From positions 1 through 64,000 of the forward strand of contig NZ_FOPY01000013.1 of the NCBI RefSeq assembly GCF_900113605.1: 64,000 nucleotides of DNA, in the 5' to 3' direction. The notes under the pieces were generated by a model. That model did no database searches. It had not been told where the DNA came from and worked only from the letters and a program-made list of their open reading frames with translations. This DNA comes from Modicisalibacter xianhensis (GTDB lineage: Bacteria; Pseudomonadota; Gammaproteobacteria; Pseudomonadales; Halomonadaceae). Shown piece by piece: positions 1-64,000 of the stretch; the stretch's first letter is position 1; each line of letters opens with the position of its first letter. The translations under genes and the position numbers were made by a program.

Positions 1-263
1 TTTTTTAATATTGCTTTTTCCCGCTCCAGACGATGGACCTGGGCTTCCAGTTCCTGTATCCGCTGCTGCTCCGGCGTCAGTGCCTTGGACTTGGGCGTGA
101 CACCATCACGCTCCTCCGCGAGCTGCCTTACCCATCGTCGCAGCGCGCTTTCCACAACGCCGAGCGAACGGCTGGCTTCGGTGATGGAATATCCCTCATC
201 CAGTACCAGACAAGCAGCCTCCTGCTTGAACTCCGGCGTGAAAGATCGTCGTTTTCTGGTCAT
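1..263 (-). CDS. IS3-family transposase OrfA (partial, runs off the window)
   Basis: OrfA of IS3-type elements is a small DNA-binding protein that is joined to the catalytic OrfB by programmed -1 frameshifting. The visible 87 codons start at an ATG (261-263) with MTRKRRSFTPEFKQEA, the usual opening of this family. A helix-turn-helix follows (ITEASRSLGVVESALRRWV), then a leucine-zipper-like stretch (IQELEAQVHRLEREKAIL). The last visible bases on the coding strand are a run of A (ATTAAAAAA), which is where IS3 elements carry their slippery heptamer. The frameshift itself lies beyond the edge. The family call is firm; the subgroup is not determined. Confidence 0.85.
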   Translation of the reverse strand, partial: MTRKRRSFTPEFKQEAACLVLDEGYSITEASRSLGVVESALRRWVRQLAEERDGVTPKSKALTPEQQRIQELEAQVHRLEREKAILK

Positions 264-330
264 CAGACACCTCGCTAGGGGTGGCAAGCGTACCACCTAC
301 ATAGGTGTCCAGTTTTATTGAACCACTACA
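1..330 (-). mobile_element. End of an IS3-family insertion sequence
   Basis: This is the terminal part of an insertion sequence whose remainder lies before the window. It holds the start of an OrfA transposase gene on the minus strand. The element appears to end at base 330: reading inward on the minus strand it begins TGTAGTGGTTCAATAAAACT, with the terminal TG/CA expected of IS3-family ends. From base 331 the sequence is in frame with pgaA, so the boundary is sharp. The other end and any target-site duplication cannot be seen. Confidence 0.8.
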
Positions 331-1584
331 CAGCGCATCAACAATCCCAACTATGAGCGTGTGCATCATCTGGATGTCATGCTCTCGGCATGGCGCGGTG
401 ATGAAGATGTCGCCTCACAGCGCCTCGATGACCTGATCGAACGCGCCCCGGCCAATGCCTCGCTATGGCGTGTCAAGGGCGATCTCAGCCGCTGGCGCGG
501 CTGGCCGCGCCAGGCCGAGGAGGATTATCGGCGAGCTGCCCAGCTTTCGGCACCGGACGCACGAAACGTCCCCGCCTACGGGATTCTCATGTCGCGGCTC
601 GATCGAGGCGACTGGCGTGGCACCGTCGCGGCCATTGAGCAGCATGTCGAAGAGGATCCCCCCAGTGTCTCGCTGGATAGCCTGACCCGGCAATTGCGGG
701 AACAGCGAGCGGGCCGGCTGACCGTCAAGGGGACCCGAGGGGACAGCACAGGATCCGGCGTACAGAGTTCACGCGATTGGCGCTACGAAGCCCTGCTGGA
801 GGCGCCGCGCAATGATGCAGGTTCCCGGTTCTTTGCCCAACGCATCGGCCTGTTCGGCGAGTTCGATGACGATGCGCTGCATGCCGCCTACACCGCCGCT
901 GGTTACGAATTCAACCTGTATCCCGCCACCTTGAAGGTCGCGATCGGGGAAGGCGCCCAGCTCAATGACGACCCATTGATCTGGGGAGAATTCGCTTACG
1001 CCTTCTCGGATCGCTGGACGGGCATCGTCAGTGCCAAGATCAATAGCGACGAGACGCCCCTGCGCGCCTTGCGCGACGGCATCAATGCCAATCTCTATCG
1101 GTTCGAAGGCCGCTACCGGCGCGATGAATCCGGCATGGGCGGCGCCGGGCTGGCCCTCATGGACCTGGATGATGGCAATCTTCGCCGTGCCATTTCGGGC
1201 TACTGGACCGAAGAGCTCTACGACCACGACGAATGGGCCATCACCGGCCAACTGTTCGCCGGGGCCTCGAAGAATGACGACGTCGAGGCCAGCTATTTCA
1301 ATCCCCGTCGAGACGCCAGTGTCAGTGGCGAGCTCGAAGTCGGCTATACGCTGCCACTGGGCTACCGCAAGACCTTCATCCAGACCCTGTCGGTGGGCGG
1401 CGGCAGTTACTGGCAGGAAGACTATGGCAGCGATGCAACCTGGTCCATTGGCTACCGGCATGGTTGGGAGTTCGAACCCAACGTCATCTTCGAATATGGC
1501 ATCAACCGTCAGAAATCCGTCTACGACGGTGTTCCCGAGTACGGCAACTTCATCTCTGCCGGTGTTGAATGGAGGTTCCTGTGA
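331..1584 (+). pseudogene. pgaA: PgaA, PNAG export porin, 5' part cut off by the IS element
   Basis: PgaA exports poly-beta-1,6-N-acetylglucosamine through the outer membrane, using a periplasmic TPR superhelix and a C-terminal beta-barrel. Only about 417 residues remain, against roughly 800 in the E. coli protein. The first ~100 visible residues look like the last TPR repeats (ANASLWRVKGDLSRWRGW). From about residue 150 the alternating aromatic/polar pattern is that of a barrel, ending GVEWRFL. The frame is open from base 331, directly at the IS boundary, and closed by a TGA at 319-321 inside the IS. A GTG at 361 is open but would start mid-domain. The stop overlaps the pgaB start. Whether the missing 5' half survives beyond the IS is unknown, but the gene is disrupted here. 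Confidence 0.85.
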
Positions 1585-3560
1585 GCAAATGGTTAACGGT
1601 GCTGCTGGCCTTGTCCCTGGCCATGCCGGCTATTGCGGCTGCGAGTGTGGCGCGCGATACGGGACGAGACCCGGGGCGTGATCCCGGCGAGTTCAGCGTA
1701 ATCAGTTATCACGACGTGGTCGATCTCGACCAGACCCCGAACGAGAAGGTCTATCCACAGACCATCACCCGCAACCTGCTGGTCCAGCATTTCAACCTGT
1801 TCGCCGAACTCGGCTATCACCCGGTCAGTTATCAGCAGATCATCGATGCGCGAGAAGGCAAACAGCCATTGCCCGAGAAGGCGATACTGCTGACCTTCGA
1901 CGACGGATATCGCAGCTTCTACGACATCGTCTATCCGCTGCTCAAGCTCTATGACTATCCTGCCGTCACCGCCGTGGTCGGTAGTTGGCTGGATGTGCCT
2001 GCCGGACAGCAGGTGCCGTACGGCGATACCTCCTTGCCCCGAGACCATTTCATGACCTGGGAGCAACTGCGCGAAATGCAGCAATCGCCCCTGGTCGAAG
2101 TCGCCTCGCATACCTACGACCTGCACAAGGGCATCATCGGCAACCCCTTCGGCAATCAGCAGCCGGCCGCCACCACGAGTGCCTGGTCGCCTTCCGGCTA
2201 CGAGAGTGAAAGCGCCTATGTGGATCGCGTACGCAACGACATGCAGATGACGCGCCAGCGCTTCCAGGAGGAACTGGGCAATGGGCCACGCATCATGATC
2301 TGGCCCTACGGTGCCTACAGCAATGCCACCCTGAAGCTCGCCGCCGAAGCGGGCATGCCGCACACCTTCAGCCTGCTCGAGCATGTCAACAACGTGAACG
2401 AAAGCCCGAGAGAGATGGGGCGCTACCTGATCGACCAGGAAACCTCCATGGAAACCATCGAGGAAATCGTTTCCGACCGTACCTGGGAGCGCAAGGTCGA
2501 GCGTATCGTGCATGTCGACCTCGATTACGTCTACGACGAGGACGAGGCCCAGCAAGGACGGAACCTGGATATGCTGCTTGATCGCGTCAAGAAACAGGGC
2601 GCCAGCACCGTCTATCTACAGGCCTACGCCGATGCCGATGGCGATGGCGTTGCCGAAGCCCTTTATTTTCCCAACCGTCACATGCCGATGAAGGCCGACC
2701 TGTTCAACCGGGTCGCCTGGCAGCTCAAGAAGCGTGCCGGGGTCAAGGTCTATGCCTGGATGCCGGTCATGGCGTTCGACCTCGGCGAGGGCCACACATA
2801 CGTTCAGGACATGCGTCATGGCCGCCCCAACCCGAGCTACTATCGTCGTCTGTCACCCTATGACGAGGCGAATCGCCAGATCATTCGCGACATCTACGAG
2901 GATCTCGGGCGCCTGACCAAGTTCGACAGCCTGCTGTTTCACGACGATGGGCTTCTGAACGATTTCGAGGATGCCAGCCCGCAAGCGCTTCAATGGTATG
3001 CCCGTGAGTGGGGGCTGCCTGCCAGCGTGAGCCAGATCCGTCAGGACGAGCGGTCCATGAGCGAGTGGACCCGTCACAAGACGCAGTTTCTGATCGACTT
3101 TACCTATGAACTGCGTGACGTTGCCGATCATTATCGCCAGTACGACAACAAGCGCTTCCTGATTGCCCGCAATATTTATGCCCCGGTAATCCTCGATCCC
3201 CAAAGCGAGACATGGTTCGCTCAGGATCTCGAAAAGTTCGGCAAGGCCTATGATTACACCGCTGTCATGGCCATGCCCTACATGGAAGGCGCCAATGATG
3301 CGAATCTCTGGCTGAAACGTCTTGCCAACGAGGCATTGCGGCATGTTCCCGCTGAGCGTCTCGTCTTCGAGCTTCAAGCGATCGACTGGCGTAATGACTC
3401 GCCGGTGCCCAGCGAGACACTGGCGCACTGGATGCAGTTGATACGCAACGAAGGCATCTATAACTACGGCTATTATCCCGATGACTTCATTACAGGTCAT
3501 CCCGATATCGGTGTGCTTCGGCGCCACTTCTCGCTGACGGCTCACTTGGGGGACGCGTGA
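1581..3560 (+). CDS. pgaB: PgaB, poly-beta-1,6-N-acetyl-D-glucosamine N-deacetylase
   Basis: This periplasmic enzyme partly deacetylates PNAG before export. I chose GTG 1581 because GGAGG at 1571-1575 sits 5 bases upstream and the start overlaps the pgaA stop (GTGA). An in-frame ATG at 1569 is possible. The ~659-residue protein has an N-terminal signal peptide (SKWLTVLLALSLAMPAIAA), then a carbohydrate esterase family 4 domain with the metal-binding TFDDGY and SHTYDLHKG motifs. The C-terminal half, from about residue 310, is the PgaB glycoside-hydrolase-like domain (VDLDYVYDEDEAQQGRNLD). There is no lipobox cysteine, whereas E. coli PgaB is a lipoprotein. It is second in the pgaABCD operon and overlaps pgaC. 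Confidence 0.93.
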   Translation: MSKWLTVLLALSLAMPAIAAASVARDTGRDPGRDPGEFSVISYHDVVDLDQTPNEKVYPQTITRNLLVQHFNLFAELGYHPVSYQQIIDAREGKQPLPEKAILLTFDDGYRSFYDIVYPLLKLYDYPAVTAVVGSWLDVPAGQQVPYGDTSLPRDHFMTWEQLREMQQSPLVEVASHTYDLHKGIIGNPFGNQQPAATTSAWSPSGYESESAYVDRVRNDMQMTRQRFQEELGNGPRIMIWPYGAYSNATLKLAAEAGMPHTFSLLEHVNNVNESPREMGRYLIDQETSMETIEEIVSDRTWERKVERIVHVDLDYVYDEDEAQQGRNLDMLLDRVKKQGASTVYLQAYADADGDGVAEALYFPNRHMPMKADLFNRVAWQLKKRAGVKVYAWMPVMAFDLGEGHTYVQDMRHGRPNPSYYRRLSPYDEANRQIIRDIYEDLGRLTKFDSLLFHDDGLLNDFEDASPQALQWYAREWGLPASVSQIRQDERSMSEWTRHKTQFLIDFTYELRDVADHYRQYDNKRFLIARNIYAPVILDPQSETWFAQDLEKFGKAYDYTAVMAMPYMEGANDANLWLKRLANEALRHVPAERLVFELQAIDWRNDSPVPSETLAHWMQLIRNEGIYNYGYYPDDFITGHPDIGVLRRHFSLTAHLGDA

Positions 3561-4807
3561 TGAATGCAATGGAAATACTGGCGTTGTTTGCCATCGGTTA
3601 CCCCAGCCTGATGGCGACCGTATGGATCTGTGGCGGTATCTATTATTACTTCCATTGGGAGCGAAAACAGACAACACGGCCGACCTCGGCCAATGATCCC
3701 AATGCCCCGCGGGTGACGGTGCTGGTGCCGTGCCATAACGAAGGCCCGAACATCGACGAGACCATTGGGCATCTGTTCCGGCAGAACTATCTCAATCTCG
3801 AGATCATTGCCATCAATGATGGAAGCCGTGACGACACGGGTGAACGCCTCGATGCACTAGCCCGCGAGAACCCGACGCTGAAGGTCCTGCATCAGGTCAA
3901 TCAGGGCAAGGCCAGCGCCATGAACAATGGCCTGGCGCATGCCAGCGGCGAGATCATTGTCGGTATCGATGGCGATGCGGTGCTCGATTACGACGCCGTA
4001 GGCTGGATGGTCGAACACTTCCTGCGCAGCTCACGTGTCGGCAGCGTTACCGGCAACCCACGAGTCCGTACCCGCTCCACGGCGATCGGCAAGATTCAGA
4101 CCGGCGAGTTCTCATCGATCATCGGACTGATCAAGCGCGCCCAACGCATCTACGGCATGGTCTTTACCATCTCGGGGGTCATCTGTGCCTTTCGCCGCAG
4201 CGCGCTCGAGCAGATCAATGGCTGGAGCACGGACATGATCACCGAGGACATCGATGTCAGCTGGAAACTTCAGCTTTCCGGATGGCAGGTCCGTTACGAG
4301 CCTCATGCCATGTGTTGGGTATTGATGCCGGAAACCCTGCGGGGCCTGTTCCGTCAGCGTCTTCGCTGGGCACAAGGCGGCGCCGAAGCTTTCCTGCGCC
4401 ATTTCAGCAAGGCCATTCACTGGCGCAACCGTCGCTTCTGGCCGCTACTCGCCGAATATATCGTCAGCATCGTCTGGTGCTACTCGATAATCACCTTAAT
4501 GTTGCTGGGCGTAATCGACCTGATCTTGACGGTCCCGAGCTGGGAAGCGGCCGAGGATGTCCTGGGCTGGTCGGGAGGCCTGCTTATTTTCCTTTGCCTG
4601 ATCCAGTTCAGTGTCAGCTTCTATATCGACAGCCGATACGACCGGACCATTGTCAACTGCCTGTTCTGGAGCATCTGGTATCCCTACTTTTACTGGATAT
4701 TGAACATGATGACCGCTGTCATCGCGTTCCCCAAAGCCGTGGTACGTCGCCGCGGTCAGCTCGCCATCTGGAGTAGTCCCGATAGAGGAGAAGCCTTTCG
4801 TGAATAA
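3560..4807 (+). CDS. pgaC: PgaC, poly-beta-1,6-N-acetyl-D-glucosamine synthase
   Basis: PgaC is the inner-membrane family 2 glycosyltransferase that polymerises UDP-GlcNAc into PNAG. The ~415-residue protein has an N-terminal membrane helix, then the GT2 domain with VLVPCHNEGPNIDE, the nucleotide-sugar motif GIDGDAVLDYD, the catalytic ITEDIDVSW and the processive-synthase QRLRW motif. Two or more membrane helices follow from about residue 300. ATG 3560 overlaps the pgaB stop (TGATG) and has GGGGGA upstream; a GTG at 3557 is less likely. It overlaps pgaD by 8 bases, so the two are surely co-translated. Confidence 0.95.
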   Translation: MNAMEILALFAIGYPSLMATVWICGGIYYYFHWERKQTTRPTSANDPNAPRVTVLVPCHNEGPNIDETIGHLFRQNYLNLEIIAINDGSRDDTGERLDALARENPTLKVLHQVNQGKASAMNNGLAHASGEIIVGIDGDAVLDYDAVGWMVEHFLRSSRVGSVTGNPRVRTRSTAIGKIQTGEFSSIIGLIKRAQRIYGMVFTISGVICAFRRSALEQINGWSTDMITEDIDVSWKLQLSGWQVRYEPHAMCWVLMPETLRGLFRQRLRWAQGGAEAFLRHFSKAIHWRNRRFWPLLAEYIVSIVWCYSIITLMLLGVIDLILTVPSWEAAEDVLGWSGGLLIFLCLIQFSVSFYIDSRYDRTIVNCLFWSIWYPYFYWILNMMTAVIAFPKAVVRRRGQLAIWSSPDRGEAFRE

Positions 4808-5093
4808 CAAGCTTGGCTCAATGATCATCAGCAATCCCAAACGCCGAGGATTGGGGTATCGCTTTCGTGATACCTCGTTGGTACTGGCCACCCTCAGCCT
4901 GTGGGGCCTGTTCGGCTCACAGACCTACCTGACGGTGACGAGTGCCGAATTCCTGATGGAACAGATCTACCTTATGGAGGTGCTCAAGGTTACGGCCATC
5001 GATTTCCTTGTCGTTTTCATGGTGTTTCACACTTGGGTAATCTATGAACGGCTGTTGTTTCGTTTCAAGGTAAAAGTTGAAACCACATTATAA
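4800..5093 (+). CDS. pgaD: PgaD, PNAG synthase auxiliary membrane protein
   Basis: PgaD is the small partner of PgaC, and in E. coli the pair forms the c-di-GMP-responsive PNAG synthase. The start is GTG 4800 with GAGGAG at 4785-4790. The 97-residue protein has two hydrophobic segments (about residues 29-50 and 62-80), as in the family, but it is shorter than E. coli PgaD (137 residues). Identification rests mainly on position and topology, since the family is poorly conserved. It is the last gene of the operon and is followed by a hairpin terminator. Confidence 0.85.
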   Translation: MNNKLGSMIISNPKRRGLGYRFRDTSLVLATLSLWGLFGSQTYLTVTSAEFLMEQIYLMEVLKVTAIDFLVVFMVFHTWVIYERLLFRFKVKVETTL

Positions 5094-5396
5094 ATACTGA
5101 CCCAGTAACGCCACGCGCCGATTTATCACTGTAACTTCCCTCACTGGCCTGATAAAAAAACAGGCTTCATGGGCCGGTTCGTACCAACGAACCGGCCACG
5201 TTATTTGCGTGCATTATTTAAAGCCACCTGAATTTCTCTTTAGCCGATTAATTAGTAGTAGTGGCATAACGTTCAGCCCTTTCAATAAACCAGCAGGCCT
5301 TACAATTTGACGAGCCCTGCCCTAGCTTCTACGTTGCAAACAGCAATCTCATCGCATCGATCCCTTTCAACACGGAAGTCAGGAGAAAGGCTCGCC
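5094..5396. other. Intergenic region between pgaD and the PRC-barrel gene
   Basis: These 303 bases hold no convincing gene. They contain the pga operon terminator hairpin (5172-5197). A weak sigma-70-like candidate promoter for the downstream gene lies at 5307-5335 (TTGACG, 17-base spacer, TACGTT), and a ribosome-binding site AGGAGA is at 5381-5386. The stretch from about 5200 to 5300 is noticeably AT-richer than its surroundings. Confidence 0.5.
5172..5197 (+). terminator. Hairpin terminator of the pga operon
   Basis: There is a perfect 11-base-pair stem (GGCCGGTTCGT paired with ACGAACCGGCC) with a four-base ACCA loop, followed by ACGTTATTT. The T tract is interrupted, so termination may be partial. 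It lies 78 bases after the pgaD stop. Confidence 0.65.
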
Positions 5397-6074
5397 ATGA
5401 AACAGTTACATCGCTTGATCCCGCTCTGTGCCGCTGCCCTGCCTTTGACGGCGATGGCAGCCCCCGAAAACCTGAGCGACTGGCAGAACCAGCGCAGCGA
5501 TCCTTCAACGGCTTGGACAATCACGCAACTGCTCGGCGATGACGTGATTGCCGGCGAGAATACCGAGGTCGGTGAAGTCGCCGATGTGATACTCGACGCC
5601 CAGGGCAACATCCAGTCGCTGCTGGTCTACTCCAATGGCAATGCGGTAGAGCGCGGCTTCTATACCACCGAGTGGCCCGTCAAACTGTTCGAGCCGAAAG
5701 ATGTGCTGCTCTCTATCGATCAGCAGCCATCAGAATTCGGTAATCAGCAGTCCACGCTCTCCCCACAGGAGCTTTTCGGCCAGAATCAGTTCAGCGCCAG
5801 TGCGATGCTGGGTATGGGCGTACAGGTCGAAGACTCGGCCTATGCGGAAATCGAGGATCTGGTCGTGAACGATCAGGGGCAGGTGACGAGTGCGATCATA
5901 GACCCCGATGGCATGGAAACCGATAACTACTGGATTCCGACCGAGATGGGTTGGGTCAATCCAGACTGGATTCTAGTGCTGCCGTATTCACAGAGCGATA
6001 TCGAGCAATCCGGCTCGTATCAGGGCAATATCGGTAATAGTGGCGGTAACAGCGGCAGCAGCGGCTCGTCCTGA
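5397..6074 (+). CDS. Exported PRC-barrel domain protein
   Basis: The 225-residue protein starts at ATG 5397 behind AGGAGA (5381-5386); an upstream in-frame extension lacks a ribosome-binding site. It begins with a signal peptide (MKQLHRLIPLCAAALPLTAMAA, cleaved before PENL). Two PRC-barrel-like repeats follow, the first around residues 40-100 (ITQLLGDDVIAGENTEVGEV, then ILDAQGNIQSLLVYS) and the second around 125-200 (VEDSAYAEIEDLVVNDQGQV). The tail is rich in Gly, Ser and Asn. PRC-barrel proteins of this layout are common in halophilic gammaproteobacteria, but their role is not established. It is monocistronic, between two terminators. Confidence 0.75.
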   Translation: MKQLHRLIPLCAAALPLTAMAAPENLSDWQNQRSDPSTAWTITQLLGDDVIAGENTEVGEVADVILDAQGNIQSLLVYSNGNAVERGFYTTEWPVKLFEPKDVLLSIDQQPSEFGNQQSTLSPQELFGQNQFSASAMLGMGVQVEDSAYAEIEDLVVNDQGQVTSAIIDPDGMETDNYWIPTEMGWVNPDWILVLPYSQSDIEQSGSYQGNIGNSGGNSGSSGSS

Positions 6075-6100
6075 ACACCCCCACAACCTGTAACGACACA

Positions 6101-6130
6101 AAAACGGCAGCTGATAACAGCTGCCGTTTT
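6101..6130. terminator. Bidirectional intrinsic terminator
   Basis: A 13-base-pair perfect stem (AAAACGGCAGCTG / CAGCTGCCGTTTT) with an ATAA loop lies between the PRC-barrel gene and the convergent malic enzyme gene. It gives a T tract on both strands, so it can end transcription from either side. Confidence 0.9.
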
Positions 6131-6153
6131 CGTGTCAGTGCTTACGCCAGGGC

Positions 6154-7425
6154 TCAACCGCCGTAGACGTCTTCCACACGGGTCAGCGGGTAATGCGACG
6201 GGTACGGACGACGTGCCACGCCGGTATCGACGGCGGCCTGGGCCACGGCGGATGAGACGCGATCCAGCAAGCGCGCATCCATCGGCGTGGGGATGATGTA
6301 GCCACGACCGAACTCCAGTGCGTCGACCTCATAGGCATCGAGGACGTCCTGCGGCACCGGCTCCCGGGCCAGGTCCTTCAGCGCGTGCACGGCAGCAACT
6401 TTCATTTCCTCGTTGATGCGGGTGGCACGAACGTCCAGCGCACCGCGAAAGATGAACGGGAAACCAAGCACGTTATTGACCTGGTTGGGGTAGTCGGAAC
6501 GACCGGTCGCCATGATCACGTCGGGGCGCGTTTCGTTGGCCACGTCCGGATGAATCTCGGGATCCGGATTGGAGCAGGCGAAGACCACCGGGTTGTCGGC
6601 CATCTTCTTGAGCTGCTCGGGACTCAGCAGGTTGGGACCGGACAGGCCGATGAACACGTCGGCGCCTTCGATGGCTTCGTCCAGGGTGCGCAGATCGGTC
6701 TCGGTGGCGAACATCGCCTTGTACTGGTTGAGATCGTCGCGCCCGCTGTGGATGACGCCCTTGCGGTCGAGCATGTAGATGTTCTCGGCCTTGGCGCCGC
6801 AGGCGACCAGCAGCTTCATGCAGGCAATGGCGGCAGAGCCGGCGCCCAGGCAGACGATGCGGGCGTCCTCGAGCTTCTTCTCGGCGATATCCAGCGCGTT
6901 GAGCATGCCTGCCGCCGTGACGATGGCGGTGCCGTGCTGGTCGTCATGGAAAACCGGAATGTTGCACTGTTCGACCAGGGCGCGCTCGATCTCGAAACAC
7001 TCCGGTGCCTTGATGTCTTCGAGGTTGATGCCACCCCAGGTATCGGCAATGCGCGCCACGGTATCGATGAACGCTTGCGGGCTTTCGGCATTGACTTCGA
7101 TATCGATGGAGTTGATACCGGCGAAACGCTTGAACAGAAGGCCCTTGCCCTCCATGACCGGCTTGCTGGCCAATGCGCCCAGGTTACCCAGGCCAAGAAT
7201 GGCGCTGCCATCGGAAATGACCGCGACCAGGTTGCCCTTGCCGGTGTAGAGGTAAGCGTTTTCCGGGTCCTTGGCGATTTCGCGAACCGGCTCGGCCACC
7301 CCGGGGCTGTAGGCCAGGGCCAAGTGTTTGGCGGACGATGTCGGCTTGGTGATTTCAACGGACAATTTGCCGGGAATCGGCTGGGAATGATAATCCAGCG
7401 CCGCTTGCTTCTTCGCGTCTGTCAT
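6154..7425 (-). CDS. maeB: Malic enzyme (malate dehydrogenase, oxaloacetate-decarboxylating)
   Basis: It oxidatively decarboxylates malate to pyruvate in the cytosol, probably with NADP. The 423-residue protein starts at MTDAKKQAALDYHSQPIPGK; the open frame extends upstream without a plausible start because it crosses rpmE. Family motifs seen are LAYSPGVAEPV, INLEDIKAPECFEIE, VFHDDQHGTAIV and a Rossmann motif CLGAGSAAIACMKLL. It is the short form. E. coli MaeB carries an extra C-terminal phosphotransacetylase-like domain of about 330 residues that is absent here. A candidate promoter lies at 7462-7490. Cofactor preference is inferred from family membership. Confidence 0.88.
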   Translation of the reverse strand: MTDAKKQAALDYHSQPIPGKLSVEITKPTSSAKHLALAYSPGVAEPVREIAKDPENAYLYTGKGNLVAVISDGSAILGLGNLGALASKPVMEGKGLLFKRFAGINSIDIEVNAESPQAFIDTVARIADTWGGINLEDIKAPECFEIERALVEQCNIPVFHDDQHGTAIVTAAGMLNALDIAEKKLEDARIVCLGAGSAAIACMKLLVACGAKAENIYMLDRKGVIHSGRDDLNQYKAMFATETDLRTLDEAIEGADVFIGLSGPNLLSPEQLKKMADNPVVFACSNPDPEIHPDVANETRPDVIMATGRSDYPNQVNNVLGFPFIFRGALDVRATRINEEMKVAAVHALKDLAREPVPQDVLDAYEVDALEFGRGYIIPTPMDARLLDRVSSAVAQAAVDTGVARRPYPSHYPLTRVEDVYGG

Positions 7426-7461
7426 GCGTCTAATCCGGTATGATCGTTGAGATGTCCAGCA

Positions 7462-7490
7462 AGAATATAGAAAAAAGCACAGCCGAACAA
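7462..7490 (-). promoter_or_regulatory. Candidate sigma-70 promoter of maeB
   Basis: On the minus strand, TTGTTC (7485-7490) and TATTCT (7462-7467) are separated by 17 bases, about 37 bases before the maeB ATG. The match is moderate. Confidence 0.4.
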
Positions 7491-7618
7491 CTTGAGCCAA
7501 GTTCCTGTCTTTGCTGACTTTTAGCCGCTCGTTTGAAAACGTTTCCAGATATTCGTTGCAACTTATGCCTACCATTTCCAGCATAAGCACCAGCTTATTG
7601 CCGGCAGATTTCGGGCAA

Positions 7619-7644
7619 TAAAAAACCCGCCACTTGGGCGGGTT
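7619..7644 (-). terminator. Intrinsic terminator of rpmE
   Basis: The stem AACCCGCC / GGCGGGTT (7624-7631 with 7637-7644) is followed on the minus strand by a TTTTTATT tract. It lies just after the rpmE stop. Confidence 0.85.
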
Positions 7645-7661
7645 CTTGGCGTCAAGCGAGA

Positions 7662-7877
7662 TTAGCCACGCTTGATAGCGGCACCGAAACGCTTGTTGAA
7701 ACGCTCGACACGGCCGCCGGTGGTCGCCTGCTTCTGCTTGCCGGTGTAAAACGGGTGGCAGTTGGAGCAAACGTCCAGTGACATGTCTTCGCCAGCGGTG
7801 CTGCCGATGTTGTGAACAGCGCCACAGGAACAGGTCGCCGTGACCTTCTTGTATTCCGGATGGATACCTTGTTTCAT
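7662..7877 (-). CDS. rpmE: Ribosomal protein L31, zinc-binding type
   Basis: This is a large ribosomal subunit protein. The 71 residues begin [19 protein letters not shown]. They carry the four cysteines of the zinc-binding (C+) form, C16, C18, C37 and C40 (CSC and CSNC), and end in a basic tail ([16 protein letters not shown]). It is divergent from priA, as in Pseudomonas, and has its own terminator. Confidence 0.97.
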
Positions 7878-8039
7878 CTTGATGCCTCATGAAGCTGTGT
7901 GCCGCCACCTGATCCTGAAAGCGATGATGAGGCCAGGCACCGCACACGGGTTGAGTGAACCGGTGTCCTCCCACGGCGCGAACGTGCAGCGTCGTTCAGG
8001 AAGGCCGGGCATTATAGCAGAGCCGCCACGGGAGTCCAA

Positions 8040-10286
8040 TTGCCTTCATCGCCTGCCACACCGCCCGCACCCAAGGTGCTGGGCGTTGCCGTCCCCACCC
8101 CACTGCGCAAGCTGTTCGACTACCGCCCCTGCCAACCGGGTCCCTCTGCCGGCTGGCAGCCGGGCATGCGCGTGCGGGTGCCGTTCGGGCGCCGCGAGGT
8201 GGTGGGCATCATCGTCGAGTGCCGTGACACCAGCGATTTCGGCCTTGCCTCGCTGAAGCCGGTCAGTGCCTGCCTGGATAGCCAGCCGTTGCCGGCGGAC
8301 TGGCTGTGGCTGTGCCGCTTCACGGCGCGTTATTACCAGCACGCCCTTGGCGACGCCCTCCATCAAGCGCTGCCGGTGCTGCTGCGCCAGGGCCGGCCAC
8401 TGGAGGCCCGTACCCGGGAACGCTGGCAACTGACCGCCACCGGCCAGGCTGCGGATGCCGCCAGTCTCGGCCGGGCCCGGCGTCAGGCCGAACTGCTCGA
8501 ACTATTGCGCCAGCATCCACGCGGCGTGGTGGGCTCGGTGATCAGTGCCCAAGGCTTTACCCGCGCCCAGCTCAGGGCATTGGCCGAAAAAGGCCTGGCC
8601 GAGTGCCGCGAGGAGCCGTTGACCGCGGCGCCATCCACTCCCGGCAGCGCCCTGCTCGCCGAGCCGGCACTGACGCTGAACCGCGAACAGGCCACGGCGC
8701 TGAGCGAACTGCATCAGGGGCTCGATCGCTACCATCCCTGCCTGTTGCAGGGGGTAACCGGCAGTGGCAAGACCGAGGTCTACCTGCAACTGATCGAAGC
8801 CATCGTCGCCCAGGGACGCCAGGCACTGGTGCTGGTACCCGAGATCGGTCTGACACCGCAGACCCTGGCGCGCTTTCGCCGACGCTTCCGGGTGCCGGTG
8901 GTGGCGCTGCACTCGGGGCTGACCGATGCCGAGCGGCTGGATGCCTGGGAAGCCGCCCGTGCCGGCCGATCACCTATCGTCATCGGCACGCGCTCGGCGA
9001 TCTTCACGCCACTGGCCCGGCCCGGGGCGATCATCGTCGACGAGGAGCACGACGGCTCGTACAAGCAGCAGGATGGCCTGCGCTATCACGCCCGCGACCT
9101 GGCCATCGCCCGCGCCCACAAGCACCGCATTCCCATTGTGCTGGGCAGCGCCACGCCATCGCTGGAAAGCCTGGTCCAGGCGCGCGCCGGCAATTACCGT
9201 CACCTGCGCCTGACGCGGCGCGCCAGTTCACACGCCCCGGCCCGCCTGGAGCTGATCGATCTACGCGGTCGCTCACGCCAGGGCGGGCTGATCCCGCCAG
9301 CGATCGATGCCATCAAAGGGGCGCTAGGCGCCGGTGGCCAGGTACTGGTCTTCATCAACCGGCGCGGTTTCGCGCCCACCCTCGCTTGCCACAACTGTGG
9401 CTGGCTGGCGGAGTGCGACTGGTGCGATTCCCGCCTGACCCTGCACCGCCAGCCGCCGCAGCTAACCTGTCACCACTGCGAGCGCCAGCGCAGCATTCCC
9501 GATGCCTGCCCCGACTGCGGCAGCGCCGACCTGCGCCCGCTGGGCACCGGTACCGAGCGCAGCGAGGAGAGCCTTGGCGAGCTGTTTCCCGATGTCTGCG
9601 TGCACCGCATCGACCGCGACAGTACCCGGCGCAAGGACGCCTTCGAAACCACGCTGAACGAGATACGCCGTGGTGAGCCCTGCCTGCTGGTCGGCACCCA
9701 GATGCTCGCCAAGGGACACCACCTGCCTCACGTTACGCTGGTAGTGGTGGTCAATGCCGATGCCGGACTGTATGCCAGCGATTTTCGTGCCCTGGAGCAC
9801 AGTGCCCAGCTATTGATTCAGGTTGCCGGCCGAGCCGGTCGCGCTGAACGCCCCGGCCGGGTGCTGGTTCAGACCCTGCACCCCGACGACCCGCACCTGC
9901 GCCTGCTCGCCGAGAGCGGCTATGACGCCTTGGCCGAAAACCTGCTCGAAGAGCGGCGCATCGCCGGCCTGCCACCCTACCGCCACATGGCCCTGCTGCG
10001 TCTGGAAAGCCCGCGCGAAGCTGACGGCCTGACATTGGCCGGCGAAGCGGCCGGCGCCTTGCGCCAGTGGCTGCAGGCCCGCGAACTGGCGGTGGACTGC
10101 CTGGGACCGGTGCCGGCGCCCATGGAGCGTCGCCAGGGGCGCTATCACGTGCAGGTGATGCTGTCGGCGGCCAGGCGCAGTTCGCTGCACGAGGCCAGCG
10201 CCTGGCTGACCGCCTGGATGGAACAGTCGCCACTGGCGCGGCGCGCACGCTGGAATCTCGATATCGATCCCCAGACGTTGAGTTGA
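8040..10286 (+). CDS. priA: Primosomal protein N', replication restart helicase PriA
   Basis: PriA recognises stalled forks and reloads the replisome. The 748-residue protein uses a TTG start with GGAG 5 bases upstream. It has the N-terminal DNA-binding region, Walker A GVTGSGKT (about residues 238-245), the DEEH box (IIVDEEHDGSYKQQD, about 333), and eight zinc-ligand cysteines in CxxC pairs between about residues 450 and 493 inserted in the helicase core. The C-terminal helicase motif GTQMLAKGHH is also present. Length matches the family (E. coli 732). It is divergent from rpmE across a ~160-base spacer. Confidence 0.97.
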   Translation: MPSSPATPPAPKVLGVAVPTPLRKLFDYRPCQPGPSAGWQPGMRVRVPFGRREVVGIIVECRDTSDFGLASLKPVSACLDSQPLPADWLWLCRFTARYYQHALGDALHQALPVLLRQGRPLEARTRERWQLTATGQAADAASLGRARRQAELLELLRQHPRGVVGSVISAQGFTRAQLRALAEKGLAECREEPLTAAPSTPGSALLAEPALTLNREQATALSELHQGLDRYHPCLLQGVTGSGKTEVYLQLIEAIVAQGRQALVLVPEIGLTPQTLARFRRRFRVPVVALHSGLTDAERLDAWEAARAGRSPIVIGTRSAIFTPLARPGAIIVDEEHDGSYKQQDGLRYHARDLAIARAHKHRIPIVLGSATPSLESLVQARAGNYRHLRLTRRASSHAPARLELIDLRGRSRQGGLIPPAIDAIKGALGAGGQVLVFINRRGFAPTLACHNCGWLAECDWCDSRLTLHRQPPQLTCHHCERQRSIPDACPDCGSADLRPLGTGTERSEESLGELFPDVCVHRIDRDSTRRKDAFETTLNEIRRGEPCLLVGTQMLAKGHHLPHVTLVVVVNADAGLYASDFRALEHSAQLLIQVAGRAGRAERPGRVLVQTLHPDDPHLRLLAESGYDALAENLLEERRIAGLPPYRHMALLRLESPREADGLTLAGEAAGALRQWLQARELAVDCLGPVPAPMERRQGRYHVQVMLSAARRSSLHEASAWLTAWMEQSPLARRARWNLDIDPQTLS

Positions 10287-10445
10287 CGCGACATCGACAG
10301 AGGTTTAAAGCCGAGCCGCAATTGCCGATAATGTGCGGCCATGCTCGAAAGATGAGCGACGTATTGACGCCGCTGCACCGCCGCGAGAGCCTCGACTGCC
10401 ACTCGCTCGCGCGCCGCCAGGGCCACAGGACAAGCACGCATATCC

Positions 10446-12131
10446 ATGAAAGACACCATCTCCGCACTGCTCGATGAGGCGCTGGCCTCGCTCAAGCAGC
10501 AAGGCCTCGTGCCCGACGACGTTTCTCCCGCCTTCAAGGTCGATCCGACCAAGGACAAGGCCCACGGCGACTACGCCAGCAACCTGGCACTGATGCTCGC
10601 CAAGCCTGCCGGCAAGAAGCCCCGCGATGTGGCCGAGGCGCTGATCGAGGCCCTGCCGTCCACCGATGCTGTGCGCAAGGTGGAAATTGCTGGCCCCGGC
10701 TTTCTCAATTTCTTCGCCGCCACCGATGCCGTGGCGCAGATCGTGCCGACCATTCTCGACAACGGCGATACCTTCGGCCGCAGCCTGAAAGGCGCTGGCG
10801 AGAAGGTGCAAGTGGAATTCGTCTCCGCCAATCCCACCGGGCCGCTGCACGTCGGCCATGGCCGTGGCGCGGCGATCGGCGACTGCCTGTGCCGCCTGCT
10901 CGAGGCCACCGGTTATGACGTGACCCGCGAGTTTTACTACAACGATGCCGGCGCCCAGATCAGCAACCTGGCGCTGTCGGTCCAGGCCCGCGCCAAGGGA
11001 CTGACGCCCGAGGACCCGAGCTGGCCCGCCGACGGTTACCGTGGCGACTACATCGCCGATGTCGCCGACAGCTACATGACCGGCAACACCGTGGATGCCG
11101 ACGACCAGCACGTCACCGGCGCCGCCGATCCCGAGGACCTCGAGGCCATTCGGCGGTTTGCCGTGGCCTACCTGCGCCGCGAACAGGATCTCGACCTCAA
11201 GGCGTTCGGCGTCGAGTTCGATGTCTACTTCCTGGAGTCCTCGCTGTACCGCGACGGCAAGGTCGAGGAGGCCGTGCAGCGCCTGATCGACAACGGCCAC
11301 ACCTACGAGCAGGACGGCGCCCTGTGGTTGCGCACCACCGACTTCGGCGACGACAAGGACCGGGTGATGCGCAAGACCGACGGCGGCTATACCTATTTCC
11401 TGCCCGACGTCGCCTATCACCTCGACAAGTGGCAGCGCGGCTTCAAGCAGGTCATCAACGAGCAGGGTGCCGATCACCACTCCACGGTGACTCGCGTACG
11501 TGCCGGCCTGCAGGCCCTCGAGGCCGAGATCCCCCAGGGCTGGCCGGATTACGTGCTGCACCAGATGGTGCTGGTGACCCGTTCCGGCGTGGAAGTGAAG
11601 CTCTCCAAGCGTGCCGGCAGCTACGTGACCCTGCGCGACCTGATCGACGAGGTCGGCCGCGACGCCACCCGCTATTTCCTGGCGGCCCGGCGCGCCGACT
11701 CGCAGTTGACCTTCGATATCGACCTGGCGCGTTCGCAGTCCAACGACAACCCGGTCTATTACGTGCAGTATGCCCACGCCCGCCTGTGCAGCGTGATGCG
11801 CAAGGCCGAGGCCGACGGCCTGCCCTTCGACCGCGAGCTCGGCTTCGCCAACCTGGCCAGCCTCGAGGCCGACCAGGAAAAGGCACTGATGAACCGTCTG
11901 GCGCGCTTTCCCGAGGTGGTCGAGCACGCCGCACTCAGTCGTGAACCGCAACAGATCGCCCAATACCTGCAGGACCTCGCCGCGGATTTCCACACCTGCT
12001 ACAACGCGGTCAAGGTGATGGTCGAGGACGCTGCCCTGCGCAATGCGCGTCTGGCCCTGGGCCTGGCCACCCGCCAGGTGATTCGCAATGGCCTGGACCT
12101 GCTGGGCGTCAGCGCACCCGAGGAGATGTAA
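10446..12131 (+). CDS. argS: Arginyl-tRNA synthetase
   Basis: This class I enzyme charges tRNA-Arg. The 561-residue protein has the N-terminal Add-1 domain typical of ArgS, the HIGH signature as HVGH in [14 protein letters not shown], and a KMSKS-equivalent KLSKRAG followed by [11 protein letters not shown]. The C-terminal anticodon-binding domain ends [12 protein letters not shown]. The 159-base gap after priA is unremarkable. The SPOR gene begins three bases after the stop codon, so the two are probably co-transcribed. Confidence 0.97.
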
Positions 12132-12134
12132 GCC

Positions 12135-12818
12135 ATGGCCCGCCGCAGCGCCTCGCAAGGTTCCGCTCGTCGCGCCCCGCCCAAGGGCGCCACGGCCCGT
12201 CGCGCCCCACGCCAGAAGGAGCGCCGCAGCGTACCGGGCTGGCTGTGGGGGCTGGCCGGCCTGATGGCCGGCTTTGCACTGTCGCAGTACCTGCAGGAAA
12301 CGGCACCGCCGCTGGCCACCGTGGTGCCCAAGCCGCCCAGCGCGCAGCAGGCGGCGGAATCGAGCGGAGGCAAGCCACAGCAGGCATCGGCCCCCCAAGA
12401 GCCGCGCATGCCCACCTTCGAGTTCTATACGCTGCTGCCGGAATCCGAGGTCATCGCGCCCAAGGTGGAAGACGTGCAGAGTACACCGGCCACCACGGCG
12501 GTCGCCGATGTCGTCGAGGCCAGCGCCCCGGCCAGCACGGCGACCAAGAAGCCGGCCGCGCCGGCGCCCTCCGAAAGCCAGGCGAGCTACATGCTGCAGG
12601 CCGCCTCGTTCAAGGAGGCGGCCGATGCCAAGCGGCTCGCCGGACGCCTGCAGGATTTCGGCCTGCTGGCCAAGATCACCGAGGTCAAGGCCCAGGGCAA
12701 CCAGACCTGGCACCGGGTTCAGGTCGGCCCCTATCAGGATACGCGCGAACTCAACCGCGCCCAGGACCTGATGATGACCCAGGGCATCGAGCCCCTGCGC
12801 ATCAAGTTGCAGAACTAA
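12135..12818 (+). CDS. SPOR-domain membrane protein (FtsN-like)
   Basis: The 227-residue protein has a very basic cytoplasmic N-terminus (ARRSASQGSARRAPPKGATA), one membrane helix around residues 36-52 (GWLWGLAGLMAGFALSQYL) and a Pro/Ala-rich periplasmic linker. The C-terminal SPOR domain spans about residues 150-225 (YMLQAASFKEAADAKRLAGR, then WHRVQVGPYQDTRELN). SPOR domains bind denuded glycan strands at division sites. The topology is that of FtsN, and a SPOR gene sits between argS and hslV in Pseudomonas too. Whether it is the essential FtsN or a paralogue cannot be told from the sequence. Confidence 0.85.
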   Translation: MARRSASQGSARRAPPKGATARRAPRQKERRSVPGWLWGLAGLMAGFALSQYLQETAPPLATVVPKPPSAQQAAESSGGKPQQASAPQEPRMPTFEFYTLLPESEVIAPKVEDVQSTPATTAVADVVEASAPASTATKKPAAPAPSESQASYMLQAASFKEAADAKRLAGRLQDFGLLAKITEVKAQGNQTWHRVQVGPYQDTRELNRAQDLMMTQGIEPLRIKLQN

Positions 12819-12832
12819 GCACACGCTGCACG

Positions 12833-12858
12833 CTTGATTTCCGGGCGTTGCGCCCACA
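12833..12858 (+). promoter_or_regulatory. Candidate heat-shock (sigma-32) promoter of hslVU
   Basis: CTTGAT (12833-12838), a 14-base spacer and CCCACA (12853-12858) resemble the RpoH consensus CTTGAA / CCCCAT. It lies 95 bases before hslV, whose orthologues are heat-shock genes in E. coli. Both boxes deviate from consensus. Confidence 0.4.
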
Positions 12859-12953
12859 CTTCCTGTCAATGATTTCGGATCGGGCACGTGCCGCGACGGT
12901 ACGCGCCCCCATTCATCGGGTGGGCCCCGCCTGCCCCCAGGGAGTTTATTCAC

Positions 12954-13472
12954 ATGACGACGATCGTATCCGTGCGTCGCGGTGAACAGGTCGCACTCGC
13001 CGGTGACGGCCAGGTATCACTGGGTGATACGGTAATGAAAGGCAATGCCAGCAAGGTCCGCCGCCTGTATCGCGGTCATGTCCTGGCCGGTTTCGCTGGC
13101 GGTACTGCCGATGCCTTCACCCTGTTCGAGCGTTTCGAATCCCAGCTGGAAAAATACCAGGGTCATCTGGTCAAGGCCGCCGTCGAGCTGGCCAAGGACT
13201 GGCGTACCGATCGCGCCCTGCGTCGCCTCGAGGCCATGCTGGCTGTCGCCGACAAGAACGCCTCGCTGATCATCACTGGTAACGGCGACGTGCTCGAACC
13301 GGAGCGCGGCATCATCGCCATCGGGTCCGGTGGCAATTACGCCAAGTCGGCCGCACTGGCCCTGCTCGAGAATACCGACCTGGGCGCTCGCGACATCACC
13401 GAGAAATCGTTGAACATCGCCGCCGATATCTGCGTCTACACCAATCATCACATCACGCTCGAAGAGCTGTGA
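12954..13472 (+). CDS. hslV: HslV, peptidase subunit of the HslUV protease
   Basis: HslV forms the proteolytic dodecamer of the bacterial proteasome-like HslUV complex. The start is ATG 12954 with AGGGAG upstream, giving 172 residues (E. coli 176). The sequence opens [20 protein letters not shown]; removal of Met exposes the N-terminal threonine nucleophile. The conserved [13 protein letters not shown] and [17 protein letters not shown] segments are present. It lies immediately before hslU, with the stop overlapping one possible hslU start. Confidence 0.97.
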
Positions 13473-13489
13473 GCAAAGAGTCCGGAGCC

Positions 13490-14818
13490 ATGTCCCAATC
13501 CCAGATGACGCCCCGTGAAATCGTCCATGCGCTGGACCAGTACATCATCGGCCAGCACGATGCCAAGCGCGCCGTCGCCATTGCCCTGCGCAACCGCTGG
13601 CGCCGCATGCAGCTCGACGAGACCATGCGCCAGGAAGTCACGCCCAAGAACATCCTGATGATTGGCCCGACCGGGGTGGGCAAGACCGAGATCGCACGTC
13701 GCCTGGCCAAGCTGGCCCGCGCGCCGTTCATCAAGATCGAGGCCACCAAGTTCACCGAGGTCGGCTACGTTGGCCGTGACGTCGAGTCGATCGTTCGCGA
13801 CCTGGTCGAGATGGCGATCAAGATGGTTCGCGAGCAGGCCAAGGAAGAGGTGCGTCACCGTGCCGACGATGCCGCCGAGGACCGCATTCTCGACGCGCTG
13901 CTGCCCCGCCCGCGTGGCAGCGAGTACGACCATGCCCGCGATGATTCCTCGACCCGCCAGATGTTCCGCAAGAAACTGCGCGAAGGGCAGCTCGACGACA
14001 AGGAAATCGATATCGAGGTGACCCCGCAGGCCGCCGGCATCGATATCATGACCCCGCCGGGCATGGAGGAGATGACCAGCCAGTTGCAGAGCCTGTTCTC
14101 CAACATGGGCAAGCAGAAGACCGAGACCAAGCGCGTGGCGGTCAAGGATGCCTGGCAGTTGCTGCGTGACGAGGAAGCCGCCAAGCTGGTCAACGACGAG
14201 GAGATCAAGCGGCGTGCCGTCGAGGCCGTGGAGCAGAACGGCATCGTGTTCCTCGACGAGATCGACAAGGTCGCCAAGCGTGGCGAGACCAGCGGCACCG
14301 ATGTCTCCCGCGAAGGCGTGCAGCGCGACCTGCTGCCGCTGATCGAAGGCTCGACCGTGTCGACCAAGCACGGCATGATCAAGACTGATCACATCCTGTT
14401 TATCGCCTCCGGGGCTTTCCACCTTTCCAAGCCGTCCGACCTGATTCCCGAGTTGCAGGGCCGCCTGCCGATCCGTGTCGAGCTCGAGGCACTGTCGCCG
14501 GACGATTTCAAGCGCATCCTCACCGAGCCGTCCGCCGCGCTGACCAAGCAGTACCAGGCGGTGATGGCTACCGAGGGCCTGGAAATCCAGTTCACCGACG
14601 ATGGCATCGCACGCATCGCCGAGATCGCCTGGCAGGTCAACGAAGGTACCGAGAACATCGGCGCCCGCCGCCTGCATACGGTCATGGAGCGCCTGCTCGA
14701 GGAAGCCTCATTCCAAGGCGGCGATATGCAGGGGCCGCTGGTCGTCGATGCCGAGTACGTCAACTCGCAGCTCGGCGAACTGGCGATGGACGAGGACCTT
14801 TCGCGGTATATCCTTTAA
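13490..14818 (+). CDS. hslU: HslU, ATPase subunit of the HslUV protease
   Basis: HslU is the AAA+ unfoldase that feeds HslV. Walker A GPTGVGKT is at about residues 59-66 and Walker B is in [11 protein letters not shown]. The intermediate (I) domain lies between them, and the protein ends with the conserved C-terminal DLSRYIL that inserts into HslV. I chose ATG 13490, which gives 442 residues against 443 in E. coli. A GTG at 13469 overlapping the hslV stop and an ATG at 13505 are alternatives, because no ribosome-binding site is decisive. Confidence 0.96.
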
Positions 14819-14883
14819 GCCATGCTCGATGCGTACCGGGCCACCGGTGCGCATCGCCCCATGTGCGCAGCCAGGAGACAGTC

Positions 14884-15267
14884 ATGAGCGCCCCGATTCC
14901 CACCCGTGTGCACTACCACAAGCAGGCCCGCGAACTCGAGCTGGGTTACGCCAACGGTGAGACCTACCGGCTGAGTGCCGAGTATCTGCGTGTCTATTCG
15001 CCCTCGGCCGAGGTGCGAGGCCACGGGCCCGACACCGAAGTGCTGCAGACCGGGCAGAAATACGTCGGCCTGCAGAACATCAGCCAGACCGGTCGCTACG
15101 CGCTCAAGCTGCATTTCGACGACGGCCACGATACGGGCCTGTACAGTTGGGAGTACCTTTACGACCTGGCGACGCACCACGATGCCTACTGGGAACATTA
15201 CCTGCAGCGCCTGGAACAGGCCGGCGCCTCGCGCGAGCCGCTGGGCATTCCCGTCAAGCAGGTGTAG
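14884..15267 (+). CDS. DUF971 protein (gamma-butyrobetaine hydroxylase-like N-terminal domain)
   Basis: The 127-residue protein starts at ATG 14884 behind AGGAGA. It matches the small DUF971 family, which resembles the N-terminal domain of gamma-butyrobetaine dioxygenase (LSAEYLRVYSPSAEVRGHGP; HFDDGHDTGLYSWEYLYDL). In Pseudomonas the same gene follows hslU. Its function is unknown. A strong terminator follows it. Confidence 0.8.
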   Translation: MSAPIPTRVHYHKQARELELGYANGETYRLSAEYLRVYSPSAEVRGHGPDTEVLQTGQKYVGLQNISQTGRYALKLHFDDGHDTGLYSWEYLYDLATHHDAYWEHYLQRLEQAGASREPLGIPVKQV

Positions 15268-15330
15268 CGGCGGTATTCACACGGGTGCGTCAAAACCGCT
15301 GACGCCGCCGAGACGAAAAAGACAAACGCT

Positions 15331-15364
15331 ACTGGGCGACGCTACAATGTCGCCCAGTTCTTTT
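15331..15364 (+). terminator. Intrinsic terminator after the DUF971 gene
   Basis: A 10-base-pair stem (ACTGGGCGAC / GTCGCCCAGT) with an 8-base loop is followed by TCTTTT. It separates the hslVU block from ubiE. Confidence 0.9.
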
Positions 15365-15399
15365 ATCCCGCCCGGGCCCGACAAGGATCGACGACCAAC

Positions 15400-16146
15400 A
15401 TGGAAAAGCGTACGACTCACTTCGGCTATCAGGAGGTACCGGTCGAAGAGAAGGCCGCCAGAGTGGCTGATGTCTTTCACTCGGTGGCGGCCCGCTATGA
15501 CATCATGAACGACCTGATGTCGCTGGGCATTCATCGCCTCTGGAAACGCCTGACCCTGGAACGTGCGGGGGTGCGACGCGGCCATAGCGTGCTCGACATC
15601 GCCGGCGGCACCGGTGACCTCACGCTGAAGTTCTCGCGCCTGGTCGGCCCGACCGGTCGCGTGGTCCTGGCCGACATCAACCAGTCGATGCTTCAGGTCG
15701 GCCGCGACAAGCTGCTCGACAACGGGGTGGGCGACAATGTCGAGTACGTCCAGGCCAATGCCGAACGCCTGCCGTTCCCCGACAACACCTTCGATTGCAT
15801 CACCATTGCCTTCGGCCTGCGCAACGTGACCGACAAGGACGCTGCGCTGGCATCGATGGCACGCGTACTCAAGCCGGGCGGCCGCCTGTTGGTGCTGGAA
15901 TTCTCCAAGCCCGTCAATCCGGTCCTGTCGACGGTCTACGACAACTACTCCTTCAATGTGCTGCCACGCATGGGCAAGCTGGTGGCCAACGATGCCGACA
16001 GCTACCGCTATCTGGCAGAATCGATCCGCATGCACCCCGACCAGGAAACGCTCAAGGCAATGATGGAAAATGCCGGGCTGGAACGGGTGGAGTACACCAA
16101 CCTGACGGGGGGCATCGTCGCCCTGCATCGCGGCATCAAGCTGTGA
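15400..16146 (+). CDS. ubiE: UbiE, ubiquinone/menaquinone C-methyltransferase
   Basis: UbiE is an S-adenosylmethionine-dependent C-methyltransferase of ubiquinone (and menaquinone) synthesis. The 248 residues show the family signatures [18 protein letters not shown] and, for S-adenosylmethionine binding, [16 protein letters not shown], then ADINQSML. They end HRGIKL. Length matches E. coli (251). The next gene, ubiJ, starts 7 bases after the stop, so ubiE-ubiJ-ubiB form one operon. Confidence 0.96.
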
Positions 16147-16153
16147 GGATTTC

Positions 16154-16798
16154 ATGTCGTTGACACCGACACTGTTGTTGGCCTGTGCCGAAAAATGTCT
16201 CAACGCCATGCTCTTGCGCGACCCGGCTGCCCCGACTCGCCTGCGCCGGCTGGCCGGCAAGCGGCTGCTGCTGCGCCTGGAGCGGCCGCGAGTGGATCTG
16301 CTGGTCGCGTTCCACGAGCATGGCCTAGGTCTGATGCGCCACCCGCATGCCGAGGAAGGTGACGCCAACGCCATCGTCGAGGTCGACAGCGAGGCATTGG
16401 GTAACTTGCTGGCCGGGGAGTCGCTCGAGCACCTGATGTTCAATGGCCGCCTGTCCATTCGTGGTCAGACGCACCTGCTCGAGGACGCCCGCGCCCTGCT
16501 CATGGATCTCGACCTCGACTGGGAGGGCGCGCTGGCCGAATGGTTCGGCGACATGCCTGCCCATAGCCTGGCAGAGGGCCTGCGCCGCTTCAGCCGCTTC
16601 GGCATGCGCAGCCAGCGCGAGCTGCGGGCCGATCTCGCCGAGTACATCTTCGAGGAGGCACGCCTGCTGCCGGGCCATGCCCAGCGCGAAACCCTGCGCG
16701 ATCACCTGACCGAACTCGAGGTTGCCACCGACCGGCTCGAGGCGCGCCTGACCCGCCTGCAGCGCAAGCTAGCTCCTCGCCAGGAGGCCAGCGAGTGA
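16154..16798 (+). CDS. ubiJ: UbiJ, ubiquinone biosynthesis accessory factor
   Basis: UbiJ is a lipid-binding SCP2-domain protein that organises the soluble Ubi enzyme complex with UbiK. The 214-residue protein has the SCP2-like domain in its first ~120 residues and a C-terminal coiled coil ([20 protein letters not shown]). Identity rests on this architecture and on its place between ubiE and ubiB. The stop overlaps the ubiB GTG start by four bases. Confidence 0.9.
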
Positions 16799-18417
16799 GC
16801 CTGCGTCTGCTGCGCATTCTGTGGGTGGTGACCCGCTATCGGCTGGATACCCTGATCCCGTTCGAGCGCTTGCCTGCCCTGTTGCGCCTGGCGTTCCGGC
16901 TGTCGCCGCTGCGCCTACTCCCCACCCGGGGCCATTCGCGCGGCCAGCGACTGCGCCTGGCCCTGGAGTCACTGGGGCCGGTGTTCATCAAGTTCGGCCA
17001 GATGCTGTCGACACGCCGAGACCTGCTACCCCCGGATATCGCCGACGAGCTCAAGCGCCTTCAGGATCAGGTACCGCCGTTTCCCGGCGATCAGGCACGC
17101 GCCTTGATCGAGGACGAACTCGAACGCACCATCGACGAGTGCTTCGCCGAGTTCGACACCGCGCCGATGGCCTCGGCCTCCATCGCCCAGGTGCACGCCG
17201 CACGCCTGCATACTGGCGAGGCGGTGGTGGTCAAGGTCATTCGCCCGCGCATCGAGCATGTCATGCGCCAGGACATCAGCCTGATGTACGCTTTCGCTCA
17301 CCTGCTCAAGCGCGTGCCCGAGGCACGCCGCCTGCGTCCGGTGGAGGTGGTAGCAGACTATGAAGCGACGCTGTTCGATGAGCTTGACCTGCGCAAGGAG
17401 GCTGCCAACACCTCGCAGCTCAAGCGTAACTTCAAGCACTCGCCCCTGCTTTACGTTCCCGCGATACACTGGCCGCTGACCCGCCAGCGGGTTATGGTCC
17501 AGGAGCGTATCTGCGGCGTCCCGGTGGCCGACATGGAGCAACTCGCCGAGCAAGGCACCGACCTGCGCAAGCTGGCCGAGCGCGGCGTGGAAATTTTCTT
17601 CACCCAGGTATTCCGCGACAATTTCTTCCATGCCGACATGCACCCGGGCAACATCTTCGTGTCGCGCGAGAATCCCGACGACCCGCAGTACATCGCCATC
17701 GACTGTGGCATCGTCGGCAGCCTGACCCGCGAGGATCAGGATTACCTGGCACGCAATCTTCTGGCCTTCTTCCATCAGGACTATTACGAAGTCGCGCTGC
17801 TGCACATCGAGTCGGGTTGGGTCGGCGAAGGCACTCGGGCCAACGAGTTCGCCGCGGCAATCCGCGCCGTCTGCGAGCCGATCCTCGAGCGCCCGCTCAA
17901 GGAGATTTCCTTTGGCCAGGTACTGCTCGGACTGTTCCAGACCGCGCGGCGCTTTCATATGGAAGTCCAGCCGCAGTTGGTGCTGCTGCAGAAGACCCTG
18001 CTCAACATCGAGGGCCTGGGTCGCCAGCTTTATCCCGACCTGGACCTGTGGACCACCGCCCGCCCTTACCTCGAACGTTGGATGAAGGATCGCGCCGGCC
18101 CGCGTGGCTTCTGGGCTTCGCTGCAGAAGCAGGCCCCCGAACTCAGCCAGCAGTTGCCCGAGCTACCGGCCCTGGCGCACCAGGCCCTGTCCCGCGCGGA
18201 TAGCGACCTGCGCCAGCGCCGCCAGCAGGCCGAGGCAATGACCCGGCTCGACCAGCAACTGGCCAGGGCGGGGCGCAGTGGCCGTCGCCTGCGTCTCGGG
18301 CTGCTGATCCTGGCCCTGGCGCTGGCATGGCAGCCTCTGGCGGCGTGGGCCCAGGAGCAGCCCTGGCCGGTGCTGGCCGCCGCGGCCCTGGGCCTTGTTC
18401 TGCTCGCGTGGCGTTAG
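16795..18417 (+). CDS. ubiB: UbiB, ubiquinone biosynthesis atypical kinase
   Basis: UbiB is a membrane-anchored ATPase of the ABC1/ADCK family needed for ubiquinone synthesis. The start is GTG 16795 with AGGAGG 7 bases upstream, overlapping ubiJ (GTGA). The 540 residues contain the KxGQ motif ([16 protein letters not shown]), the alanine-rich loop ([16 protein letters not shown]) and the catalytic-loop region [14 protein letters not shown]. Two hydrophobic helices lie at the C-terminus ([14 protein letters not shown] and [14 protein letters not shown]). Confidence 0.95.
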
Positions 18418-18477
18418 GCTGAAACTAACCTATTGACGTCACTTGCTTTCTTCTACACTGACTCAGGATTGTCATCG

Positions 18478-18816
18478 ATGAGCGATATTCTTCACCAGCT
18501 CGCCGAGGTTCTCGACCAGCGCCGTCATGCCGACCCGGAATCCTCCTATGTGGCGTCGTTGCACTCCAAGGGACTCAACAAGATTCTGGAAAAGGTCGGC
18601 GAGGAAGCGACCGAGACCATCCTTGCCGCCAAGGACGCCGAAAGCGGCGTTGAGCGCGAGCGCCAGGCAGTGGTCGCCGAAACTGCTGACCTGTGGTTTC
18701 ATAGTCTGGTGATGCTGTCGCATCTGGGCATAGACTCGCAGGATGTGCTCGATGAACTGGCACGCCGTTTCGGCATATCCGGGCTGGACGAGAAGGCCGC
18801 CCGCACAACGAAATAA
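18478..18816 (+). CDS. hisE: Phosphoribosyl-ATP pyrophosphatase (HisE)
   Basis: HisE catalyses the second step of histidine synthesis. ATG 18478 gives 112 residues, starting [18 protein letters not shown]. The MazG-like signature [22 protein letters not shown] is clear. In Pseudomonas hisI precedes hisE, but here hisE directly follows ubiB and no hisI reading frame fits the 60-base gap, so HisI must be encoded elsewhere. tatA follows 30 bases downstream. Confidence 0.94.
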
Positions 18817-18846
18817 TTGGGTTCCGGCCCGACGGGAGAACGACAT

Positions 18847-19110
18847 ATGTTAGGTGGTATCAGTATCTGGCAACTGCTGATCGTACTCGGCATCATCATC
18901 CTGATTTTCGGCACCAAGAAACTGCGCAATGTGGGCGGTGACCTGGGTGGTGCAGTCAAGGGCTTCAAGAAGGCCATGAACGACGACGACACCAACACGG
19001 ACAAGGACGACACGACGCAGCGCCAGGTGCAGCACGACACCGACGCCAAGGGCGAGACCTACGATGTCAGGCCCGAGCAGCGCGTCGAAGACAAGGAAGA
19101 GCGGAAATAA
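18847..19110 (+). CDS. tatA: TatA, twin-arginine translocase pore subunit
   Basis: TatA oligomerises to form the passage for folded Tat substrates. ATG 18847 has GGGAGAA 7 bases upstream and gives 87 residues. The N-terminal membrane helix ([18 protein letters not shown]) is followed by the FGTKKLR hinge and an amphipathic helix ([13 protein letters not shown]), then an acidic disordered tail. It is the first gene of tatABC. A Tat substrate (the PhoX-like protein) is encoded about 7 kb away. Confidence 0.95.
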
Positions 19111-19116
19111 CCCGCC

Positions 19117-19566
19117 ATGTTCGATATCGGCTTTCTTGAACTGCTGATCATTGGTGTGGTGGGCCTGCTGGTGCTCGGTCCCGAGCGGCTGCCCAAGGCC
19201 GCTCGTACCGTGGGCTTGTGGATCGGCAAGACCAAGCGCACGGTGGCCAACATGCAGCGCGAGATCAATGCGCAGCTGGAAGCCGAGGATCTGCGCCAGA
19301 AACTCAGCGAGCAGGAGAAGAAGCTCAACGAGGGTCTCGACAAGGCGCGGCGCGAAGTCGAGAGCTACGCCGACACGCCCGAGGCGAAGAAGACCAGGCC
19401 CGAAGCCTCGCCTGACGGCACCGTCGCCAGCGGCGGCGACGCTCAGATCCAGCACGCCGAGGCACGCACCGGCATCGCCCATGCCGAGCCGGCCGAGCAC
19501 GAACCGGTCGCGCCTCCCACGCCGTCATCCTCCACGGCCGATGACAAGGATTACCCGTCGCGATGA
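19117..19566 (+). CDS. tatB: TatB, twin-arginine translocase receptor subunit
   Basis: TatB works with TatC to recognise twin-arginine signal peptides. The 149-residue protein begins MFDIGFLELLIIGVVGLLVL and continues with the family motif GPERLPKAARTVGLWIGK. A charged amphipathic region and a low-complexity Pro/Ser tail complete it. The stop overlaps the tatC start (ATGA). Confidence 0.95.
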   Translation: MFDIGFLELLIIGVVGLLVLGPERLPKAARTVGLWIGKTKRTVANMQREINAQLEAEDLRQKLSEQEKKLNEGLDKARREVESYADTPEAKKTRPEASPDGTVASGGDAQIQHAEARTGIAHAEPAEHEPVAPPTPSSSTADDKDYPSR

Positions 19567-20354
19567 GTGCAGCCCCCTCCCCGCGTAACAAGCCGCCGGA
19601 ACAGGAACACGCCCAGGCCCCGCTGATCGAGCACCTCATCGAGCTGCGCTCGCGCCTGATGCGTGCCGTGATCGCCATCGTGGTCATCTTCCTGGCGCTC
19701 TACGCGTTCTCGAACGATATCTATGCTTTCGTTGCCGACCCGCTGATGGCGCTCTTGCCGGAAGGCTCTCAGATGATCGCCACCGAAGTGGCTTCACCGT
19801 TCCTGGCACCCTTCAAGCTGACACTGGTGGTGGCCGTCTTCGTGGCCATTCCCTTCGTGCTGCACCAGATGTGGGCCTTCATTGCGCCCGGCCTATACGA
19901 GAACGAGAAGATACTGGCGATACCGCTACTAGTTTCGAGCGTGGGGCTGTTCTACGGCGGGGCGGCTTTCGCCTATTACGTGGTGTTCCCCTTGCTGTTC
20001 GACTTCTTCGTGCATACCGGCCCGGAGAATGTCGCAGTGATGACGGATATCAACCAGTATCTCAACTTCGTTCTCAAGCTGTTCTTCGCCTTCGGTATCG
20101 CCTTCGAGATCCCGATCGCCACGTTCCTGATGATCTGGACCGGCGCAACGACCGTGGAGAGCCTGTCGAAGAAGCGCCCCTACGTGATTCTGGGCTGCTT
20201 CGTCATCGGCATGCTAATGACGCCGCCGGACGTGATTTCACAGAGCCTGCTGGCCATCCCCATGTGGCTACTCTATGAGATTGGCATCGTGTTCGGACGC
20301 CTGGTGCGACGCCGCCAGCGCAAGCGCGAGCAGGACGACGTCCAGGATGCCTGA
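19563..20354 (+). CDS. tatC: TatC, twin-arginine translocase core receptor
   Basis: TatC is a six-helix membrane protein that binds the RR signal peptide. The 263 residues have the cytoplasmic N-terminal signature LIEHLIELRSRLMRAV, the FxxP region APFKLTLVVAVFVAIPFVLH, six hydrophobic segments and a basic C-terminus. It overlaps tatB by four bases and ends just before a strong hairpin. Confidence 0.96.
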   Translation: MSAAPSPRNKPPEQEHAQAPLIEHLIELRSRLMRAVIAIVVIFLALYAFSNDIYAFVADPLMALLPEGSQMIATEVASPFLAPFKLTLVVAVFVAIPFVLHQMWAFIAPGLYENEKILAIPLLVSSVGLFYGGAAFAYYVVFPLLFDFFVHTGPENVAVMTDINQYLNFVLKLFFAFGIAFEIPIATFLMIWTGATTVESLSKKRPYVILGCFVIGMLMTPPDVISQSLLAIPMWLLYEIGIVFGRLVRRRQRKREQDDVQDA

Positions 20355-20357
20355 CAC

Positions 20358-20385
20358 AACGAGCCCGCCGATTGGCGGGCTCGTT
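20358..20385. terminator. Terminator between tatC and elbB
   Basis: A perfect 12-base-pair stem (AACGAGCCCGCC / GGCGGGCTCGTT) with a GATT loop lies between convergent genes. The T content after the stem is poor, but the position and stability suggest a shared terminator. Confidence 0.75.
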
Positions 20386-20407
20386 GCTTGGCAAGGATGT
20401 CTTTTAC

Positions 20408-22316
<1,909 letters not shown>

Positions 22317-22361
22317 CGGGAGAGCTGCCCCGACTCTCCTATCGACGCAGGAGTCTTCGCG

Positions 22362-24572
22362 ATGGAAGAGTCGCGTGCCCAGGAACCGTCAGGCAATCAG
22401 GAAGACGGTCAGGAGTCGCTCAATACCGAATCGGCCAATGATGCTCCGCTGCGGGTCAACCGGACCCGCACCGGCATTCATGCCAAACCGACGCCCTCGC
22501 CGGAAGCCGATCTCAACGACCCAACGCTGTATTTCAATCGCGAACTCTCGCATTTGCAATTCAATATCCGCGTGCTCGAGCAGGCGCTGGATACTTCGCA
22601 TCCGCTGGCCAACCGGCTGATGTTCCTGCTGATCTTTTCGTCGAATCTCGATGAGTTCTTCGAGATTCGTGTTGCCGGTCTCAAGCACCAATTGATGCTG
22701 GGGCGCGAGGACACCGGTGCCGACGGGTTGACGCCTCGCAAGGTGCTAGCCGAGATCTCGCGCATCGCCCACGATCAGGTGGACCGCCAGTACCGCATTC
22801 TCAACGAGTCGCTGATTCCGGCCCTGGAAGAACAGCGCATCCGCTTCATCCGACGCAACCAGTGGACCCAGGCCCAGCGCGCCTGGGTTCTCGACTATTT
22901 CGAGGAGGAGATCATGCCGGTGATCAGCCCCATCGGGCTCGATCCCTCGCATCCCTTCCCGCGACTGGTCAACAAGAGTCTCAACTTCATCGTCGAACTC
23001 GAGGGGACCGACGCCTTCGGTCGCGAAGGCGGCCTGGCGATTCTGCCTGCACCACGCTCGCTGCCACGTCTGATTCGCCTGCCTCAGGAACTGGCCGGCG
23101 AAGGCTATACGGATTACCTCTTCCTGTCGTCGATGATGCATGCCCATGCCCAGGAAGTGTTTCCGGGCATGCAGGTGCGTGGTTGCTATCAGTTTCGCCT
23201 GACCCGCAACGCCGACCTGTCGGTCGATCCCGAGGAGGTGTCCGACCTGGCCTCGGCGCTGCGTGGCGAGCTGCTGGCTCGCCGTTATGGCGACGGGGTC
23301 CGCCTGGAAGTCGCCGAGAATTGCCCCGATGACCTGGCGGCCTTCCTGCTCAAGCAGTTCGAACTGGAGCCGCAGGATCTCTATCGCGTTCATGGTCCGG
23401 TCAATCTGGCCCGCATGATGGCGATGCTCGACGATGTGGAACGCCCTGACCTGTACTATCGCCCGTTCACCCCCGGCCTGCCCAGGAACCTCAAGCCCGA
23501 CTCCAGCCTGTTCGACATCATTCGCCAGGGCGATGTGCTACTCCATCACCCCTTCCAGTCGTTCACGCCCATCGAGGATCTGATGCGCGAGGCGGCCCGC
23601 GACCCGTCGGTGCTGGCCATCAAGCAGACCCTCTACCGTACCGGGGCGGAATCACCGATCGTCAGCGCCCTGGTCGAGGCGGCGCGCAACGGCAAGGAAG
23701 TCACCGTGGTGATCGAGCTGCGTGCACGCTTCGACGAGGCCGATAACCTGGCGCTGGCATCGCGTCTCCAGGAAGCCGGCGCCATCGTTATCTATGGTGT
23801 CATGGCCTACAAGACCCATGCCAAGATGATGCACATCGTGCGTCGCGAAAGCGGAGAACTGCGCTATTACGTGCATCTGGGCACCGGCAATTACCATTCC
23901 AAGACGGCCAAGCTGTATACCGACTACAGCCTGCTCACGGCCAACGAAACGCTGTGCGAGGATGTGCACATGGTCTTCCAGCAGCTGTCGGGCATGGGCA
24001 AGCCACGCAATATCAAGACCCTCTTGCACGCCCCGTTCGTGCTCCACGGCAAGCTCATCGAGATGATCCAGCGCGAAACCCGACTTGCCGAAAAAGGCAA
24101 GCGCGCCCACCTGATCATCAAGTGCAACTCGCTGACCGAACCCAAGCTGATCCGCGCCCTCTACAACGCTTCGCGGGCCGGCGTGCAGTGTGACCTGATC
24201 ATTCGCGGCATGTGCTGCCTGCGCCCCGGCGTACCGGGGATATCCGAGAACATCCGGGTACGCTCTATCATCGGCCGCTTCCTGGAACATACCCGGGTAT
24301 TCTACTTCGCCAATGGCGGCAAACCGGAAGTCTGGGCCTCGAGCGCGGACTTCATGGAACGCAACATGTTCCACCGTGTCGAGACCTGCTTTCCCATTCT
24401 CGACAAGAAGCTGGCCCAGCGCGTGCGCAAGGACCTGGAAACCTATCTGGTCGACAACTGCCAGAGCTGGATCTTGCGCGAGGATGGCAGTTACCAGCGC
24501 AACGAGTCCGGCGAGGCTGCGCCCATCAGTGCCCAGGAAACGCTGCTCTATGCCTATGCAGCGAAATCCTGA
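22362..24572 (+). CDS. ppk: Polyphosphate kinase 1
   Basis: Ppk1 polymerises the gamma phosphate of ATP into polyphosphate at the membrane. ATG 22362 has AGGAG 8 bases upstream. The 736-residue protein starts with an acidic ~50-residue extension, then the PPK N domain (YFNRELSHLQFNIRVLEQAL). The phospholipase-D-like catalytic domains follow, with the autophosphorylated histidine H486 in VMAYKTHAKMMHIVRRE and a second conserved histidine H512 in LGTGNYHSKTAKLYTDYS. A small hairpin (22319-22339) lies in the 45-base hemB-ppk gap. ppx, the opposing exopolyphosphatase, is about 10 kb away rather than adjacent. Confidence 0.97.
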   Translation: MEESRAQEPSGNQEDGQESLNTESANDAPLRVNRTRTGIHAKPTPSPEADLNDPTLYFNRELSHLQFNIRVLEQALDTSHPLANRLMFLLIFSSNLDEFFEIRVAGLKHQLMLGREDTGADGLTPRKVLAEISRIAHDQVDRQYRILNESLIPALEEQRIRFIRRNQWTQAQRAWVLDYFEEEIMPVISPIGLDPSHPFPRLVNKSLNFIVELEGTDAFGREGGLAILPAPRSLPRLIRLPQELAGEGYTDYLFLSSMMHAHAQEVFPGMQVRGCYQFRLTRNADLSVDPEEVSDLASALRGELLARRYGDGVRLEVAENCPDDLAAFLLKQFELEPQDLYRVHGPVNLARMMAMLDDVERPDLYYRPFTPGLPRNLKPDSSLFDIIRQGDVLLHHPFQSFTPIEDLMREAARDPSVLAIKQTLYRTGAESPIVSALVEAARNGKEVTVVIELRARFDEADNLALASRLQEAGAIVIYGVMAYKTHAKMMHIVRRESGELRYYVHLGTGNYHSKTAKLYTDYSLLTANETLCEDVHMVFQQLSGMGKPRNIKTLLHAPFVLHGKLIEMIQRETRLAEKGKRAHLIIKCNSLTEPKLIRALYNASRAGVQCDLIIRGMCCLRPGVPGISENIRVRSIIGRFLEHTRVFYFANGGKPEVWASSADFMERNMFHRVETCFPILDKKLAQRVRKDLETYLVDNCQSWILREDGSYQRNESGEAAPISAQETLLYAYAAKS

Positions 24573-24589
24573 CGCCGCCTGATGATGCG

Positions 24590-24617
24590 AAAACCCACGG
24601 CGGAGGCCGTGGGTTTT
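24590..24617 (+). terminator. Intrinsic terminator of ppk
   Basis: A 12-base-pair stem (AAAACCCACGGC / GCCGTGGGTTTT) with a GGAG loop and a built-in T tract lies 17 bases after the ppk stop. Confidence 0.92.
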
Positions 24618-24638
24618 ACTTGTCCTTGTAATACGGAA

Positions 24639-24664
24639 AGGAGGCTGGCCGATGCCAGCCTCCT
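24639..24664 (-). terminator. Hairpin terminator of the phoX-like gene
   Basis: A perfect 11-base-pair stem (AGGAGGCTGGC / GCCAGCCTCCT) lies 4 bases after the phosphatase stop on the minus strand. The following TTTCCG is a short T tract. Confidence 0.7.
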
Positions 24665-24668
24665 GGCC

Positions 24669-26837
24669 TTAGACGCCGATCTGGCCGCCATCGGCCTTCT
24701 GGATCACTACCGTCGAAGCACGCGGACGCACATCGCCGCTGGCTGCGTTAGTGGCTGGCTGCATGATGGCCCCGGGATCGGCCGGCCAGTTGCCCGGGTG
24801 CTGGATGTTGATGAACAGCGCCGTCTTGTCCGGCGTGGCGAAGATGCCCGTCACTTCGCAGCCGTTCGGGCCCACCGCGAAGCGCTTGAGCTGCGCCTGG
24901 TCGCTGGCATCGATCACGGCGGCATCGCCTTCATTCATGCTGACCGAGGACGGCACCACGGCCAGGACCTGGTCGTTGGTGTAGCTGGCGACACCATCGT
25001 AGCCATTATCGGTTTCGATCCACAGGATGCCCTGACCATCGCCGCGATCGTCGTACCACAGACCATCGGGGCTGGCGAACTGGTTGAGCTCGGTCAGGCC
25101 GGACAGGTTGTCGGAATCCGTGGCCGCCGCTCCGAAGACGAACACTTCCCACTCGAATGTCGTCTCTTCCGGTGACGGCTCGCGCCATCGAATGACCTGA
25201 CCGCCTTCGTTGTCGGCACGCGGATTGGGCGCATTGACCGGTGCAGAAGCGTAACCCACGCCCAGCCCGTCGATATCGCTGCCGCCGTTGGAATAGGTCG
25301 GATCGGTGCCCTCTGCGGTACGGTCGGTATTGTTGGTCAGGGTCATGTAGACCTCACCGGAAACCGGATCGACAGTTCCCCATTCCGGGCGGTCCATGGG
25401 CGTGGCACCCATCAGGTCCGCGGCGTCACAGGTGTGTATTATGACCCCGGCCAGGTCGTCGTCGGCCAACCCCAGAGCGCTGGAGAGGCGCTGTCCATCC
25501 TGCGTCGTGGCATCGGCGGTCAGCGGCAGCCACTCACCAGTGCCATCGGCATTGAACTTGGCAACGTAGAGCGTGCCTTGGTCCATGTACTTGGCACCAA
25601 TGGCCAGACGGTCATAGTTGCCGCCAGCCCGATTGGCGTCGGCCGGATCCCAGACAGCATCGGAGACGAACTTGTAGATATATTCGTTGCGTGAGTCGTG
25701 ACCGGAATAGAAGACCACGGGCTCGCCCTCGACCAGCTTGCCCGGCCAGCACCCTTCGTGGCGGAAACGACCCAACGCTGTGCGCTTGACGGCACGTGTG
25801 TTGGTATAGGGATCGATCTCTACGATATAGCCAAAGGTGCGCGGTTCGTTGCGGTAGTCGTCGGCTGCAGTAGCACCTCTGGGCGTGGCATTGAAACGTG
25901 CGAATTCACCACCCACTTCACTGGGGTCGCCGGCAGCGGTTTCCCACCCATAACGTCCGCGTCCTGTCGGTATGTCCAGACGATTATCGTCAGCTTCACG
26001 GCCGTTATCCTTGACGAAGACTTCCGGCCAGTTCTCTTCACACGTCAGGTAAGTGCCCCACGGTGTGTAGCCACTGGCACAGTTATTGTTAGTGCCGCGC
26101 GTCTTCGTGCCATCGGTTGAATAAGCGGTAACAACATACTGACTGCCCGCCACCGGCCCACTCAATTCCATCGGCGTAGCCGAGGTGAATCGACGGTTGT
26201 AAGGAGAGTTGGGAATGTGCGTCCAGGTCCCGTCTAACTGCTTCTGTACACGGACAATCGTCACGCCATGCGCATTGATTTCCGTGCGCACTTCGTCGGC
26301 AGGGCGTACGCCACTGCTGGCATTAGTCGCACCGCCCTGCGGTGCCCAAAGTGCGCCCTGATCGATATATTCGTTGTTCAGGGAGAGCAGGAAATCGCTG
26401 GATGCATCGGCATCATTCAGCGGAAAATGGTACATACCGTCATGATGCATGCCGACGCTATTGGCCTGAATTTGCGGCGTCATCTGACGGTCAGCACTCC
26501 AGTTGGGCGCCATGCTGTTCAGCGGCGTCCCCCAGGGTATCAGGACCTGAGCGGTGTACCCTTCCGGCACGACGACAGCGTCGGTCATTGAGCCCGCAAT
26601 CGACTCGAAGGCAAGGGCCAGGGCCGTCTTTTCAGGCAACTCTCCCTTCGGGACCTCGCCGTCACTGCCGAGATTGCTGCAACCTGTCAGGCCAAAACCG
26701 CCCAGCACCGTCATCGCAGCGACGCCCAGACCACCCTGCATGATACCGCGGCGCGAGACGTGCTTTTCCAGAATATAAGAGAACGGCTCGTTACCGCTGC
26801 GGTTCAAGATATAGTGATTTTCGATTTCCTTGCTCAT
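24669..26837 (-). CDS. phoX: PhoX-family (DUF839) phosphatase, Tat-exported lipoprotein
   Basis: The DUF839/PhoX family contains calcium- and iron-dependent extracytoplasmic alkaline phosphatases that release phosphate from organic esters. The 722-residue protein has a long N-region and a twin-arginine motif (SRRGIMQG, R29-R30). A hydrophobic stretch and a lipobox (LTGC, C53) follow, so it is likely a Tat-exported lipoprotein, using the TatABC system encoded nearby. Family features include WGTYLTCEENWPEVFV, YIVEIDPYTNTRAVKRTALG, GRFRHEGCWPG and FYSGHDSRNEYIYKFV. It is convergent with ppk and has PhoB-like half-sites upstream. Assignment to the family is strong; enzyme activity is inferred. 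Confidence 0.88.
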   Translation of the reverse strand: MSKEIENHYILNRSGNEPFSYILEKHVSRRGIMQGGLGVAAMTVLGGFGLTGCSNLGSDGEVPKGELPEKTALALAFESIAGSMTDAVVVPEGYTAQVLIPWGTPLNSMAPNWSADRQMTPQIQANSVGMHHDGMYHFPLNDADASSDFLLSLNNEYIDQGALWAPQGGATNASSGVRPADEVRTEINAHGVTIVRVQKQLDGTWTHIPNSPYNRRFTSATPMELSGPVAGSQYVVTAYSTDGTKTRGTNNNCASGYTPWGTYLTCEENWPEVFVKDNGREADDNRLDIPTGRGRYGWETAAGDPSEVGGEFARFNATPRGATAADDYRNEPRTFGYIVEIDPYTNTRAVKRTALGRFRHEGCWPGKLVEGEPVVFYSGHDSRNEYIYKFVSDAVWDPADANRAGGNYDRLAIGAKYMDQGTLYVAKFNADGTGEWLPLTADATTQDGQRLSSALGLADDDLAGVIIHTCDAADLMGATPMDRPEWGTVDPVSGEVYMTLTNNTDRTAEGTDPTYSNGGSDIDGLGVGYASAPVNAPNPRADNEGGQVIRWREPSPEETTFEWEVFVFGAAATDSDNLSGLTELNQFASPDGLWYDDRGDGQGILWIETDNGYDGVASYTNDQVLAVVPSSVSMNEGDAAVIDASDQAQLKRFAVGPNGCEVTGIFATPDKTALFINIQHPGNWPADPGAIMQPATNAASGDVRPRASTVVIQKADGGQIGV

Positions 26838-26913
26838 GGTCCCCTCATTGAATGGCAGTTCTCAAATTCTGTCGTGATTGCCAATCGAACGGGGACGACG
26901 TTAAGCCTACAAA

Positions 26914-26953
26914 ATGACAAGTTGGTTAACGATTAAAGTCATGACCATGACAG
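26914..26953 (-). promoter_or_regulatory. PhoB-like half-sites upstream of phoX
   Basis: On the minus strand CTGTCAT (26947-26953) and TTGTCAT (26914-26920) start 33 bases apart, three 11-base periods. The intermediate positions are only weakly matched (4 of 7 and 3 of 7). This could be an extended degenerate Pho box 76 to 115 bases before the phoX start. Confidence 0.35.
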
Positions 26954-26961
26954 GCTTTAAC

Positions 26962-27477
26962 TCAATTACTGCGGAAAGTATCCAACGCCCTGAGATCGAC
27001 GCTATCGACCTCTACCGGTAGCCGGCATTCCTCGCGTGCCTGGCGGACCCGTAAGCGTTCGGCCAGCCGCTCGCTGTCGTCATCGAACGTGCGGCCGTTG
27101 AGATCGGCAAGTTGCTGCATGCCCTGGTGGTAAAAGGCCAGCAGGTCGAGCGCCTGCGGATCGTGGCGCTCGAGTCCCGCCTGCCGCAACGCCGGCAAGT
27201 GAGCACTGACCCGGGACAGCTGGCGCTTGAGTTCCCAGGCGTAGCGTTGGTCACGCATCCCTGGCCGGTCGCGTAGCACAGCGACAACGACGCTGGTCGC
27301 CAGTAGCCCGAGCAGTACACCCAGTGCGTTCATGCCCAGGCTGGAGCCGAACTGCGACGTCAGCAACTGTGAGAACAGCAGGCCAAAGATGATGAACTGC
27401 CCGGCCACGATCACCGTCATGGTTTTCGCCTTGCGGCGATACTGCTCGGGATCGTGGGCTTCGAAGCGAAAACGCAT
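26962..27477 (-). CDS. DUF3087-like two-helix membrane protein
   Basis: The 171-residue protein has a charged N-terminus (MRFRFEAHDPEQYRRKAKTM) and two membrane helices around residues 20-40 (IVAGQFIIFGLLFSQLL) and 48-66 (MNALGVLLGLLATSVVVAV). A cytoplasmic helical domain ends in RALDTFRSN. It resembles the DUF3087 family of Pseudomonas and Halomonas, whose function is unknown. It begins 29 bases after the aroG stop and is probably co-transcribed with it. Confidence 0.65.
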   Translation of the reverse strand: MRFRFEAHDPEQYRRKAKTMTVIVAGQFIIFGLLFSQLLTSQFGSSLGMNALGVLLGLLATSVVVAVLRDRPGMRDQRYAWELKRQLSRVSAHLPALRQAGLERHDPQALDLLAFYHQGMQQLADLNGRTFDDDSERLAERLRVRQAREECRLPVEVDSVDLRALDTFRSN

Positions 27478-27506
27478 GCCGGACAGTCTCCTTCAGGTCA
27501 AACAGG

Positions 27507-28577
27507 TCATTGATCGCGTAGCCGGGCTGCGGCGAGATCGAGCAAGTGTTCCGTAGTTTCCCAGCCCAGGCAGGCATCGGTCACCGAGACGCCGTAGCGC
27601 AACGCCGCCTTGTCGAGTGGCTGCTTGCCTTCGTTGAGATGGCTCTCGATCATGACGCCGATCAGCGCAGATTCTCCGGCCAAGCGCTGCGCCAGCACAT
27701 CGAGCAGCACCTCGCTCTGGCGACGATGATCCTTGCGGGAATTGGCATGACTGCAATCGACCATGAGATTGGGCCGCAGACCTGCCTCTTCCAACTGACG
27801 ACGGCTTTCTGCGACGCTTTCGGCATCGTAGTTGGGCCGGCCATGGCCGCCACGCAGGACGAGGTGGGTATGTGCATTGCCCTGCGTCTCGTGCATGACC
27901 GGCCGACCGTACAGGTCCATGCCGAAATGCCGGTGTCCTTGGGCGGCAGCACGCATGGCGTCGATGGCAACCCCGACCCCGCCGTGGGTGGCGTTCTTGA
28001 ATCCCACAATTGCCTCGAGCCCGCTGGCCATCTCGCGATGAATCTGCGACTCGGTAGTCCGCGCCCCGATTGCCGCCCAGGCAAGCAGGTCATCGAAGTA
28101 GGCCGCAGCCATAGGCTGGAGTAGTTCGGTGGCGACCGGCAAGCCCAAGGCTGCGACATCGCGCATCAAACGACGCGACAAGGCCAGACCGTGGGCCATA
28201 TCGTCGCTGCCATCCAGGTGGGGATCGTAGGCCAGCCCCTTCCAGCCGACCGTGGTGCGCGGCTTCTCGACGTAGACGCGCATCACCAGCAACAGGCGGT
28301 CCTCGACGCGCCGGGCCAGCGCTGCCAGACGTTCGGCATACTCTAGTGTGGCGCGCGGATCATGGACGGAACAGGGGCCGACCACGACCAGCAGGCGGTC
28401 GTCATCGCCATCGAGGATGGCCCGAATGGCCTCGCGCTGCTGGGCGATGGAACGCATTAACTCTTGATCGAGCGGGAGCTGCCGACGCAATTCGGCGGGT
28501 GTTGGCAGGGAATTTCCGGCCTGGCGGGCCGGTGCGGAAGCACGTTGGGGGTCGAGCTGGGGCACTGTAGCAGTCAT
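27507..28577 (-). CDS. aroG: 3-deoxy-7-phosphoheptulonate (DAHP) synthase, class I
   Basis: It condenses phosphoenolpyruvate and erythrose 4-phosphate in the first committed step of aromatic amino acid synthesis. The 356-residue protein has the class I (AroFGH) signatures VVVGPCSVHDP, MRVYVEKPRTTVGWKGL, GFKNATHGG and MVDCSHANSRKDHRRQ, with metal ligands in the VGPCS and DCSHAN regions. AGGAAA stands 8 bases before the ATG. Two aromatic-rich leader ORFs and a terminator precede it, so transcription attenuation by tRNA charging is the likely control. Which amino acid inhibits the enzyme allosterically cannot be read with confidence. Confidence 0.95.
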   Translation of the reverse strand: MTATVPQLDPQRASAPARQAGNSLPTPAELRRQLPLDQELMRSIAQQREAIRAILDGDDDRLLVVVGPCSVHDPRATLEYAERLAALARRVEDRLLLVMRVYVEKPRTTVGWKGLAYDPHLDGSDDMAHGLALSRRLMRDVAALGLPVATELLQPMAAAYFDDLLAWAAIGARTTESQIHREMASGLEAIVGFKNATHGGVGVAIDAMRAAAQGHRHFGMDLYGRPVMHETQGNAHTHLVLRGGHGRPNYDAESVAESRRQLEEAGLRPNLMVDCSHANSRKDHRRQSEVLLDVLAQRLAGESALIGVMIESHLNEGKQPLDKAALRYGVSVTDACLGWETTEHLLDLAAARLRDQ

Positions 28578-28613
28578 GGTGTTCGTTTCCTGGCTGGCTC
28601 GCAGCGGCGAGCG

Positions 28614-28775
28614 TCACTGGTTATCAAGACATCGTGATTGTCGTGTGCCACCCAGGATGCCCCGGCCGGAGGCGGCAGACTGGACCGACCGGGCGACGCT
28701 AAATCGCCAATACCCTGCACCATAACCGTAATCGTTCTTGCCATAGGCAGTGAAGGCGATGGGTGCGGTGGTCAT
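28614..28775 (-). CDS. Second aromatic-rich leader ORF upstream of aroG
   Basis: This is a 53-codon ORF on the minus strand, with AAGGAG 8 bases before its ATG. It lies between the attenuator terminator and aroG. Codons 11-25 read YGKNDYGYGAGYWRF: four Tyr, one Trp and one Phe in 15 codons. The remainder (SVARSVQSAASGRGILGG and onward) is ordinary low-complexity sequence. It ends 36 bases before aroG. A bulged hairpin inside it (28659-28669 with 28685-28694) repeats the CCCGGTCGG core of the upstream terminator but has no T tract. It may be a second, possibly translational, sensing element or a degenerate duplicate of the first leader. A functional small protein is not excluded. Confidence 0.6.
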   Translation of the reverse strand: MTTAPIAFTAYGKNDYGYGAGYWRFSVARSVQSAASGRGILGGTRQSRCLDNQ

Positions 28776-28821
28776 TTGTCTGGCTCCTTGTCGAGCAATG
28801 AAATGTGTACGGTGCAACGAA

Positions 28822-28854
28822 AAACCCCCGGTCGGGGTTGCCGACCGGGGGTTT
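28822..28854 (-). terminator. Attenuator terminator in the aroG leader
   Basis: A 14-base-pair stem (AAACCCCCGGTCGG / CCGACCGGGGGTTT) with a 5-base loop is followed by TTTTT on the minus strand. It lies 40 bases after the stop of the first leader ORF and 47 bases before the second. Upstream segments that can pair with its loop and inner stem suggest an antiterminator. Confidence 0.9.
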
Positions 28855-28861
28855 CAGTGGA

Positions 28862-28887
28862 GGCAACCCTGCTGGTCAGGGTGCGCC
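28862..28887 (-). promoter_or_regulatory. Alternative-pairing segments of the aroG attenuator
   Basis: On the minus strand, segment B (28877-28887, GGCGCACCCTG) can pair with segment A inside leader 1 (28920-28927, GGTGCGCC, 8 perfect pairs). It can instead pair with segment C (28862-28871, CAGGGTTGCC; ACCCTG with CAGGGT). Segment C can also pair with GGCAACCC at 28835-28842 across the terminator loop (8 perfect pairs), which would block the terminator. These complementarities are visible; the switching order is inferred. Confidence 0.55.
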
Positions 28888-28894
28888 TCTTGGC

Positions 28895-29032
28895 TCAGGC
28901 CGTCTCGGCCGGGCCAACGGGCGCACCGCGACTAAACCAGTACCAATAGCCATAACCTGCCCAACGACACGCACGTACCGCACCCGGCAACTGCCGGAAA
29001 GCACTCGTGTGTGTAAGAGGCATGGCGCTCAT
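28895..29032 (-). CDS. Aromatic leader peptide 1 of aroG
   Basis: This is a 45-codon ORF on the minus strand starting MSAMPLTHTSAF, with GGAG 6 bases before its ATG. Codons 24-33 encode WAGYGYWYWF: three Trp, three Tyr and one Phe among ten codons, which are control codons for all three products of the DAHP synthase pathway. It stops just before the alternative RNA structures and the intrinsic terminator. This is the layout of a ribosome-mediated transcription attenuator, as in trp and phe operons. Two codons after the aromatic run lies segment A of the switch. Confidence 0.8.
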   Translation of the reverse strand: MSAMPLTHTSAFRQLPGAVRACRWAGYGYWYWFSRGAPVGPAETA

Positions 29033-29084
29033 GGTTGTCTCCGATATCGATGGGCTGCGACCTGTCACAAAGCAGCGTTCTTTC

Positions 29085-29112
29085 ATCCTACACGGAAGCT
29101 GCCGTTTGACAA
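29085..29112 (-). promoter_or_regulatory. Candidate promoter of the aroG leader transcript
   Basis: On the minus strand TTGTCA (29107-29112) and TAGGAT (29085-29090) are separated by 16 bases. The predicted start is about 45 bases before the first leader ORF. Confidence 0.45.
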
Positions 29113-29129
29113 CCCTGCCAGCGTCAACG

Positions 29130-29258
29130 TTACAGCCCGAAGTACTTGATCCAGATAATGGTTGCCGGCAGGCAGCTCATGCCGACCACCACGACCAGCC
29201 CCAAAAAGAGGGACATGAATCCGCTGGTATCCTTGAAATTGGGGTCGTACTCGGCCAT
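29130..29258 (-). CDS. 42-residue single-pass membrane protein
   Basis: This small ORF on the minus strand starts ATG 29258 with a strong GAGGAG 8 bases upstream and ends TAA at 29130. It begins MAEYDPNFKDTSGFMSLF, followed by one hydrophobic helix (LGLVVVVGMSCLPATIIWI) and the end KYFGL. It stands alone between folM and the aroG leader. The ribosome-binding site, acidic N-terminus and single helix with a Lys-Tyr end make it a credible small membrane protein. I do not recognise a family, and the function is unknown. Confidence 0.65.
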   Translation of the reverse strand: MAEYDPNFKDTSGFMSLFLGLVVVVGMSCLPATIIWIKYFGL

Positions 29259-29337
29259 GTCGTTGTCTCCTCACCTTGTTGTCGTCGTCGGGACAGATTG
29301 GCCTGCATTCTAGCGTGTTCCGCCAACGGCTGCAGTG

Positions 29338-30051
29338 TCAGCGCAGATGCCGCCCACCATCCACGGGCAGGGTGATGCCGGTCACGTAACGGTTGTCGAG
29401 CAGGTAGCGCAGGCTTTGGTAGATCACGCCCGGCCCGGGCACCATGGCCATTGCCGACTTGGCCCGAGCCTTGGCGGCGTAGGCCTCGTCATCGCCCTCG
29501 TTTAGCATGATCAGCGCCGGTGCGATGGCGTTGACCTGAATGTCTGGTGCGTACATGGCCGCGAACGACAGCGTAAGATTGTCCAGCCCCGCCTTGGTGG
29601 CCGCGTAGGCAGCGTGCTTTTTCGAACCTTTGCTGGCGACGTAGTCGGTCATGTGCACGATATCGCGCTGCGGCTCGCTGCAGGCATCCAGCAATTCACG
29701 ACAGTGCAGGTTGATCAAGTAAGGCGCCTGCATGTGGACCCGGAACAAGCGCTCGAAGTTGCTTCCAGCATCATCGCCGCTCGAATCCGGCGCCCAGTCG
29801 CTGGCATTGTGTACGATGGCACGCAGCGAACGTACCTGGGCCTTCAATCGGTCGATGAAGTCGAGAATGCCGGCTTCGCTGGAGAAATCCGCCGACAGCG
29901 TGCCAATCCCCTGCTGGCGAAGCGCATCGATTTCAGGACGCTCGCGGCGGTAGGTGACGATGACCTCATGCCCGTCGGCAACCAGCCGCTCGGCACAATG
30001 GCGCCCCAGACGCTGGGCGCCGCCGGTGATCAGAATTGGCGAGGCGCTCAT
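29338..30051 (-). CDS. folM: FolM-type dihydromonapterin reductase (short-chain dehydrogenase)
   Basis: E. coli FolM is an NADPH-dependent short-chain dehydrogenase that makes tetrahydromonapterin and has weak dihydrofolate reductase activity. The 237-residue protein has the cofactor motif ITGGAQRLG, the HNAS motif, the catalytic YxxxK in AAYAATKAGLDNLT, the FolM-like HMTDYVASKGSKKH and a C-terminus VDGGRHLR matching FolM. Its start overlaps the flavin reductase stop by four bases, so the two are translated together. Confidence 0.88.
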   Translation of the reverse strand: MSASPILITGGAQRLGRHCAERLVADGHEVIVTYRRERPEIDALRQQGIGTLSADFSSEAGILDFIDRLKAQVRSLRAIVHNASDWAPDSSGDDAGSNFERLFRVHMQAPYLINLHCRELLDACSEPQRDIVHMTDYVASKGSKKHAAYAATKAGLDNLTLSFAAMYAPDIQVNAIAPALIMLNEGDDEAYAAKARAKSAMAMVPGPGVIYQSLRYLLDNRYVTGITLPVDGGRHLR

Positions 30052-30848
30052 GATCCGTTCTCCGGCGTGGCATTATCGCCCTGTGTTCTAGCATCGCCGG
30101 ATTCTGGAATCAGTGGGTCACGTGGTGCATAGGCAAACACGTCAGAGTGTACCCGGGTCGCATCGAGCCCGAGCGGCGCTAAAGTATCGATACAGGCGTA
30201 GACCATGCCCGGCGACCCAGAAAGGTAGACGTCATAGCCGGAGACATCCGTGAGCGTGGCGGCCAGCGCCTCGTCGATACGCCCCAGGTGGACGTGTATG
30301 CGAGGCCCGGCGAACGTGCCACCCAGCGGAGTTTCCGAGACGGCATGGAAGGCGAAGTTGGGGTGCGTTTCGGCCCACTGGCGGGCGAGGCTTTCCAAAT
30401 AGAAGTCGCGCCGCTCGCGCACCGCCCACCAGAACGAGACCGGATGGTCGTGATTGGCCGCGAAGGCCGCCTCGAGCAGGGCTTTCATCTGGGCGAAGCC
30501 GGTGCCGGCGGCCACCATCAGTAACGGTCGGCCACTCGTCTCGTCCAGTACACACTCGCCACTGGGCATGCGCAGGGTCAGGCGCTGCGACTGCTGGATC
30601 ATTTCGCGCAGGCGCTGCGAATTGGAGCGCTCCGGCCAGTGCTGGATATGCAATTCGATGGTGCCATCGCCGCGATGGGCATTGGCAATGGAGAACGGCA
30701 CCCAGGTTTCATCGTCGAGCAACAGCTCGAGATACTGACCGGGAGCATGGGCAACCGCCTCGCTGCGGCCTTCCAGCTGCACGCGAAAGACGTCGGGCGT
30801 CAGGTCCTCTACCGAGATCACCTGGCAGGTCAGGGTCCTAGGCGTCAT
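30048..30848 (-). CDS. fre: NAD(P)H-flavin reductase (Fre-like)
   Basis: The 266-residue protein belongs to the ferredoxin-NADP reductase-like flavin reductases. It has the flavin-binding WVPFSIAN motif around residues 50-57, the pyridine nucleotide motif VAAGTGFAQMKALLEA around 112-127 and a C-terminal SGSPGMVYACID. A ~25-residue acidic tail follows the domain. It starts 33 bases after the ubiD stop. Fre-type enzymes supply reduced FMN, and UbiD needs prenylated FMN made from reduced FMN, so the pairing is functionally sensible. Substrate preference is inferred. Confidence 0.87.
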   Translation of the reverse strand: MTPRTLTCQVISVEDLTPDVFRVQLEGRSEAVAHAPGQYLELLLDDETWVPFSIANAHRGDGTIELHIQHWPERSNSQRLREMIQQSQRLTLRMPSGECVLDETSGRPLLMVAAGTGFAQMKALLEAAFAANHDHPVSFWWAVRERRDFYLESLARQWAETHPNFAFHAVSETPLGGTFAGPRIHVHLGRIDEALAATLTDVSGYDVYLSGSPGMVYACIDTLAPLGLDATRVHSDVFAYAPRDPLIPESGDARTQGDNATPENGS

Positions 30849-30881
30849 GCTTTCCTCAAATGGCTTGGTCAGGGGGGAGCA

Positions 30882-32369
30882 TCAGCGATGCAGCACCGCA
30901 GGCAGCGGAATACCCAGCTCATCCCAGCGGTCATCGACACGGGCCTTGATCCCGCTATCCATGACGATGGGCGTTCCCCATTCGCGCTCGGTCTCGCCGG
31001 GCCACTTGGTGGTGGCATCGAGGCCCATCTTCGAGCCCAACCCCGCCACCGGTGATGCGAAGTCGAGATAGTCGATGGGGGTATTTTCCACCATTACCGT
31101 ATCACGTGCCGGGTCCATGCGCGTGGTGATGGCCCAGATCACATCCTCCCACTGACGGGCGTCGACATCGTCATCGAGCACGATCACGAACTTGGTATAC
31201 ATGAACTGACGCAGGAAGCTCCATACGCCCATCATCACCCGCTTGGCATGCCCGGGATACTGCTTCTTCATGGTCACCACCGCCATGCGGTAGGAACACC
31301 CCTCAGGCGGCAGGTAGAAATCGACGATCTCGGGAAACTGCTTACGCAGAATCGGCACGAAGACCTCGTTGAGTGCCAGGCCCAGGATCGCCGGCTCGTC
31401 CGGGGGACGACCGGTATAGGTCGAATGGTAGATGGGGTCGCGGCGATGCGTGATGCGCTCAACGGTAAAGACCGGGAAGGTCTCGACCTCGTTGTAATAG
31501 CCGGTGTGGTCGCCGTAGGGGCCTTCCGGGGCAGTATCGTCGGGATAGATGAAGCCTTCCAGTACAATCTCGCTGGACGCCGGCACCTCGAGGTCGGCAT
31601 GCCCGCATTTGACCAGTTCTGTGCGCGAGCCTCGCAGCAGCCCGGCGAAGGCGTACTCGGAGAGCGTGTCGGGCACCGGTGTCACTGCGCCGAGAATGGT
31701 TGCCGGGTCGGCACCCAGCGCCACGGCCACCGGGAAAGGCTCACCGGGGTGGGCCTGCTGCCACTCCTGGAAATCCAGCGCTCCGCCTCGGTGCGACAAC
31801 CAGCGCATGATCAGGCGATTCCTGCCAAGCTTCTGCTGCCGGTAGATGCCCAGGTTCTGGCGCGTCTTGTGCGGGCCCTTGGTGACCACCAGCGCCCAGG
31901 TCACCAGCGGTGCCACGTCGCCCGGCCAGCAGTGCTGGATGGGAATGCGATCGAGATCGACCGCATCGCCTTCGAGTACGACCTCCTGCACCGGCGCCTT
32001 GCGCAGCGTCTTGGGGCCCATGCTCATCACCTGTCGGAACACCGGCAGCTTGTCGATGGCATCGCGGAACCCCTTGGGCGGCTCCGGCTCCTTGAGAAAG
32101 GCCAAGAGCTCGCCTACCTCGCGTAAGGCCTCCACCGAGTCCTGCCCCATGCCAAGCGCCACGCGGCGGGGAGTGCCGAACAGGTTACCCAGCACCGGCA
32201 TGCTGTGCCCCTTGACGTTCTCGAACAGCAGTGCCGGACCACCGGCCCGCAGCGTCCGGTCGCAGATCTCGGTCATTTCCAGGTAAGGGTCCACCTCGGC
32301 ACGTACCCTCACGAGTTCGCCGGACTCCTCAAGCGCCGCAATGAACTCACGCAAGTCCTTGTACTTCAT
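30882..32369 (-). CDS. ubiD: UbiD, 3-octaprenyl-4-hydroxybenzoate decarboxylase
   Basis: UbiD decarboxylates the ubiquinone precursor using prenylated FMN. The 495-residue protein begins [20 protein letters not shown] and has the family segments RHPDD-equivalent [40 protein letters not shown] and the catalytic-region [12 protein letters not shown]. Length matches E. coli UbiD (497). GGGGAGAAGGG stands upstream of the ATG, just after a stable hairpin at 32397-32424. Confidence 0.96.
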
Positions 32370-32396
32370 GCGCTAAACCCTTCTCCCCAACGACAG

Positions 32397-32424
32397 AAGG
32401 GGCAGCATATCATGCCGCCCCTTT
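32397..32424. terminator. Hairpin between rho and ubiD
   Basis: Stem AAGGGGC with GCCCCTT is extended, across a single mismatch, by GCAT / ATGC around an ATC loop. It lies 171 bases after the rho stop and 28 bases before ubiD. It may end rho transcription or shape the ubiD leader; the T tract is poor on both strands. Confidence 0.45.
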
Positions 32425-32454
32425 GCAGTGCCGCTTCCGACGCTCCGTGCAGAA

Positions 32455-32590
32455 GAAAGCATCGAGAACCATTACGAGCGAACACAGGTCGTGTCCGGCC
32501 GGAGCACAGGAACCGGAGCATACACGGAGTATGTGAGGATTCCGCGCACCGCCCGGGTGCGAGATGTGGAGTGCAGTAGGTTATTCGATG
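32455..32590. repeat. Candidate dispersed intergenic repeat between rho and ubiD
   Basis: This non-coding stretch holds short hairpins, CATAC-ACGGA-GTATG (32519-32533) and GCACC-GCCCG-GGTGC (32546-32560). Its wording (CCGGAGCATACACGGAGTAT, then GTGAGGATTCCG) resembles the family of extragenic repeats seen in several gammaproteobacteria. No second copy occurs in this window, so repeat status is a guess from style alone. Confidence 0.3.
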
Positions 32591-32594
32591 TTTT

Positions 32595-33854
32595 CTAGCG
32601 GCGCTTCATGGCCTCGAAAAACTCAATATTGGTCTTCGTATCTTTCAGACGATCGATCAGGAATTCCGTCGCCGCCACGTCATCCATCGGATTGAGCAGC
32701 TTGCGCAGGATCCACATGCGCTGCATTTCGTCCTCGGAGGCAATGAGGTCCTCGCGACGGGTCCCGGAGCGGCGGATGTTGAGCGCCGGATAGACACGCT
32801 TCTCGGCCAGCTTGCGGTCGAGATGAGCTTCCATGTTACCGGTGCCCTTGAACTCCTCGAAGATGACCTCGTCCATCTTGGAACCGGTGTCGACCAGCGC
32901 AGTGGCGAGGATGGTCAGGCTACCGCCCTCCTCGATGTTGCGCGCCGCGCCGAAGAAGCGCTTGGGCTTTTCCAGGGCATGGGCATCGACGCCCCCGGTG
33001 AGCACCTTGCCGGAGGACGGCACCACGGTGTTGTAGGCACGAGCCAGGCGAGTGATCGAGTCGAGCAGGATCACCACGTCCTTCTTGTGCTCGACCAGGC
33101 GCTTGGCCTTCTCGATGACCATCTCGGCAACCTGCACGTGACGTGCCGGCGGCTCGTCGAAGGTCGAGGCCACCACCTCGCCGCGCACGGTGCGCGACAT
33201 CTCGGTCACTTCTTCCGGGCGCTCGTCGATCAGCAGCACGATCAAGTGGCACTCGGGATTGTTGCGCGTGATCGAGGTGGCAATGTTCTGCAGCATCAGC
33301 GTCTTGCCGGCCTTGGGCGGCGAGACGATCAGGCCACGCTGGCCCTTGCCGATGGGGGCGGTAAGATCGATGACGCGGGCGGTGAGATCCTCGGTGGAGC
33401 CGTTGCCCAGCTCCATGACCAGGCGTTCCTGAGGAAACAGCGGGGTGAGGTTCTCGAAGAGGATCTTGTGCTTGGCGTTTTCGGGCTTGTCGAAGTTGAT
33501 CTGGTTGACCTTCAACAGCGCGAAGTAGCGTTCGCCTTCCTTGGGCGGACGAATCTTGCCGGAGATCGAATCGCCCTTGCGTAAGTTGAAGCGGCGAATC
33601 TGGGAAGGCGATACGTAGATATCGTCCGGGCCGGCAAGATAGGAACTGTCGGCGCTGCGCAGGAAGCCGAAGCCATCCTGGAGGATCTCCAGCACGCCAT
33701 CGCCGTAGATGTCTTCGCCACTCTTGGCATGTTTCTTGAGGATGGCGAAGATGATGTCCTGCTTGCGGGAACGTGCCAGGTTATCGATCCCCATTTCCTG
33801 GGCGATTTCCAGCAGTTCCGGCACGGATTTTTGCTTGAGTTCGGTAAGATTCAT
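32595..33854 (-). CDS. rho: Transcription termination factor Rho
   Basis: Rho is the hexameric RNA helicase that ends untranslated transcripts. The 419-residue protein begins [20 protein letters not shown]. It has the RNA-binding cold-shock-like domain ([15 protein letters not shown]), Walker A SPPKAGKT around residues 175-184, Walker [17 protein letters not shown], and ends [10 protein letters not shown]. Length equals E. coli Rho (419). It has a long upstream region, as expected of an autoregulated gene. Confidence 0.98.
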
Positions 33855-34226
33855 CGGTTTGTCAGAAATTGCTCTTGTCAGCGTGGCAGCGTGAGCTGAT
33901 ATAGGACAGGAGGCGGTGACGATGCGCCGCGCGGTGCGTTCAGGGCCCTGGGATTTCCTCTCGCCGAAGATAGCCGTTGGACGACGACTCCCATGGGGAG
34001 GTCAGAAGCGTATCGGAATCGAGGGAGGCGCTGTTCCTTGTCGCCTGACATTCACTGTAGAAGTGAAACAGCGGGCTTACTGACGGCTTGGAATCTGACC
34101 GCGTGGCGGCCCGGAAAGCATTTTTGGAACAGGCGAACGTCTGGATGGTAGTTAAGCCGGGCGACAAACGCAAGTCCCCCGTACCTCATGGCAGGCCATG
34201 CCCCGCTCCGGCTGTGCCTGTCACAG
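33855..34226. other. Rho leader and intergenic region
   Basis: These 372 bases lie between the thioredoxin stop and the rho start on the minus strand. They should hold the rho promoter and its 5' leader, the site of autogenous attenuation in E. coli. I see no intrinsic terminator and no reliable gene. A small hairpin CATGGC-AG-GCCATG (34187-34200) lies 27 bases after the thioredoxin stop. A possible 77-codon frame (33940-34173) lacks a ribosome-binding site and looks non-coding. Confidence 0.5.
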
Positions 34227-34553
34227 TCACAGGGCGGCATCGATGAACGCGTCCAACTGATCGTCATCCAGCGCCCCGACCCGGGTTGCCTCGAGATCGC
34301 CGTCCACGAACAGCACCAGAGTCGGCAGGCCGCGAATGCCGTACTTCTGCGCCGAAGCGGGGTACTGGTCGGCATCGACCAGGTAGCAGCCCAACTGGGC
34401 GGAGTGGCGACTGGCTAGCCTGTCGAGACGCGACGCCAGCGTCTGACAGGGCTGACACCACTGCGCCATGAACACGACCAGCGCCATGCCCGGCTGGGCC
34501 AGCAGATCTTCCATTCCCTCGTCCGTCAGCCACTCCATGGACGTATCGGCCAT
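34227..34553 (-). CDS. Thioredoxin-like protein with a WCQPC active site
   Basis: The 108-residue protein starts MADTSMEWLTDEGMEDLLAQ behind AAGGAG. It has the full thioredoxin fold pattern: active site W32-C33-Q34-P35-C36 where canonical thioredoxin has WCGPC, the DAD segment (LVDADQYPASAQKYGI), the cis-proline in RGLPTLVLF and the C-terminal helix. A thioredoxin gene next to rho is standard in gammaproteobacteria, so this may be TrxA. The Gly-to-Gln change and the divergent core (VVFMAQ) are unusual, and it may be a specialised paralogue. A candidate promoter TTGTCA-17-TCCAAT overlaps the divergent ppx upstream region. Confidence 0.85.
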   Translation of the reverse strand: MADTSMEWLTDEGMEDLLAQPGMALVVFMAQWCQPCQTLASRLDRLASRHSAQLGCYLVDADQYPASAQKYGIRGLPTLVLFVDGDLEATRVGALDDDQLDAFIDAAL

Positions 34554-34659
34554 CGTTTGCTCCTTCGCAGTTACCGTTCCCATTGGACGCTGCCAGAACG
34601 CGATTGACAAGCATCCGGACGCCCGACAACCTTAACGCAGAACAGCATAGGAATTGCGC

Positions 34660-36186
34660 ATGAGCGGGACGCCTGCGGAAACACGGACTCCTCGCCGCCT
34701 GGCGGCCATCGATCTGGGGTCGAACAGCTTCCACCTGTTGGTAGCCAACTATCACGAAGAGCAGTTGCAGGTCGTCGCCAAGCTGGGCGAAAAAGTGCAA
34801 CTGGCTGCCGGCCTCGATGAGGATGACAATCTCGGCGAGGATGCCATCCAGCGTGCGCTCGACTGCCTGGCCCGGTTCGCTCCGTTCATCGCAGACGTGC
34901 CATCGCGCAACCTGCGTGTCGTGGGCACCAATGCACTGCGTAATGCCGTCAACAGCGAGGCGCTGATCCATCGCGCCGAAGCGCTGCTCGGCCATGAGAT
35001 AGAAATCATTGCCGGGCGAGAGGAAGCCCGTCTGATCTATCTGGGGGCCGCCCATGCCCTGGCCGACGTGCATGGCAAGCGCCTGATCGTCGACATCGGC
35101 GGTGGATCCACCGAGTTCATCATTGGCGAGCATTTCGAGCCACTGGCCTTGGAAAGCCTGCACATGGGCTGCGTAGCCTATACCAGCCGCTTCTTCGCTG
35201 AGGGCGAGATTACCGAGAAACGCTTCCGTCAGGCCGAACTGGCTGCGCTATCGGAACTGGCCAATATTCGCCGGCCCTACCTCGAACTGGGCTGGACCGA
35301 CCCGGTCGGCTCCAGCGGCACCATCAAGGCCGTGGCTGCTGTGCTTGCCGCCACTGGCGACAGTCCGGATGGGCTGATCCACCGCGAAGGCCTGATGAAG
35401 CTACGCAAGCAGCTGATCAAGACCAGGCGACTCGACAAGGTCGCCATGGAGGGGCTCAAGGCCGATCGCGCCCGGGTCTTTCCAGCCGGCGTAGCTATCC
35501 TGAGCGCCATCTTCGAGGCATTCGACCTGACCTACATGCGCTACTCCGACGGTGCCCTGCGTGAAGGCGTGCTCTACGACCTAGCCGGCCGCAACACGCC
35601 CGAGGACTCCCGCCTGCAGACACTGGGCGCCCTGCAGCGCCGCTATGGCGTCGAAACCCGCCAGGCCGATAACGTGGCGGCCAGTGCCCGCCGTGCCTTC
35701 GACCAGGTGCGAGACGCCTGGAAACTCGACGACGAGCAGAAACAGTTCCTCGGCTGGGCTGCCCAGATCCATGAAATGGGCCAAGCCGTCTCGCACAGCC
35801 AGTTCCACCGCCACGGCGCCTATCTTCTGGAACATTCCGATCTGCCGGGGTTCTCTCGTCCAGAACAGCGTTGCCTGGCATTCCTGGTTCGGGCTCATCG
35901 GCGCAAGTTTCCCGTCAAGGAACTCGAGGCACTGCCTGAGTCGCTGCGCGAGCGCTACGCCCGGCTGGCACGCCTGCTGCGCGTGGCGGTGATCCTGAAT
36001 CACTCGCGCCCCGAGCAGCCTGTCGTTGATTTTACCCTGACCGCCGAGGGCGAAGCGCTGCGACTCGCCCTGCCCGATCCGCTCGCCGAGCAGGCCCTGC
36101 TGGTCAACGACCTGCAGCAGGAGATGGCCCTGCAGCAGGCGGCAGGATTCAACTTCGAACTCGAGTCGGCCCCGGTCGACGCCTGA
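34660..36186 (+). CDS. ppx: Exopolyphosphatase (Ppx/GppA family)
   Basis: It hydrolyses terminal phosphates from polyphosphate, or pppGpp in the GppA subfamily. ATG 34660 has AGGAA 6 bases upstream and gives 508 residues. The ASKHA fold motifs are clear: LAAIDLGSNSFHLLVANYHE, the catalytic-region AGREEARLIYLGAAHAL, and VDIGGGSTEFIIGE. A C-terminal HD-like helical domain includes GWAAQIHEMGQAVSHSQFHR. It is divergent from the thioredoxin gene, and its stop directly abuts that of tilS. Confidence 0.93.
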   Translation: MSGTPAETRTPRRLAAIDLGSNSFHLLVANYHEEQLQVVAKLGEKVQLAAGLDEDDNLGEDAIQRALDCLARFAPFIADVPSRNLRVVGTNALRNAVNSEALIHRAEALLGHEIEIIAGREEARLIYLGAAHALADVHGKRLIVDIGGGSTEFIIGEHFEPLALESLHMGCVAYTSRFFAEGEITEKRFRQAELAALSELANIRRPYLELGWTDPVGSSGTIKAVAAVLAATGDSPDGLIHREGLMKLRKQLIKTRRLDKVAMEGLKADRARVFPAGVAILSAIFEAFDLTYMRYSDGALREGVLYDLAGRNTPEDSRLQTLGALQRRYGVETRQADNVAASARRAFDQVRDAWKLDDEQKQFLGWAAQIHEMGQAVSHSQFHRHGAYLLEHSDLPGFSRPEQRCLAFLVRAHRRKFPVKELEALPESLRERYARLARLLRVAVILNHSRPEQPVVDFTLTAEGEALRLALPDPLAEQALLVNDLQQEMALQQAAGFNFELESAPVDA

Positions 36187-37467
36187 TCAGGCGTAGGTCA
36201 TTTTCCAACCTTCGGCCACGGCGACCCCCAGCACGGCGACCAACGTGTCGCCGTGCCAGGCCAGGAGTTGGCGGTCGCGCCGCCACGGCGGAATGTTGGC
36301 TTCCTGGAGCAGGCGCTTGACATCGCGTCGGCCACGCCCGGCAATACGCAATGTTTCCCCGCCCCGTCGCCAGGTCAGCCGCAATCGACAGGCTCGACCC
36401 TCGTGCGAAGCGAGATTCACGTCGACGATCCCTGCCGGAGTGCTTAACCCTGCATGGCCGTTCCACTCGGCTTGCCAGTCCTCCGGCACCGGTACCTGCG
36501 GTGCCTGCAGGTAGAGCATGCCGCGCCAGCGCCGTGCCTCCCCGCCCGGCCACGCGACGACAACACCGGCATCCCTACGGGCATCGAGTTGAGCAAGTAG
36601 CGCGGCCAGACGGCTTGCCGGCGGCGTAGGCAGGGCCAGTCGCTGGCAGGCATGGCGGATCAGCAGCCGCTGGCGCGCTGGAGAGAGAGATATGACATGC
36701 ACCAGCGCCAGACAACCGGCATCGCCTCCTGCCGCCTCGAGATCCAGCGCCGCCAGTTCATCGAGCAGGGTATCGGCTTCGCCGGCCAGGACGGCACTGC
36801 GTGCCAGGGACGAAGACGCCCCGGGCCAACGCGCGGCAAGACGAGGCAGAATATCGCATCGCAGATAATTGCGGTCGATGGTCACGTCCCGGTTACTCGG
36901 GTCATCCACCCAATCGAGACGTAGCGCCTGTGCCTCGCGCTCCAGTTCGCTGCGGGTATAAGGGAGGAGCGGACGCACCAGGCGTCGCCCCTGCCAGTCG
37001 CGCTGTGCCGGCATGCCGGCCAGGCCGCGAATTCCGCTACCACGCAGCGCTGCCAGCAGCAGGGTCTCGGCCTGATCGTCGGCGTGCTGCGCCAGCCACA
37101 GCGTTTCACCGGCACCGACCCGTTGCGCAAAGGCTGCGTAGCGGGCCTCGCGTGCTGCGGCCTCCAGCCCCTGCCCCCGGCTTTCGACCCGTACGCGCTC
37201 GATGTACAACGGCACGCCCAAGCGGCTGCACAGCACACCACAATGGCGCTCGAAATCGCCTGCTGCCGTTTGCAGGCCGTGGTTCACGTGAAGGGCGTAG
37301 ATCGGGTGGGGATAGCGACGCGACGCCTGTACGGCAAGCGTCAGCAGCAGGCAGGAATCAAGACCGCCCGACAGGGCAATCCAGACAGGACGCCCCGGCG
37401 GAACAGTCGCCAGGGCGTTATCAATCACAGCTGGGAGCGACATGCTCGGCTTATGCTGGAGCTCCAT
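36187..37467 (-). CDS. tilS: tRNA(Ile)-lysidine synthetase
   Basis: TilS attaches lysine to C34 of tRNA-Ile so that it reads AUA. The 426-residue protein has the PP-loop SGGLDS (residues 33-38 from ATG 37467), the HVNHGL motif and [14 protein letters not shown]. The C-terminal TilS domains end [11 protein letters not shown] 37467 overlaps accA by 17 bases; ATG 37443, ten bases before the window-minus end of accA, is an alternative eight codons in. The stop abuts the ppx stop with no spacer. Confidence 0.94.
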
Positions 37468-38404
37468 AGCTCATCAGCCGTTCATAGCGCCGTTCCAGCA
37501 GGGCATCGGTGTCCATGGCCTGGAGCCGGTCGAGGCTGGCGAGCAACGCCTCCTTGACCCGCTCGGCGGTGACCGATGGATAGCGGTGAGCACCGCCCAG
37601 CGGCTCCTCGATCAAGGTATCGACGAAGCCCAGTTCTTCCAGGCGCTCAGCGGTGATCCCCATCGCCTGGGCAGCCTCAGGGGCCTTCTCGGCACTCTTC
37701 CACAGAATCGAAGCGCAGCCTTCGGGCGAGATCACCGAATAGGTCGAATACTGCAGCATGGCCAACTCATCGCAGACACCGATGGCTAGCGCCCCGCCGG
37801 AACCACCCTCGCCGATTACCGTGGAGACGATAGGCGTCTTCAGGCGCGACATCACCGCCAGGTTGTAGGCGATAGCCTCGGACTGGCCGCGCTCTTCGGC
37901 ATCGATACCCGGGTAGGCGCCCGGCGTGTCGATGAAGGTGAGAACCGGCATCCTGAAGCGCTCGGCCATCTCCATCAGACGGCACGCCTTGCGATAGCCC
38001 TCGGGACGCGGCATGCCGAAGTTACGCCGGACCTTTTCCTTGACGTCACGCCCCTTCTGGTGACCGATCACCATCACCGGCTTGTCGTCGAGGCGTGCAA
38101 CGCCACCGACGATGGCGGCGTCATCGGCAAAGTGACGGTCGCCGTGCAACTCGTCGAAGTCGGTGAACACGTGCTGCAGGTAATCGAGGGTATAGGGGCG
38201 CTGCGGGTGGCGAGACAGTTGCGACACCTGCCATGCCGTCAGGTCGCGAAAGATCGACTCGGTGAGCTTCTGGCTCTTTTCCTCGAGACGAGTAATCTCG
38301 TCGCTGATATTGATCTTGCTGTCATTGCCGACCAGGCGCAGTTCCTCGATCTTTGCCTGAAGTTCGGCGATGGGCTGTTCAAAGTCCAGGTAGTTGGGAT
38401 TCAT
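37451..38404 (-). CDS. accA: Acetyl-CoA carboxylase carboxyltransferase subunit alpha
   Basis: AccA transfers carboxyl from biotin to acetyl-CoA, the first step of fatty acid synthesis. ATG 38404 gives 317 residues starting [20 protein letters not shown] (E. coli 319). Family motifs include [40 protein letters not shown] and [12 protein letters not shown]. It follows dnaE by 134 bases, as in E. coli, and overlaps tilS. Confidence 0.97.
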
Positions 38405-38538
38405 AGGGCTTCGCTTTTTGAAATAGACAGCCTGGAGGCCACGGCTGAAACGCGACAATGCGCAATCGATGACAATGACTGCGCATTATCGCACCTTGGC
38501 CTGCACACGCAAGGTACGTCGCTCCGAGAGGGATCGTT

Positions 38539-41500
38539 TCAGCCACGGTAGCGGAGCCTGACGCCGTCCTGTCCTTCGACCTCGTGCAAGGCGACCATCA
38601 GTTCGTCGGCCGGCGCCACTTTCCAGTCGTCGCCCAGTTCGAGCCAGCCACTGGCCTGGGCGTTGCGGTACCTGAGGCGCACCGGCAGGCCGTCATTGCT
38701 GCGCCATGGATCGAGGCTGTCGCGTAGGCTCGAGATGAAGCGACCATTCAGCCGGTTACCGTCCACGGAAAGTTCTACCGCCTCGCCATAGCGGCGGCGG
38801 GCATCGACCATCATCGTGATTTCCTTGCCGCGCAGGCGCAAGCCACCGGAGAAGTCGTCGCTGGACACTTCACCTTCGACGATCAGCACCTGGTCCTGGC
38901 CGAGCGTGGCACGTACCTGGTCGAACAACTCGCCGAACAGCGACGCCTCGATGCGCCCGGTGCGGTCGTCGAGGGTCACGAAAGCCATGGTGTCACCGCG
39001 CTTGGATTTCATGGTCCGCATGGCCACGACCAGCCCGGCGACACGCTGGGGCTCGCGAGACGGCTTGAGCGAGCTGATGCGCGTCGACACGAAGCGCGCC
39101 AGTTCCTTCTCGTATTCGTCGATGGGATGCCCGGTCAGATAAAGACCCAAGGTATCCTTCTCGCCGGCCAGGCGTTCCTTGTCGCTCCAGTCGCGCACCT
39201 GGCGGTATTCCGCATAGGCGTCGCCGGCCTCGGGCTCGACGAAGGCCTCACCGAACATGTCCATCATGCCCAGGTTGGCATTGGTGGTGCTCTGCTGCGC
39301 CGCCTTGATGGCATCATCGAGCGCGGCGGCCAGCACGGCGCGCGACGGCCCCAGGCTATCCAGGGCGCCGGCACGGATCAGCGCCTCGAGGGTGCGCTTG
39401 TTCATGCGCTTGGCATCGACCCGGCGGCAGAAATCGAACAGGTCGCTGAACGGGCCATCGGCACTACGCGCCTCAACGATGGCCCCGATCGGCCCTTCGC
39501 CGACACCACGGATCGCGCCCAGGCCATAGACTACCCGGCCCTGCTCATCGACGGTGAACTTGTAGTCGCCGACATTGACGTCCGGCGGGGTCACCGTCAG
39601 GCCCAGGTTGCGGCACTCCTCGATCAACGGCACCACCTTGTCGAGGTTGTCCATGTCGGTGGACAGCACTGCCGCCATGAACGGCCCCGGGTAGTGAGTC
39701 TTGAGCCAGGCGGTCTGGTAGGACACCAGGCCGTAGGCGGCCGAGTGCGACTTGTTGAAGCCGTAGCCGGCGAACTTCTCCACCAGGTCGAAAATATTGC
39801 CGGCCAGGTCCTTGTCGATGCCGTTGGCCGCACAGCCTTCCATGAAGCCGGCACGCTGCTTGGCCATTTCCTCGGGCTTCTTCTTGCCCATGGCGCGACG
39901 CAGCATGTCGGCCTGGCCGAGCGTGTAGCCGGCCAGCACCTGGGCAATCTGCATCACCTGCTCCTGATAGAGGATGATGCCGTAGGTGGGCTCGAGCACC
40001 GGCTTGAGCAGGTCGTGCTGGTAGTCGGGGTGCGGGTAGGAGATCTCCGCCCGCCCATGCTTGCGGTTGATGAAGTCATCGACCATGCCCGACTGCAGCG
40101 GCCCTGGACGGAACAGCGCCACCAGAGCGATCATGTCTTCCAGCGAGTCGGGCTGCAGGCGCTTGATGAGCTCCTTCATACCGCGCGATTCGAGCTGGAA
40201 CACCGCCGTGGTCTCGGCCTTCTTGAGCATGTCGAAGGTCGGCACGTCGTCGAGCGGAATGCTGGCGATGTCCAGCGGACCCTCGCCGCTGCGTGCACGC
40301 ACCGCATCGACCATCTCCAGCGCCCAGTCGATGATGGTCAACGTGCGCAAGCCGAGGAAGTCGAACTTGACCAGCCCGGCTTCCTCGACATCGTTCTTGT
40401 CGAACTGCACCACCAGGCCATTGCCGTCCTCATCGCACAATAGCGGCGAGAAGTCAGTAAGCTTGGTCGGCGCGATGACCACGCCACCGGCGTGCTTGCC
40501 GGTACCGCGGGTAATCCCTTCGAGCTTGACCGCCATGTCCCAGATTTCCTGGGCCTCCTCGTCGTTGGCGAGGAAGTCGCGCAGCGCCTCTTCCTGCTCG
40601 TGGGCCTTGGCCAGGGTCATGCCGACCTCGAACGGGATCAGCTTGGACAGCTTGTCACCCAGCGAATAGGGCTTGCCCTGGGCGCGGGCCACATCGCGTA
40701 CCACCGCCTTGGCCGCCATGGTGCCGAAGGTGACGATCTGCGAGACGGCGTTACGCCCGTAGCGCTCTGCCACGTAGTCGATCACCCGGTCGCGTTTCTC
40801 CATGCAGAAGTCGACGTCGAAGTCGGGCATCGAGACACGCTCGGGGTTAAGGAAACGCTCGAACAGCAGGTCGTATTCCAGCGGGTCGAGATCGGTGATC
40901 TTCTGCGCATAGGCGACCAGCGAGCCAGCCCCGGAGCCACGCCCCGGTCCTACCGGGATATCGTTGTCCTTGGCCCACTGGATGAAGTCCATGACGATCA
41001 GGAAGTAACCGGGGAACCCCATCTGGATGATGATGTCGAGTTCGAAATCCAGGCGCTTGCGGTAGGCTGGCTCGTGCTCTGCGCGCGAGCGGCCGGCATA
41101 GATGGCGTCGGGCCCGTCGAAGAGCTGCTCGAGGCGCTCGGTCAGCCCGTCATGGGAGACCTTGCGGAAATATTCGTTGAGGGTCATGCCCTCGGGAATC
41201 GGGAACTCGGGCAAGAAGTACTCACCGAGACGCACGTCGACGCTGCAACGGGCAGCGATCATCACGCTGTTCTCGAGCGCCTCGGGAATATCGGCAAACA
41301 GCTCGGCCATTTCTGCGGGACTCTTGAGGTATTGCTCCTCGCTGTAGCGGCGCTCACGGCGCGGGTCGTCGAGCGCCTTGCCCTCGCCGATGGATACCCG
41401 CGTTTCGTGGGCCCAGAAATCCTCCCGGGTCAGGAAGCGAACATCGTTGGTCGCCACCACCGGGGTACCGGTATCGGCGGCAAGCTGAACCGACAGATGA

Positions 41501-42042
41501 ACGCACTCCTCTTCGTGCTGGCGGCCAGTGCGCGTCAATTCGAGGTAGAAACGCTCCGGGAAGTGGCGTTGCCATTCGGCCAGCAGTTCGCGGGCTTCCT
41601 CATGATGATCGGCAAGCAGAAAGCGTCCGATTTCGCCTTCGCGTCCGCCCGACAACGCGATCAGGCCGTCGCTCTGTGCGAAGACCCACGCTTTCTTGAG
41701 TACGGAAATACCCTGGCGCTGGCCATCGACCCAGCCACGTGAGATCAGCTCGGTGAGATTGCGGTAGCCATCGTTGTTCATGGCCAGCAGCGTCAGCCGG
41801 TAGGGGTGCCCCTCGTCGAAGGGGTTCTCGAGCCACAGGTCGGCACCGATGACCGGCTTGAGACCGGCCCCCTGGGCGGCCTTGTAGACCTTGACCAGGC
41901 CGAACAGGTTGGCCTCGTCGGTGACCGAGACGGCCGGCATGCCGGCCTCGGCCGTGGCCTGGACCAGCGGCTTGAGGCGCACCAGGCCGTCGACGAGGGA
42001 ATATTCGCTATGCACACGAAGGTGGACGAAGGGCGTGGTCAT
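38539..42042 (-). CDS. dnaE: DNA polymerase III alpha subunit
   Basis: This is the replicative polymerase subunit. ATG 42042 gives 1167 residues (E. coli 1160) starting MTTPFVHLRVHSEYSLVDGL, the PHP domain. The catalytic aspartates are in PDFDVDFCMEKRDRVIDYV around residues 401-407. GRGSGAGSLVAYA precedes them, and further conserved segments are FLGLRTLTIID and FNKSHSAAYGLVSYQ. A helix-hairpin-helix region and an OB-fold (VAGLVVAMRTMKSKRGDTMA) lie near the C-terminus. A short upstream extension in frame has no ribosome-binding site. Confidence 0.97.
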   Translation of the reverse strand: MTTPFVHLRVHSEYSLVDGLVRLKPLVQATAEAGMPAVSVTDEANLFGLVKVYKAAQGAGLKPVIGADLWLENPFDEGHPYRLTLLAMNNDGYRNLTELISRGWVDGQRQGISVLKKAWVFAQSDGLIALSGGREGEIGRFLLADHHEEARELLAEWQRHFPERFYLELTRTGRQHEEECVHLSVQLAADTGTPVVATNDVRFLTREDFWAHETRVSIGEGKALDDPRRERRYSEEQYLKSPAEMAELFADIPEALENSVMIAARCSVDVRLGEYFLPEFPIPEGMTLNEYFRKVSHDGLTERLEQLFDGPDAIYAGRSRAEHEPAYRKRLDFELDIIIQMGFPGYFLIVMDFIQWAKDNDIPVGPGRGSGAGSLVAYAQKITDLDPLEYDLLFERFLNPERVSMPDFDVDFCMEKRDRVIDYVAERYGRNAVSQIVTFGTMAAKAVVRDVARAQGKPYSLGDKLSKLIPFEVGMTLAKAHEQEEALRDFLANDEEAQEIWDMAVKLEGITRGTGKHAGGVVIAPTKLTDFSPLLCDEDGNGLVVQFDKNDVEEAGLVKFDFLGLRTLTIIDWALEMVDAVRARSGEGPLDIASIPLDDVPTFDMLKKAETTAVFQLESRGMKELIKRLQPDSLEDMIALVALFRPGPLQSGMVDDFINRKHGRAEISYPHPDYQHDLLKPVLEPTYGIILYQEQVMQIAQVLAGYTLGQADMLRRAMGKKKPEEMAKQRAGFMEGCAANGIDKDLAGNIFDLVEKFAGYGFNKSHSAAYGLVSYQTAWLKTHYPGPFMAAVLSTDMDNLDKVVPLIEECRNLGLTVTPPDVNVGDYKFTVDEQGRVVYGLGAIRGVGEGPIGAIVEARSADGPFSDLFDFCRRVDAKRMNKRTLEALIRAGALDSLGPSRAVLAAALDDAIKAAQQSTTNANLGMMDMFGEAFVEPEAGDAYAEYRQVRDWSDKERLAGEKDTLGLYLTGHPIDEYEKELARFVSTRISSLKPSREPQRVAGLVVAMRTMKSKRGDTMAFVTLDDRTGRIEASLFGELFDQVRATLGQDQVLIVEGEVSSDDFSGGLRLRGKEITMMVDARRRYGEAVELSVDGNRLNGRFISSLRDSLDPWRSNDGLPVRLRYRNAQASGWLELGDDWKVAPADELMVALHEVEGQDGVRLRYRG

Positions 42043-42141
42043 ATCGGACTCGCAGTTGTTCGGGCAATGGCGGCTGCGGAGGGACATCTCTCGCAGCGTA
42101 TCAGAGAGCGGTGGAATACAGTCGATTCTGCTGGGCGTTTC

Positions 42142-42804
42142 TCAGAACAGCTCGAGTTGTTTCTTGACCGGCGCAAAGGACCGGCGATGTTCGGCCAGCG
42201 GCCCCAGCCGAGCCAGCGCCGCCAGGTGTTCGGGCGTGGGATACCCCTTGTGGCGGGCAAAGCCATACTCGGGATAGCGTGCATCGAGCGCCACCATTTG
42301 TGCATCCCGCGCGACCTTGGCGAGGATCGAGGCGGCGCCGATCGCCGGATGGCGGGCATCGCCCTTCACCACCGCCTGACCGGGGAGATGATGCCTCGGC
42401 AGGCAATTGCCGTCCACCAGCAGGTATTCGGCAGCCACCGCGAGCGCATCGATGGCACGTCGCATCGCCAGGTGAGTGGCATGATAGATGTTCAACTCAT
42501 CGATCTCGGCCGGTGAGGCTTGCGCCACGGCAAACGCCAGGGCGCGCTCACGAATCAGAGCATCGAGTTCCAGCCGGCGCTTTTCGCTCAGCGCCTTGGA
42601 ATCGCCCAACCCCTCGACGGGACGGCACGGGTCGAGAATCACCGCCGCAGCAACCACGGCTCCCGCCAGCGGTCCACGGCCGACCTCGTCGACCCCCGCC
42701 AGACGCTCACCGGTGTACTCGATGACCAGCTCGGGAAAGCCGCCCAAAGGCCTTTTTCCCGTTTTCCTGCCTACCCTCTTTCTATCAATGCTGGTCAAGG
42801 TCAT
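42142..42804 (-). CDS. rnhB: Ribonuclease HII
   Basis: It removes ribonucleotides and RNA primers from DNA. The 220-residue protein carries the catalytic [10 protein letters not shown], the [13 protein letters not shown] segment, the YLLVDGN aspartate and [20 protein letters not shown]. An extra ~30 residues precede the fold ([20 protein letters not shown]), so an internal start is possible. It overlaps lpxB by four bases and is followed by dnaE after a 99-base gap. Confidence 0.96.
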
Positions 42805-43985
42805 GGCGCTTTCTCGAACTCACCAGGGGCCACTTGCTGCGGCAATGATCGCCGTTGGGCCAGGGCAAGCACCGTGTCGGCGGCTCGCTCGCTGGCACAG
42901 CGCTGCAACTGCGCATGCATGGCTGCAAAGCGCGACTCGATCGCCTGGCGGGCCTGAAAATCGCCAAGCCAGGTCACCAGCCGTTCGGCGATCGCCTCGG
43001 GCGTGGCCGCGTCCTGGATCAACTCAGGCACCAGCGTCTCGCGCGCGATCAGGTTGGGCAGCGAAATCCACTCGGTCTTGACCAGGCGTTGCGCCAGCCA
43101 GTGCGTCGCCGGTGCCATCCGGTAGGCGACGACCATGGGCCGGTGGCAGAGCATGGCCTCGAGTGCAGCGGTCCCCGATGCCAGCAGCACGGCATCGCTG
43201 GCGACCATCGCCTCACGGGACTGGCCATTCACCAGCCTGACCCGAGACGTCAACGCCGGATACTCCTTCAGCAGCGCAGCCAGTTCCTCATGGCGCTGAG
43301 GGGTCGCCGCCGGGATCACGACCTGCAAGCCCTCGATGCGCTCGATCAGCCTAACGGCACTATCGAGGAAGGTGCGGCCCAGGAAGCGAATCTCGTTGGC
43401 CCGCGAACCTGGCAGCATGGCCAGTACCGGCCCGTCGCCCGCCAGGTCCAACGTCTGGCGCGCCGCGCGGCGGTCATTGACCAACGGCAGTTCATCGGCC
43501 AAAGGGTGTCCAACGAAGGCCACCGGCACCTGATGGCGCTCGTAGAATGCTGCTTCGAAAGGCAGAAACGTCATCATGACATTCACCGAGCGGGCAATGC
43601 CCTTGACCCGCCCCTGCCGCCAGGCCCAGACGGAAGGGCTGACGTAATGTGCCGTCGGGATGCCGCTATCGCGTAACTGACGCTCCAGCCCCAGGGTGAA
43701 ATCCGGTGCATCGATGCCGACCATCACGTCGGGTTGCCAGGCCAGCGCATCGCGGCGCAGATGCCGGCGTACACGGATCAGCCCCGGCAGATGCTTGACC
43801 ACCTCGACCAGCCCCATCACCGATAGGGTTTCCAGCGGATAGAGGCTGACGAAGCCTTCGGCGATCATGCGCGGCCCCCCGATACCACGGAACTCGATAT
43901 CGGGATGGCGCGACTTGAGGGCGCGCATCAGCCCGGCGCCCAGAATATCGCCGGACAGCTCACCAGCCACCAGGTAGACACGCAT
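42801..43985 (-). CDS. lpxB: Lipid-A-disaccharide synthase
   Basis: LpxB joins UDP-diacylglucosamine and lipid X in lipid A synthesis at the inner membrane. The 394-residue GT19 protein begins [20 protein letters not shown] and shows [41 protein letters not shown] and [20 protein letters not shown]. It starts 12 bases after lpxA and overlaps rnhB by four. Confidence 0.97.
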
Positions 43986-43997
43986 GTCCTGTCACTC

Positions 43998-44768
43998 TCA
44001 GCGGGTAATGCCGCGGGTCGAATTGCGCAACGAGGCGATGAAGACCTCGACTTCGGGCATATCGGCGTAGCGGGCTGTCAGGGTTTCCAGCGCCTGCTCC
44101 AGTGTCTGGCCCTGCCGGTAGACGACCTTGTACGCTTCGGCGAGCGCCTTGAGCGCCTCCCGGGAAAATCCCCGACGTTTCAGGCCGACCAAGTTCAGGC
44201 CATGGGCCTGCGCGGGATTACCATTGACCATGAGGTAGGCCGGAATGTCCTTGGTGACGATCGAGCCCCCACCGCACATGGCATGGGTGCCCACATGGCA
44301 AAACTGATGTACGGCGGAGAGCCCGCCAAGAATGGCATGGTTACCGAGGGTGACATGTCCGCCCAGCGTGGCCTGGTTGGCGAGAATGCAGTCGTCGCCG
44401 ATCACGCAGTCGTGCCCCACATGAGCGTAGGCCATGAGCAGGTTACGGCTGCCGATCGACGTCACACCACGATCCTGCACGGTTCCCCGGTGCAGGGTGA
44501 CGCCTTCGCGGATGACATTGTCGTCGCCGACCTCGAGGCGTGTCGGCTCGCCGGCATATTTCTTGTCCTGGCAGTCCTCGCCCACCGAGGCGAACTGAAA
44601 GATGCGATTGCGCTCGCCCAGGCGTGTCGGGCCCTTGACCACCACATGCGGGCCCACCACACTACCGGCCCCGATCTCGACATCCGGTCCGATCACGCTG
44701 AACGGGCCGACCTCGACGTCATCGGCCAGGCGGGCAGAAGAATCGACGATGGCGGTAGGATGAATCAA
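43998..44768 (-). CDS. lpxA: UDP-N-acetylglucosamine acyltransferase
   Basis: LpxA transfers the first hydroxyacyl chain in lipid A synthesis. The 256-residue protein is a left-handed parallel beta-helix of hexapeptide repeats ([20 protein letters not shown] and onward). The catalytic histidine lies in [14 protein letters not shown], and a C-terminal helical region follows ([20 protein letters not shown]). It overlaps fabZ by four bases. Confidence 0.97.
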
Positions 44769-45208
44769 GCAACCTTCCTCTCGGCACAGATGATCTCAGC
44801 CTCACAGGCCAGTTCGTTGGCGACGGTGGCGCGGCAGGCGAATTTCCAGATACCGCGCTTCTCACGCACCACTTGCGCTTCCAGGCACAACTGGTCGCCA
44901 GGCATGACCGGGCGCTTGAAGCGGACGTTGTCGCTACCCACAAGGTAATAGACATAACCGTCGCGCGGCAGCTTGTTGACCGTCTTGAACCCCAGAATAC
45001 CGCAAGCCTGGGCCATGGCTTCAATGATCAGGACACCCGGCATGATCGGGTGATGCGGAAAGTGGCCATTGAAGAACGGCTCATTGATGCTCACGTTCTT
45101 GTAGGCGACGATGCGCTCACCCAACGTGATATCCACCACACGATCCACCAGCAGGAACGGATAGCGGTGCGGCAGATACTCACGAATCTCGTTGATGTCC
45201 ATTACCAT
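44765..45208 (-). CDS. fabZ: 3-hydroxyacyl-ACP dehydratase FabZ
   Basis: FabZ dehydrates 3-hydroxyacyl-ACP in fatty acid elongation and competes with LpxA for substrate. From ATG 45208 the product is 147 residues ([20 protein letters not shown]), with AGGTCG 5 bases upstream; a second ATG two codons on is possible. The hot-dog fold active site is in [22 protein letters not shown] (catalytic His and Glu). A perfect -10 promoter lies upstream, inside the lpxD-fabZ gap. Confidence 0.96.
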
Positions 45209-45231
45209 CGATACGACCTCTGAAAGTGCGT

Positions 45232-45257
45232 AATGCCCACCGGACAGGGTGGGCATT
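45232..45257 (-). terminator. Hairpin in the fabZ 5' region
   Basis: A 10-base-pair stem (AATGCCCACC / GGTGGGCATT) with a 6-base loop lies 24 bases before fabZ, after the internal promoter. There is no T tract, so it is more likely a leader hairpin or partial attenuator than a terminator. Confidence 0.4.
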
Positions 45258-45293
45258 CTGGAGCGGATATCCGCTGACTTGGCTTGGCGGTGG

Positions 45294-45322
45294 ATTATAG
45301 CGTCACGCTACGGCGCTGACAG
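45294..45322 (-). promoter_or_regulatory. Internal promoter upstream of fabZ
   Basis: On the minus strand CTGTCA (45317-45322), a 17-base spacer and a perfect TATAAT (45294-45299) lie between the lpxD stop and fabZ. This would allow fabZ-lpxA-lpxB-rnhB to be transcribed apart from the upstream envelope genes. Confidence 0.6.
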
Positions 45323-45326
45323 CCGT

Positions 45327-46367
45327 TCACGCGTCCCGATTGTCACGCTCGAGTCGCGCCAGGCGCTTGGCGATGTCGTCGAGTTGCTTGAAGCGCACGG
45401 CATTCTTGCGCCATAGGGCGTTGTTCATGGCCCCGGTCCCCGACGAGTACACGCCCGGCTCGGTGATGGAGTTGGTGACCAGGCTCATGCCGGTCACCTG
45501 GACCCCGTCGCCAATCGTCAGGTGACCGGCCAACCCGACGCCACCGCCCAGCATGCAGTGGCGACCTACCCGGGTCGACCCGGCGATCCCCACGCAACCG
45601 GCCAGTGCCGTATGGTCGCCGATCTGCACATTGTGTGCGATCTGCACCTGACTATCGATCTTGACATCATTGCCGATCACCGTATCGCCAAGGGCACCGC
45701 GATCGATGCTGGAACAGCTACCCACTTCGACGTCGTCGCCCAGCACCACGCCACCCAACTGGGCGATCTTGTGCCAGGCCTGGCCGTCATGCGCAAAGCC
45801 GAAACCGTCGGCGCCAATGACGCAGCCACTGTGGAGAATGGCTCGCGCACCGACGATCACGCCGTGGTAGACAGTAACGTTGGCGTGCAGTAGCGAGCCA
45901 CTGCCGATCACCGCATCACACCCCACCACGCTACCTGCACCGATGACCACATCGTCGCCCAGCGTCACGCCCGCCTCGATGACGGCCTGGGGCCCGACGC
46001 TCACGTTGCGCCCTATCGAGACGCCTTCGGCCACCCAGGCCGTCTCGTGGATACCGGCCGTGACCTGGGCATTGAAAGGATCGAACAGCCGCGATAGCTG
46101 GGCATATCCCAGATAGGGATTATCGAGTTCGAGGCGAGCCGTGGGGCAGTCGGCGGCATGCGCGGGGTGGATGAGCACAGCGGCTGCCCGTGTCTCGGTG
46201 AGGTACTTGAGATAGGCCTTGTTGGCCAGAAAGCTGATATCCTGCGGGCCGGCATCGCTGAGCGTTGCCAGCCCGGTCACGCGGCGCTCACCGTCGCCGA
46301 CGAGGGTCGCCCCCAGCCGCTGGGCCAGCTCGGCGAGGGAGCACGTAAAGGGTGTCGTCATTTTCAT
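45327..46367 (-). CDS. lpxD: UDP-3-O-(3-hydroxyacyl)glucosamine N-acyltransferase
   Basis: LpxD adds the second acyl chain in lipid A synthesis. From ATG 46367 the product is 346 residues (E. coli 341), starting MKMTTPFTCSLAELAQRLGA. It has an N-terminal uridine-binding domain, then a hexapeptide-repeat beta-helix (VSIGRNVSVGPQAVIEAGVT), the active-site region FGFAHDGQAWHKI and a C-terminal helix. A second ATG lies two codons inside. It follows skp by 40 bases. Confidence 0.96.
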   Translation of the reverse strand: MKMTTPFTCSLAELAQRLGATLVGDGERRVTGLATLSDAGPQDISFLANKAYLKYLTETRAAAVLIHPAHAADCPTARLELDNPYLGYAQLSRLFDPFNAQVTAGIHETAWVAEGVSIGRNVSVGPQAVIEAGVTLGDDVVIGAGSVVGCDAVIGSGSLLHANVTVYHGVIVGARAILHSGCVIGADGFGFAHDGQAWHKIAQLGGVVLGDDVEVGSCSSIDRGALGDTVIGNDVKIDSQVQIAHNVQIGDHTALAGCVGIAGSTRVGRHCMLGGGVGLAGHLTIGDGVQVTGMSLVTNSITEPGVYSSGTGAMNNALWRKNAVRFKQLDDIAKRLARLERDNRDA

Positions 46368-46407
46368 GGCATCGGCGAGCGGGCGCCCGGGTGGACGCAC
46401 CGAACGA

Positions 46408-46902
46408 TCACTTGTCGTTGAGAATATCGGTCACTTCCTGAGTCAGGTCGAGACCGTCGGCCATATGTACCACAGAGTCACGGTCGACCAACAACTGTAC
46501 GTCGTGCTCGGCCACCACCTGATCGATAGCGCGATCCAGTTGCGGCTTGGCGGCCTGCAGGAACTTTTGCTCAGCCTGCTGCTGGGCCCGCTGGATCTCG
46601 GCACGCAACTGCTGGAACTCGCCGCCTTTCTGACGCAGTTCCTGGCGCACCTTGCTGCGCTCGGCGTCTGACATGATGTCGCCATCCTGCTGCAACCGCT
46701 GCTGCAATTGCTGAAGTTCCTGCCCCAGGCTATCGGCACGCTGGCGCTGCTCGCCGGTCTGGTTGCGCAACTCGTTCATGGAGCGCTGCGCCGCCTCGGA
46801 ACTTATCAGCGCCTCACGCCAGTCGAGCACGGCCACTTCCGTGGCATGGGCAGGTACCGACAGTATACCAAGCAGGCACAGGACACCTGTCATCTTGCGC
46901 AT
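46408..46902 (-). CDS. skp: Skp/OmpH periplasmic chaperone
   Basis: Skp holds unfolded outer-membrane proteins on their way to BamA. ATG 46902 has AAGGAG upstream and gives 164 residues. There is a signal peptide (MRKMTGVLCLLGILSVPAHA), a short beta core (TEVAVLDWREALISSEAAQR) and long charged coiled-coil arms (LGQELQQLQQRLQQDG; REAL to QQAEQKFLQAAKP). It lies between bamA and lpxD, as in E. coli. Confidence 0.95.
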   Translation of the reverse strand: MRKMTGVLCLLGILSVPAHATEVAVLDWREALISSEAAQRSMNELRNQTGEQRQRADSLGQELQQLQQRLQQDGDIMSDAERSKVRQELRQKGGEFQQLRAEIQRAQQQAEQKFLQAAKPQLDRAIDQVVAEHDVQLLVDRDSVVHMADGLDLTQEVTDILNDK

Positions 46903-46937
46903 CGAATTCTCCTTGTCACGTTGCCCTGGCTGCATCG

Positions 46938-49280
46938 TCAGAATGTCTGGCCGAGGGAGAACTGGAAGGTCTGGGTATCGTCACCTTCCTGCTCGTTGAG
47001 CGGCTTGGCCACACTGAAGGTCAGCGGCCCCACCGGGGTCAGCCAGGACAGCCCAAGGCCCACGCTGTAGCGAAGCTCGCCCAGGTCGACACCGCTTTCG
47101 CAATTGGAATCAGGCGCCCCGGACACATCGGACACGTCGTAGCATTCAGTGAGATAGCTGTTGCCGGCATCCACGAAGACCGAGGTCTGCAGGGAGCGGC
47201 GGTCCTCGACCCAGGGGAAGGGATAGATCAGCTCGACCGAGCCTTCGACCAGCACGTTGCCGCCCAGGGTATCGTCGTCACCATCGCCGCGAGGCGTGGT
47301 GGCCGGCCCCAGCGTATTGCCGGCAAAGCCACGCACCGACCCCAGGCCACCGGAGTAGAAGTTCTCATAGAACGGATACGGGTCGTTGCCGATGGTATCG
47401 GCATAGCCCAGCGAGGTACTGAACTTGAGCGACCAGTCAGGACGGAACTCGAACAGCTTCCTGGCGTTGTAGCGCAGCTTGTAGTACTCGGCATCGGAGC
47501 CCGGCACGGCGGTCTCCAGGGCCACACGCTGGTAGCTGCCATCGGTCGGCATGATGCCACGGTTGAGATTGTTGCGCGTCCAACTGGCGGTGAGCTTGTA
47601 GCTCATCGCGTCGTTGCCCTGGCTGTCGACGTATCCGATGATTTCGGCCGGCGTATCGTTATAGGTCTCGATGGACAGATCCTCGAGCCCGACCCCGAAG
47701 TTCAGGCGGCTGAGGTCGTTGATCGGGTAGCCGAAATCGATGCTGCCACCGTACGAATCGGTGGAATACGTCGAGATATCGGAATCCTCGTAGTCGGTCT
47801 CGCGATAGAACAGGTTATAGCCGCGCGAGACCCCGTCGAGGGTCCAGTAGGGGTCAGTGAAGCCGAAGTTCAGGTTGGTGTAGGTGTCGCTGCGCTGGGC
47901 GCCGACATTGACCCGGTTGCCCGTCCCCAGGAAGTTCTTCTGTGACAGCGAGGCCCCATAGATGACCCCTGCGGACTGCGAGTAGCCGATACTGGCCGAG
48001 ATCGAGCCGGATGGCTGTTCCTCGACATTGTAGGTGACATCGACCTGGTCGGGCTCGCCGGCCACGGGCCGGGTCTCGACATCGACCTGGCGGAAGAAGC
48101 CCAGGCGCTCGAGCCGCTGCTTGGACTGGCTGATCTTGTCGGTGGAGGCCGGCGCGCCTTCCATCTGGATCATTTCGCGACGCAGCACCTCGTCTTGCGT
48201 GGTGGTATTGCCCTCGAAGTTGATCCGTCGCACGTAGGCACGACGACCGGGATCGACCCGGAAGATGACATCGACGGTATCGCCGCCTTCATCGACCTCG
48301 GGCACGCTTTCGACGTTGGCGAAGGCGAATCCTTCCGCCCCCAGCGCCTGGCGCAGGGCCTCGGCGGATTCAGTCAGTGCGCTGCGCGAATAGATATCGC
48401 CCGACTCCGCCGTGACCAGCGATCGTGCCTGGCTCTCGGGCAGGGTCAGATCACCCGCAAAACGGATGTCGTCGATGCGGTAACGGCGCCCCTCGTCAAC
48501 ATTGATCGTGACATAGATCTTCGACTTGTCGGGACTGATGGCCACCTGCGTCGAGGTGATCGCGAAGTTCACGTAGCCCCGATCGAGATAGTACGAGCGC
48601 AGGGTTTCGAGATCGCCGGCGAGCTTCTCGCGCGAGTATTCATCGTCGGAAAACCAGCCGAAGAACCAGCCCGGGCGATCCTCGAGCTGGATGAGATCAC
48701 GCAGGGTATCGTCGTCGAACGCCTCGTTGCCGACGACGTTGATCTGGCGAATCTTGGCGACAGCGCCCTCGTTGACGTCGATGTTGACCTGAACGCGGTT
48801 GCGATCGACCGGCTCCACCGACGTCTCGATACTTGCGCTGTATCGCCCCTGCGAGTGATAGAGCTGTTCGAGCTGGCGCTCCACTTCATCGAGCGAGGCA
48901 CGCTGCAACACCTGGCCCTCGGCCAGGCCGGTCTCGGCCATGCCCTTGCGCAGATCCTCTTCGGCAATCTGCGAATTGCCCTCGATCTCGATGCGCGAGA
49001 TCGAGGGCCGCTCGACCACATGGATCACCAGGACGTCCCCGTCCCGGGCCAGGCGAACGTCTTCGAACAAGCCCGTCGCGAAGAGCTGCTTGGCGGCTTG
49101 CGCCAGTTCGCGATCGTCTACACTTTCATTGGCGCTTACCGGGAAGGCGTTGAATACCGAAGCGGCAGAAACGCGCTGCAGCCCTTCCACGCGAATGTCC
49201 GAAACCGTGAAATCGGCCGCCATGGCCGCTTGGGTGCTGGTTGCCAGCACTACCACCAATCCGAGGGTCTTTAGTTTCAT
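46938..49280 (-). CDS. bamA: BamA, outer membrane protein assembly factor
   Basis: BamA is the core of the BAM complex that folds beta-barrel proteins into the outer membrane. The 780-residue protein has a signal peptide (MKLKTLGLVVVLATSTQAAM), five POTRA domains over about residues 23-420 (the first begins FTVSDIRVEGLQRVS) and a 16-strand barrel. The barrel includes the conserved lid-loop RGF motif in LGSVRGFAGNTLGP, and the protein ends FQFSLGQTF with a terminal Phe. It precedes skp by 35 bases. Confidence 0.97.
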   Translation of the reverse strand: MKLKTLGLVVVLATSTQAAMAADFTVSDIRVEGLQRVSAASVFNAFPVSANESVDDRELAQAAKQLFATGLFEDVRLARDGDVLVIHVVERPSISRIEIEGNSQIAEEDLRKGMAETGLAEGQVLQRASLDEVERQLEQLYHSQGRYSASIETSVEPVDRNRVQVNIDVNEGAVAKIRQINVVGNEAFDDDTLRDLIQLEDRPGWFFGWFSDDEYSREKLAGDLETLRSYYLDRGYVNFAITSTQVAISPDKSKIYVTINVDEGRRYRIDDIRFAGDLTLPESQARSLVTAESGDIYSRSALTESAEALRQALGAEGFAFANVESVPEVDEGGDTVDVIFRVDPGRRAYVRRINFEGNTTTQDEVLRREMIQMEGAPASTDKISQSKQRLERLGFFRQVDVETRPVAGEPDQVDVTYNVEEQPSGSISASIGYSQSAGVIYGASLSQKNFLGTGNRVNVGAQRSDTYTNLNFGFTDPYWTLDGVSRGYNLFYRETDYEDSDISTYSTDSYGGSIDFGYPINDLSRLNFGVGLEDLSIETYNDTPAEIIGYVDSQGNDAMSYKLTASWTRNNLNRGIMPTDGSYQRVALETAVPGSDAEYYKLRYNARKLFEFRPDWSLKFSTSLGYADTIGNDPYPFYENFYSGGLGSVRGFAGNTLGPATTPRGDGDDDTLGGNVLVEGSVELIYPFPWVEDRRSLQTSVFVDAGNSYLTECYDVSDVSGAPDSNCESGVDLGELRYSVGLGLSWLTPVGPLTFSVAKPLNEQEGDDTQTFQFSLGQTF

Positions 49281-49326
49281 GCAGTCGTTTCGCCCGATCT
49301 GTTCTGCTCGCTCGCCGAACAGGCAC

Positions 49327-49354
49327 CTTATACATTTCCCGGGGTGACTGACAA
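49327..49354 (-). promoter_or_regulatory. Candidate sigma-70 promoter of bamA
   Basis: On the minus strand TTGTCA (49349-49354) and TATAAG (49327-49332) are separated by 16 bases, about 47 bases before the bamA ATG. No convincing sigma-E promoter was seen in the 176-base rseP-bamA gap. A small hairpin GGCGCC-TTA-GGCGCC (49398-49412) also lies there. Confidence 0.5.
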
Positions 49355-49456
49355 GGCCAAGCGTGGCGCTTGCCGGCCATGCCGCTCCGGGCCGAGGGGC
49401 GCCTTAGGCGCCGGATAGTTTCAACGCAACGTCATGTTTTTTGCAGCCGCATCGCG

Positions 49457-50809
49457 TCACAATCGCATCAGGTCAAAGTACAGCGCCATCAGCATCAGCG
49501 TCCCGACCAGCGCCAGGCCGATCCGCAGCCCCACGGCCTGGACAGCCTCGGAAACGGGGCGGCCGCGGATCGCTTCGATGAGGTAGTAGGCCAGGTGCCC
49601 CCCATCGAGTACCGGAATCGGCAGCAGGTTGAGCACACCGAGACTGATCGACAGATACGCCATGAAACTGATGAAGCTTTCCATGCCGCTGCGCGCCGTA
49701 TCGCCGGCCACCCGGGCAATGGTGATCGGGCCCGACAGGTTGGACGGCGAGATCAGCCCGACCAGCATCTTGCGGATCGAGTCGAGGGTCAGCACGGTCA
49801 TTTCCACGGTGCGCGACACAGACTGCCCGACCGCCGCCAGGGGACCGTAGCGAATCTCGCGCCGATACTCTTCCGGCCAACTGACCGGCTCGACGCCGGC
49901 CCCGATGTAGCCGATCGTCTCGCCTTCAGCCTCCCGGCTGCCTGGCATCAGGCCCATGTCGCGAAACTCTCCGTCACGCTCGACGCGCAACGCCAGTGTC
50001 TCGCCCGGCCGATTGCGAATCCGCTCGACGAAGTCCAACCAATCCTTGATGGGCGTGCCATCGACCGCCACGATGCGGTCTCCCGGCTCGAGCCCGGCCT
50101 GGGCGGCCGCCTCGCCTTCGAGCACCTGGCCGAGCACGGCCGGGATCTCGGGACGCCATGGCGTGACACCCAACGTCTGCAAGGGCTGGGGCGGGTCCTG
50201 ATGCGCCAGCCAGTTGTCCACACTGACGTGATGCACCCGCGGCTCGGTACTCTGACCCTCGCGTACGCTGACGTCCAGGCTGCCGCTGAGCCCGATCCGC
50301 GAGATCAGCTCGAGATTGACGTCCTCCCAGGAGCGGGTTTTATCCCCCTGGATAGCCATGACCTCCTGTCCCGATGCCAGACCAGCCTGCGCCGCGGGTG
50401 AACCGGGGGCCACGTTACCGATGACCGGGGCCACCGTCGACGTGCCAGCGACGAAAAGCAGCCAGTAGGCAACCATGGCCAGCAGAAAGTTGGCCAGCGG
50501 ACCAGCCACGACGATGGCAATCCGCGCCCACACGCTCTTGCGGTTGAACGCACGATCCTGTTCCTCGGGAGCGACCGGCCCTTCACGCTCGTCGAGCATC
50601 TTGACGTACCCGCCCAGGGGAATCGCTGCCACGGCGAACTCGGTCCCGTGACGATCGAAGCGCGACCAGAGTGGTTTGCCAAAGCCCACGGAGAAACGCA
50701 GCACCTTGACGCCACAGCGCCGCGCGACCCAGAAATGCCCGAATTCATGAAACGTGATCAACAGGCCAAGAACGACGATGACCGCCAGCACATTCTGTAG
50801 TGCGCCCAT
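49457..50809 (-). CDS. rseP: RseP, intramembrane zinc protease (site-2 protease)
   Basis: RseP cleaves anti-sigma factor RseA in the membrane to release sigma-E, and clears signal peptides. The 450-residue protein has the zinc motif HEFGH at residues 21-25 in the first membrane helix, two PDZ domains (NVAPGSPAAQAGLASGQEV and QAGLEPGDRIVAVDGTPI), and the third zinc ligand region PVLDGGHLAYYLIEA near the C-terminus. It lies between dxr and bamA, as in E. coli. Confidence 0.97.
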   Translation of the reverse strand: MGALQNVLAVIVVLGLLITFHEFGHFWVARRCGVKVLRFSVGFGKPLWSRFDRHGTEFAVAAIPLGGYVKMLDEREGPVAPEEQDRAFNRKSVWARIAIVVAGPLANFLLAMVAYWLLFVAGTSTVAPVIGNVAPGSPAAQAGLASGQEVMAIQGDKTRSWEDVNLELISRIGLSGSLDVSVREGQSTEPRVHHVSVDNWLAHQDPPQPLQTLGVTPWRPEIPAVLGQVLEGEAAAQAGLEPGDRIVAVDGTPIKDWLDFVERIRNRPGETLALRVERDGEFRDMGLMPGSREAEGETIGYIGAGVEPVSWPEEYRREIRYGPLAAVGQSVSRTVEMTVLTLDSIRKMLVGLISPSNLSGPITIARVAGDTARSGMESFISFMAYLSISLGVLNLLPIPVLDGGHLAYYLIEAIRGRPVSEAVQAVGLRIGLALVGTLMLMALYFDLMRL

Positions 50810-50826
50810 TGCGTTAACCTCCCGGC

Positions 50827-52026
50827 TTAGCGTGCCAGATGCCGCACGGCAACGCGGCGGGCGCGCGCGTCCTCGGCAAGTATGACGTCCAGTTCATCGG
50901 CGGCCTTGACGTCACAGGTATGCATGACGGCCTCGATGACGTCGGGAATCTGTGTAAAGCCCACCCCGCCGGCCAGAAAGGCCTCGACCGCGACTTCATT
51001 GGCGGCATTCAATAGCGCTGGTGCCGTGCCTCCCGCCGCCATGGCCTCGCGCGCCAGGCGCAGGCAGGGAAACGCGGTTTCATCGGGTGCCTCGAAGTCG
51101 AGCCTGGCCACACTGAACAGGTCGAGATGCTCGACACCCGCGGCAATCCGCTCGGGCCAGGCCAGGCCATAGGCAATCGGCGTACGCATATCGGGGTTAC
51201 CCAACTGGGCAATGACCGAGCCATCGCTGTAGGCGACCATCGAATGGATTACGCTCTGCGGATGCACGACGACCTGAATCTGCTCGGGACGCGCATCGAA
51301 CAGCCAGCAGGCCTCGATCAACTCGAGCCCCTTGTTCATCAGCGTGGCGCTATCTACCGAGATCTTTCGTCCCATCGCCCAGTTGGGATGGGCACAGGCC
51401 TGCTCCGGCGTCACTGCCTGTAGCCGGACGGCGTCCCAACCTCGAAAAGGGCCGCCCGAGGCAGTCAACAGTAGTTGGGATACGCCGAACCTGCCCAAAC
51501 CTCCACGATGCCCGGGAGGTAGACACTGGTAGATGGCATTATGTTCAGAATCGATGGGCAGCAGCACGGCACCATGGCGCTCCACCTCGTCCATGAACAG
51601 CGCCCCGGACATGACCAGCGCCTCCTTGTTGGCCAGCAGCACGCGCTTGCCTGCGCGCACTGCGGCCAGCGTCGGCAACAGGCCAGCGGCGCCGACAATG
51701 GCCGCCATGACCACATCTACCTCGCTCGCTCCGGCAACATCCTGCAGGGCGCCCTCCCCGGACCGCACCTCGGTCGCCAGGCCGGCACGACCAAGCTCGT
51801 CACGCAACCAGGCTGCATCGTGCTCATGCGCCAGCACGGCGACCGCCGGACAATGGGTCAGGCACTGATCGCGCAGCGCTTCGCGACGGGTACAAGCCGT
51901 CAGTGCATGGACCCGGTAACGCTCGGGGTGGCGCGCCAGGACATCCAGCGTACTGGTGCCGATCGATCCGGTGGCTCCCAGGACGGTAACCGACTGGCGG
52001 ACATGCGATGTGTCGTTATCCAGCAT
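50827..52026 (-). CDS. dxr: 1-deoxy-D-xylulose 5-phosphate reductoisomerase
   Basis: Dxr (IspC) commits carbon to the MEP isoprenoid pathway using NADPH. ATG 52026 has AGGA 6 bases upstream and gives 399 residues (E. coli 398). The NADPH motif [20 protein letters not shown], the [12 protein letters not shown] segment, [13 protein letters not shown] and the SGGPFRGW loop are all present. It follows cdsA by 9 bases. Confidence 0.97.
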
Positions 52027-52035
52027 CACCTTTCC

Positions 52036-52833
52036 TCAGACCCATAGCCTGAACAGCGCAAACAACGGAATGGCCGCAGTCAGGCTATCGATACGATCGA
52101 GTATCCCGCCATGACCGGGCAACAGGCGGCCTGAGTCCTTGATGCCGCGCAACCGCTTGAGCATGCTTTCCAGCAGGTCGCCCAGCACCGATACGAGCGT
52201 CACGACCAGCGTGGCGACGACCAGCCATATGGCTTGCGCCGTCCCGAGGCCAAGCCAGGCCGAAAAGAGCATGGCGAGCAACGCCGTCGCGACCATGCCG
52301 CCGTACACGCCCTCCCAGGACTTGCCCGGACTGACACGCGGGGCCAGCTTGCGGCGACCGAAACGACGCCCGGCAAAATAGGCGCCGATATCGGCGACCC
52401 AGACCAGCAGCAACACGTAAAGCAGCCACTCGCCACCGATGGCACGCAGGTGGATGAAGCCAATCCAGCAAGGCAGCAGGACCCATGCCCCCATGGCCAG
52501 GCGAGTGGCAGGGGCACGCCACTGCTGACTGGTCCGGGGGTAGCTCACCACCCAGTAACCGCTGGTCAGCCAGCCGATTGCGCCCAGCCACAGCGGCCAG
52601 GCCGACTGCACCACACCCAGCAACCAGGCAAGTAGCATCAGCACGGCCAGACCGACGACATAGGCCAGGCGCTGCACAGGACGGGCCAGCCCCGAGAGGT
52701 TGGCCCATTCCCAGCCACCCCAGAGCACGACGGCTCCTGTGAACAGGGCAAAGCCTCCTTCGACAAGGCCGAACAGGCCTACCAGCGCCAGCGGTGCGAG
52801 CACCAACGCCGTCAATATGCGTTGCTTAAGCAC
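52036..52833 (-). CDS. cdsA: Phosphatidate cytidylyltransferase
   Basis: CdsA makes CDP-diacylglycerol, the precursor of all phospholipids. I chose GTG 52833, which overlaps the uppS stop by 8 bases and has GAGG upstream, giving 265 residues (E. coli 285). The longer open frame runs antisense-like through uppS and is rejected. The protein has multiple membrane helices, beginning LKQRILTALVLAPLALVGLF. The signature LKRLRGIKDSGRLLPGHGGI, followed by LDRIDSL, lies near the C-terminus. Confidence 0.95.
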   Translation of the reverse strand: MLKQRILTALVLAPLALVGLFGLVEGGFALFTGAVVLWGGWEWANLSGLARPVQRLAYVVGLAVLMLLAWLLGVVQSAWPLWLGAIGWLTSGYWVVSYPRTSQQWRAPATRLAMGAWVLLPCWIGFIHLRAIGGEWLLYVLLLVWVADIGAYFAGRRFGRRKLAPRVSPGKSWEGVYGGMVATALLAMLFSAWLGLGTAQAIWLVVATLVVTLVSVLGDLLESMLKRLRGIKDSGRLLPGHGGILDRIDSLTAAIPLFALFRLWV

Positions 52834-53569
52834 CTTGAGCCTCGATCTGTTCCTGGGTCTTGCCGAAGCGACGCTGACGACCGGCAAAGGCGTCGATGGC
52901 CTCGTCGAAGGCGTCGGCGTCGAAATCCGGCCACAACCGGGGCGAGAAGAAAAGTTCGGAATACGCCAGTTGCCAGAGCAGGAAGTTGGAGATTCGCTGC
53001 TCGCCACTGGTACGAATGCACAGGTCCACGGGCGGGGCACTGTTAGTGATGATCTCCCGGTCGAGGGCCGCCTCGTCGATATCGGCGGCGTGCATTTCTC
53101 CACTCTCGACCCGCGCTGCCAGCCGCCGGGCAGCCATGGCAATGTCCCACTGCCCGCCGTAGTTGGCAGCGACAATCAGATGCAGACCACGATTGTCCTG
53201 CGTCAGCGCCTCGGCCCTTTGGATATGCTGCTGAATCGATTTGGAAAACGCGTCCCGCTCGCCGACGATGGTAAGGCGAATGTCATGCTCGTGCAGCTTT
53301 CTGACTTCGCGCTTGAGCGCCATCAGGAACAGCTCCATGAGCGCCCTGACTTCGCCTGCCGGACGCTTCCAGTTCTCGCTGGAAAAAGCGAACAGCGTAA
53401 GGGTTTCGACGCCGCGCTCCACGGCACGGCGAATGACGGCACGGACAGACTCGACACCCGCGTGGTGACCGCGGATGCCGGACATTCCATGCGCCCGGGC
53501 CCAGCGGTTGTTGCCGTCCATGATGATGGCCACGTGACGCGGCACTTGGGAAGACTGCGGTGACGTCAT
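52826..53569 (-). CDS. uppS: Undecaprenyl pyrophosphate synthase
   Basis: UppS makes the C55 lipid carrier of cell wall synthesis. ATG 53569 gives 247 residues (E. coli 253). The catalytic aspartate is D18 in HVAIIMDGNNRWARAHGM, followed by GIRGHHAG, TLFAFSSENWKRPAGEV and LCIRTSGEQRISNFLLWQ. An ATG at 53605 is an alternative start, but it falls inside a hairpin. It overlaps cdsA. Confidence 0.96.
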   Translation of the reverse strand: MTSPQSSQVPRHVAIIMDGNNRWARAHGMSGIRGHHAGVESVRAVIRRAVERGVETLTLFAFSSENWKRPAGEVRALMELFLMALKREVRKLHEHDIRLTIVGERDAFSKSIQQHIQRAEALTQDNRGLHLIVAANYGGQWDIAMAARRLAARVESGEMHAADIDEAALDREIITNSAPPVDLCIRTSGEQRISNFLLWQLAYSELFFSPRLWPDFDADAFDEAIDAFAGRQRRFGKTQEQIEAQGA

Positions 53570-53594
53570 GTTAACTCGCGAGGATGAGTCAATT

Positions 53595-53617
53595 CGGGCG
53601 GCCATCTATGCCGCCCG
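53595..53617 (-). terminator. Hairpin after frr
   Basis: An 8-base-pair stem (CGGGCGGC / GCCGCCCG) with a 7-base loop begins 8 bases after the frr stop on the minus strand. The following AATTG is not a good T tract, so it is at most a partial terminator before uppS. Confidence 0.45.
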
Positions 53618-53625
53618 TTTCCAGC

Positions 53626-54183
53626 TCAGACCTGCATCAGGTCGTGCTCCTTGGACTCCAGCAGCTTGTCGATCTCGGCGACATGCTTGTCGGTCAGCTT
53701 CTGGATATCGTCCTCGGCGCGGTGCTCTTCATCTTCGGTGATTTCTTTTTCCTTGAGCAGCGCCTTGATGTCGCTGTTGGCATCACGACGCACGTTACGC
53801 ACCGCAACGCGAGCGTTTTCGGCCTCGGCACGTGCCTGCTTGATGTAGTTGCGGCGCGTCTCCTCGGTCAGCGGCGGCATGGGAACACGAATCACCGTGC
53901 CTGCAGTCGCCGGATTGAGTCCCAGGTCGGACGTCATGATAGCCTTCTCGATCTTGGGCACCATGGGCTTTTCCCAAGGCACCACGGCCAGGGTGCGAGC
54001 GTCCTCGACATTGACGCTGGCGACCTGGTTGAGCGGCATCTGAGCGCCGTAATATTCCACGGTGACCGCATCCAGAATGCTGGGGTGGGCACGCCCGGTA
54101 CGAATCTTGTGGAAGTTGGCCTGTAAAGACTCCAGGCTCTTCTTCATGCGCGTTTCGGCGTCTTTCTTGATGTCGTTGATCAC
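53626..54183 (-). CDS. frr: Ribosome recycling factor
   Basis: It splits post-termination ribosomes with EF-G. The 185 residues match the E. coli length exactly and carry the signatures [48 protein letters not shown]-like [19 protein letters not shown] and the C-terminal [20 protein letters not shown]. It starts 4 bases after pyrH. Confidence 0.98.
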
Positions 54184-54187
54184 GGTA

Positions 54188-54928
54188 TTACCCTCTGTCT
54201 ATCAGCGTGCCTTCCTTTCCGCCCACGACCAGGTTGAGTAGCGCACCCGGCTTGGTCATGTCGAATACGCGTACCGGCATGTCATGGTCCCGTACCAGGC
54301 AGATGGCGGTCAAATCCATTACGCCCAGCTTTTGGTCGAGTACCTCGTCATAGCCCAACTGCTCGTACTTGATGGCTTCGGGATGCTTGACGGGGTCCTT
54401 GTCGTAGACCCCATCCACCTTCGTGGCCTTGATGATCACGTCGGCATCGATCTCGATGCCGCGCAGGCAGGCCGCCGAGTCGGTGGTAAAGAACGGATTG
54501 CCGGTACCGGCCGAAAAGATTACCACGTCGCCAGAGGTCAGGTAGCGAATCGCCGTACGGCGATCGTAATGCTCGACCACGCCGCTCATCGGAATTGCCG
54601 ACATGACACGCGAACGGATATTCGAACGCTCCAATGCATCGCGCATTGCCAAGGCGTTCATGACGGTGGCCAACATCCCCATATGGTCGCCGGTCACGCG
54701 CTCCATGCCGGCGGCATGCAGTGCCGCGCCACGAAACAGGTTACCGCCTCCGATGACGATGCCCACCTGGACACCGATACCGACCAACTGGCCGATTTCC
54801 AGCGCCATGCGGTCGAGCACCTTGGGGTCGATACCGAAGTCTCCGTCTCCCATCAGCGCTTCCCCCGAAAGCTTGAGCAGGATGCGCTTGTACTTCGACT
54901 TGGCATTACGGTCGGGATTGGCAGACAT
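54188..54928 (-). CDS. pyrH: UMP kinase
   Basis: PyrH phosphorylates UMP to UDP as a GTP-regulated hexamer. The 246-residue protein has the amino acid kinase fold motifs [50 protein letters not shown] and [16 protein letters not shown]. It lies in the conserved rpsB-tsf-pyrH-frr order. Confidence 0.98.
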
Positions 54929-54983
54929 GCGTAATCTCCTGATGGCGGCGGAATTGACGAGCGTGGCCGATGGCCAGATACAC

Positions 54984-55011
54984 GATGGCGTGCGCTCTCG
55001 CGCACGCCATC
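54984..55011 (-). terminator. Strong hairpin between tsf and pyrH
   Basis: A perfect 12-base-pair stem (GATGGCGTGCGC / GCGCACGCCATC) with a TCTC loop lies 22 bases after the tsf stop. There is no T tract on the minus strand, so it may be an RNA-stability or processing element rather than a full terminator. Confidence 0.45.
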
Positions 55012-55033
55012 TCGAAAGCCAGAAGCTAGGACC

Positions 55034-55903
55034 TCAGCTACGACGAGCCTGTTCCATCACTTCCTTGGCGAAATCGACTTCTTCCTTCTCGATGCCTTCG
55101 CCCACTTCAAAACGGGTGAAGCTGACCACCTCACCGCCATTGGCCTTGACGTAGTCGGCCACGGAGGTGTTGGGGTCCTTGACGAAGGGCTGCTCGGTCA
55201 GGCTGTTCTCGGCCAGGTACTTCTTGAGACGGCCCTGAACCATCTTCTCGGCGATCTCCGCCGGCTTGCCGGCCATGTCCGGCTGCGCCAGGATGATGCT
55301 CTTTTCCTTGTCGAGCTGCTCCTGCGGCATGTGCTCGGGGCGTGCCACGGCCGGATTGATTGCCGCGACGTGCATGGCAACGTCCTTGGCGACGTCGGCA
55401 TTGCCACCCTTGAGCAGGGTCAGCACACCGATGCGACCACCGTGGACGTACTCGCCGACCACGCCACCTTCCGGTGCATCGACGACAACAGCGCGACGCA
55501 CGGAAATGTTTTCACCGATCTTCTGGACCAGCTGCTGGCGGGTCTCTTCCATCTCGCCTTCCATGATGGCGGCGATGTCTTCGGACTTGCTCTCGAAGAC
55601 CTTGGCCAGGACCTTCTCGGCAAATGCCTTGAAGTTGTCGTCACGGGCCACGAAATCGGTCTCGGAGTTGACCTCGAGCATGACACCGTAGCTGCCATTC
55701 TCGGCAACACGCGTCACGACGGCGCCTTCGGCGGCGGTACGGCCGGCCTTCTTGGCGGCCTTGAGGCCAGAATTCTTGCGTAGGTCCTCGATGGCTTTCT
55801 CGATGTCACCATCGGCTTCGGTGAGTGCCTTCTTGCACTCCATCATGCCGAGCCCGGTGCGCTCGCGCAGTTCCTTGACCAGAGATGCGCTGATAGCTGC
55901 CAT
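55034..55903 (-). CDS. tsf: Elongation factor Ts
   Basis: EF-Ts is the nucleotide exchange factor for EF-Tu. The 289-residue protein shows the signatures [20 protein letters not shown] (contact with EF-Tu), [17 protein letters not shown]-type [16 protein letters not shown], and VALHVAA-like [17 protein letters not shown]. It follows rpsB after 169 bases that hold a strong palindrome. Confidence 0.98.
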
Positions 55904-55979
55904 GATAGTTAACCTCTAGGTATGTTCGACGTCGGATATACGGAAAACGGGATCTTCCTGCGTGACCGTCACAGCGTGA

Positions 55980-56003
55980 CAAAGGGGGCCGCGGCCCCCT
56001 TTG
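55980..56003. terminator. Perfect palindrome between rpsB and tsf
   Basis: A 24-base perfect palindrome with GC-rich arms (CAAAGGGGGCCG and its complement) lies 70 bases after the rpsB stop. On the minus-strand RNA it would form a strong hairpin, likely a partial attenuator reducing tsf relative to rpsB. The following bases GTCAC lack a T run. Confidence 0.55.
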
Positions 56004-56072
56004 CCCAACTCCCGACCGTCACCCTCGCCAGTGTGGGCGAGAAACATGACAGCCAGGATAGGCATGCCGGAA

Positions 56073-56804
56073 TCACTCGGCGACTTCGTTGCTCTCGGTC
56101 ACTTCGACGAATTCGTCGGGGCGTCCTTCCTTCGCCTTGGCGCAGGCATCGGCAATTGCGCTGACATAGATCTGGATGGCACGAATCGAGTCGTCGTTGC
56201 CGGGGATGACGTAGTCGACGCCATCGGGGTCGGAGTTGGTATCGACCACACCGATGACCGGAATGCCCAGCTTGTTGGCCTCGTTGATGGCGATGCGCTC
56301 ATGGTCGACGTCAACCACGAACAGGGCATCAGGCAGGCCGCCCATGTCCTTGATACCGCCGATGGAACGCTCGAGCTTGTCCTGCTCGCGAGTCGCCATC
56401 AGGACTTCTTTCTTGGTCAGCTTCTCGAAGGTACCATCTTCACGCATGGTCTCGAGATCACGCAGACGCTTGATCGACTGGCGGATGGTCTTGTAGTTGG
56501 TCAGCATGCCGCCCAACCATCGATGGTTGACGAACGGCTGACCCGCGCGGCTGGCCTCTTCCTTGATGATCTTGCTGGCGGAACGCTTGGTACCGACGAA
56601 CATGATCTTGTTGTTGGAAGCCGCCATCTTCTCGACCACGGCAACGGCGTCGTTCAGTGCCGGCAGGGTGTGCTCGAGGTTGATGATGTGAATCTTGTTG
56701 CGGGCACCGAAGATGTACTTGCTCATCTTCGGGTTCCAGTACTTGGTCTGGTGACCGAAGTGGGCGCCTGCCTTCAGCAGGTCACGCATGTTGACTTGTG
56801 CCAT
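56073..56804 (-). CDS. rpsB: Ribosomal protein S2
   Basis: This is a small ribosomal subunit protein. The 243-residue protein (E. coli 241) begins [20 protein letters not shown] and includes [39 protein letters not shown] and [28 protein letters not shown] ribosome-binding site precedes it, and a structured leader lies upstream. Confidence 0.98.
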
Positions 56805-57105
56805 GGATGACTCCTGGTATATCGGGTTAGGCCTCCATACACCCCATGGATCCGACCGCGATGCGCCGAAGCGACCTGATTCGCGGCACCCGGGACCATG
56901 TGCCGGTGCATGTGTGTTTTCAAGGCATTACGCTAGCTTGTGCTTTCGACAATGATTTGCTGGCCAGCCTTTCGGGCCAACAACGCGGATTGCAGGAAAG
57001 CGCGCGGCTTTATACCATAGAATGATGCCAAGATGAAGTCGCCGCCATTGTTTTGCACGCCCGATCCCCGCTGGCGACACATCCCATTCCTTGATACGAG
57101 ACTCC
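56805..57105. other. Divergent rpsB/map intergenic region with a structured rpsB leader
   Basis: There is no gene in these 301 bases. On the minus strand, about 50-100 bases before rpsB, two overlapping hairpins can form. One is CGGCAC / GTGCCG (56884-56889 with 56900-56905). The other is CCGCGA / TCGCGG (56856-56861 with 56881-56886), enclosing a CGC-TTCG-GCG tetraloop. They share bases 56884-56886, so they compete. In E. coli, S2 represses its own operon through the rpsB leader, and this may be the equivalent. A weak promoter candidate TTGTCG-16-TAATGC lies farther up. Confidence 0.4.
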
Positions 57106-57897
57106 ATGAACGTTCCCATCAAAACGCCCGAAGAAATCGACAAGATGCGCGAGGCCGGTCGTCAGGCAGCTTCCGTACTGGAAATGCTGATTCCCCATGT
57201 GCAGGCCGGCGTCTCCACCGGCGAACTCGATCGCCTCTGCCATGAATATATCGTCCACGAACTGGGGTCGCAGCCGGCGCCACTCAACTATCACGGCTTT
57301 CCCAAGTCGATCTGCACCTCGCTCAATCACGTGGTGTGCCATGGTATTCCCGACTTCGACAAGAAGCTGAAGAAGGGCGACATCATGAACATCGACATCA
57401 CCGTGAAGACCGCGGACGGCTACCACGGCGATACCAGCATGATGTTCGTGATCGGCGAGACCATCCAGGGAATGCGCCTGTGTCGCGTCACCCAGGAGTG
57501 CCTGTACAAGAGTATCGCCCTGGTTCGCCCCGGCGTGCGCCTATCGGAACTCGCCAAGATCATCGAACAGCACGCCGAGGCCAACGGCTACTCGGTGGTA
57601 CGCGATTTCTGTGGCCATGGCATCGGGGCGGGGTTTCACGAAGATCCGCAGATCCTGCATTATGATGGCTATGCTCCCGAAGCCGACATCGAGCTTGCTG
57701 CCGGCATGTGCTTTACCATCGAGCCGATGATCAATGCCGGTGGCTATCGCACCAAGGTGCTGCGTGACGGCTGGACGGCAGTGACCCGCGACAAGAGCCT
57801 GTCGGCCCAGTGGGAGCATACCCTGCTGGTCACGGAGGGCGGCGTCGAGGTGCTCACGGCGCGTGGCGACGAGGATTTTTCGTTTCTCGCGGCCTGA
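57106..57897 (+). CDS. map: Methionine aminopeptidase, type I
   Basis: Map removes the initiator methionine. ATG 57106 gives 263 residues (E. coli 264), starting MNVPIKTPEEIDKMREAGRQ. The five metal ligands sit in conserved contexts: NIDITVKTADGYHGDTS (two Asp), CGHGIGAGFHEDPQILHY (His), CFTIEPMI (Glu) and SAQWEHTLLV (Glu). It is divergent from rpsB and upstream of glnD, as in E. coli and Pseudomonas. Confidence 0.97.
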   Translation: MNVPIKTPEEIDKMREAGRQAASVLEMLIPHVQAGVSTGELDRLCHEYIVHELGSQPAPLNYHGFPKSICTSLNHVVCHGIPDFDKKLKKGDIMNIDITVKTADGYHGDTSMMFVIGETIQGMRLCRVTQECLYKSIALVRPGVRLSELAKIIEQHAEANGYSVVRDFCGHGIGAGFHEDPQILHYDGYAPEADIELAAGMCFTIEPMINAGGYRTKVLRDGWTAVTRDKSLSAQWEHTLLVTEGGVEVLTARGDEDFSFLAA

Positions 57898-58014
57898 CCG
57901 CCCCGCGGGGCCCACGACGACCTGACCGGTCCCGCACGATTCACGAAGCGTTTACGCCGGACGGGGCGGTGCCATGCATCGCGCCCCGAGCGCCTTCTGG
58001 GAGAGCCACGCCGC

Positions 58015-60690
58015 ATGCTTCTGCACCACTATCACTTCGTTCCCGACGAGACGCTGTTCGATAGCGCGGCGTTCCGCGCCGAGCTCGAAACCGGACGCTC
58101 GCCGGTGGTGCTGTTCAAGCAGGCGCTGCGGGAGATTCAGGCCAACCTCGACGCGCGCTTCCGGGCCGGTGCCGACATCCGCGACCTGGTGCACGGTCGC
58201 GCCTGGTGCCTGGATCGGCTGCTGGAATGCGCCTGGGCCCGACACGACTGGCCGGACAACGGCATCGCCCTGCTCGCCGTGGGCGGCTACGGTCGTGGGG
58301 AGCTGCATCCCCACTCCGACATCGACCTGATGATGCTGCTCGAGCATGACGACGACACGCCCTACCGCGAGCCGCTCACGGCATTCATTACCTTTCTGTG
58401 GGATATTGGCCTGGAAATCGGGCAGAGCGTGCGCTCGCTGGCCGATTGCGAGCGCGAGGCACGCGGCGATGTCACGGTCATCACCAATCTGCTGGAAACC
58501 CGCACCCTGGCCGGCCCCGAACAATTGCGCACGGCCATGCGCGAGCGCCTGTCGACCCAGCACATGTGGCCGTCGGATCGCTTCTTCGAGGCCAAGTGGC
58601 AGGAGCAGATCGCCCGCCACTACAAGCACAACAATTCCGAGTACCATCTCGAGCCCAATATTAAGAGCTCGCCGGGTGGCCTGCGCGACATCCAGATGAT
58701 CGGCTGGGTGGCCAAGCGCCACTTCGGGCCGATGCGCTACGAGGACGTGGTCGCCCAGGGCTTCATGAACGATGCCGAATTGCGCATCCTCAGCCAGGGC
58801 CAGGCGTTCCTGTGGCAGGTCCGCTATGCCTTGCACATGATCACCGGGCGCGCCGAAGATCGCCTGTTGTTCGACCATCAGCGCACCATCGCCGACATGT
58901 TCGGTTACCGAGACACGCCGGAGCGCCTGGGCGTCGAGCAGTTCATGAAGCGCTACTACCGGCATGTCACTGCATTGGCGGGCCTCAACGACATGCTGCT
59001 GCAGCATTTCGACGAGGTGATCCTGCGCGCCGACGAGGAACTCGAGACACGCCCGCTCAACGCACGCTTCGAGACCAAGGGCGGCTACATCCAGGCACGC
59101 GACCGGCGCGTCTTCACACGTCGGCCGGCGGCCCTTCTCGAACTTTTCCTGCTGATGGCCCAGCACCCCGAGATCGAGGGCGTGCGCGCCGACACCATCC
59201 GCCTGATTCGCGATCATCGCCACCAGATCGACGATGCCTTCCGCGAGGACCTGCGCCACCAGAGCCTGTTCATGGAACTGCTGCGCAGCGGCGGCAACGT
59301 GCCTCGCCAGCTGCGCCGCATGAACCGCTACGGCGTGCTCGGCAAGTACCTGCCCGAGTTCGGCCAGGCGGTGGGGCTCATGCAGCACGACCTGTTCCAC
59401 ATCTATACTGTCGATGCCCATACCCTGCGCCTGCTCAAGCTGATCCAGCATTTCCGCGAGCCTGCCGGGCGCGAGTCGTTCCCGGTGGCCGCCGCCCTGG
59501 TACATCAGTTGCCGAAGCTCGAGCTGCTATGGATCGCCGGGCTGTACCACGACATCGGCAAGGGCCGTGGCGGCGATCATTCGCTACTCGGCGCCCAGGA
59601 CGTTGCCGCGTTCTGCGAGCGCCATGGTCTTACCCCCCGCGACACCCGCCTGGTCACTTGGCTCGTGGAGCACCACCTGCTGATGTCGATGACTGCCCAG
59701 AAGCGCGACATCTCCGACCCGGACGTGATCCGCGAGTTTGCCGCCCAGGTCCGCGACGAGGTCCACCTGGATTATCTCTACGTACTTACCGTCGCCGACA
59801 TCACCGCGACCAATCCCTCGCTGTGGAACGGTTGGCGGGCCAGCCTGCTGCGCCAGTTGCACGGCGAGACCAAGCGCGCCCTGCGCCGCGGCCTGGAAAA
59901 CCCCATCGACCGCGACGACTGGATCAACGAGACCCGCGCCGAAGCCTTGGCCCTGCTGCGCACGGTCGGCGCCGATATCGAGCACGTCGAACGCTTGTGG
60001 GACACCTTTGGCGACGACTACTTCATGCAGTATTCGCCTAGCGAGATCGTCTGGCAGACCCAGGGCATCCTCGCCCACGGCGGCTCCGAGCTACCCCTGG
60101 TGCTGGTCAGTGCACCGGCCGAGGATACCAGCGAGGGCGGCACCAAGGTGTTCATCCACACTCGCTCGGTGGAGGATCTGTTCGCCGCAAGCGCCGCGGC
60201 CATGGACCAGTTGGACCTGTCGATTCACGATGCCCGCATCGCCACGTCGAGCAACGACTGGACACTGAATACCTTCATCGTGCTCGACGACAATGACGAG
60301 CCCATCCGCGAGCCTGCCCGACTGGATCGCATTCGACAGCACCTGGTCGAGGAACTCGACGATCCCGACGATTACCCGCAGATTGTCAGCCGCCATACGC
60401 CGCGCCAACTCAAGCACTTTCGCGTGCCGACCCAGGTCACCATCGAACAGGACCCGGCCAACGAGCGCACCGTACTGGAGCTGATTGCCCCCGACCGCCC
60501 CGGCCTGCTGGCCCGTGTCGGGCGTATTTTCGTCGAGCAGGACATCGCCCTGTCGGCGGCCAAGATCGCCACCCTGGGCGAGCGCGTCGAGGACGTGTTC
60601 TTCATTACCGACAAACGTGGCGCCCCGATCACCGACCCCGACCAGCAGGCACGCTTGCGCGACCGATTGTGCGATGTGCTGGACGTCTAG
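58015..60690 (+). CDS. glnD: GlnD, PII uridylyltransferase / uridylyl-removing enzyme
   Basis: GlnD senses glutamine and uridylylates or deuridylylates PII. The 891-residue protein has the nucleotidyltransferase motif GGYGRGELHPHSDIDLMM (D102 and D104), the PII-UTase domain, and an HD hydrolase domain (GLYHDIGKGRGGDHS, H512-D513). Two C-terminal ACT domains bind glutamine (about residues 715-795 and 822-890, the latter containing LELIAPDRPGLLARVGRIF). GGAGAG precedes ATG 58015. All catalytic motifs are intact. Confidence 0.97.
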   Translation: MLLHHYHFVPDETLFDSAAFRAELETGRSPVVLFKQALREIQANLDARFRAGADIRDLVHGRAWCLDRLLECAWARHDWPDNGIALLAVGGYGRGELHPHSDIDLMMLLEHDDDTPYREPLTAFITFLWDIGLEIGQSVRSLADCEREARGDVTVITNLLETRTLAGPEQLRTAMRERLSTQHMWPSDRFFEAKWQEQIARHYKHNNSEYHLEPNIKSSPGGLRDIQMIGWVAKRHFGPMRYEDVVAQGFMNDAELRILSQGQAFLWQVRYALHMITGRAEDRLLFDHQRTIADMFGYRDTPERLGVEQFMKRYYRHVTALAGLNDMLLQHFDEVILRADEELETRPLNARFETKGGYIQARDRRVFTRRPAALLELFLLMAQHPEIEGVRADTIRLIRDHRHQIDDAFREDLRHQSLFMELLRSGGNVPRQLRRMNRYGVLGKYLPEFGQAVGLMQHDLFHIYTVDAHTLRLLKLIQHFREPAGRESFPVAAALVHQLPKLELLWIAGLYHDIGKGRGGDHSLLGAQDVAAFCERHGLTPRDTRLVTWLVEHHLLMSMTAQKRDISDPDVIREFAAQVRDEVHLDYLYVLTVADITATNPSLWNGWRASLLRQLHGETKRALRRGLENPIDRDDWINETRAEALALLRTVGADIEHVERLWDTFGDDYFMQYSPSEIVWQTQGILAHGGSELPLVLVSAPAEDTSEGGTKVFIHTRSVEDLFAASAAAMDQLDLSIHDARIATSSNDWTLNTFIVLDDNDEPIREPARLDRIRQHLVEELDDPDDYPQIVSRHTPRQLKHFRVPTQVTIEQDPANERTVLELIAPDRPGLLARVGRIFVEQDIALSAAKIATLGERVEDVFFITDKRGAPITDPDQQARLRDRLCDVLDV

Positions 60691-60702
60691 GCGCGTGCCG
60701 AT

Positions 60703-60731
60703 TTGAGGCGCCCCGGCGGCTTCCCTATAAT
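60703..60731 (+). promoter_or_regulatory. Promoter of the dapC-arsC-like-dapD-dapE cluster
   Basis: TTGAGG (60703-60708), a 17-base spacer and a perfect TATAAT (60726-60731) lie in the glnD-dapC gap, 67 bases before dapC. Confidence 0.65.
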
Positions 60732-60798
60732 CGGTGGTTTCCTGCTCGCTCGATAAAAAAGACTGCCGCCACACCCGGCGGACACCGCTGGAATGCCG

Positions 60799-62013
60799 AT
60801 GAATCCCGAACTTGCTGCGCTCAAACCCTATCCCTTCGAGAAGCTCGCCACACTCAAGGCTGGCGTGACACCACCGGCGGCACTGCCCCACATTGCGCTG
60901 TCGATCGGCGAACCGCGCCATGCGCCGCCGGATGCAGTACTTGAGGCGCTGCGCCGCCACGAAAGCGATGTCGCCCGCTACCCGGCCACTGCCGGCCTGC
61001 CTGAATTGCGGCAGGCCATGGCGGCCTGGGCGACACGTCGCTTCGGCCTGAGCGCGGACAGCCTCGATCCGGAGCGCCACATCCTGCCTGTGAATGGCAC
61101 TCGCGAGGCGATCTTCGCCTTTGTACAGGCTGCCCTGGATCGCACCCGCCCGGCGCGTGTCGCCATGCCCAACCCGTTCTACCAGATCTATGAGGGCGCG
61201 ACCCTGCTCGCCGGTGGCCAGCCAGAATACCTGGATTGCCGGGCCGACCGGGGATTCCGCCCCGACCTGGACGCGGTGCCGGCCGACGTCTGGCGCGACA
61301 CGCAGATCGTGTTCGTCTGCTCGCCGGGCAATCCCACCGGCGCGGTGACCCCGCTCGAGGAATTCACGCGCCTGATCGAACTGGCCGACGAGTTCGATTT
61401 CATCGTGGCCTCCGACGAGTGCTACTCCGAACTCTACCTCGACGAGGACACCCCTCCGCCCGGACTGCTGCAAGCCTGTGCCGCGCTCGGCCGGCACGAC
61501 TACCGCCGCTGCATCGTGTTTCACTCGCTGTCCAAGCGCTCCAACCTGCCTGGCCTGCGGTCCGGTTTCGTGGCCGGCGACGCCGAGCTGATCGTGCCGT
61601 TCAAGCGTTATCGCACCTACCACGGCTGCGCCATGCCGCTGCAGGTTCAACACGCTTCCATCGTGGCCTGGAACGATGAGCGGCACGTATTGGCCAATCG
61701 CGACGCCTATCGCGAGAAGTTCGCCGCAGTGACTGATATTCTCGCCCCGGTCATGGACTTTCCGGTCCCTTCGGCAAGCTTCTACCTGTGGCCGGCTGTA
61801 CCGGGTGGCGATGACGAGGCCTTTGCACGCGACCTGTTTGCCGAGCAGCACGTGACGGTGCTGCCCGGCCGCTACATGTCTCGCGACAGTGCAACAGCTG
61901 GCAGACGCTCCAACCCGGGCAGCGGTCGTGTGCGACTGGCGCTGGTCGCCGAGCTCGAGGCTACCGTCGAGGCGGCGAAGCGTATTCGTCGCTTCATCGA
62001 GTCCCGCGAATAA
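60799..62013 (+). CDS. dapC: Succinyldiaminopimelate transaminase
   Basis: DapC is the PLP-dependent aminotransferase of the succinylase branch of lysine/diaminopimelate synthesis. ATG 60799 (MNPELAALKPYPFEKLATLK) has GGA 6 bases upstream; ATG 60793 is two codons earlier. The ~404-residue class I/II aminotransferase shows CSPGNPTGAV, the PLP-aspartate segment IVASDECYSELY, the Schiff-base lysine in FHSLSKRSNLPGLRSGFV and a C-terminal SGRVRLALV arginine. The dapD and dapE neighbours support the assignment. Confidence 0.93.
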   Translation: MNPELAALKPYPFEKLATLKAGVTPPAALPHIALSIGEPRHAPPDAVLEALRRHESDVARYPATAGLPELRQAMAAWATRRFGLSADSLDPERHILPVNGTREAIFAFVQAALDRTRPARVAMPNPFYQIYEGATLLAGGQPEYLDCRADRGFRPDLDAVPADVWRDTQIVFVCSPGNPTGAVTPLEEFTRLIELADEFDFIVASDECYSELYLDEDTPPPGLLQACAALGRHDYRRCIVFHSLSKRSNLPGLRSGFVAGDAELIVPFKRYRTYHGCAMPLQVQHASIVAWNDERHVLANRDAYREKFAAVTDILAPVMDFPVPSASFYLWPAVPGGDDEAFARDLFAEQHVTVLPGRYMSRDSATAGRRSNPGSGRVRLALVAELEATVEAAKRIRRFIESRE

Positions 62014-62031
62014 CCGAGAAGAACACAGTCC

Positions 62032-62382
62032 ATGATCACGCTATACGGCATCAAGACCTGCGACACCTGTCGCAAGGCACGCAAGGCCCTCGACGCCCGA
62101 GGTACGCACTATCAGTACCATGACCTGCGCGAGGACGGCCTGAGCGCCGAGCATCTCGAGGCATGGCTCGCCCGCGCCGAGCTGGCCACCCTGCTCAACA
62201 CCCGCAGCACGACCTGGCGAGCCCTGGCGGCGGAAGACCAGCAGTCAGCCAAGGCTGACCCCACCCATGCCCAGCGGCTGATCCTTGCCCAGCCGACCCT
62301 GCTCAAGCGCCCGGTACTGGACACTGGCGAGCGCCTGCTGATCGGTTTCACACCCGACGATTACGCAGCCCTGGCCTATTGA
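62032..62382 (+). CDS. ArsC/Spx-family protein (YffB-like)
   Basis: The 116-residue protein has a thioredoxin-like fold with the N-terminal CxxC motif in YGIKTCDTCRKARKAL and the ArsC-family C-terminal segment LLKRPVLDTGERLLIGF. It resembles YffB, a glutathione-dependent thiol reductase-like protein, more than true arsenate reductase. It sits between dapC and dapD, as in Pseudomonas, 18 bases after dapC. Its role in the dap cluster is unknown. Confidence 0.88.
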   Translation: MITLYGIKTCDTCRKARKALDARGTHYQYHDLREDGLSAEHLEAWLARAELATLLNTRSTTWRALAAEDQQSAKADPTHAQRLILAQPTLLKRPVLDTGERLLIGFTPDDYAALAY

Positions 62383-62421
62383 CCCCATCACCCCTGAACA
62401 GAATCCATCGGAGACCCCCCC

Positions 62422-63447
62422 ATGCTGAGCTTCGCTCTCGGAATCGGTAACCAGAACAGCCAAGGCGACTGGCTGGACGTCTACTATCCGGCCCCGCTGT
62501 TCCAGCCCGACACCGCGCTGGCCGAGGCGGCCCGCAAGGCACTCGACGCCCCGGCCGGCAATGCCGTGGTCAGCTTCCTGCCCGAGCACTGCGCCGCGCT
62601 GGCCCAGGCCTTGAAAGAGGCCGGCAACGAGGAGCAGGCCGAACTCGCCGACGCTTTCGCCAGCAGCCAGCGCCCGCTCGTTGCAACGTTCCTCGACACC
62701 GACCAGCCGCCCCAAAGCGCCCCCGAGGTCTACCTCAAGCTGCACCTGCTCTCGCATCGCCTGGTCAAGCCGCATGGCGTCGACCTGACCGGCATGTTCG
62801 GTCTGCTGCGCAACGTGGCCTGGAGCAGCGAAGGGCCTATCGACATCGAGGAACTGCCGGCACGGCGCCTCAAGGCACGCCTGGAAGGCCGCCCGCTGTC
62901 GGTGGACTGCGTCGACAAGTTCCCCAAGATGACCGACTACGTGGTGCCCAAGGGCGTGCGTATCGGCGATACCGCACGGGTGCGGCTGGGCGCCTACCTG
63001 GGCGAGGGCACCACGGTGATGCACGAAGGCTTCGTCAACTTCAACGCCGGCACTGAAGGCCCGGGCATGATCGAAGGCCGCATCTCGGCCGGCGTCATGG
63101 TCGGCAAGGGCTCCGACCTGGGCGGCGGCTGCTCGACCATGGGCACGCTGTCGGGTGGCGGCAATATCATCATCAAGGTCGGCGAAGGCTGCCTGATCGG
63201 TGCCAACGCCGGTATCGGCATTCCGCTGGGCGACCGCTGCACCGTGGAAGCCGGGCTCTACATCACTGCCGGCGCCAAGGTTGCAGTGCTCGATGACCAG
63301 GGCCAGGAGGTCAAGACCGTTGCCGCCCGCGAACTGGCTGGCCAGGATGACCTGCTGTTGCGCCGCAACTCGGTCAACGGTCGTATCGAATGCCTGACCA
63401 ACAAGAGCGCCATTGCGCTCAACGATGCGCTCCACGCTCACAATTGA
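62422..63447 (+). CDS. dapD: Tetrahydrodipicolinate N-succinyltransferase
   Basis: DapD succinylates tetrahydrodipicolinate in lysine synthesis. The 341-residue protein is the long Pseudomonas-type form (E. coli 274). It has an N-terminal domain beginning [21 protein letters not shown] left-handed beta-helix follows ([60 protein letters not shown]). A GGAG ribosome-binding site lies about 10 bases upstream. Confidence 0.96.
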
Positions 63448-63496
63448 TGTCGTGCGCCCGCACCGCGGGCGCCATTCACTGCAAGCAGGACTATTC

Positions 63497-64000
63497 ATGC
63501 CCTTGTCCGATACCGCCGAACCGGCGACGACGCTGTCCCCGACGCTCGAACTGGCCATCGACCTGATGCGCCGGCCCTCGGTCACCCCCGATGATGCCGG
63601 ATGCCAGGACGTGATGATCGAGCGCCTGGAACGTCTCGGCTTCCACGTGCAGCGCCTGCCCTTCGGCGATGTGGTCAATTTCTGGGCGGTACGTGGCCAT
63701 CACGGGCCGGTCCTGGCCTTTGCCGGACACACCGATGTGGTACCCAGCGGGCCAGAGAGCCAATGGCACACGCCACCCTTCGCGCCACAGATCAATGCCG
63801 AAGGCGAGCTGTGCGGACGCGGCGCCGCCGACATGAAGGGCAGCCTGGCGGCGATGATCACGGCCGTGGAGCGTTTCGTGGCGGCCCACCCCGAGCATGA
63901 CGGGCGCCTCGCCTTTCTGATCACCTCCGACGAAGAAGGCCCCGCCCGGGACGGCACCCGGGCGGTGGTCGAGCACCTGCGCGAGGCCCACGAGCGTCTC
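63497..64000 (+). CDS. dapE: Succinyl-diaminopimelate desuccinylase (partial, runs off the window)
   Basis: DapE removes the succinyl group to give LL-diaminopimelate. The first 168 codons are visible from ATG 63497 and remain in frame to the last base. The M20 dizinc peptidase motifs are present: [11 protein letters not shown] (His ligand and following Asp), [14 protein letters not shown] (bridging Asp) and [12 protein letters not shown] (catalytic Glu and Glu ligand). About 200 further residues are expected. It begins 49 bases after dapD. Confidence 0.95.

What the first reader, a model, noticed from the sequence alone, without database searches (positions are those of the whole stretch)
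28895..29032. Leader peptide with seven aromatic codons in ten precedes aroG: a probable Trp/Tyr/Phe-sensing attenuator
A 45-codon ORF with a good ribosome-binding site encodes WAGYGYWYWF (3 Trp, 3 Tyr, 1 Phe). It is followed within 40 bases by a 14-base-pair intrinsic terminator with a T5 tract, then by the DAHP synthase gene. Leader attenuators of trp, phe and his operons use the same plan. One leader mixing codons for all three end-products fits the first enzyme of the common pathway. I do not know a description of such a mixed leader for aroG in this group.
Basis: partly seen in the sequence, partly recalled or inferred. Interest (0 to 1): 0.82.

Follow-up and report, generated by a model that had tools for sequence, protein, structure and literature searches.

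The report
Double aromatic leader switch before aroG

Summary
In detail: a 45-codon ORF (28895-29032, minus strand) with WAGYGYWYWF, a good ribosome-binding site, a promoter-like site and a 13-bp terminator, upstream of a DAHP synthase gene. In 76 of 76 distinct loci with a DAHP synthase at least 56% identical (Halomonadaceae, Pseudomonas and others) such a leader is present. A covariation test singles out the four helices of a his-type attenuator among 28 segment pairs, so attenuation is well supported. Rfam's 'Pseudomonas sRNA P15' appears to be this element: all hits found above its cut-off lie upstream of a DAHP synthase, though the window itself scores below it. It is present in 60 of 76 loci with an identical TGGCGATTTA; 41 of the 60 have a covarying H-type pseudoknot just downstream, whose 3' arms can in many genomes be drawn paired with the aroG ribosome-binding site. 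Six of six named Acinetobacter/Moraxellaceae loci show the same tandem layout. Leader 1 is a known kind of mechanism with an unusual three-amino-acid input; no description of the tandem or of leader 2 turned up in ten paper searches. How leader 2 works is inferred. No wet-lab evidence here.

The parts
29085..29112 (-). promoter-like site of the leader transcript: TTGTCA - 16 - TAGGAT
   Evidence: TTG(T/C)CA-16-TAGGAT occurs upstream of the leader core in 22 of 75 rows, all among the Halomonadaceae rows, 141-218 nt before the TGG. In a looser scan 27 of 75 rows reach score 10 against 2 of 75 in shuffled regions. The bare consensus scan found 1 site with 0.8 expected
28895..29032 (-). leader peptide 1 ORF (45 aa), aromatic core WAGYGYWYWF at 28934-28963
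28920..28927 (-). segment B (GGTGCGCC), 9 nt after the start of the Phe codon
28880..28887 (-). segment C (GGCGCACC): pairs with B or with D
28862..28869 (-). segment D (GGGTTGCC): pairs with C, or with E as antiterminator
28835..28842 (-). segment E (GGCAACCC): loop and inner arms of the terminator, partner of D
28820..28853 (-). intrinsic terminator (13 bp, 5-nt loop, T-run)
28825..28958 (-). match to Rfam RF00627 'Pseudomonas sRNA P15' (36.1 bits, below the gathering score 70): end of leader 1 through the terminator
   Evidence: family context
28614..28775 (-). leader peptide 2 ORF (53 aa): MTTAPIAFTAYGKNDYGYGAGYWRFSVARSVQSAASGRGILGGTRQSRCLDNQ
28700..28709 (-). TGGCGATTTA (codons W-R-F plus A)
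   Evidence: identical in 60 of 60 distinct leader-2 rows, found with a pattern that fixed TGG but allowed other codons after it
28685..28691 (-). pseudoknot stem S1, 5' arm (CGGTCGG)
28671..28676 (-). pseudoknot stem S2, 5' arm (GCCGCC)
28663..28669 (-). pseudoknot stem S1, 3' arm (CCGGCCG)
28647..28652 (-). pseudoknot stem S2, 3' arm (GGTGGC)
28652..28657 (-). TCCTGG, overlapping S2 by one base; can pair with CCAGGA of the aroG ribosome-binding site
   Evidence: predicted duplex only
28588..28593 (-). CCAGGA, aroG ribosome-binding site
27507..28577 (-). aroG: DAHP synthase, type I (356 aa)

Best explanation
A two-tier leader controls the DAHP synthase gene. Tier 1 (well supported; the confidence below is for this tier plus leader 2 being a regulatory leader of some kind): transcription starts just upstream of leader 1. 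When charged tRNA for Trp, Tyr or Phe is scarce, the ribosome stalls in the aromatic run, B pairs with C, D is left free and pairs with E, the terminator cannot form and transcription runs on into aroG. When all three are plentiful the ribosome reaches the stop codon inside or beside the B-C hairpin, B:C is prevented, C takes D, and the terminator forms. This is the his-type scheme with a three-amino-acid input, which suits the first enzyme of the common pathway. Tier 2 (inferred, about 0.4): the read-through RNA carries leader 2, with a Tyr-rich run and W-R-F. In 41 of 60 rows a pseudoknot begins 12 nt past the start of the Phe codon, at the edge of a ribosome stalled there. I think stalling lets this pseudoknot stand, and that when it does not stand its 3' arms pair with the aroG ribosome-binding site, so leader 2 tunes translation of aroG.
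For: Conservation: 88 of 160 loci held by then encode a DAHP synthase at 56% identity or more to this one; with identical rows dropped, 75 distinct leader-1 rows plus one variant core (L055, WYGYF, read by eye) = 76 of 76. Trp, Tyr and Phe all occur in 75 of 75 leader-1 and 60 of 60 leader-2 cores. At core positions -5, -4 and -3, Phe, Tyr and Trp replace one another (57, 46 and 72 of 75 aromatic), as expected if any aromatic residue will do. Helices: of 28 segment pairs tested with own versus shuffled partners, B:C (z -10.6), C:D (-6.4), D:E (-9.4) and the terminator (-10.5) stand out; the other 24 lie between -2.5 and +4.2, which also serves as a control for relatedness. Rfam P15: 20 of 20 places in 19 of 194 genomes (one a short reverse-strand match inside another) and 14 of 14 over cut-off in 398 genomes have a DAHP synthase beside them. 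Leader 2: TGGCGATTTA in 60 of 60 rows. S1, at fixed positions, has 5-7 of 7 pairs in the 41 rows and 0-4 in the other 19. Pseudoknot on 40 distinct rows: 96.0% of cells paired (S1 93.9%, S2 98.3%), 12 cells changed on both sides (8 in S1, 4 in S2); 0 of 500 shuffles reach the observed percentage paired, changed cells or covariation score. A covariance model of leader 2 finds 12 of 293 genomes, 12 of 12 beside a DAHP synthase; five of these 12 genomes gave no row to the model under their own handle. Six of six named Acinetobacter/Moraxellaceae loci show leader 1, terminator, leader 2, DAHP synthase.
Against: No RNA or expression data. Segments were drawn by me after seeing the alignment. D:E has two central mismatches in part of Pseudomonas (7 of 75 rows GGGTCGCC/GGCCTCC(C), and similar ones). 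Leader 2 is absent by the W-R-F pattern in 16 of 76 distinct loci; one of these (L022) has a different aromatic ORF there, and eight leave little room before the DAHP synthase, so leader 2 is dispensable. The pseudoknot is lacking in 19 of 60 rows, and the 41 were picked by a pattern that asks for S2-like arms, so the S2 figure is partly by selection. One S1 pair is broken in 14 of 40 rows. In one search pairs with change on both sides (4) and further pair types (11) were reached by 10 and 107 of 500 shuffles, and sliding by +3 gave as many such pairs (4) and more such cells (18), though only 47.7% of cells paired. Folding with a masked ribosome gave no consistent change in access to the aroG site in pseudoknot rows. 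Covariation of the pseudoknot's 3' part with that site is marginal in two groups (132 and 120 of 5000 permutations) and absent in Pseudomonas (3125 of 5000). In 14 of 56 loci with an assigned start leader 2 ends -1 to +14 nt from the aroG ATG, so ribosomes finishing leader 2 could as well open that site: the sign of tier 2 is uncertain.
Confidence: 0.85

Rival explanations
1. Leader 1 is a classical attenuator, but leader 2 is not a sensor: it is a translated spacer or coupling ORF that delivers ribosomes to the aroG start.
For: In 14 of 56 loci with an assigned start, leader 2 ends -1 to +14 nt from the aroG ATG, three of them overlapping it; the other 42 lie at 25-52 nt, with a hairpin in between in the window and in others that I looked at.
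Against: All three aromatic residues hold in 60 of 60 rows, with a fixed TGGCGATTTA and in 41 a pseudoknot; pure coupling would not need them.
Confidence: 0.25
2. P15 and its relatives are a trans-acting small RNA that happens to lie upstream of DAHP synthase.
For: Rfam types RF00627 as a gene; P15 is one of the P. aeruginosa sRNAs of Livny et al. 2006 (that paper is not held; its P15 is mentioned in passages of PMC2375449 and PMC2527527).
Against: Above cut-off, in every case found, upstream of DAHP synthase on the same strand; ends a conserved aromatic ORF; covariation is that of an attenuator. [quoted passage not shown] A terminated leader could have a second life in trans, as I recall for rnTrpL.
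Confidence: 0.05
3. The leaders act as nascent-chain arrest peptides (sensing a free aromatic amino acid inside the ribosome, as I recall for TnaC) rather than through lack of charged tRNA.
For: The end of the core is fixed (W-F in 75 of 75 leader-1 rows, W-R-F in 60 of 60 leader-2 rows), although W was demanded by the search patterns and L055 lacks W-F.
Against: The sequence is fixed at the nucleotide level too (CGA 60 of 60; TTT rather than TTC, then A, in 60 of 60 and 75 of 75), which an arrest peptide does not explain, and upstream aromatic positions are interchangeable.
Confidence: 0.1
4. TTTA after W-R marks programmed frameshifting before the pseudoknot.
For: The spacing of about 8 nt from TTTA to S1 resembles frameshift signals (the resemblance is recalled); the +1 frame is open from TTTA to the aroG ATG in 36 of 56 loci, the window among them.
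Against: The +1 frame is closed in 20 of 56 loci, and a -1 slip meets TAG at once wherever the next codon is AGC or AGT (53 of 60 rows).
Confidence: 0.03

Closest known systems
his/leu/trp/phe operon attenuators of enterobacteria (textbook scheme, recalled)
   Same: Leader peptide rich in codons for the end product, chain of mutually exclusive hairpins, intrinsic terminator before the first gene.
   Different: Three amino acids read by one leader; the terminator is followed by a second leader, here with a pseudoknot.
AroR leader of aroF, Corynebacterium glutamicum (PMC11802643 and PMC4046766, passages seen)
   Same: Leader attenuator upstream of a DAHP synthase gene; codons for more than one aromatic residue (Phe-Tyr-Phe).
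   Different: No Trp in the run named; reported to respond to Phe limitation but not to Tyr; a single leader in the passages seen.
uORFC-13-1 upstream of aroF in Acholeplasma (PMC8632094, passages seen) and the aroF/aroH candidates in Shewanella (PMC2659441, passages seen)
   Same: Predicted leader or terminator control of DAHP synthase.
   Different: Predicted on Phe (Acholeplasma) or Tyr (Shewanella aroF); no tandem leader in the passages seen.
Rfam RF00627 'Pseudomonas sRNA P15'
   Same: Its full-length matches run from the end of leader 1 through the terminator, upstream of DAHP synthase.
   Different: Filed as a small-RNA gene; PMC2527527 suggested a riboswitch (passage); neither names a leader peptide. 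The window scores below its cut-off.
mgtCBR tandem attenuators of Salmonella (PMC3641672, listing with start of abstract seen)
   Same: Two short ORFs in one long mRNA leader.
   Different: Other gene and, as I recall, two different cues; here both leaders are rich in the same three amino acids.

Membership tests
ribosome-mediated transcription attenuator (his type) | short ORF with a ribosome-binding site and a run of codons for the pathway's end products | tested here: met
ribosome-mediated transcription attenuator (his type) | intrinsic terminator between leader and structural gene | tested here: met
ribosome-mediated transcription attenuator (his type) | mutually exclusive antiterminator and preceding hairpins | tested here: met
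   B:C, C:D, D:E and terminator covary, the 24 other segment pairs do not stand out
ribosome-mediated transcription attenuator (his type) | read-through rises when the cognate tRNAs are uncharged | not testable with these tools
   needs reporter or RNA data
Rfam RF00627 P15 | score at or above the gathering cut-off of 70 bits | tested here: not met
   the window scores 36.1 bits, E 7.7e-05; relatives score up to 125.6. So: same position and architecture, but outside the family as curated
Rfam Trp_leader / Phe_leader | match to the family model | tested here: not met
   not among the four matches up to E 1 in 26500-31500
H-type pseudoknot (leader 2) | two crossing stems with compensatory changes | tested here: met
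   S1: 3 of 7 pairs with changes on both sides; S2: 1 of 6; rows chosen partly by S2-like arms, absent in 19 of 60 leader-2 rows; no probing data
translational attenuator (leader 2) | alternative structure sequestering the ribosome-binding site of the gene | tested here: inconclusive

The most novel reading that the evidence does not exclude
DAHP synthase of many Pseudomonadales is governed by a two-tier device on one mRNA: a transcription attenuator that reads Trp, Tyr and Phe together, then a second aromatic leader whose ribosome stall works through a pseudoknot to control translation of aroG. The fixed UGGCGAUUUA marks a stall site with a requirement on the codons themselves, not only on the peptide.
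Probability: 0.4. Interest if true: 0.85.

Novelty: new variant of a known kind. Interest (0 to 1): 0.72.

Why it matters
It would give a concrete function to a catalogued 'small RNA' of Pseudomonas (P15), explain how the entry step of the aromatic pathway can be tuned to three end products at once, and offer a stacked design: a transcription switch followed by what looks like a translation switch, both reading the same amino acids. The entry enzyme is a target of metabolic engineering in organisms such as Pseudomonas putida, where removing or retuning these leaders would be a direct handle.

Tried and rejected
Programmed frameshifting at TTTA before the pseudoknot: the +1 frame is open to the aroG ATG in only 36 of 56 loci with an assigned start (20 closed), and -1 meets TAG wherever the next codon is AGC/AGT. 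Rejected.

Access of the aroG ribosome-binding site with a masked ribosome on leader 2: stall at Trp raised / lowered it in 3 / 2 of 14 type-I rows, 6 / 5 of 23 type-II pseudoknot rows, and 12 / 0 of 19 rows without pseudoknot; stall at Phe 3 / 1, 9 / 4 and 12 / 3. Not used as proof; pseudoknots cannot be folded by that program.

Unbiased window scans for helices between leader 2 and the aroG start: best z -4.0, -4.1, -4.8 and -4.7 in four groups of 623-760 tests each with spreads of 1.1-1.4 and maxima of +2.7 to +4.3, so only suggestive. I followed the type-I signal (n 14) and looked at two further groups; those groups were made by hand, and one Pseudomonas row (L089) sits in the 'Halomonas-like' one; starts of L010, L011, L013 and L054 were set by hand there.

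Weak Rfam matches sX11 and NsiR1 over the terminator and six P15 matches below cut-off without DAHP synthase within the fetched 1-1.5 kb (L172, L174-L178): taken as terminator look-alikes.

Second DAHP synthase of this genome (L161), its trpE (L162) and a trpE relative below cut-off (L163): no ORF of 8-80 aa with 5 or more aromatic residues in 10 codons in the stretches held. This filter would miss an ordinary Trp leader with two or three Trp.

The patterns, run on 40 named loci below 56% identity (L091-L130), flagged five, and missed leader 1 of all six Acinetobacter/Moraxellaceae loci (found only by the looser look). So absence in the other groups is not established.

Literature: ten paper searches in the held open-access library, and term look-ups inside PMC2375449, PMC3272035, PMC8395346, PMC8632094, PMC2965389, PMC2527527, PMC11802643, PMC4046766, PMC3466565 and PMC2659441, gave no description of an aromatic leader upstream of this DAHP synthase in Pseudomonas or Halomonas, nor of a tandem one. 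Listings were cut at 12-25 rows where more papers matched. Most subscription papers are not held, among them perhaps the survey of proteobacterial attenuators by Vitreschak et al. 2004 (recalled, not seen), so absence from print is not established.

Full report
What is there. On the minus strand a promoter-like site (TTGTCA-16-TAGGAT, 29085-29112) is followed by a 45-codon ORF with GGAG before its ATG (28895-29032) and the run WAGYGYWYWF, then by a 13-bp intrinsic terminator (28823-28853). The same hexamers (first one TTGTCA or TTGCCA) with the same 16-nt spacer occur upstream of the leader in 22 of 75 rows, all Halomonadaceae. The aromatic run is unlikely by chance: 3 of 104,698 ten-codon stretches in the window reach seven aromatic residues, two of them overlapping elsewhere, and none in 12 Markov shuffles. 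The next large ORF is a type I DAHP synthase (27507-28577; Pfam PF00793, NCBIfam aroFGH).

Which organism. The contig of relative G003 agrees with Modicisalibacter tunisiensis and that of G009 with Halomonas sp. EAR18 in length and position; both are listed as of the window's genus, so the window is from a Halomonadaceae bacterium near Modicisalibacter. This is inference.

Conservation of leader 1. Among 160 loci with a DAHP synthase, 88 have 56% identity or more to this one. With identical rows dropped, 75 have a leader whose core ends in TGG TTT A, and one (L055) a variant WYGYF core read by eye: 76 of 76. The search pattern demanded Tyr-Trp (or the YWYW / YWRW forms) then Phe, so Trp-Phe is partly by construction; TTT rather than TTC, and A as the next base, are not (75 of 75 each). 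They include Halomonadaceae, Pseudomonas, Stutzerimonas, Halopseudomonas and unnamed families f43 and f207. Cores contain Trp, Tyr and Phe in 75 of 75. At positions -5, -4 and -3 the residue is aromatic in 57, 46 and 72 of 75 rows, with Phe, Tyr and Trp exchanging.

Switch anatomy of leader 1. I aligned 75 leader-1 regions, drew eight segments on the alignment and asked for each of the 28 segment pairs whether a sequence's own two segments pair better than segments drawn from different sequences. Four stand out: B:C z -10.6, C:D z -6.4, D:E z -9.4, terminator z -10.5; the other 24 lie between -2.5 and +4.2 (first version). Examples of compensating change in D:E: GGGTTGCC/GGCAACCC in the window, GGGCTGCC/GGCAGCCC in L020, GTGCTGCC/GGCAGCAC in L045. 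These helices exclude one another in a chain, as in the his operon (recalled). In the window B begins 9 nt after the start of the Phe codon, and the stop codon lies in the B-C loop; in 41 of 75 rows the stop comes 18 nt after the start of the Phe codon, that is, directly after B. Hence the inferred logic: stall gives B:C and D:E (read-through); completion gives C:D and the terminator. In part of Pseudomonas D:E keeps six of eight pairs with two central mismatches.

Link to P15. Rfam RF00627, 'Pseudomonas sRNA P15', matches 28825-28958 at 36.1 bits, below its cut-off of 70. In 194 genomes of the order 19 have matches (E up to 0.01) at 20 places, one of them a short reverse-strand match inside another; 20 of 20 have a DAHP synthase beside them. 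In 398 genomes of the phylum 30 have matches; the 14 places over cut-off all lie beside a DAHP synthase; of the 15 loci newly fetched there 9 do and 6 do not, the 6 all below cut-off. Of ten leader loci scanned directly, 8 match P15 (7 over cut-off), while L021 and L058 do not reach E 0.1. PMC2375449 mentions P15 only as one of Livny's sRNAs; PMC2527527 says it may be a riboswitch. I conclude that P15 is this attenuator; the P. aeruginosa locus itself was not read here.

Leader 2. With a pattern that fixed TGG but allowed other codons for the next three positions, 60 distinct loci have it and 16 do not; all 60 read TGGCGATTTA. A fixed CGA and TTT point to a constraint on the codons or the RNA, for which I have no proven reason; slow decoding is a guess. 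Right after it 41 of 60 have two crossing stems (the rows were picked by a pattern asking for S2-like arms). S1, which was not asked for in that form, has 5-7 of 7 pairs in the 41 and 0-4 in the other 19. On 40 distinct rows 96.0% of cells pair, four pairs and 12 cells change on both sides; 0 of 500 shuffles reach the percentage, the changed cells or the covariation score, but 10 and 107 of 500 reach the number of changed pairs and of pair types; slid versions pair 20-50% of cells, and the +3 slide has as many changed pairs (4) and more changed cells (18). One S1 pair is broken in 14 of 40 rows. The sizes fit an H-type pseudoknot (S1 7 bp, 8-nt loop, S2 6 bp, 1-nt junction). A covariance model with S1 finds 12 of 293 genomes, 12 of 12 beside a DAHP synthase; seven of the 12 helped to build the model.

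How leader 2 may act. Its stop lies -1 to +14 nt from the aroG ATG in 14 loci and 25-52 nt in 42; four had no start assigned. In several type-I loci the 3' arm of S1 and the bases after it are complementary to the aroG ribosome-binding site (for example L018, L055, L060, L090); in the window TCCTGG next to S2 pairs with CCAGGA; in Pseudomonas S2's 3' arm often meets GCC-rich bases before the site. So pseudoknot and occluded start site may be alternatives. Statistics are marginal (132 and 120 of 5000 permutations in two groups, 3125 of 5000 in Pseudomonas), and masked-ribosome folding was inconclusive. The role of leader 2 is therefore inference.

Reach. Six of six Acinetobacter/Moraxellaceae loci among the 80 named hits show the same order with other sequences: leader 1 (for example MLKQPLISNAYYYFWQFR), a hairpin, GGTTGCCC, a terminator with GATCGGCAA, leader 2 (YFSNGYWFYFSQF and the like), DAHP synthase at 49-50% identity; a hairpin between leader 2 and DAHP synthase was read in the four printed. 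The sixteen loci without W-R-F include eight where leader 1 lies within about 190 nt of the DAHP synthase match, and one (L022) with a different aromatic ORF in place of leader 2.

Known and new. Attenuation of DAHP synthase is known in C. glutamicum (AroR, Phe-Tyr-Phe) and predicted in Acholeplasma and Shewanella. Tandem attenuators are known for mgtCBR (listing with start of abstract). I found no description of a leader reading Trp, Tyr and Phe together, nor of this tandem, in the searches named in Tried and rejected. I rate it a new variant of a known kind.

Noticed in passing
4664-4696 (+): Another dense aromatic stretch, FWSIWYPYFYW, in an open frame; perhaps a membrane segment.
   Followed up: no
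26962-27477 (-): Gene directly after aroG encodes a DUF3087 protein (Pfam PF11286); function unknown.
   Followed up: no
29130-29258 (-): 42-aa ORF, apparently a small membrane protein, between the dihydromonapterin-reductase-like gene and the leader promoter; no Pfam or NCBIfam match.
   Followed up: no
L097, L098, L099, L110, L113, L117: Acinetobacter/Moraxellaceae DAHP synthase genes have the same tandem layout with differently spelled leaders, suggesting either great age or convergence.
   Followed up: partly
L006, L009, L012, L014, L016: Halomonadaceae without leader 2 have a leader-1 core ending in GYWRWF, as if W-R-F had merged into leader 1.
   Followed up: no
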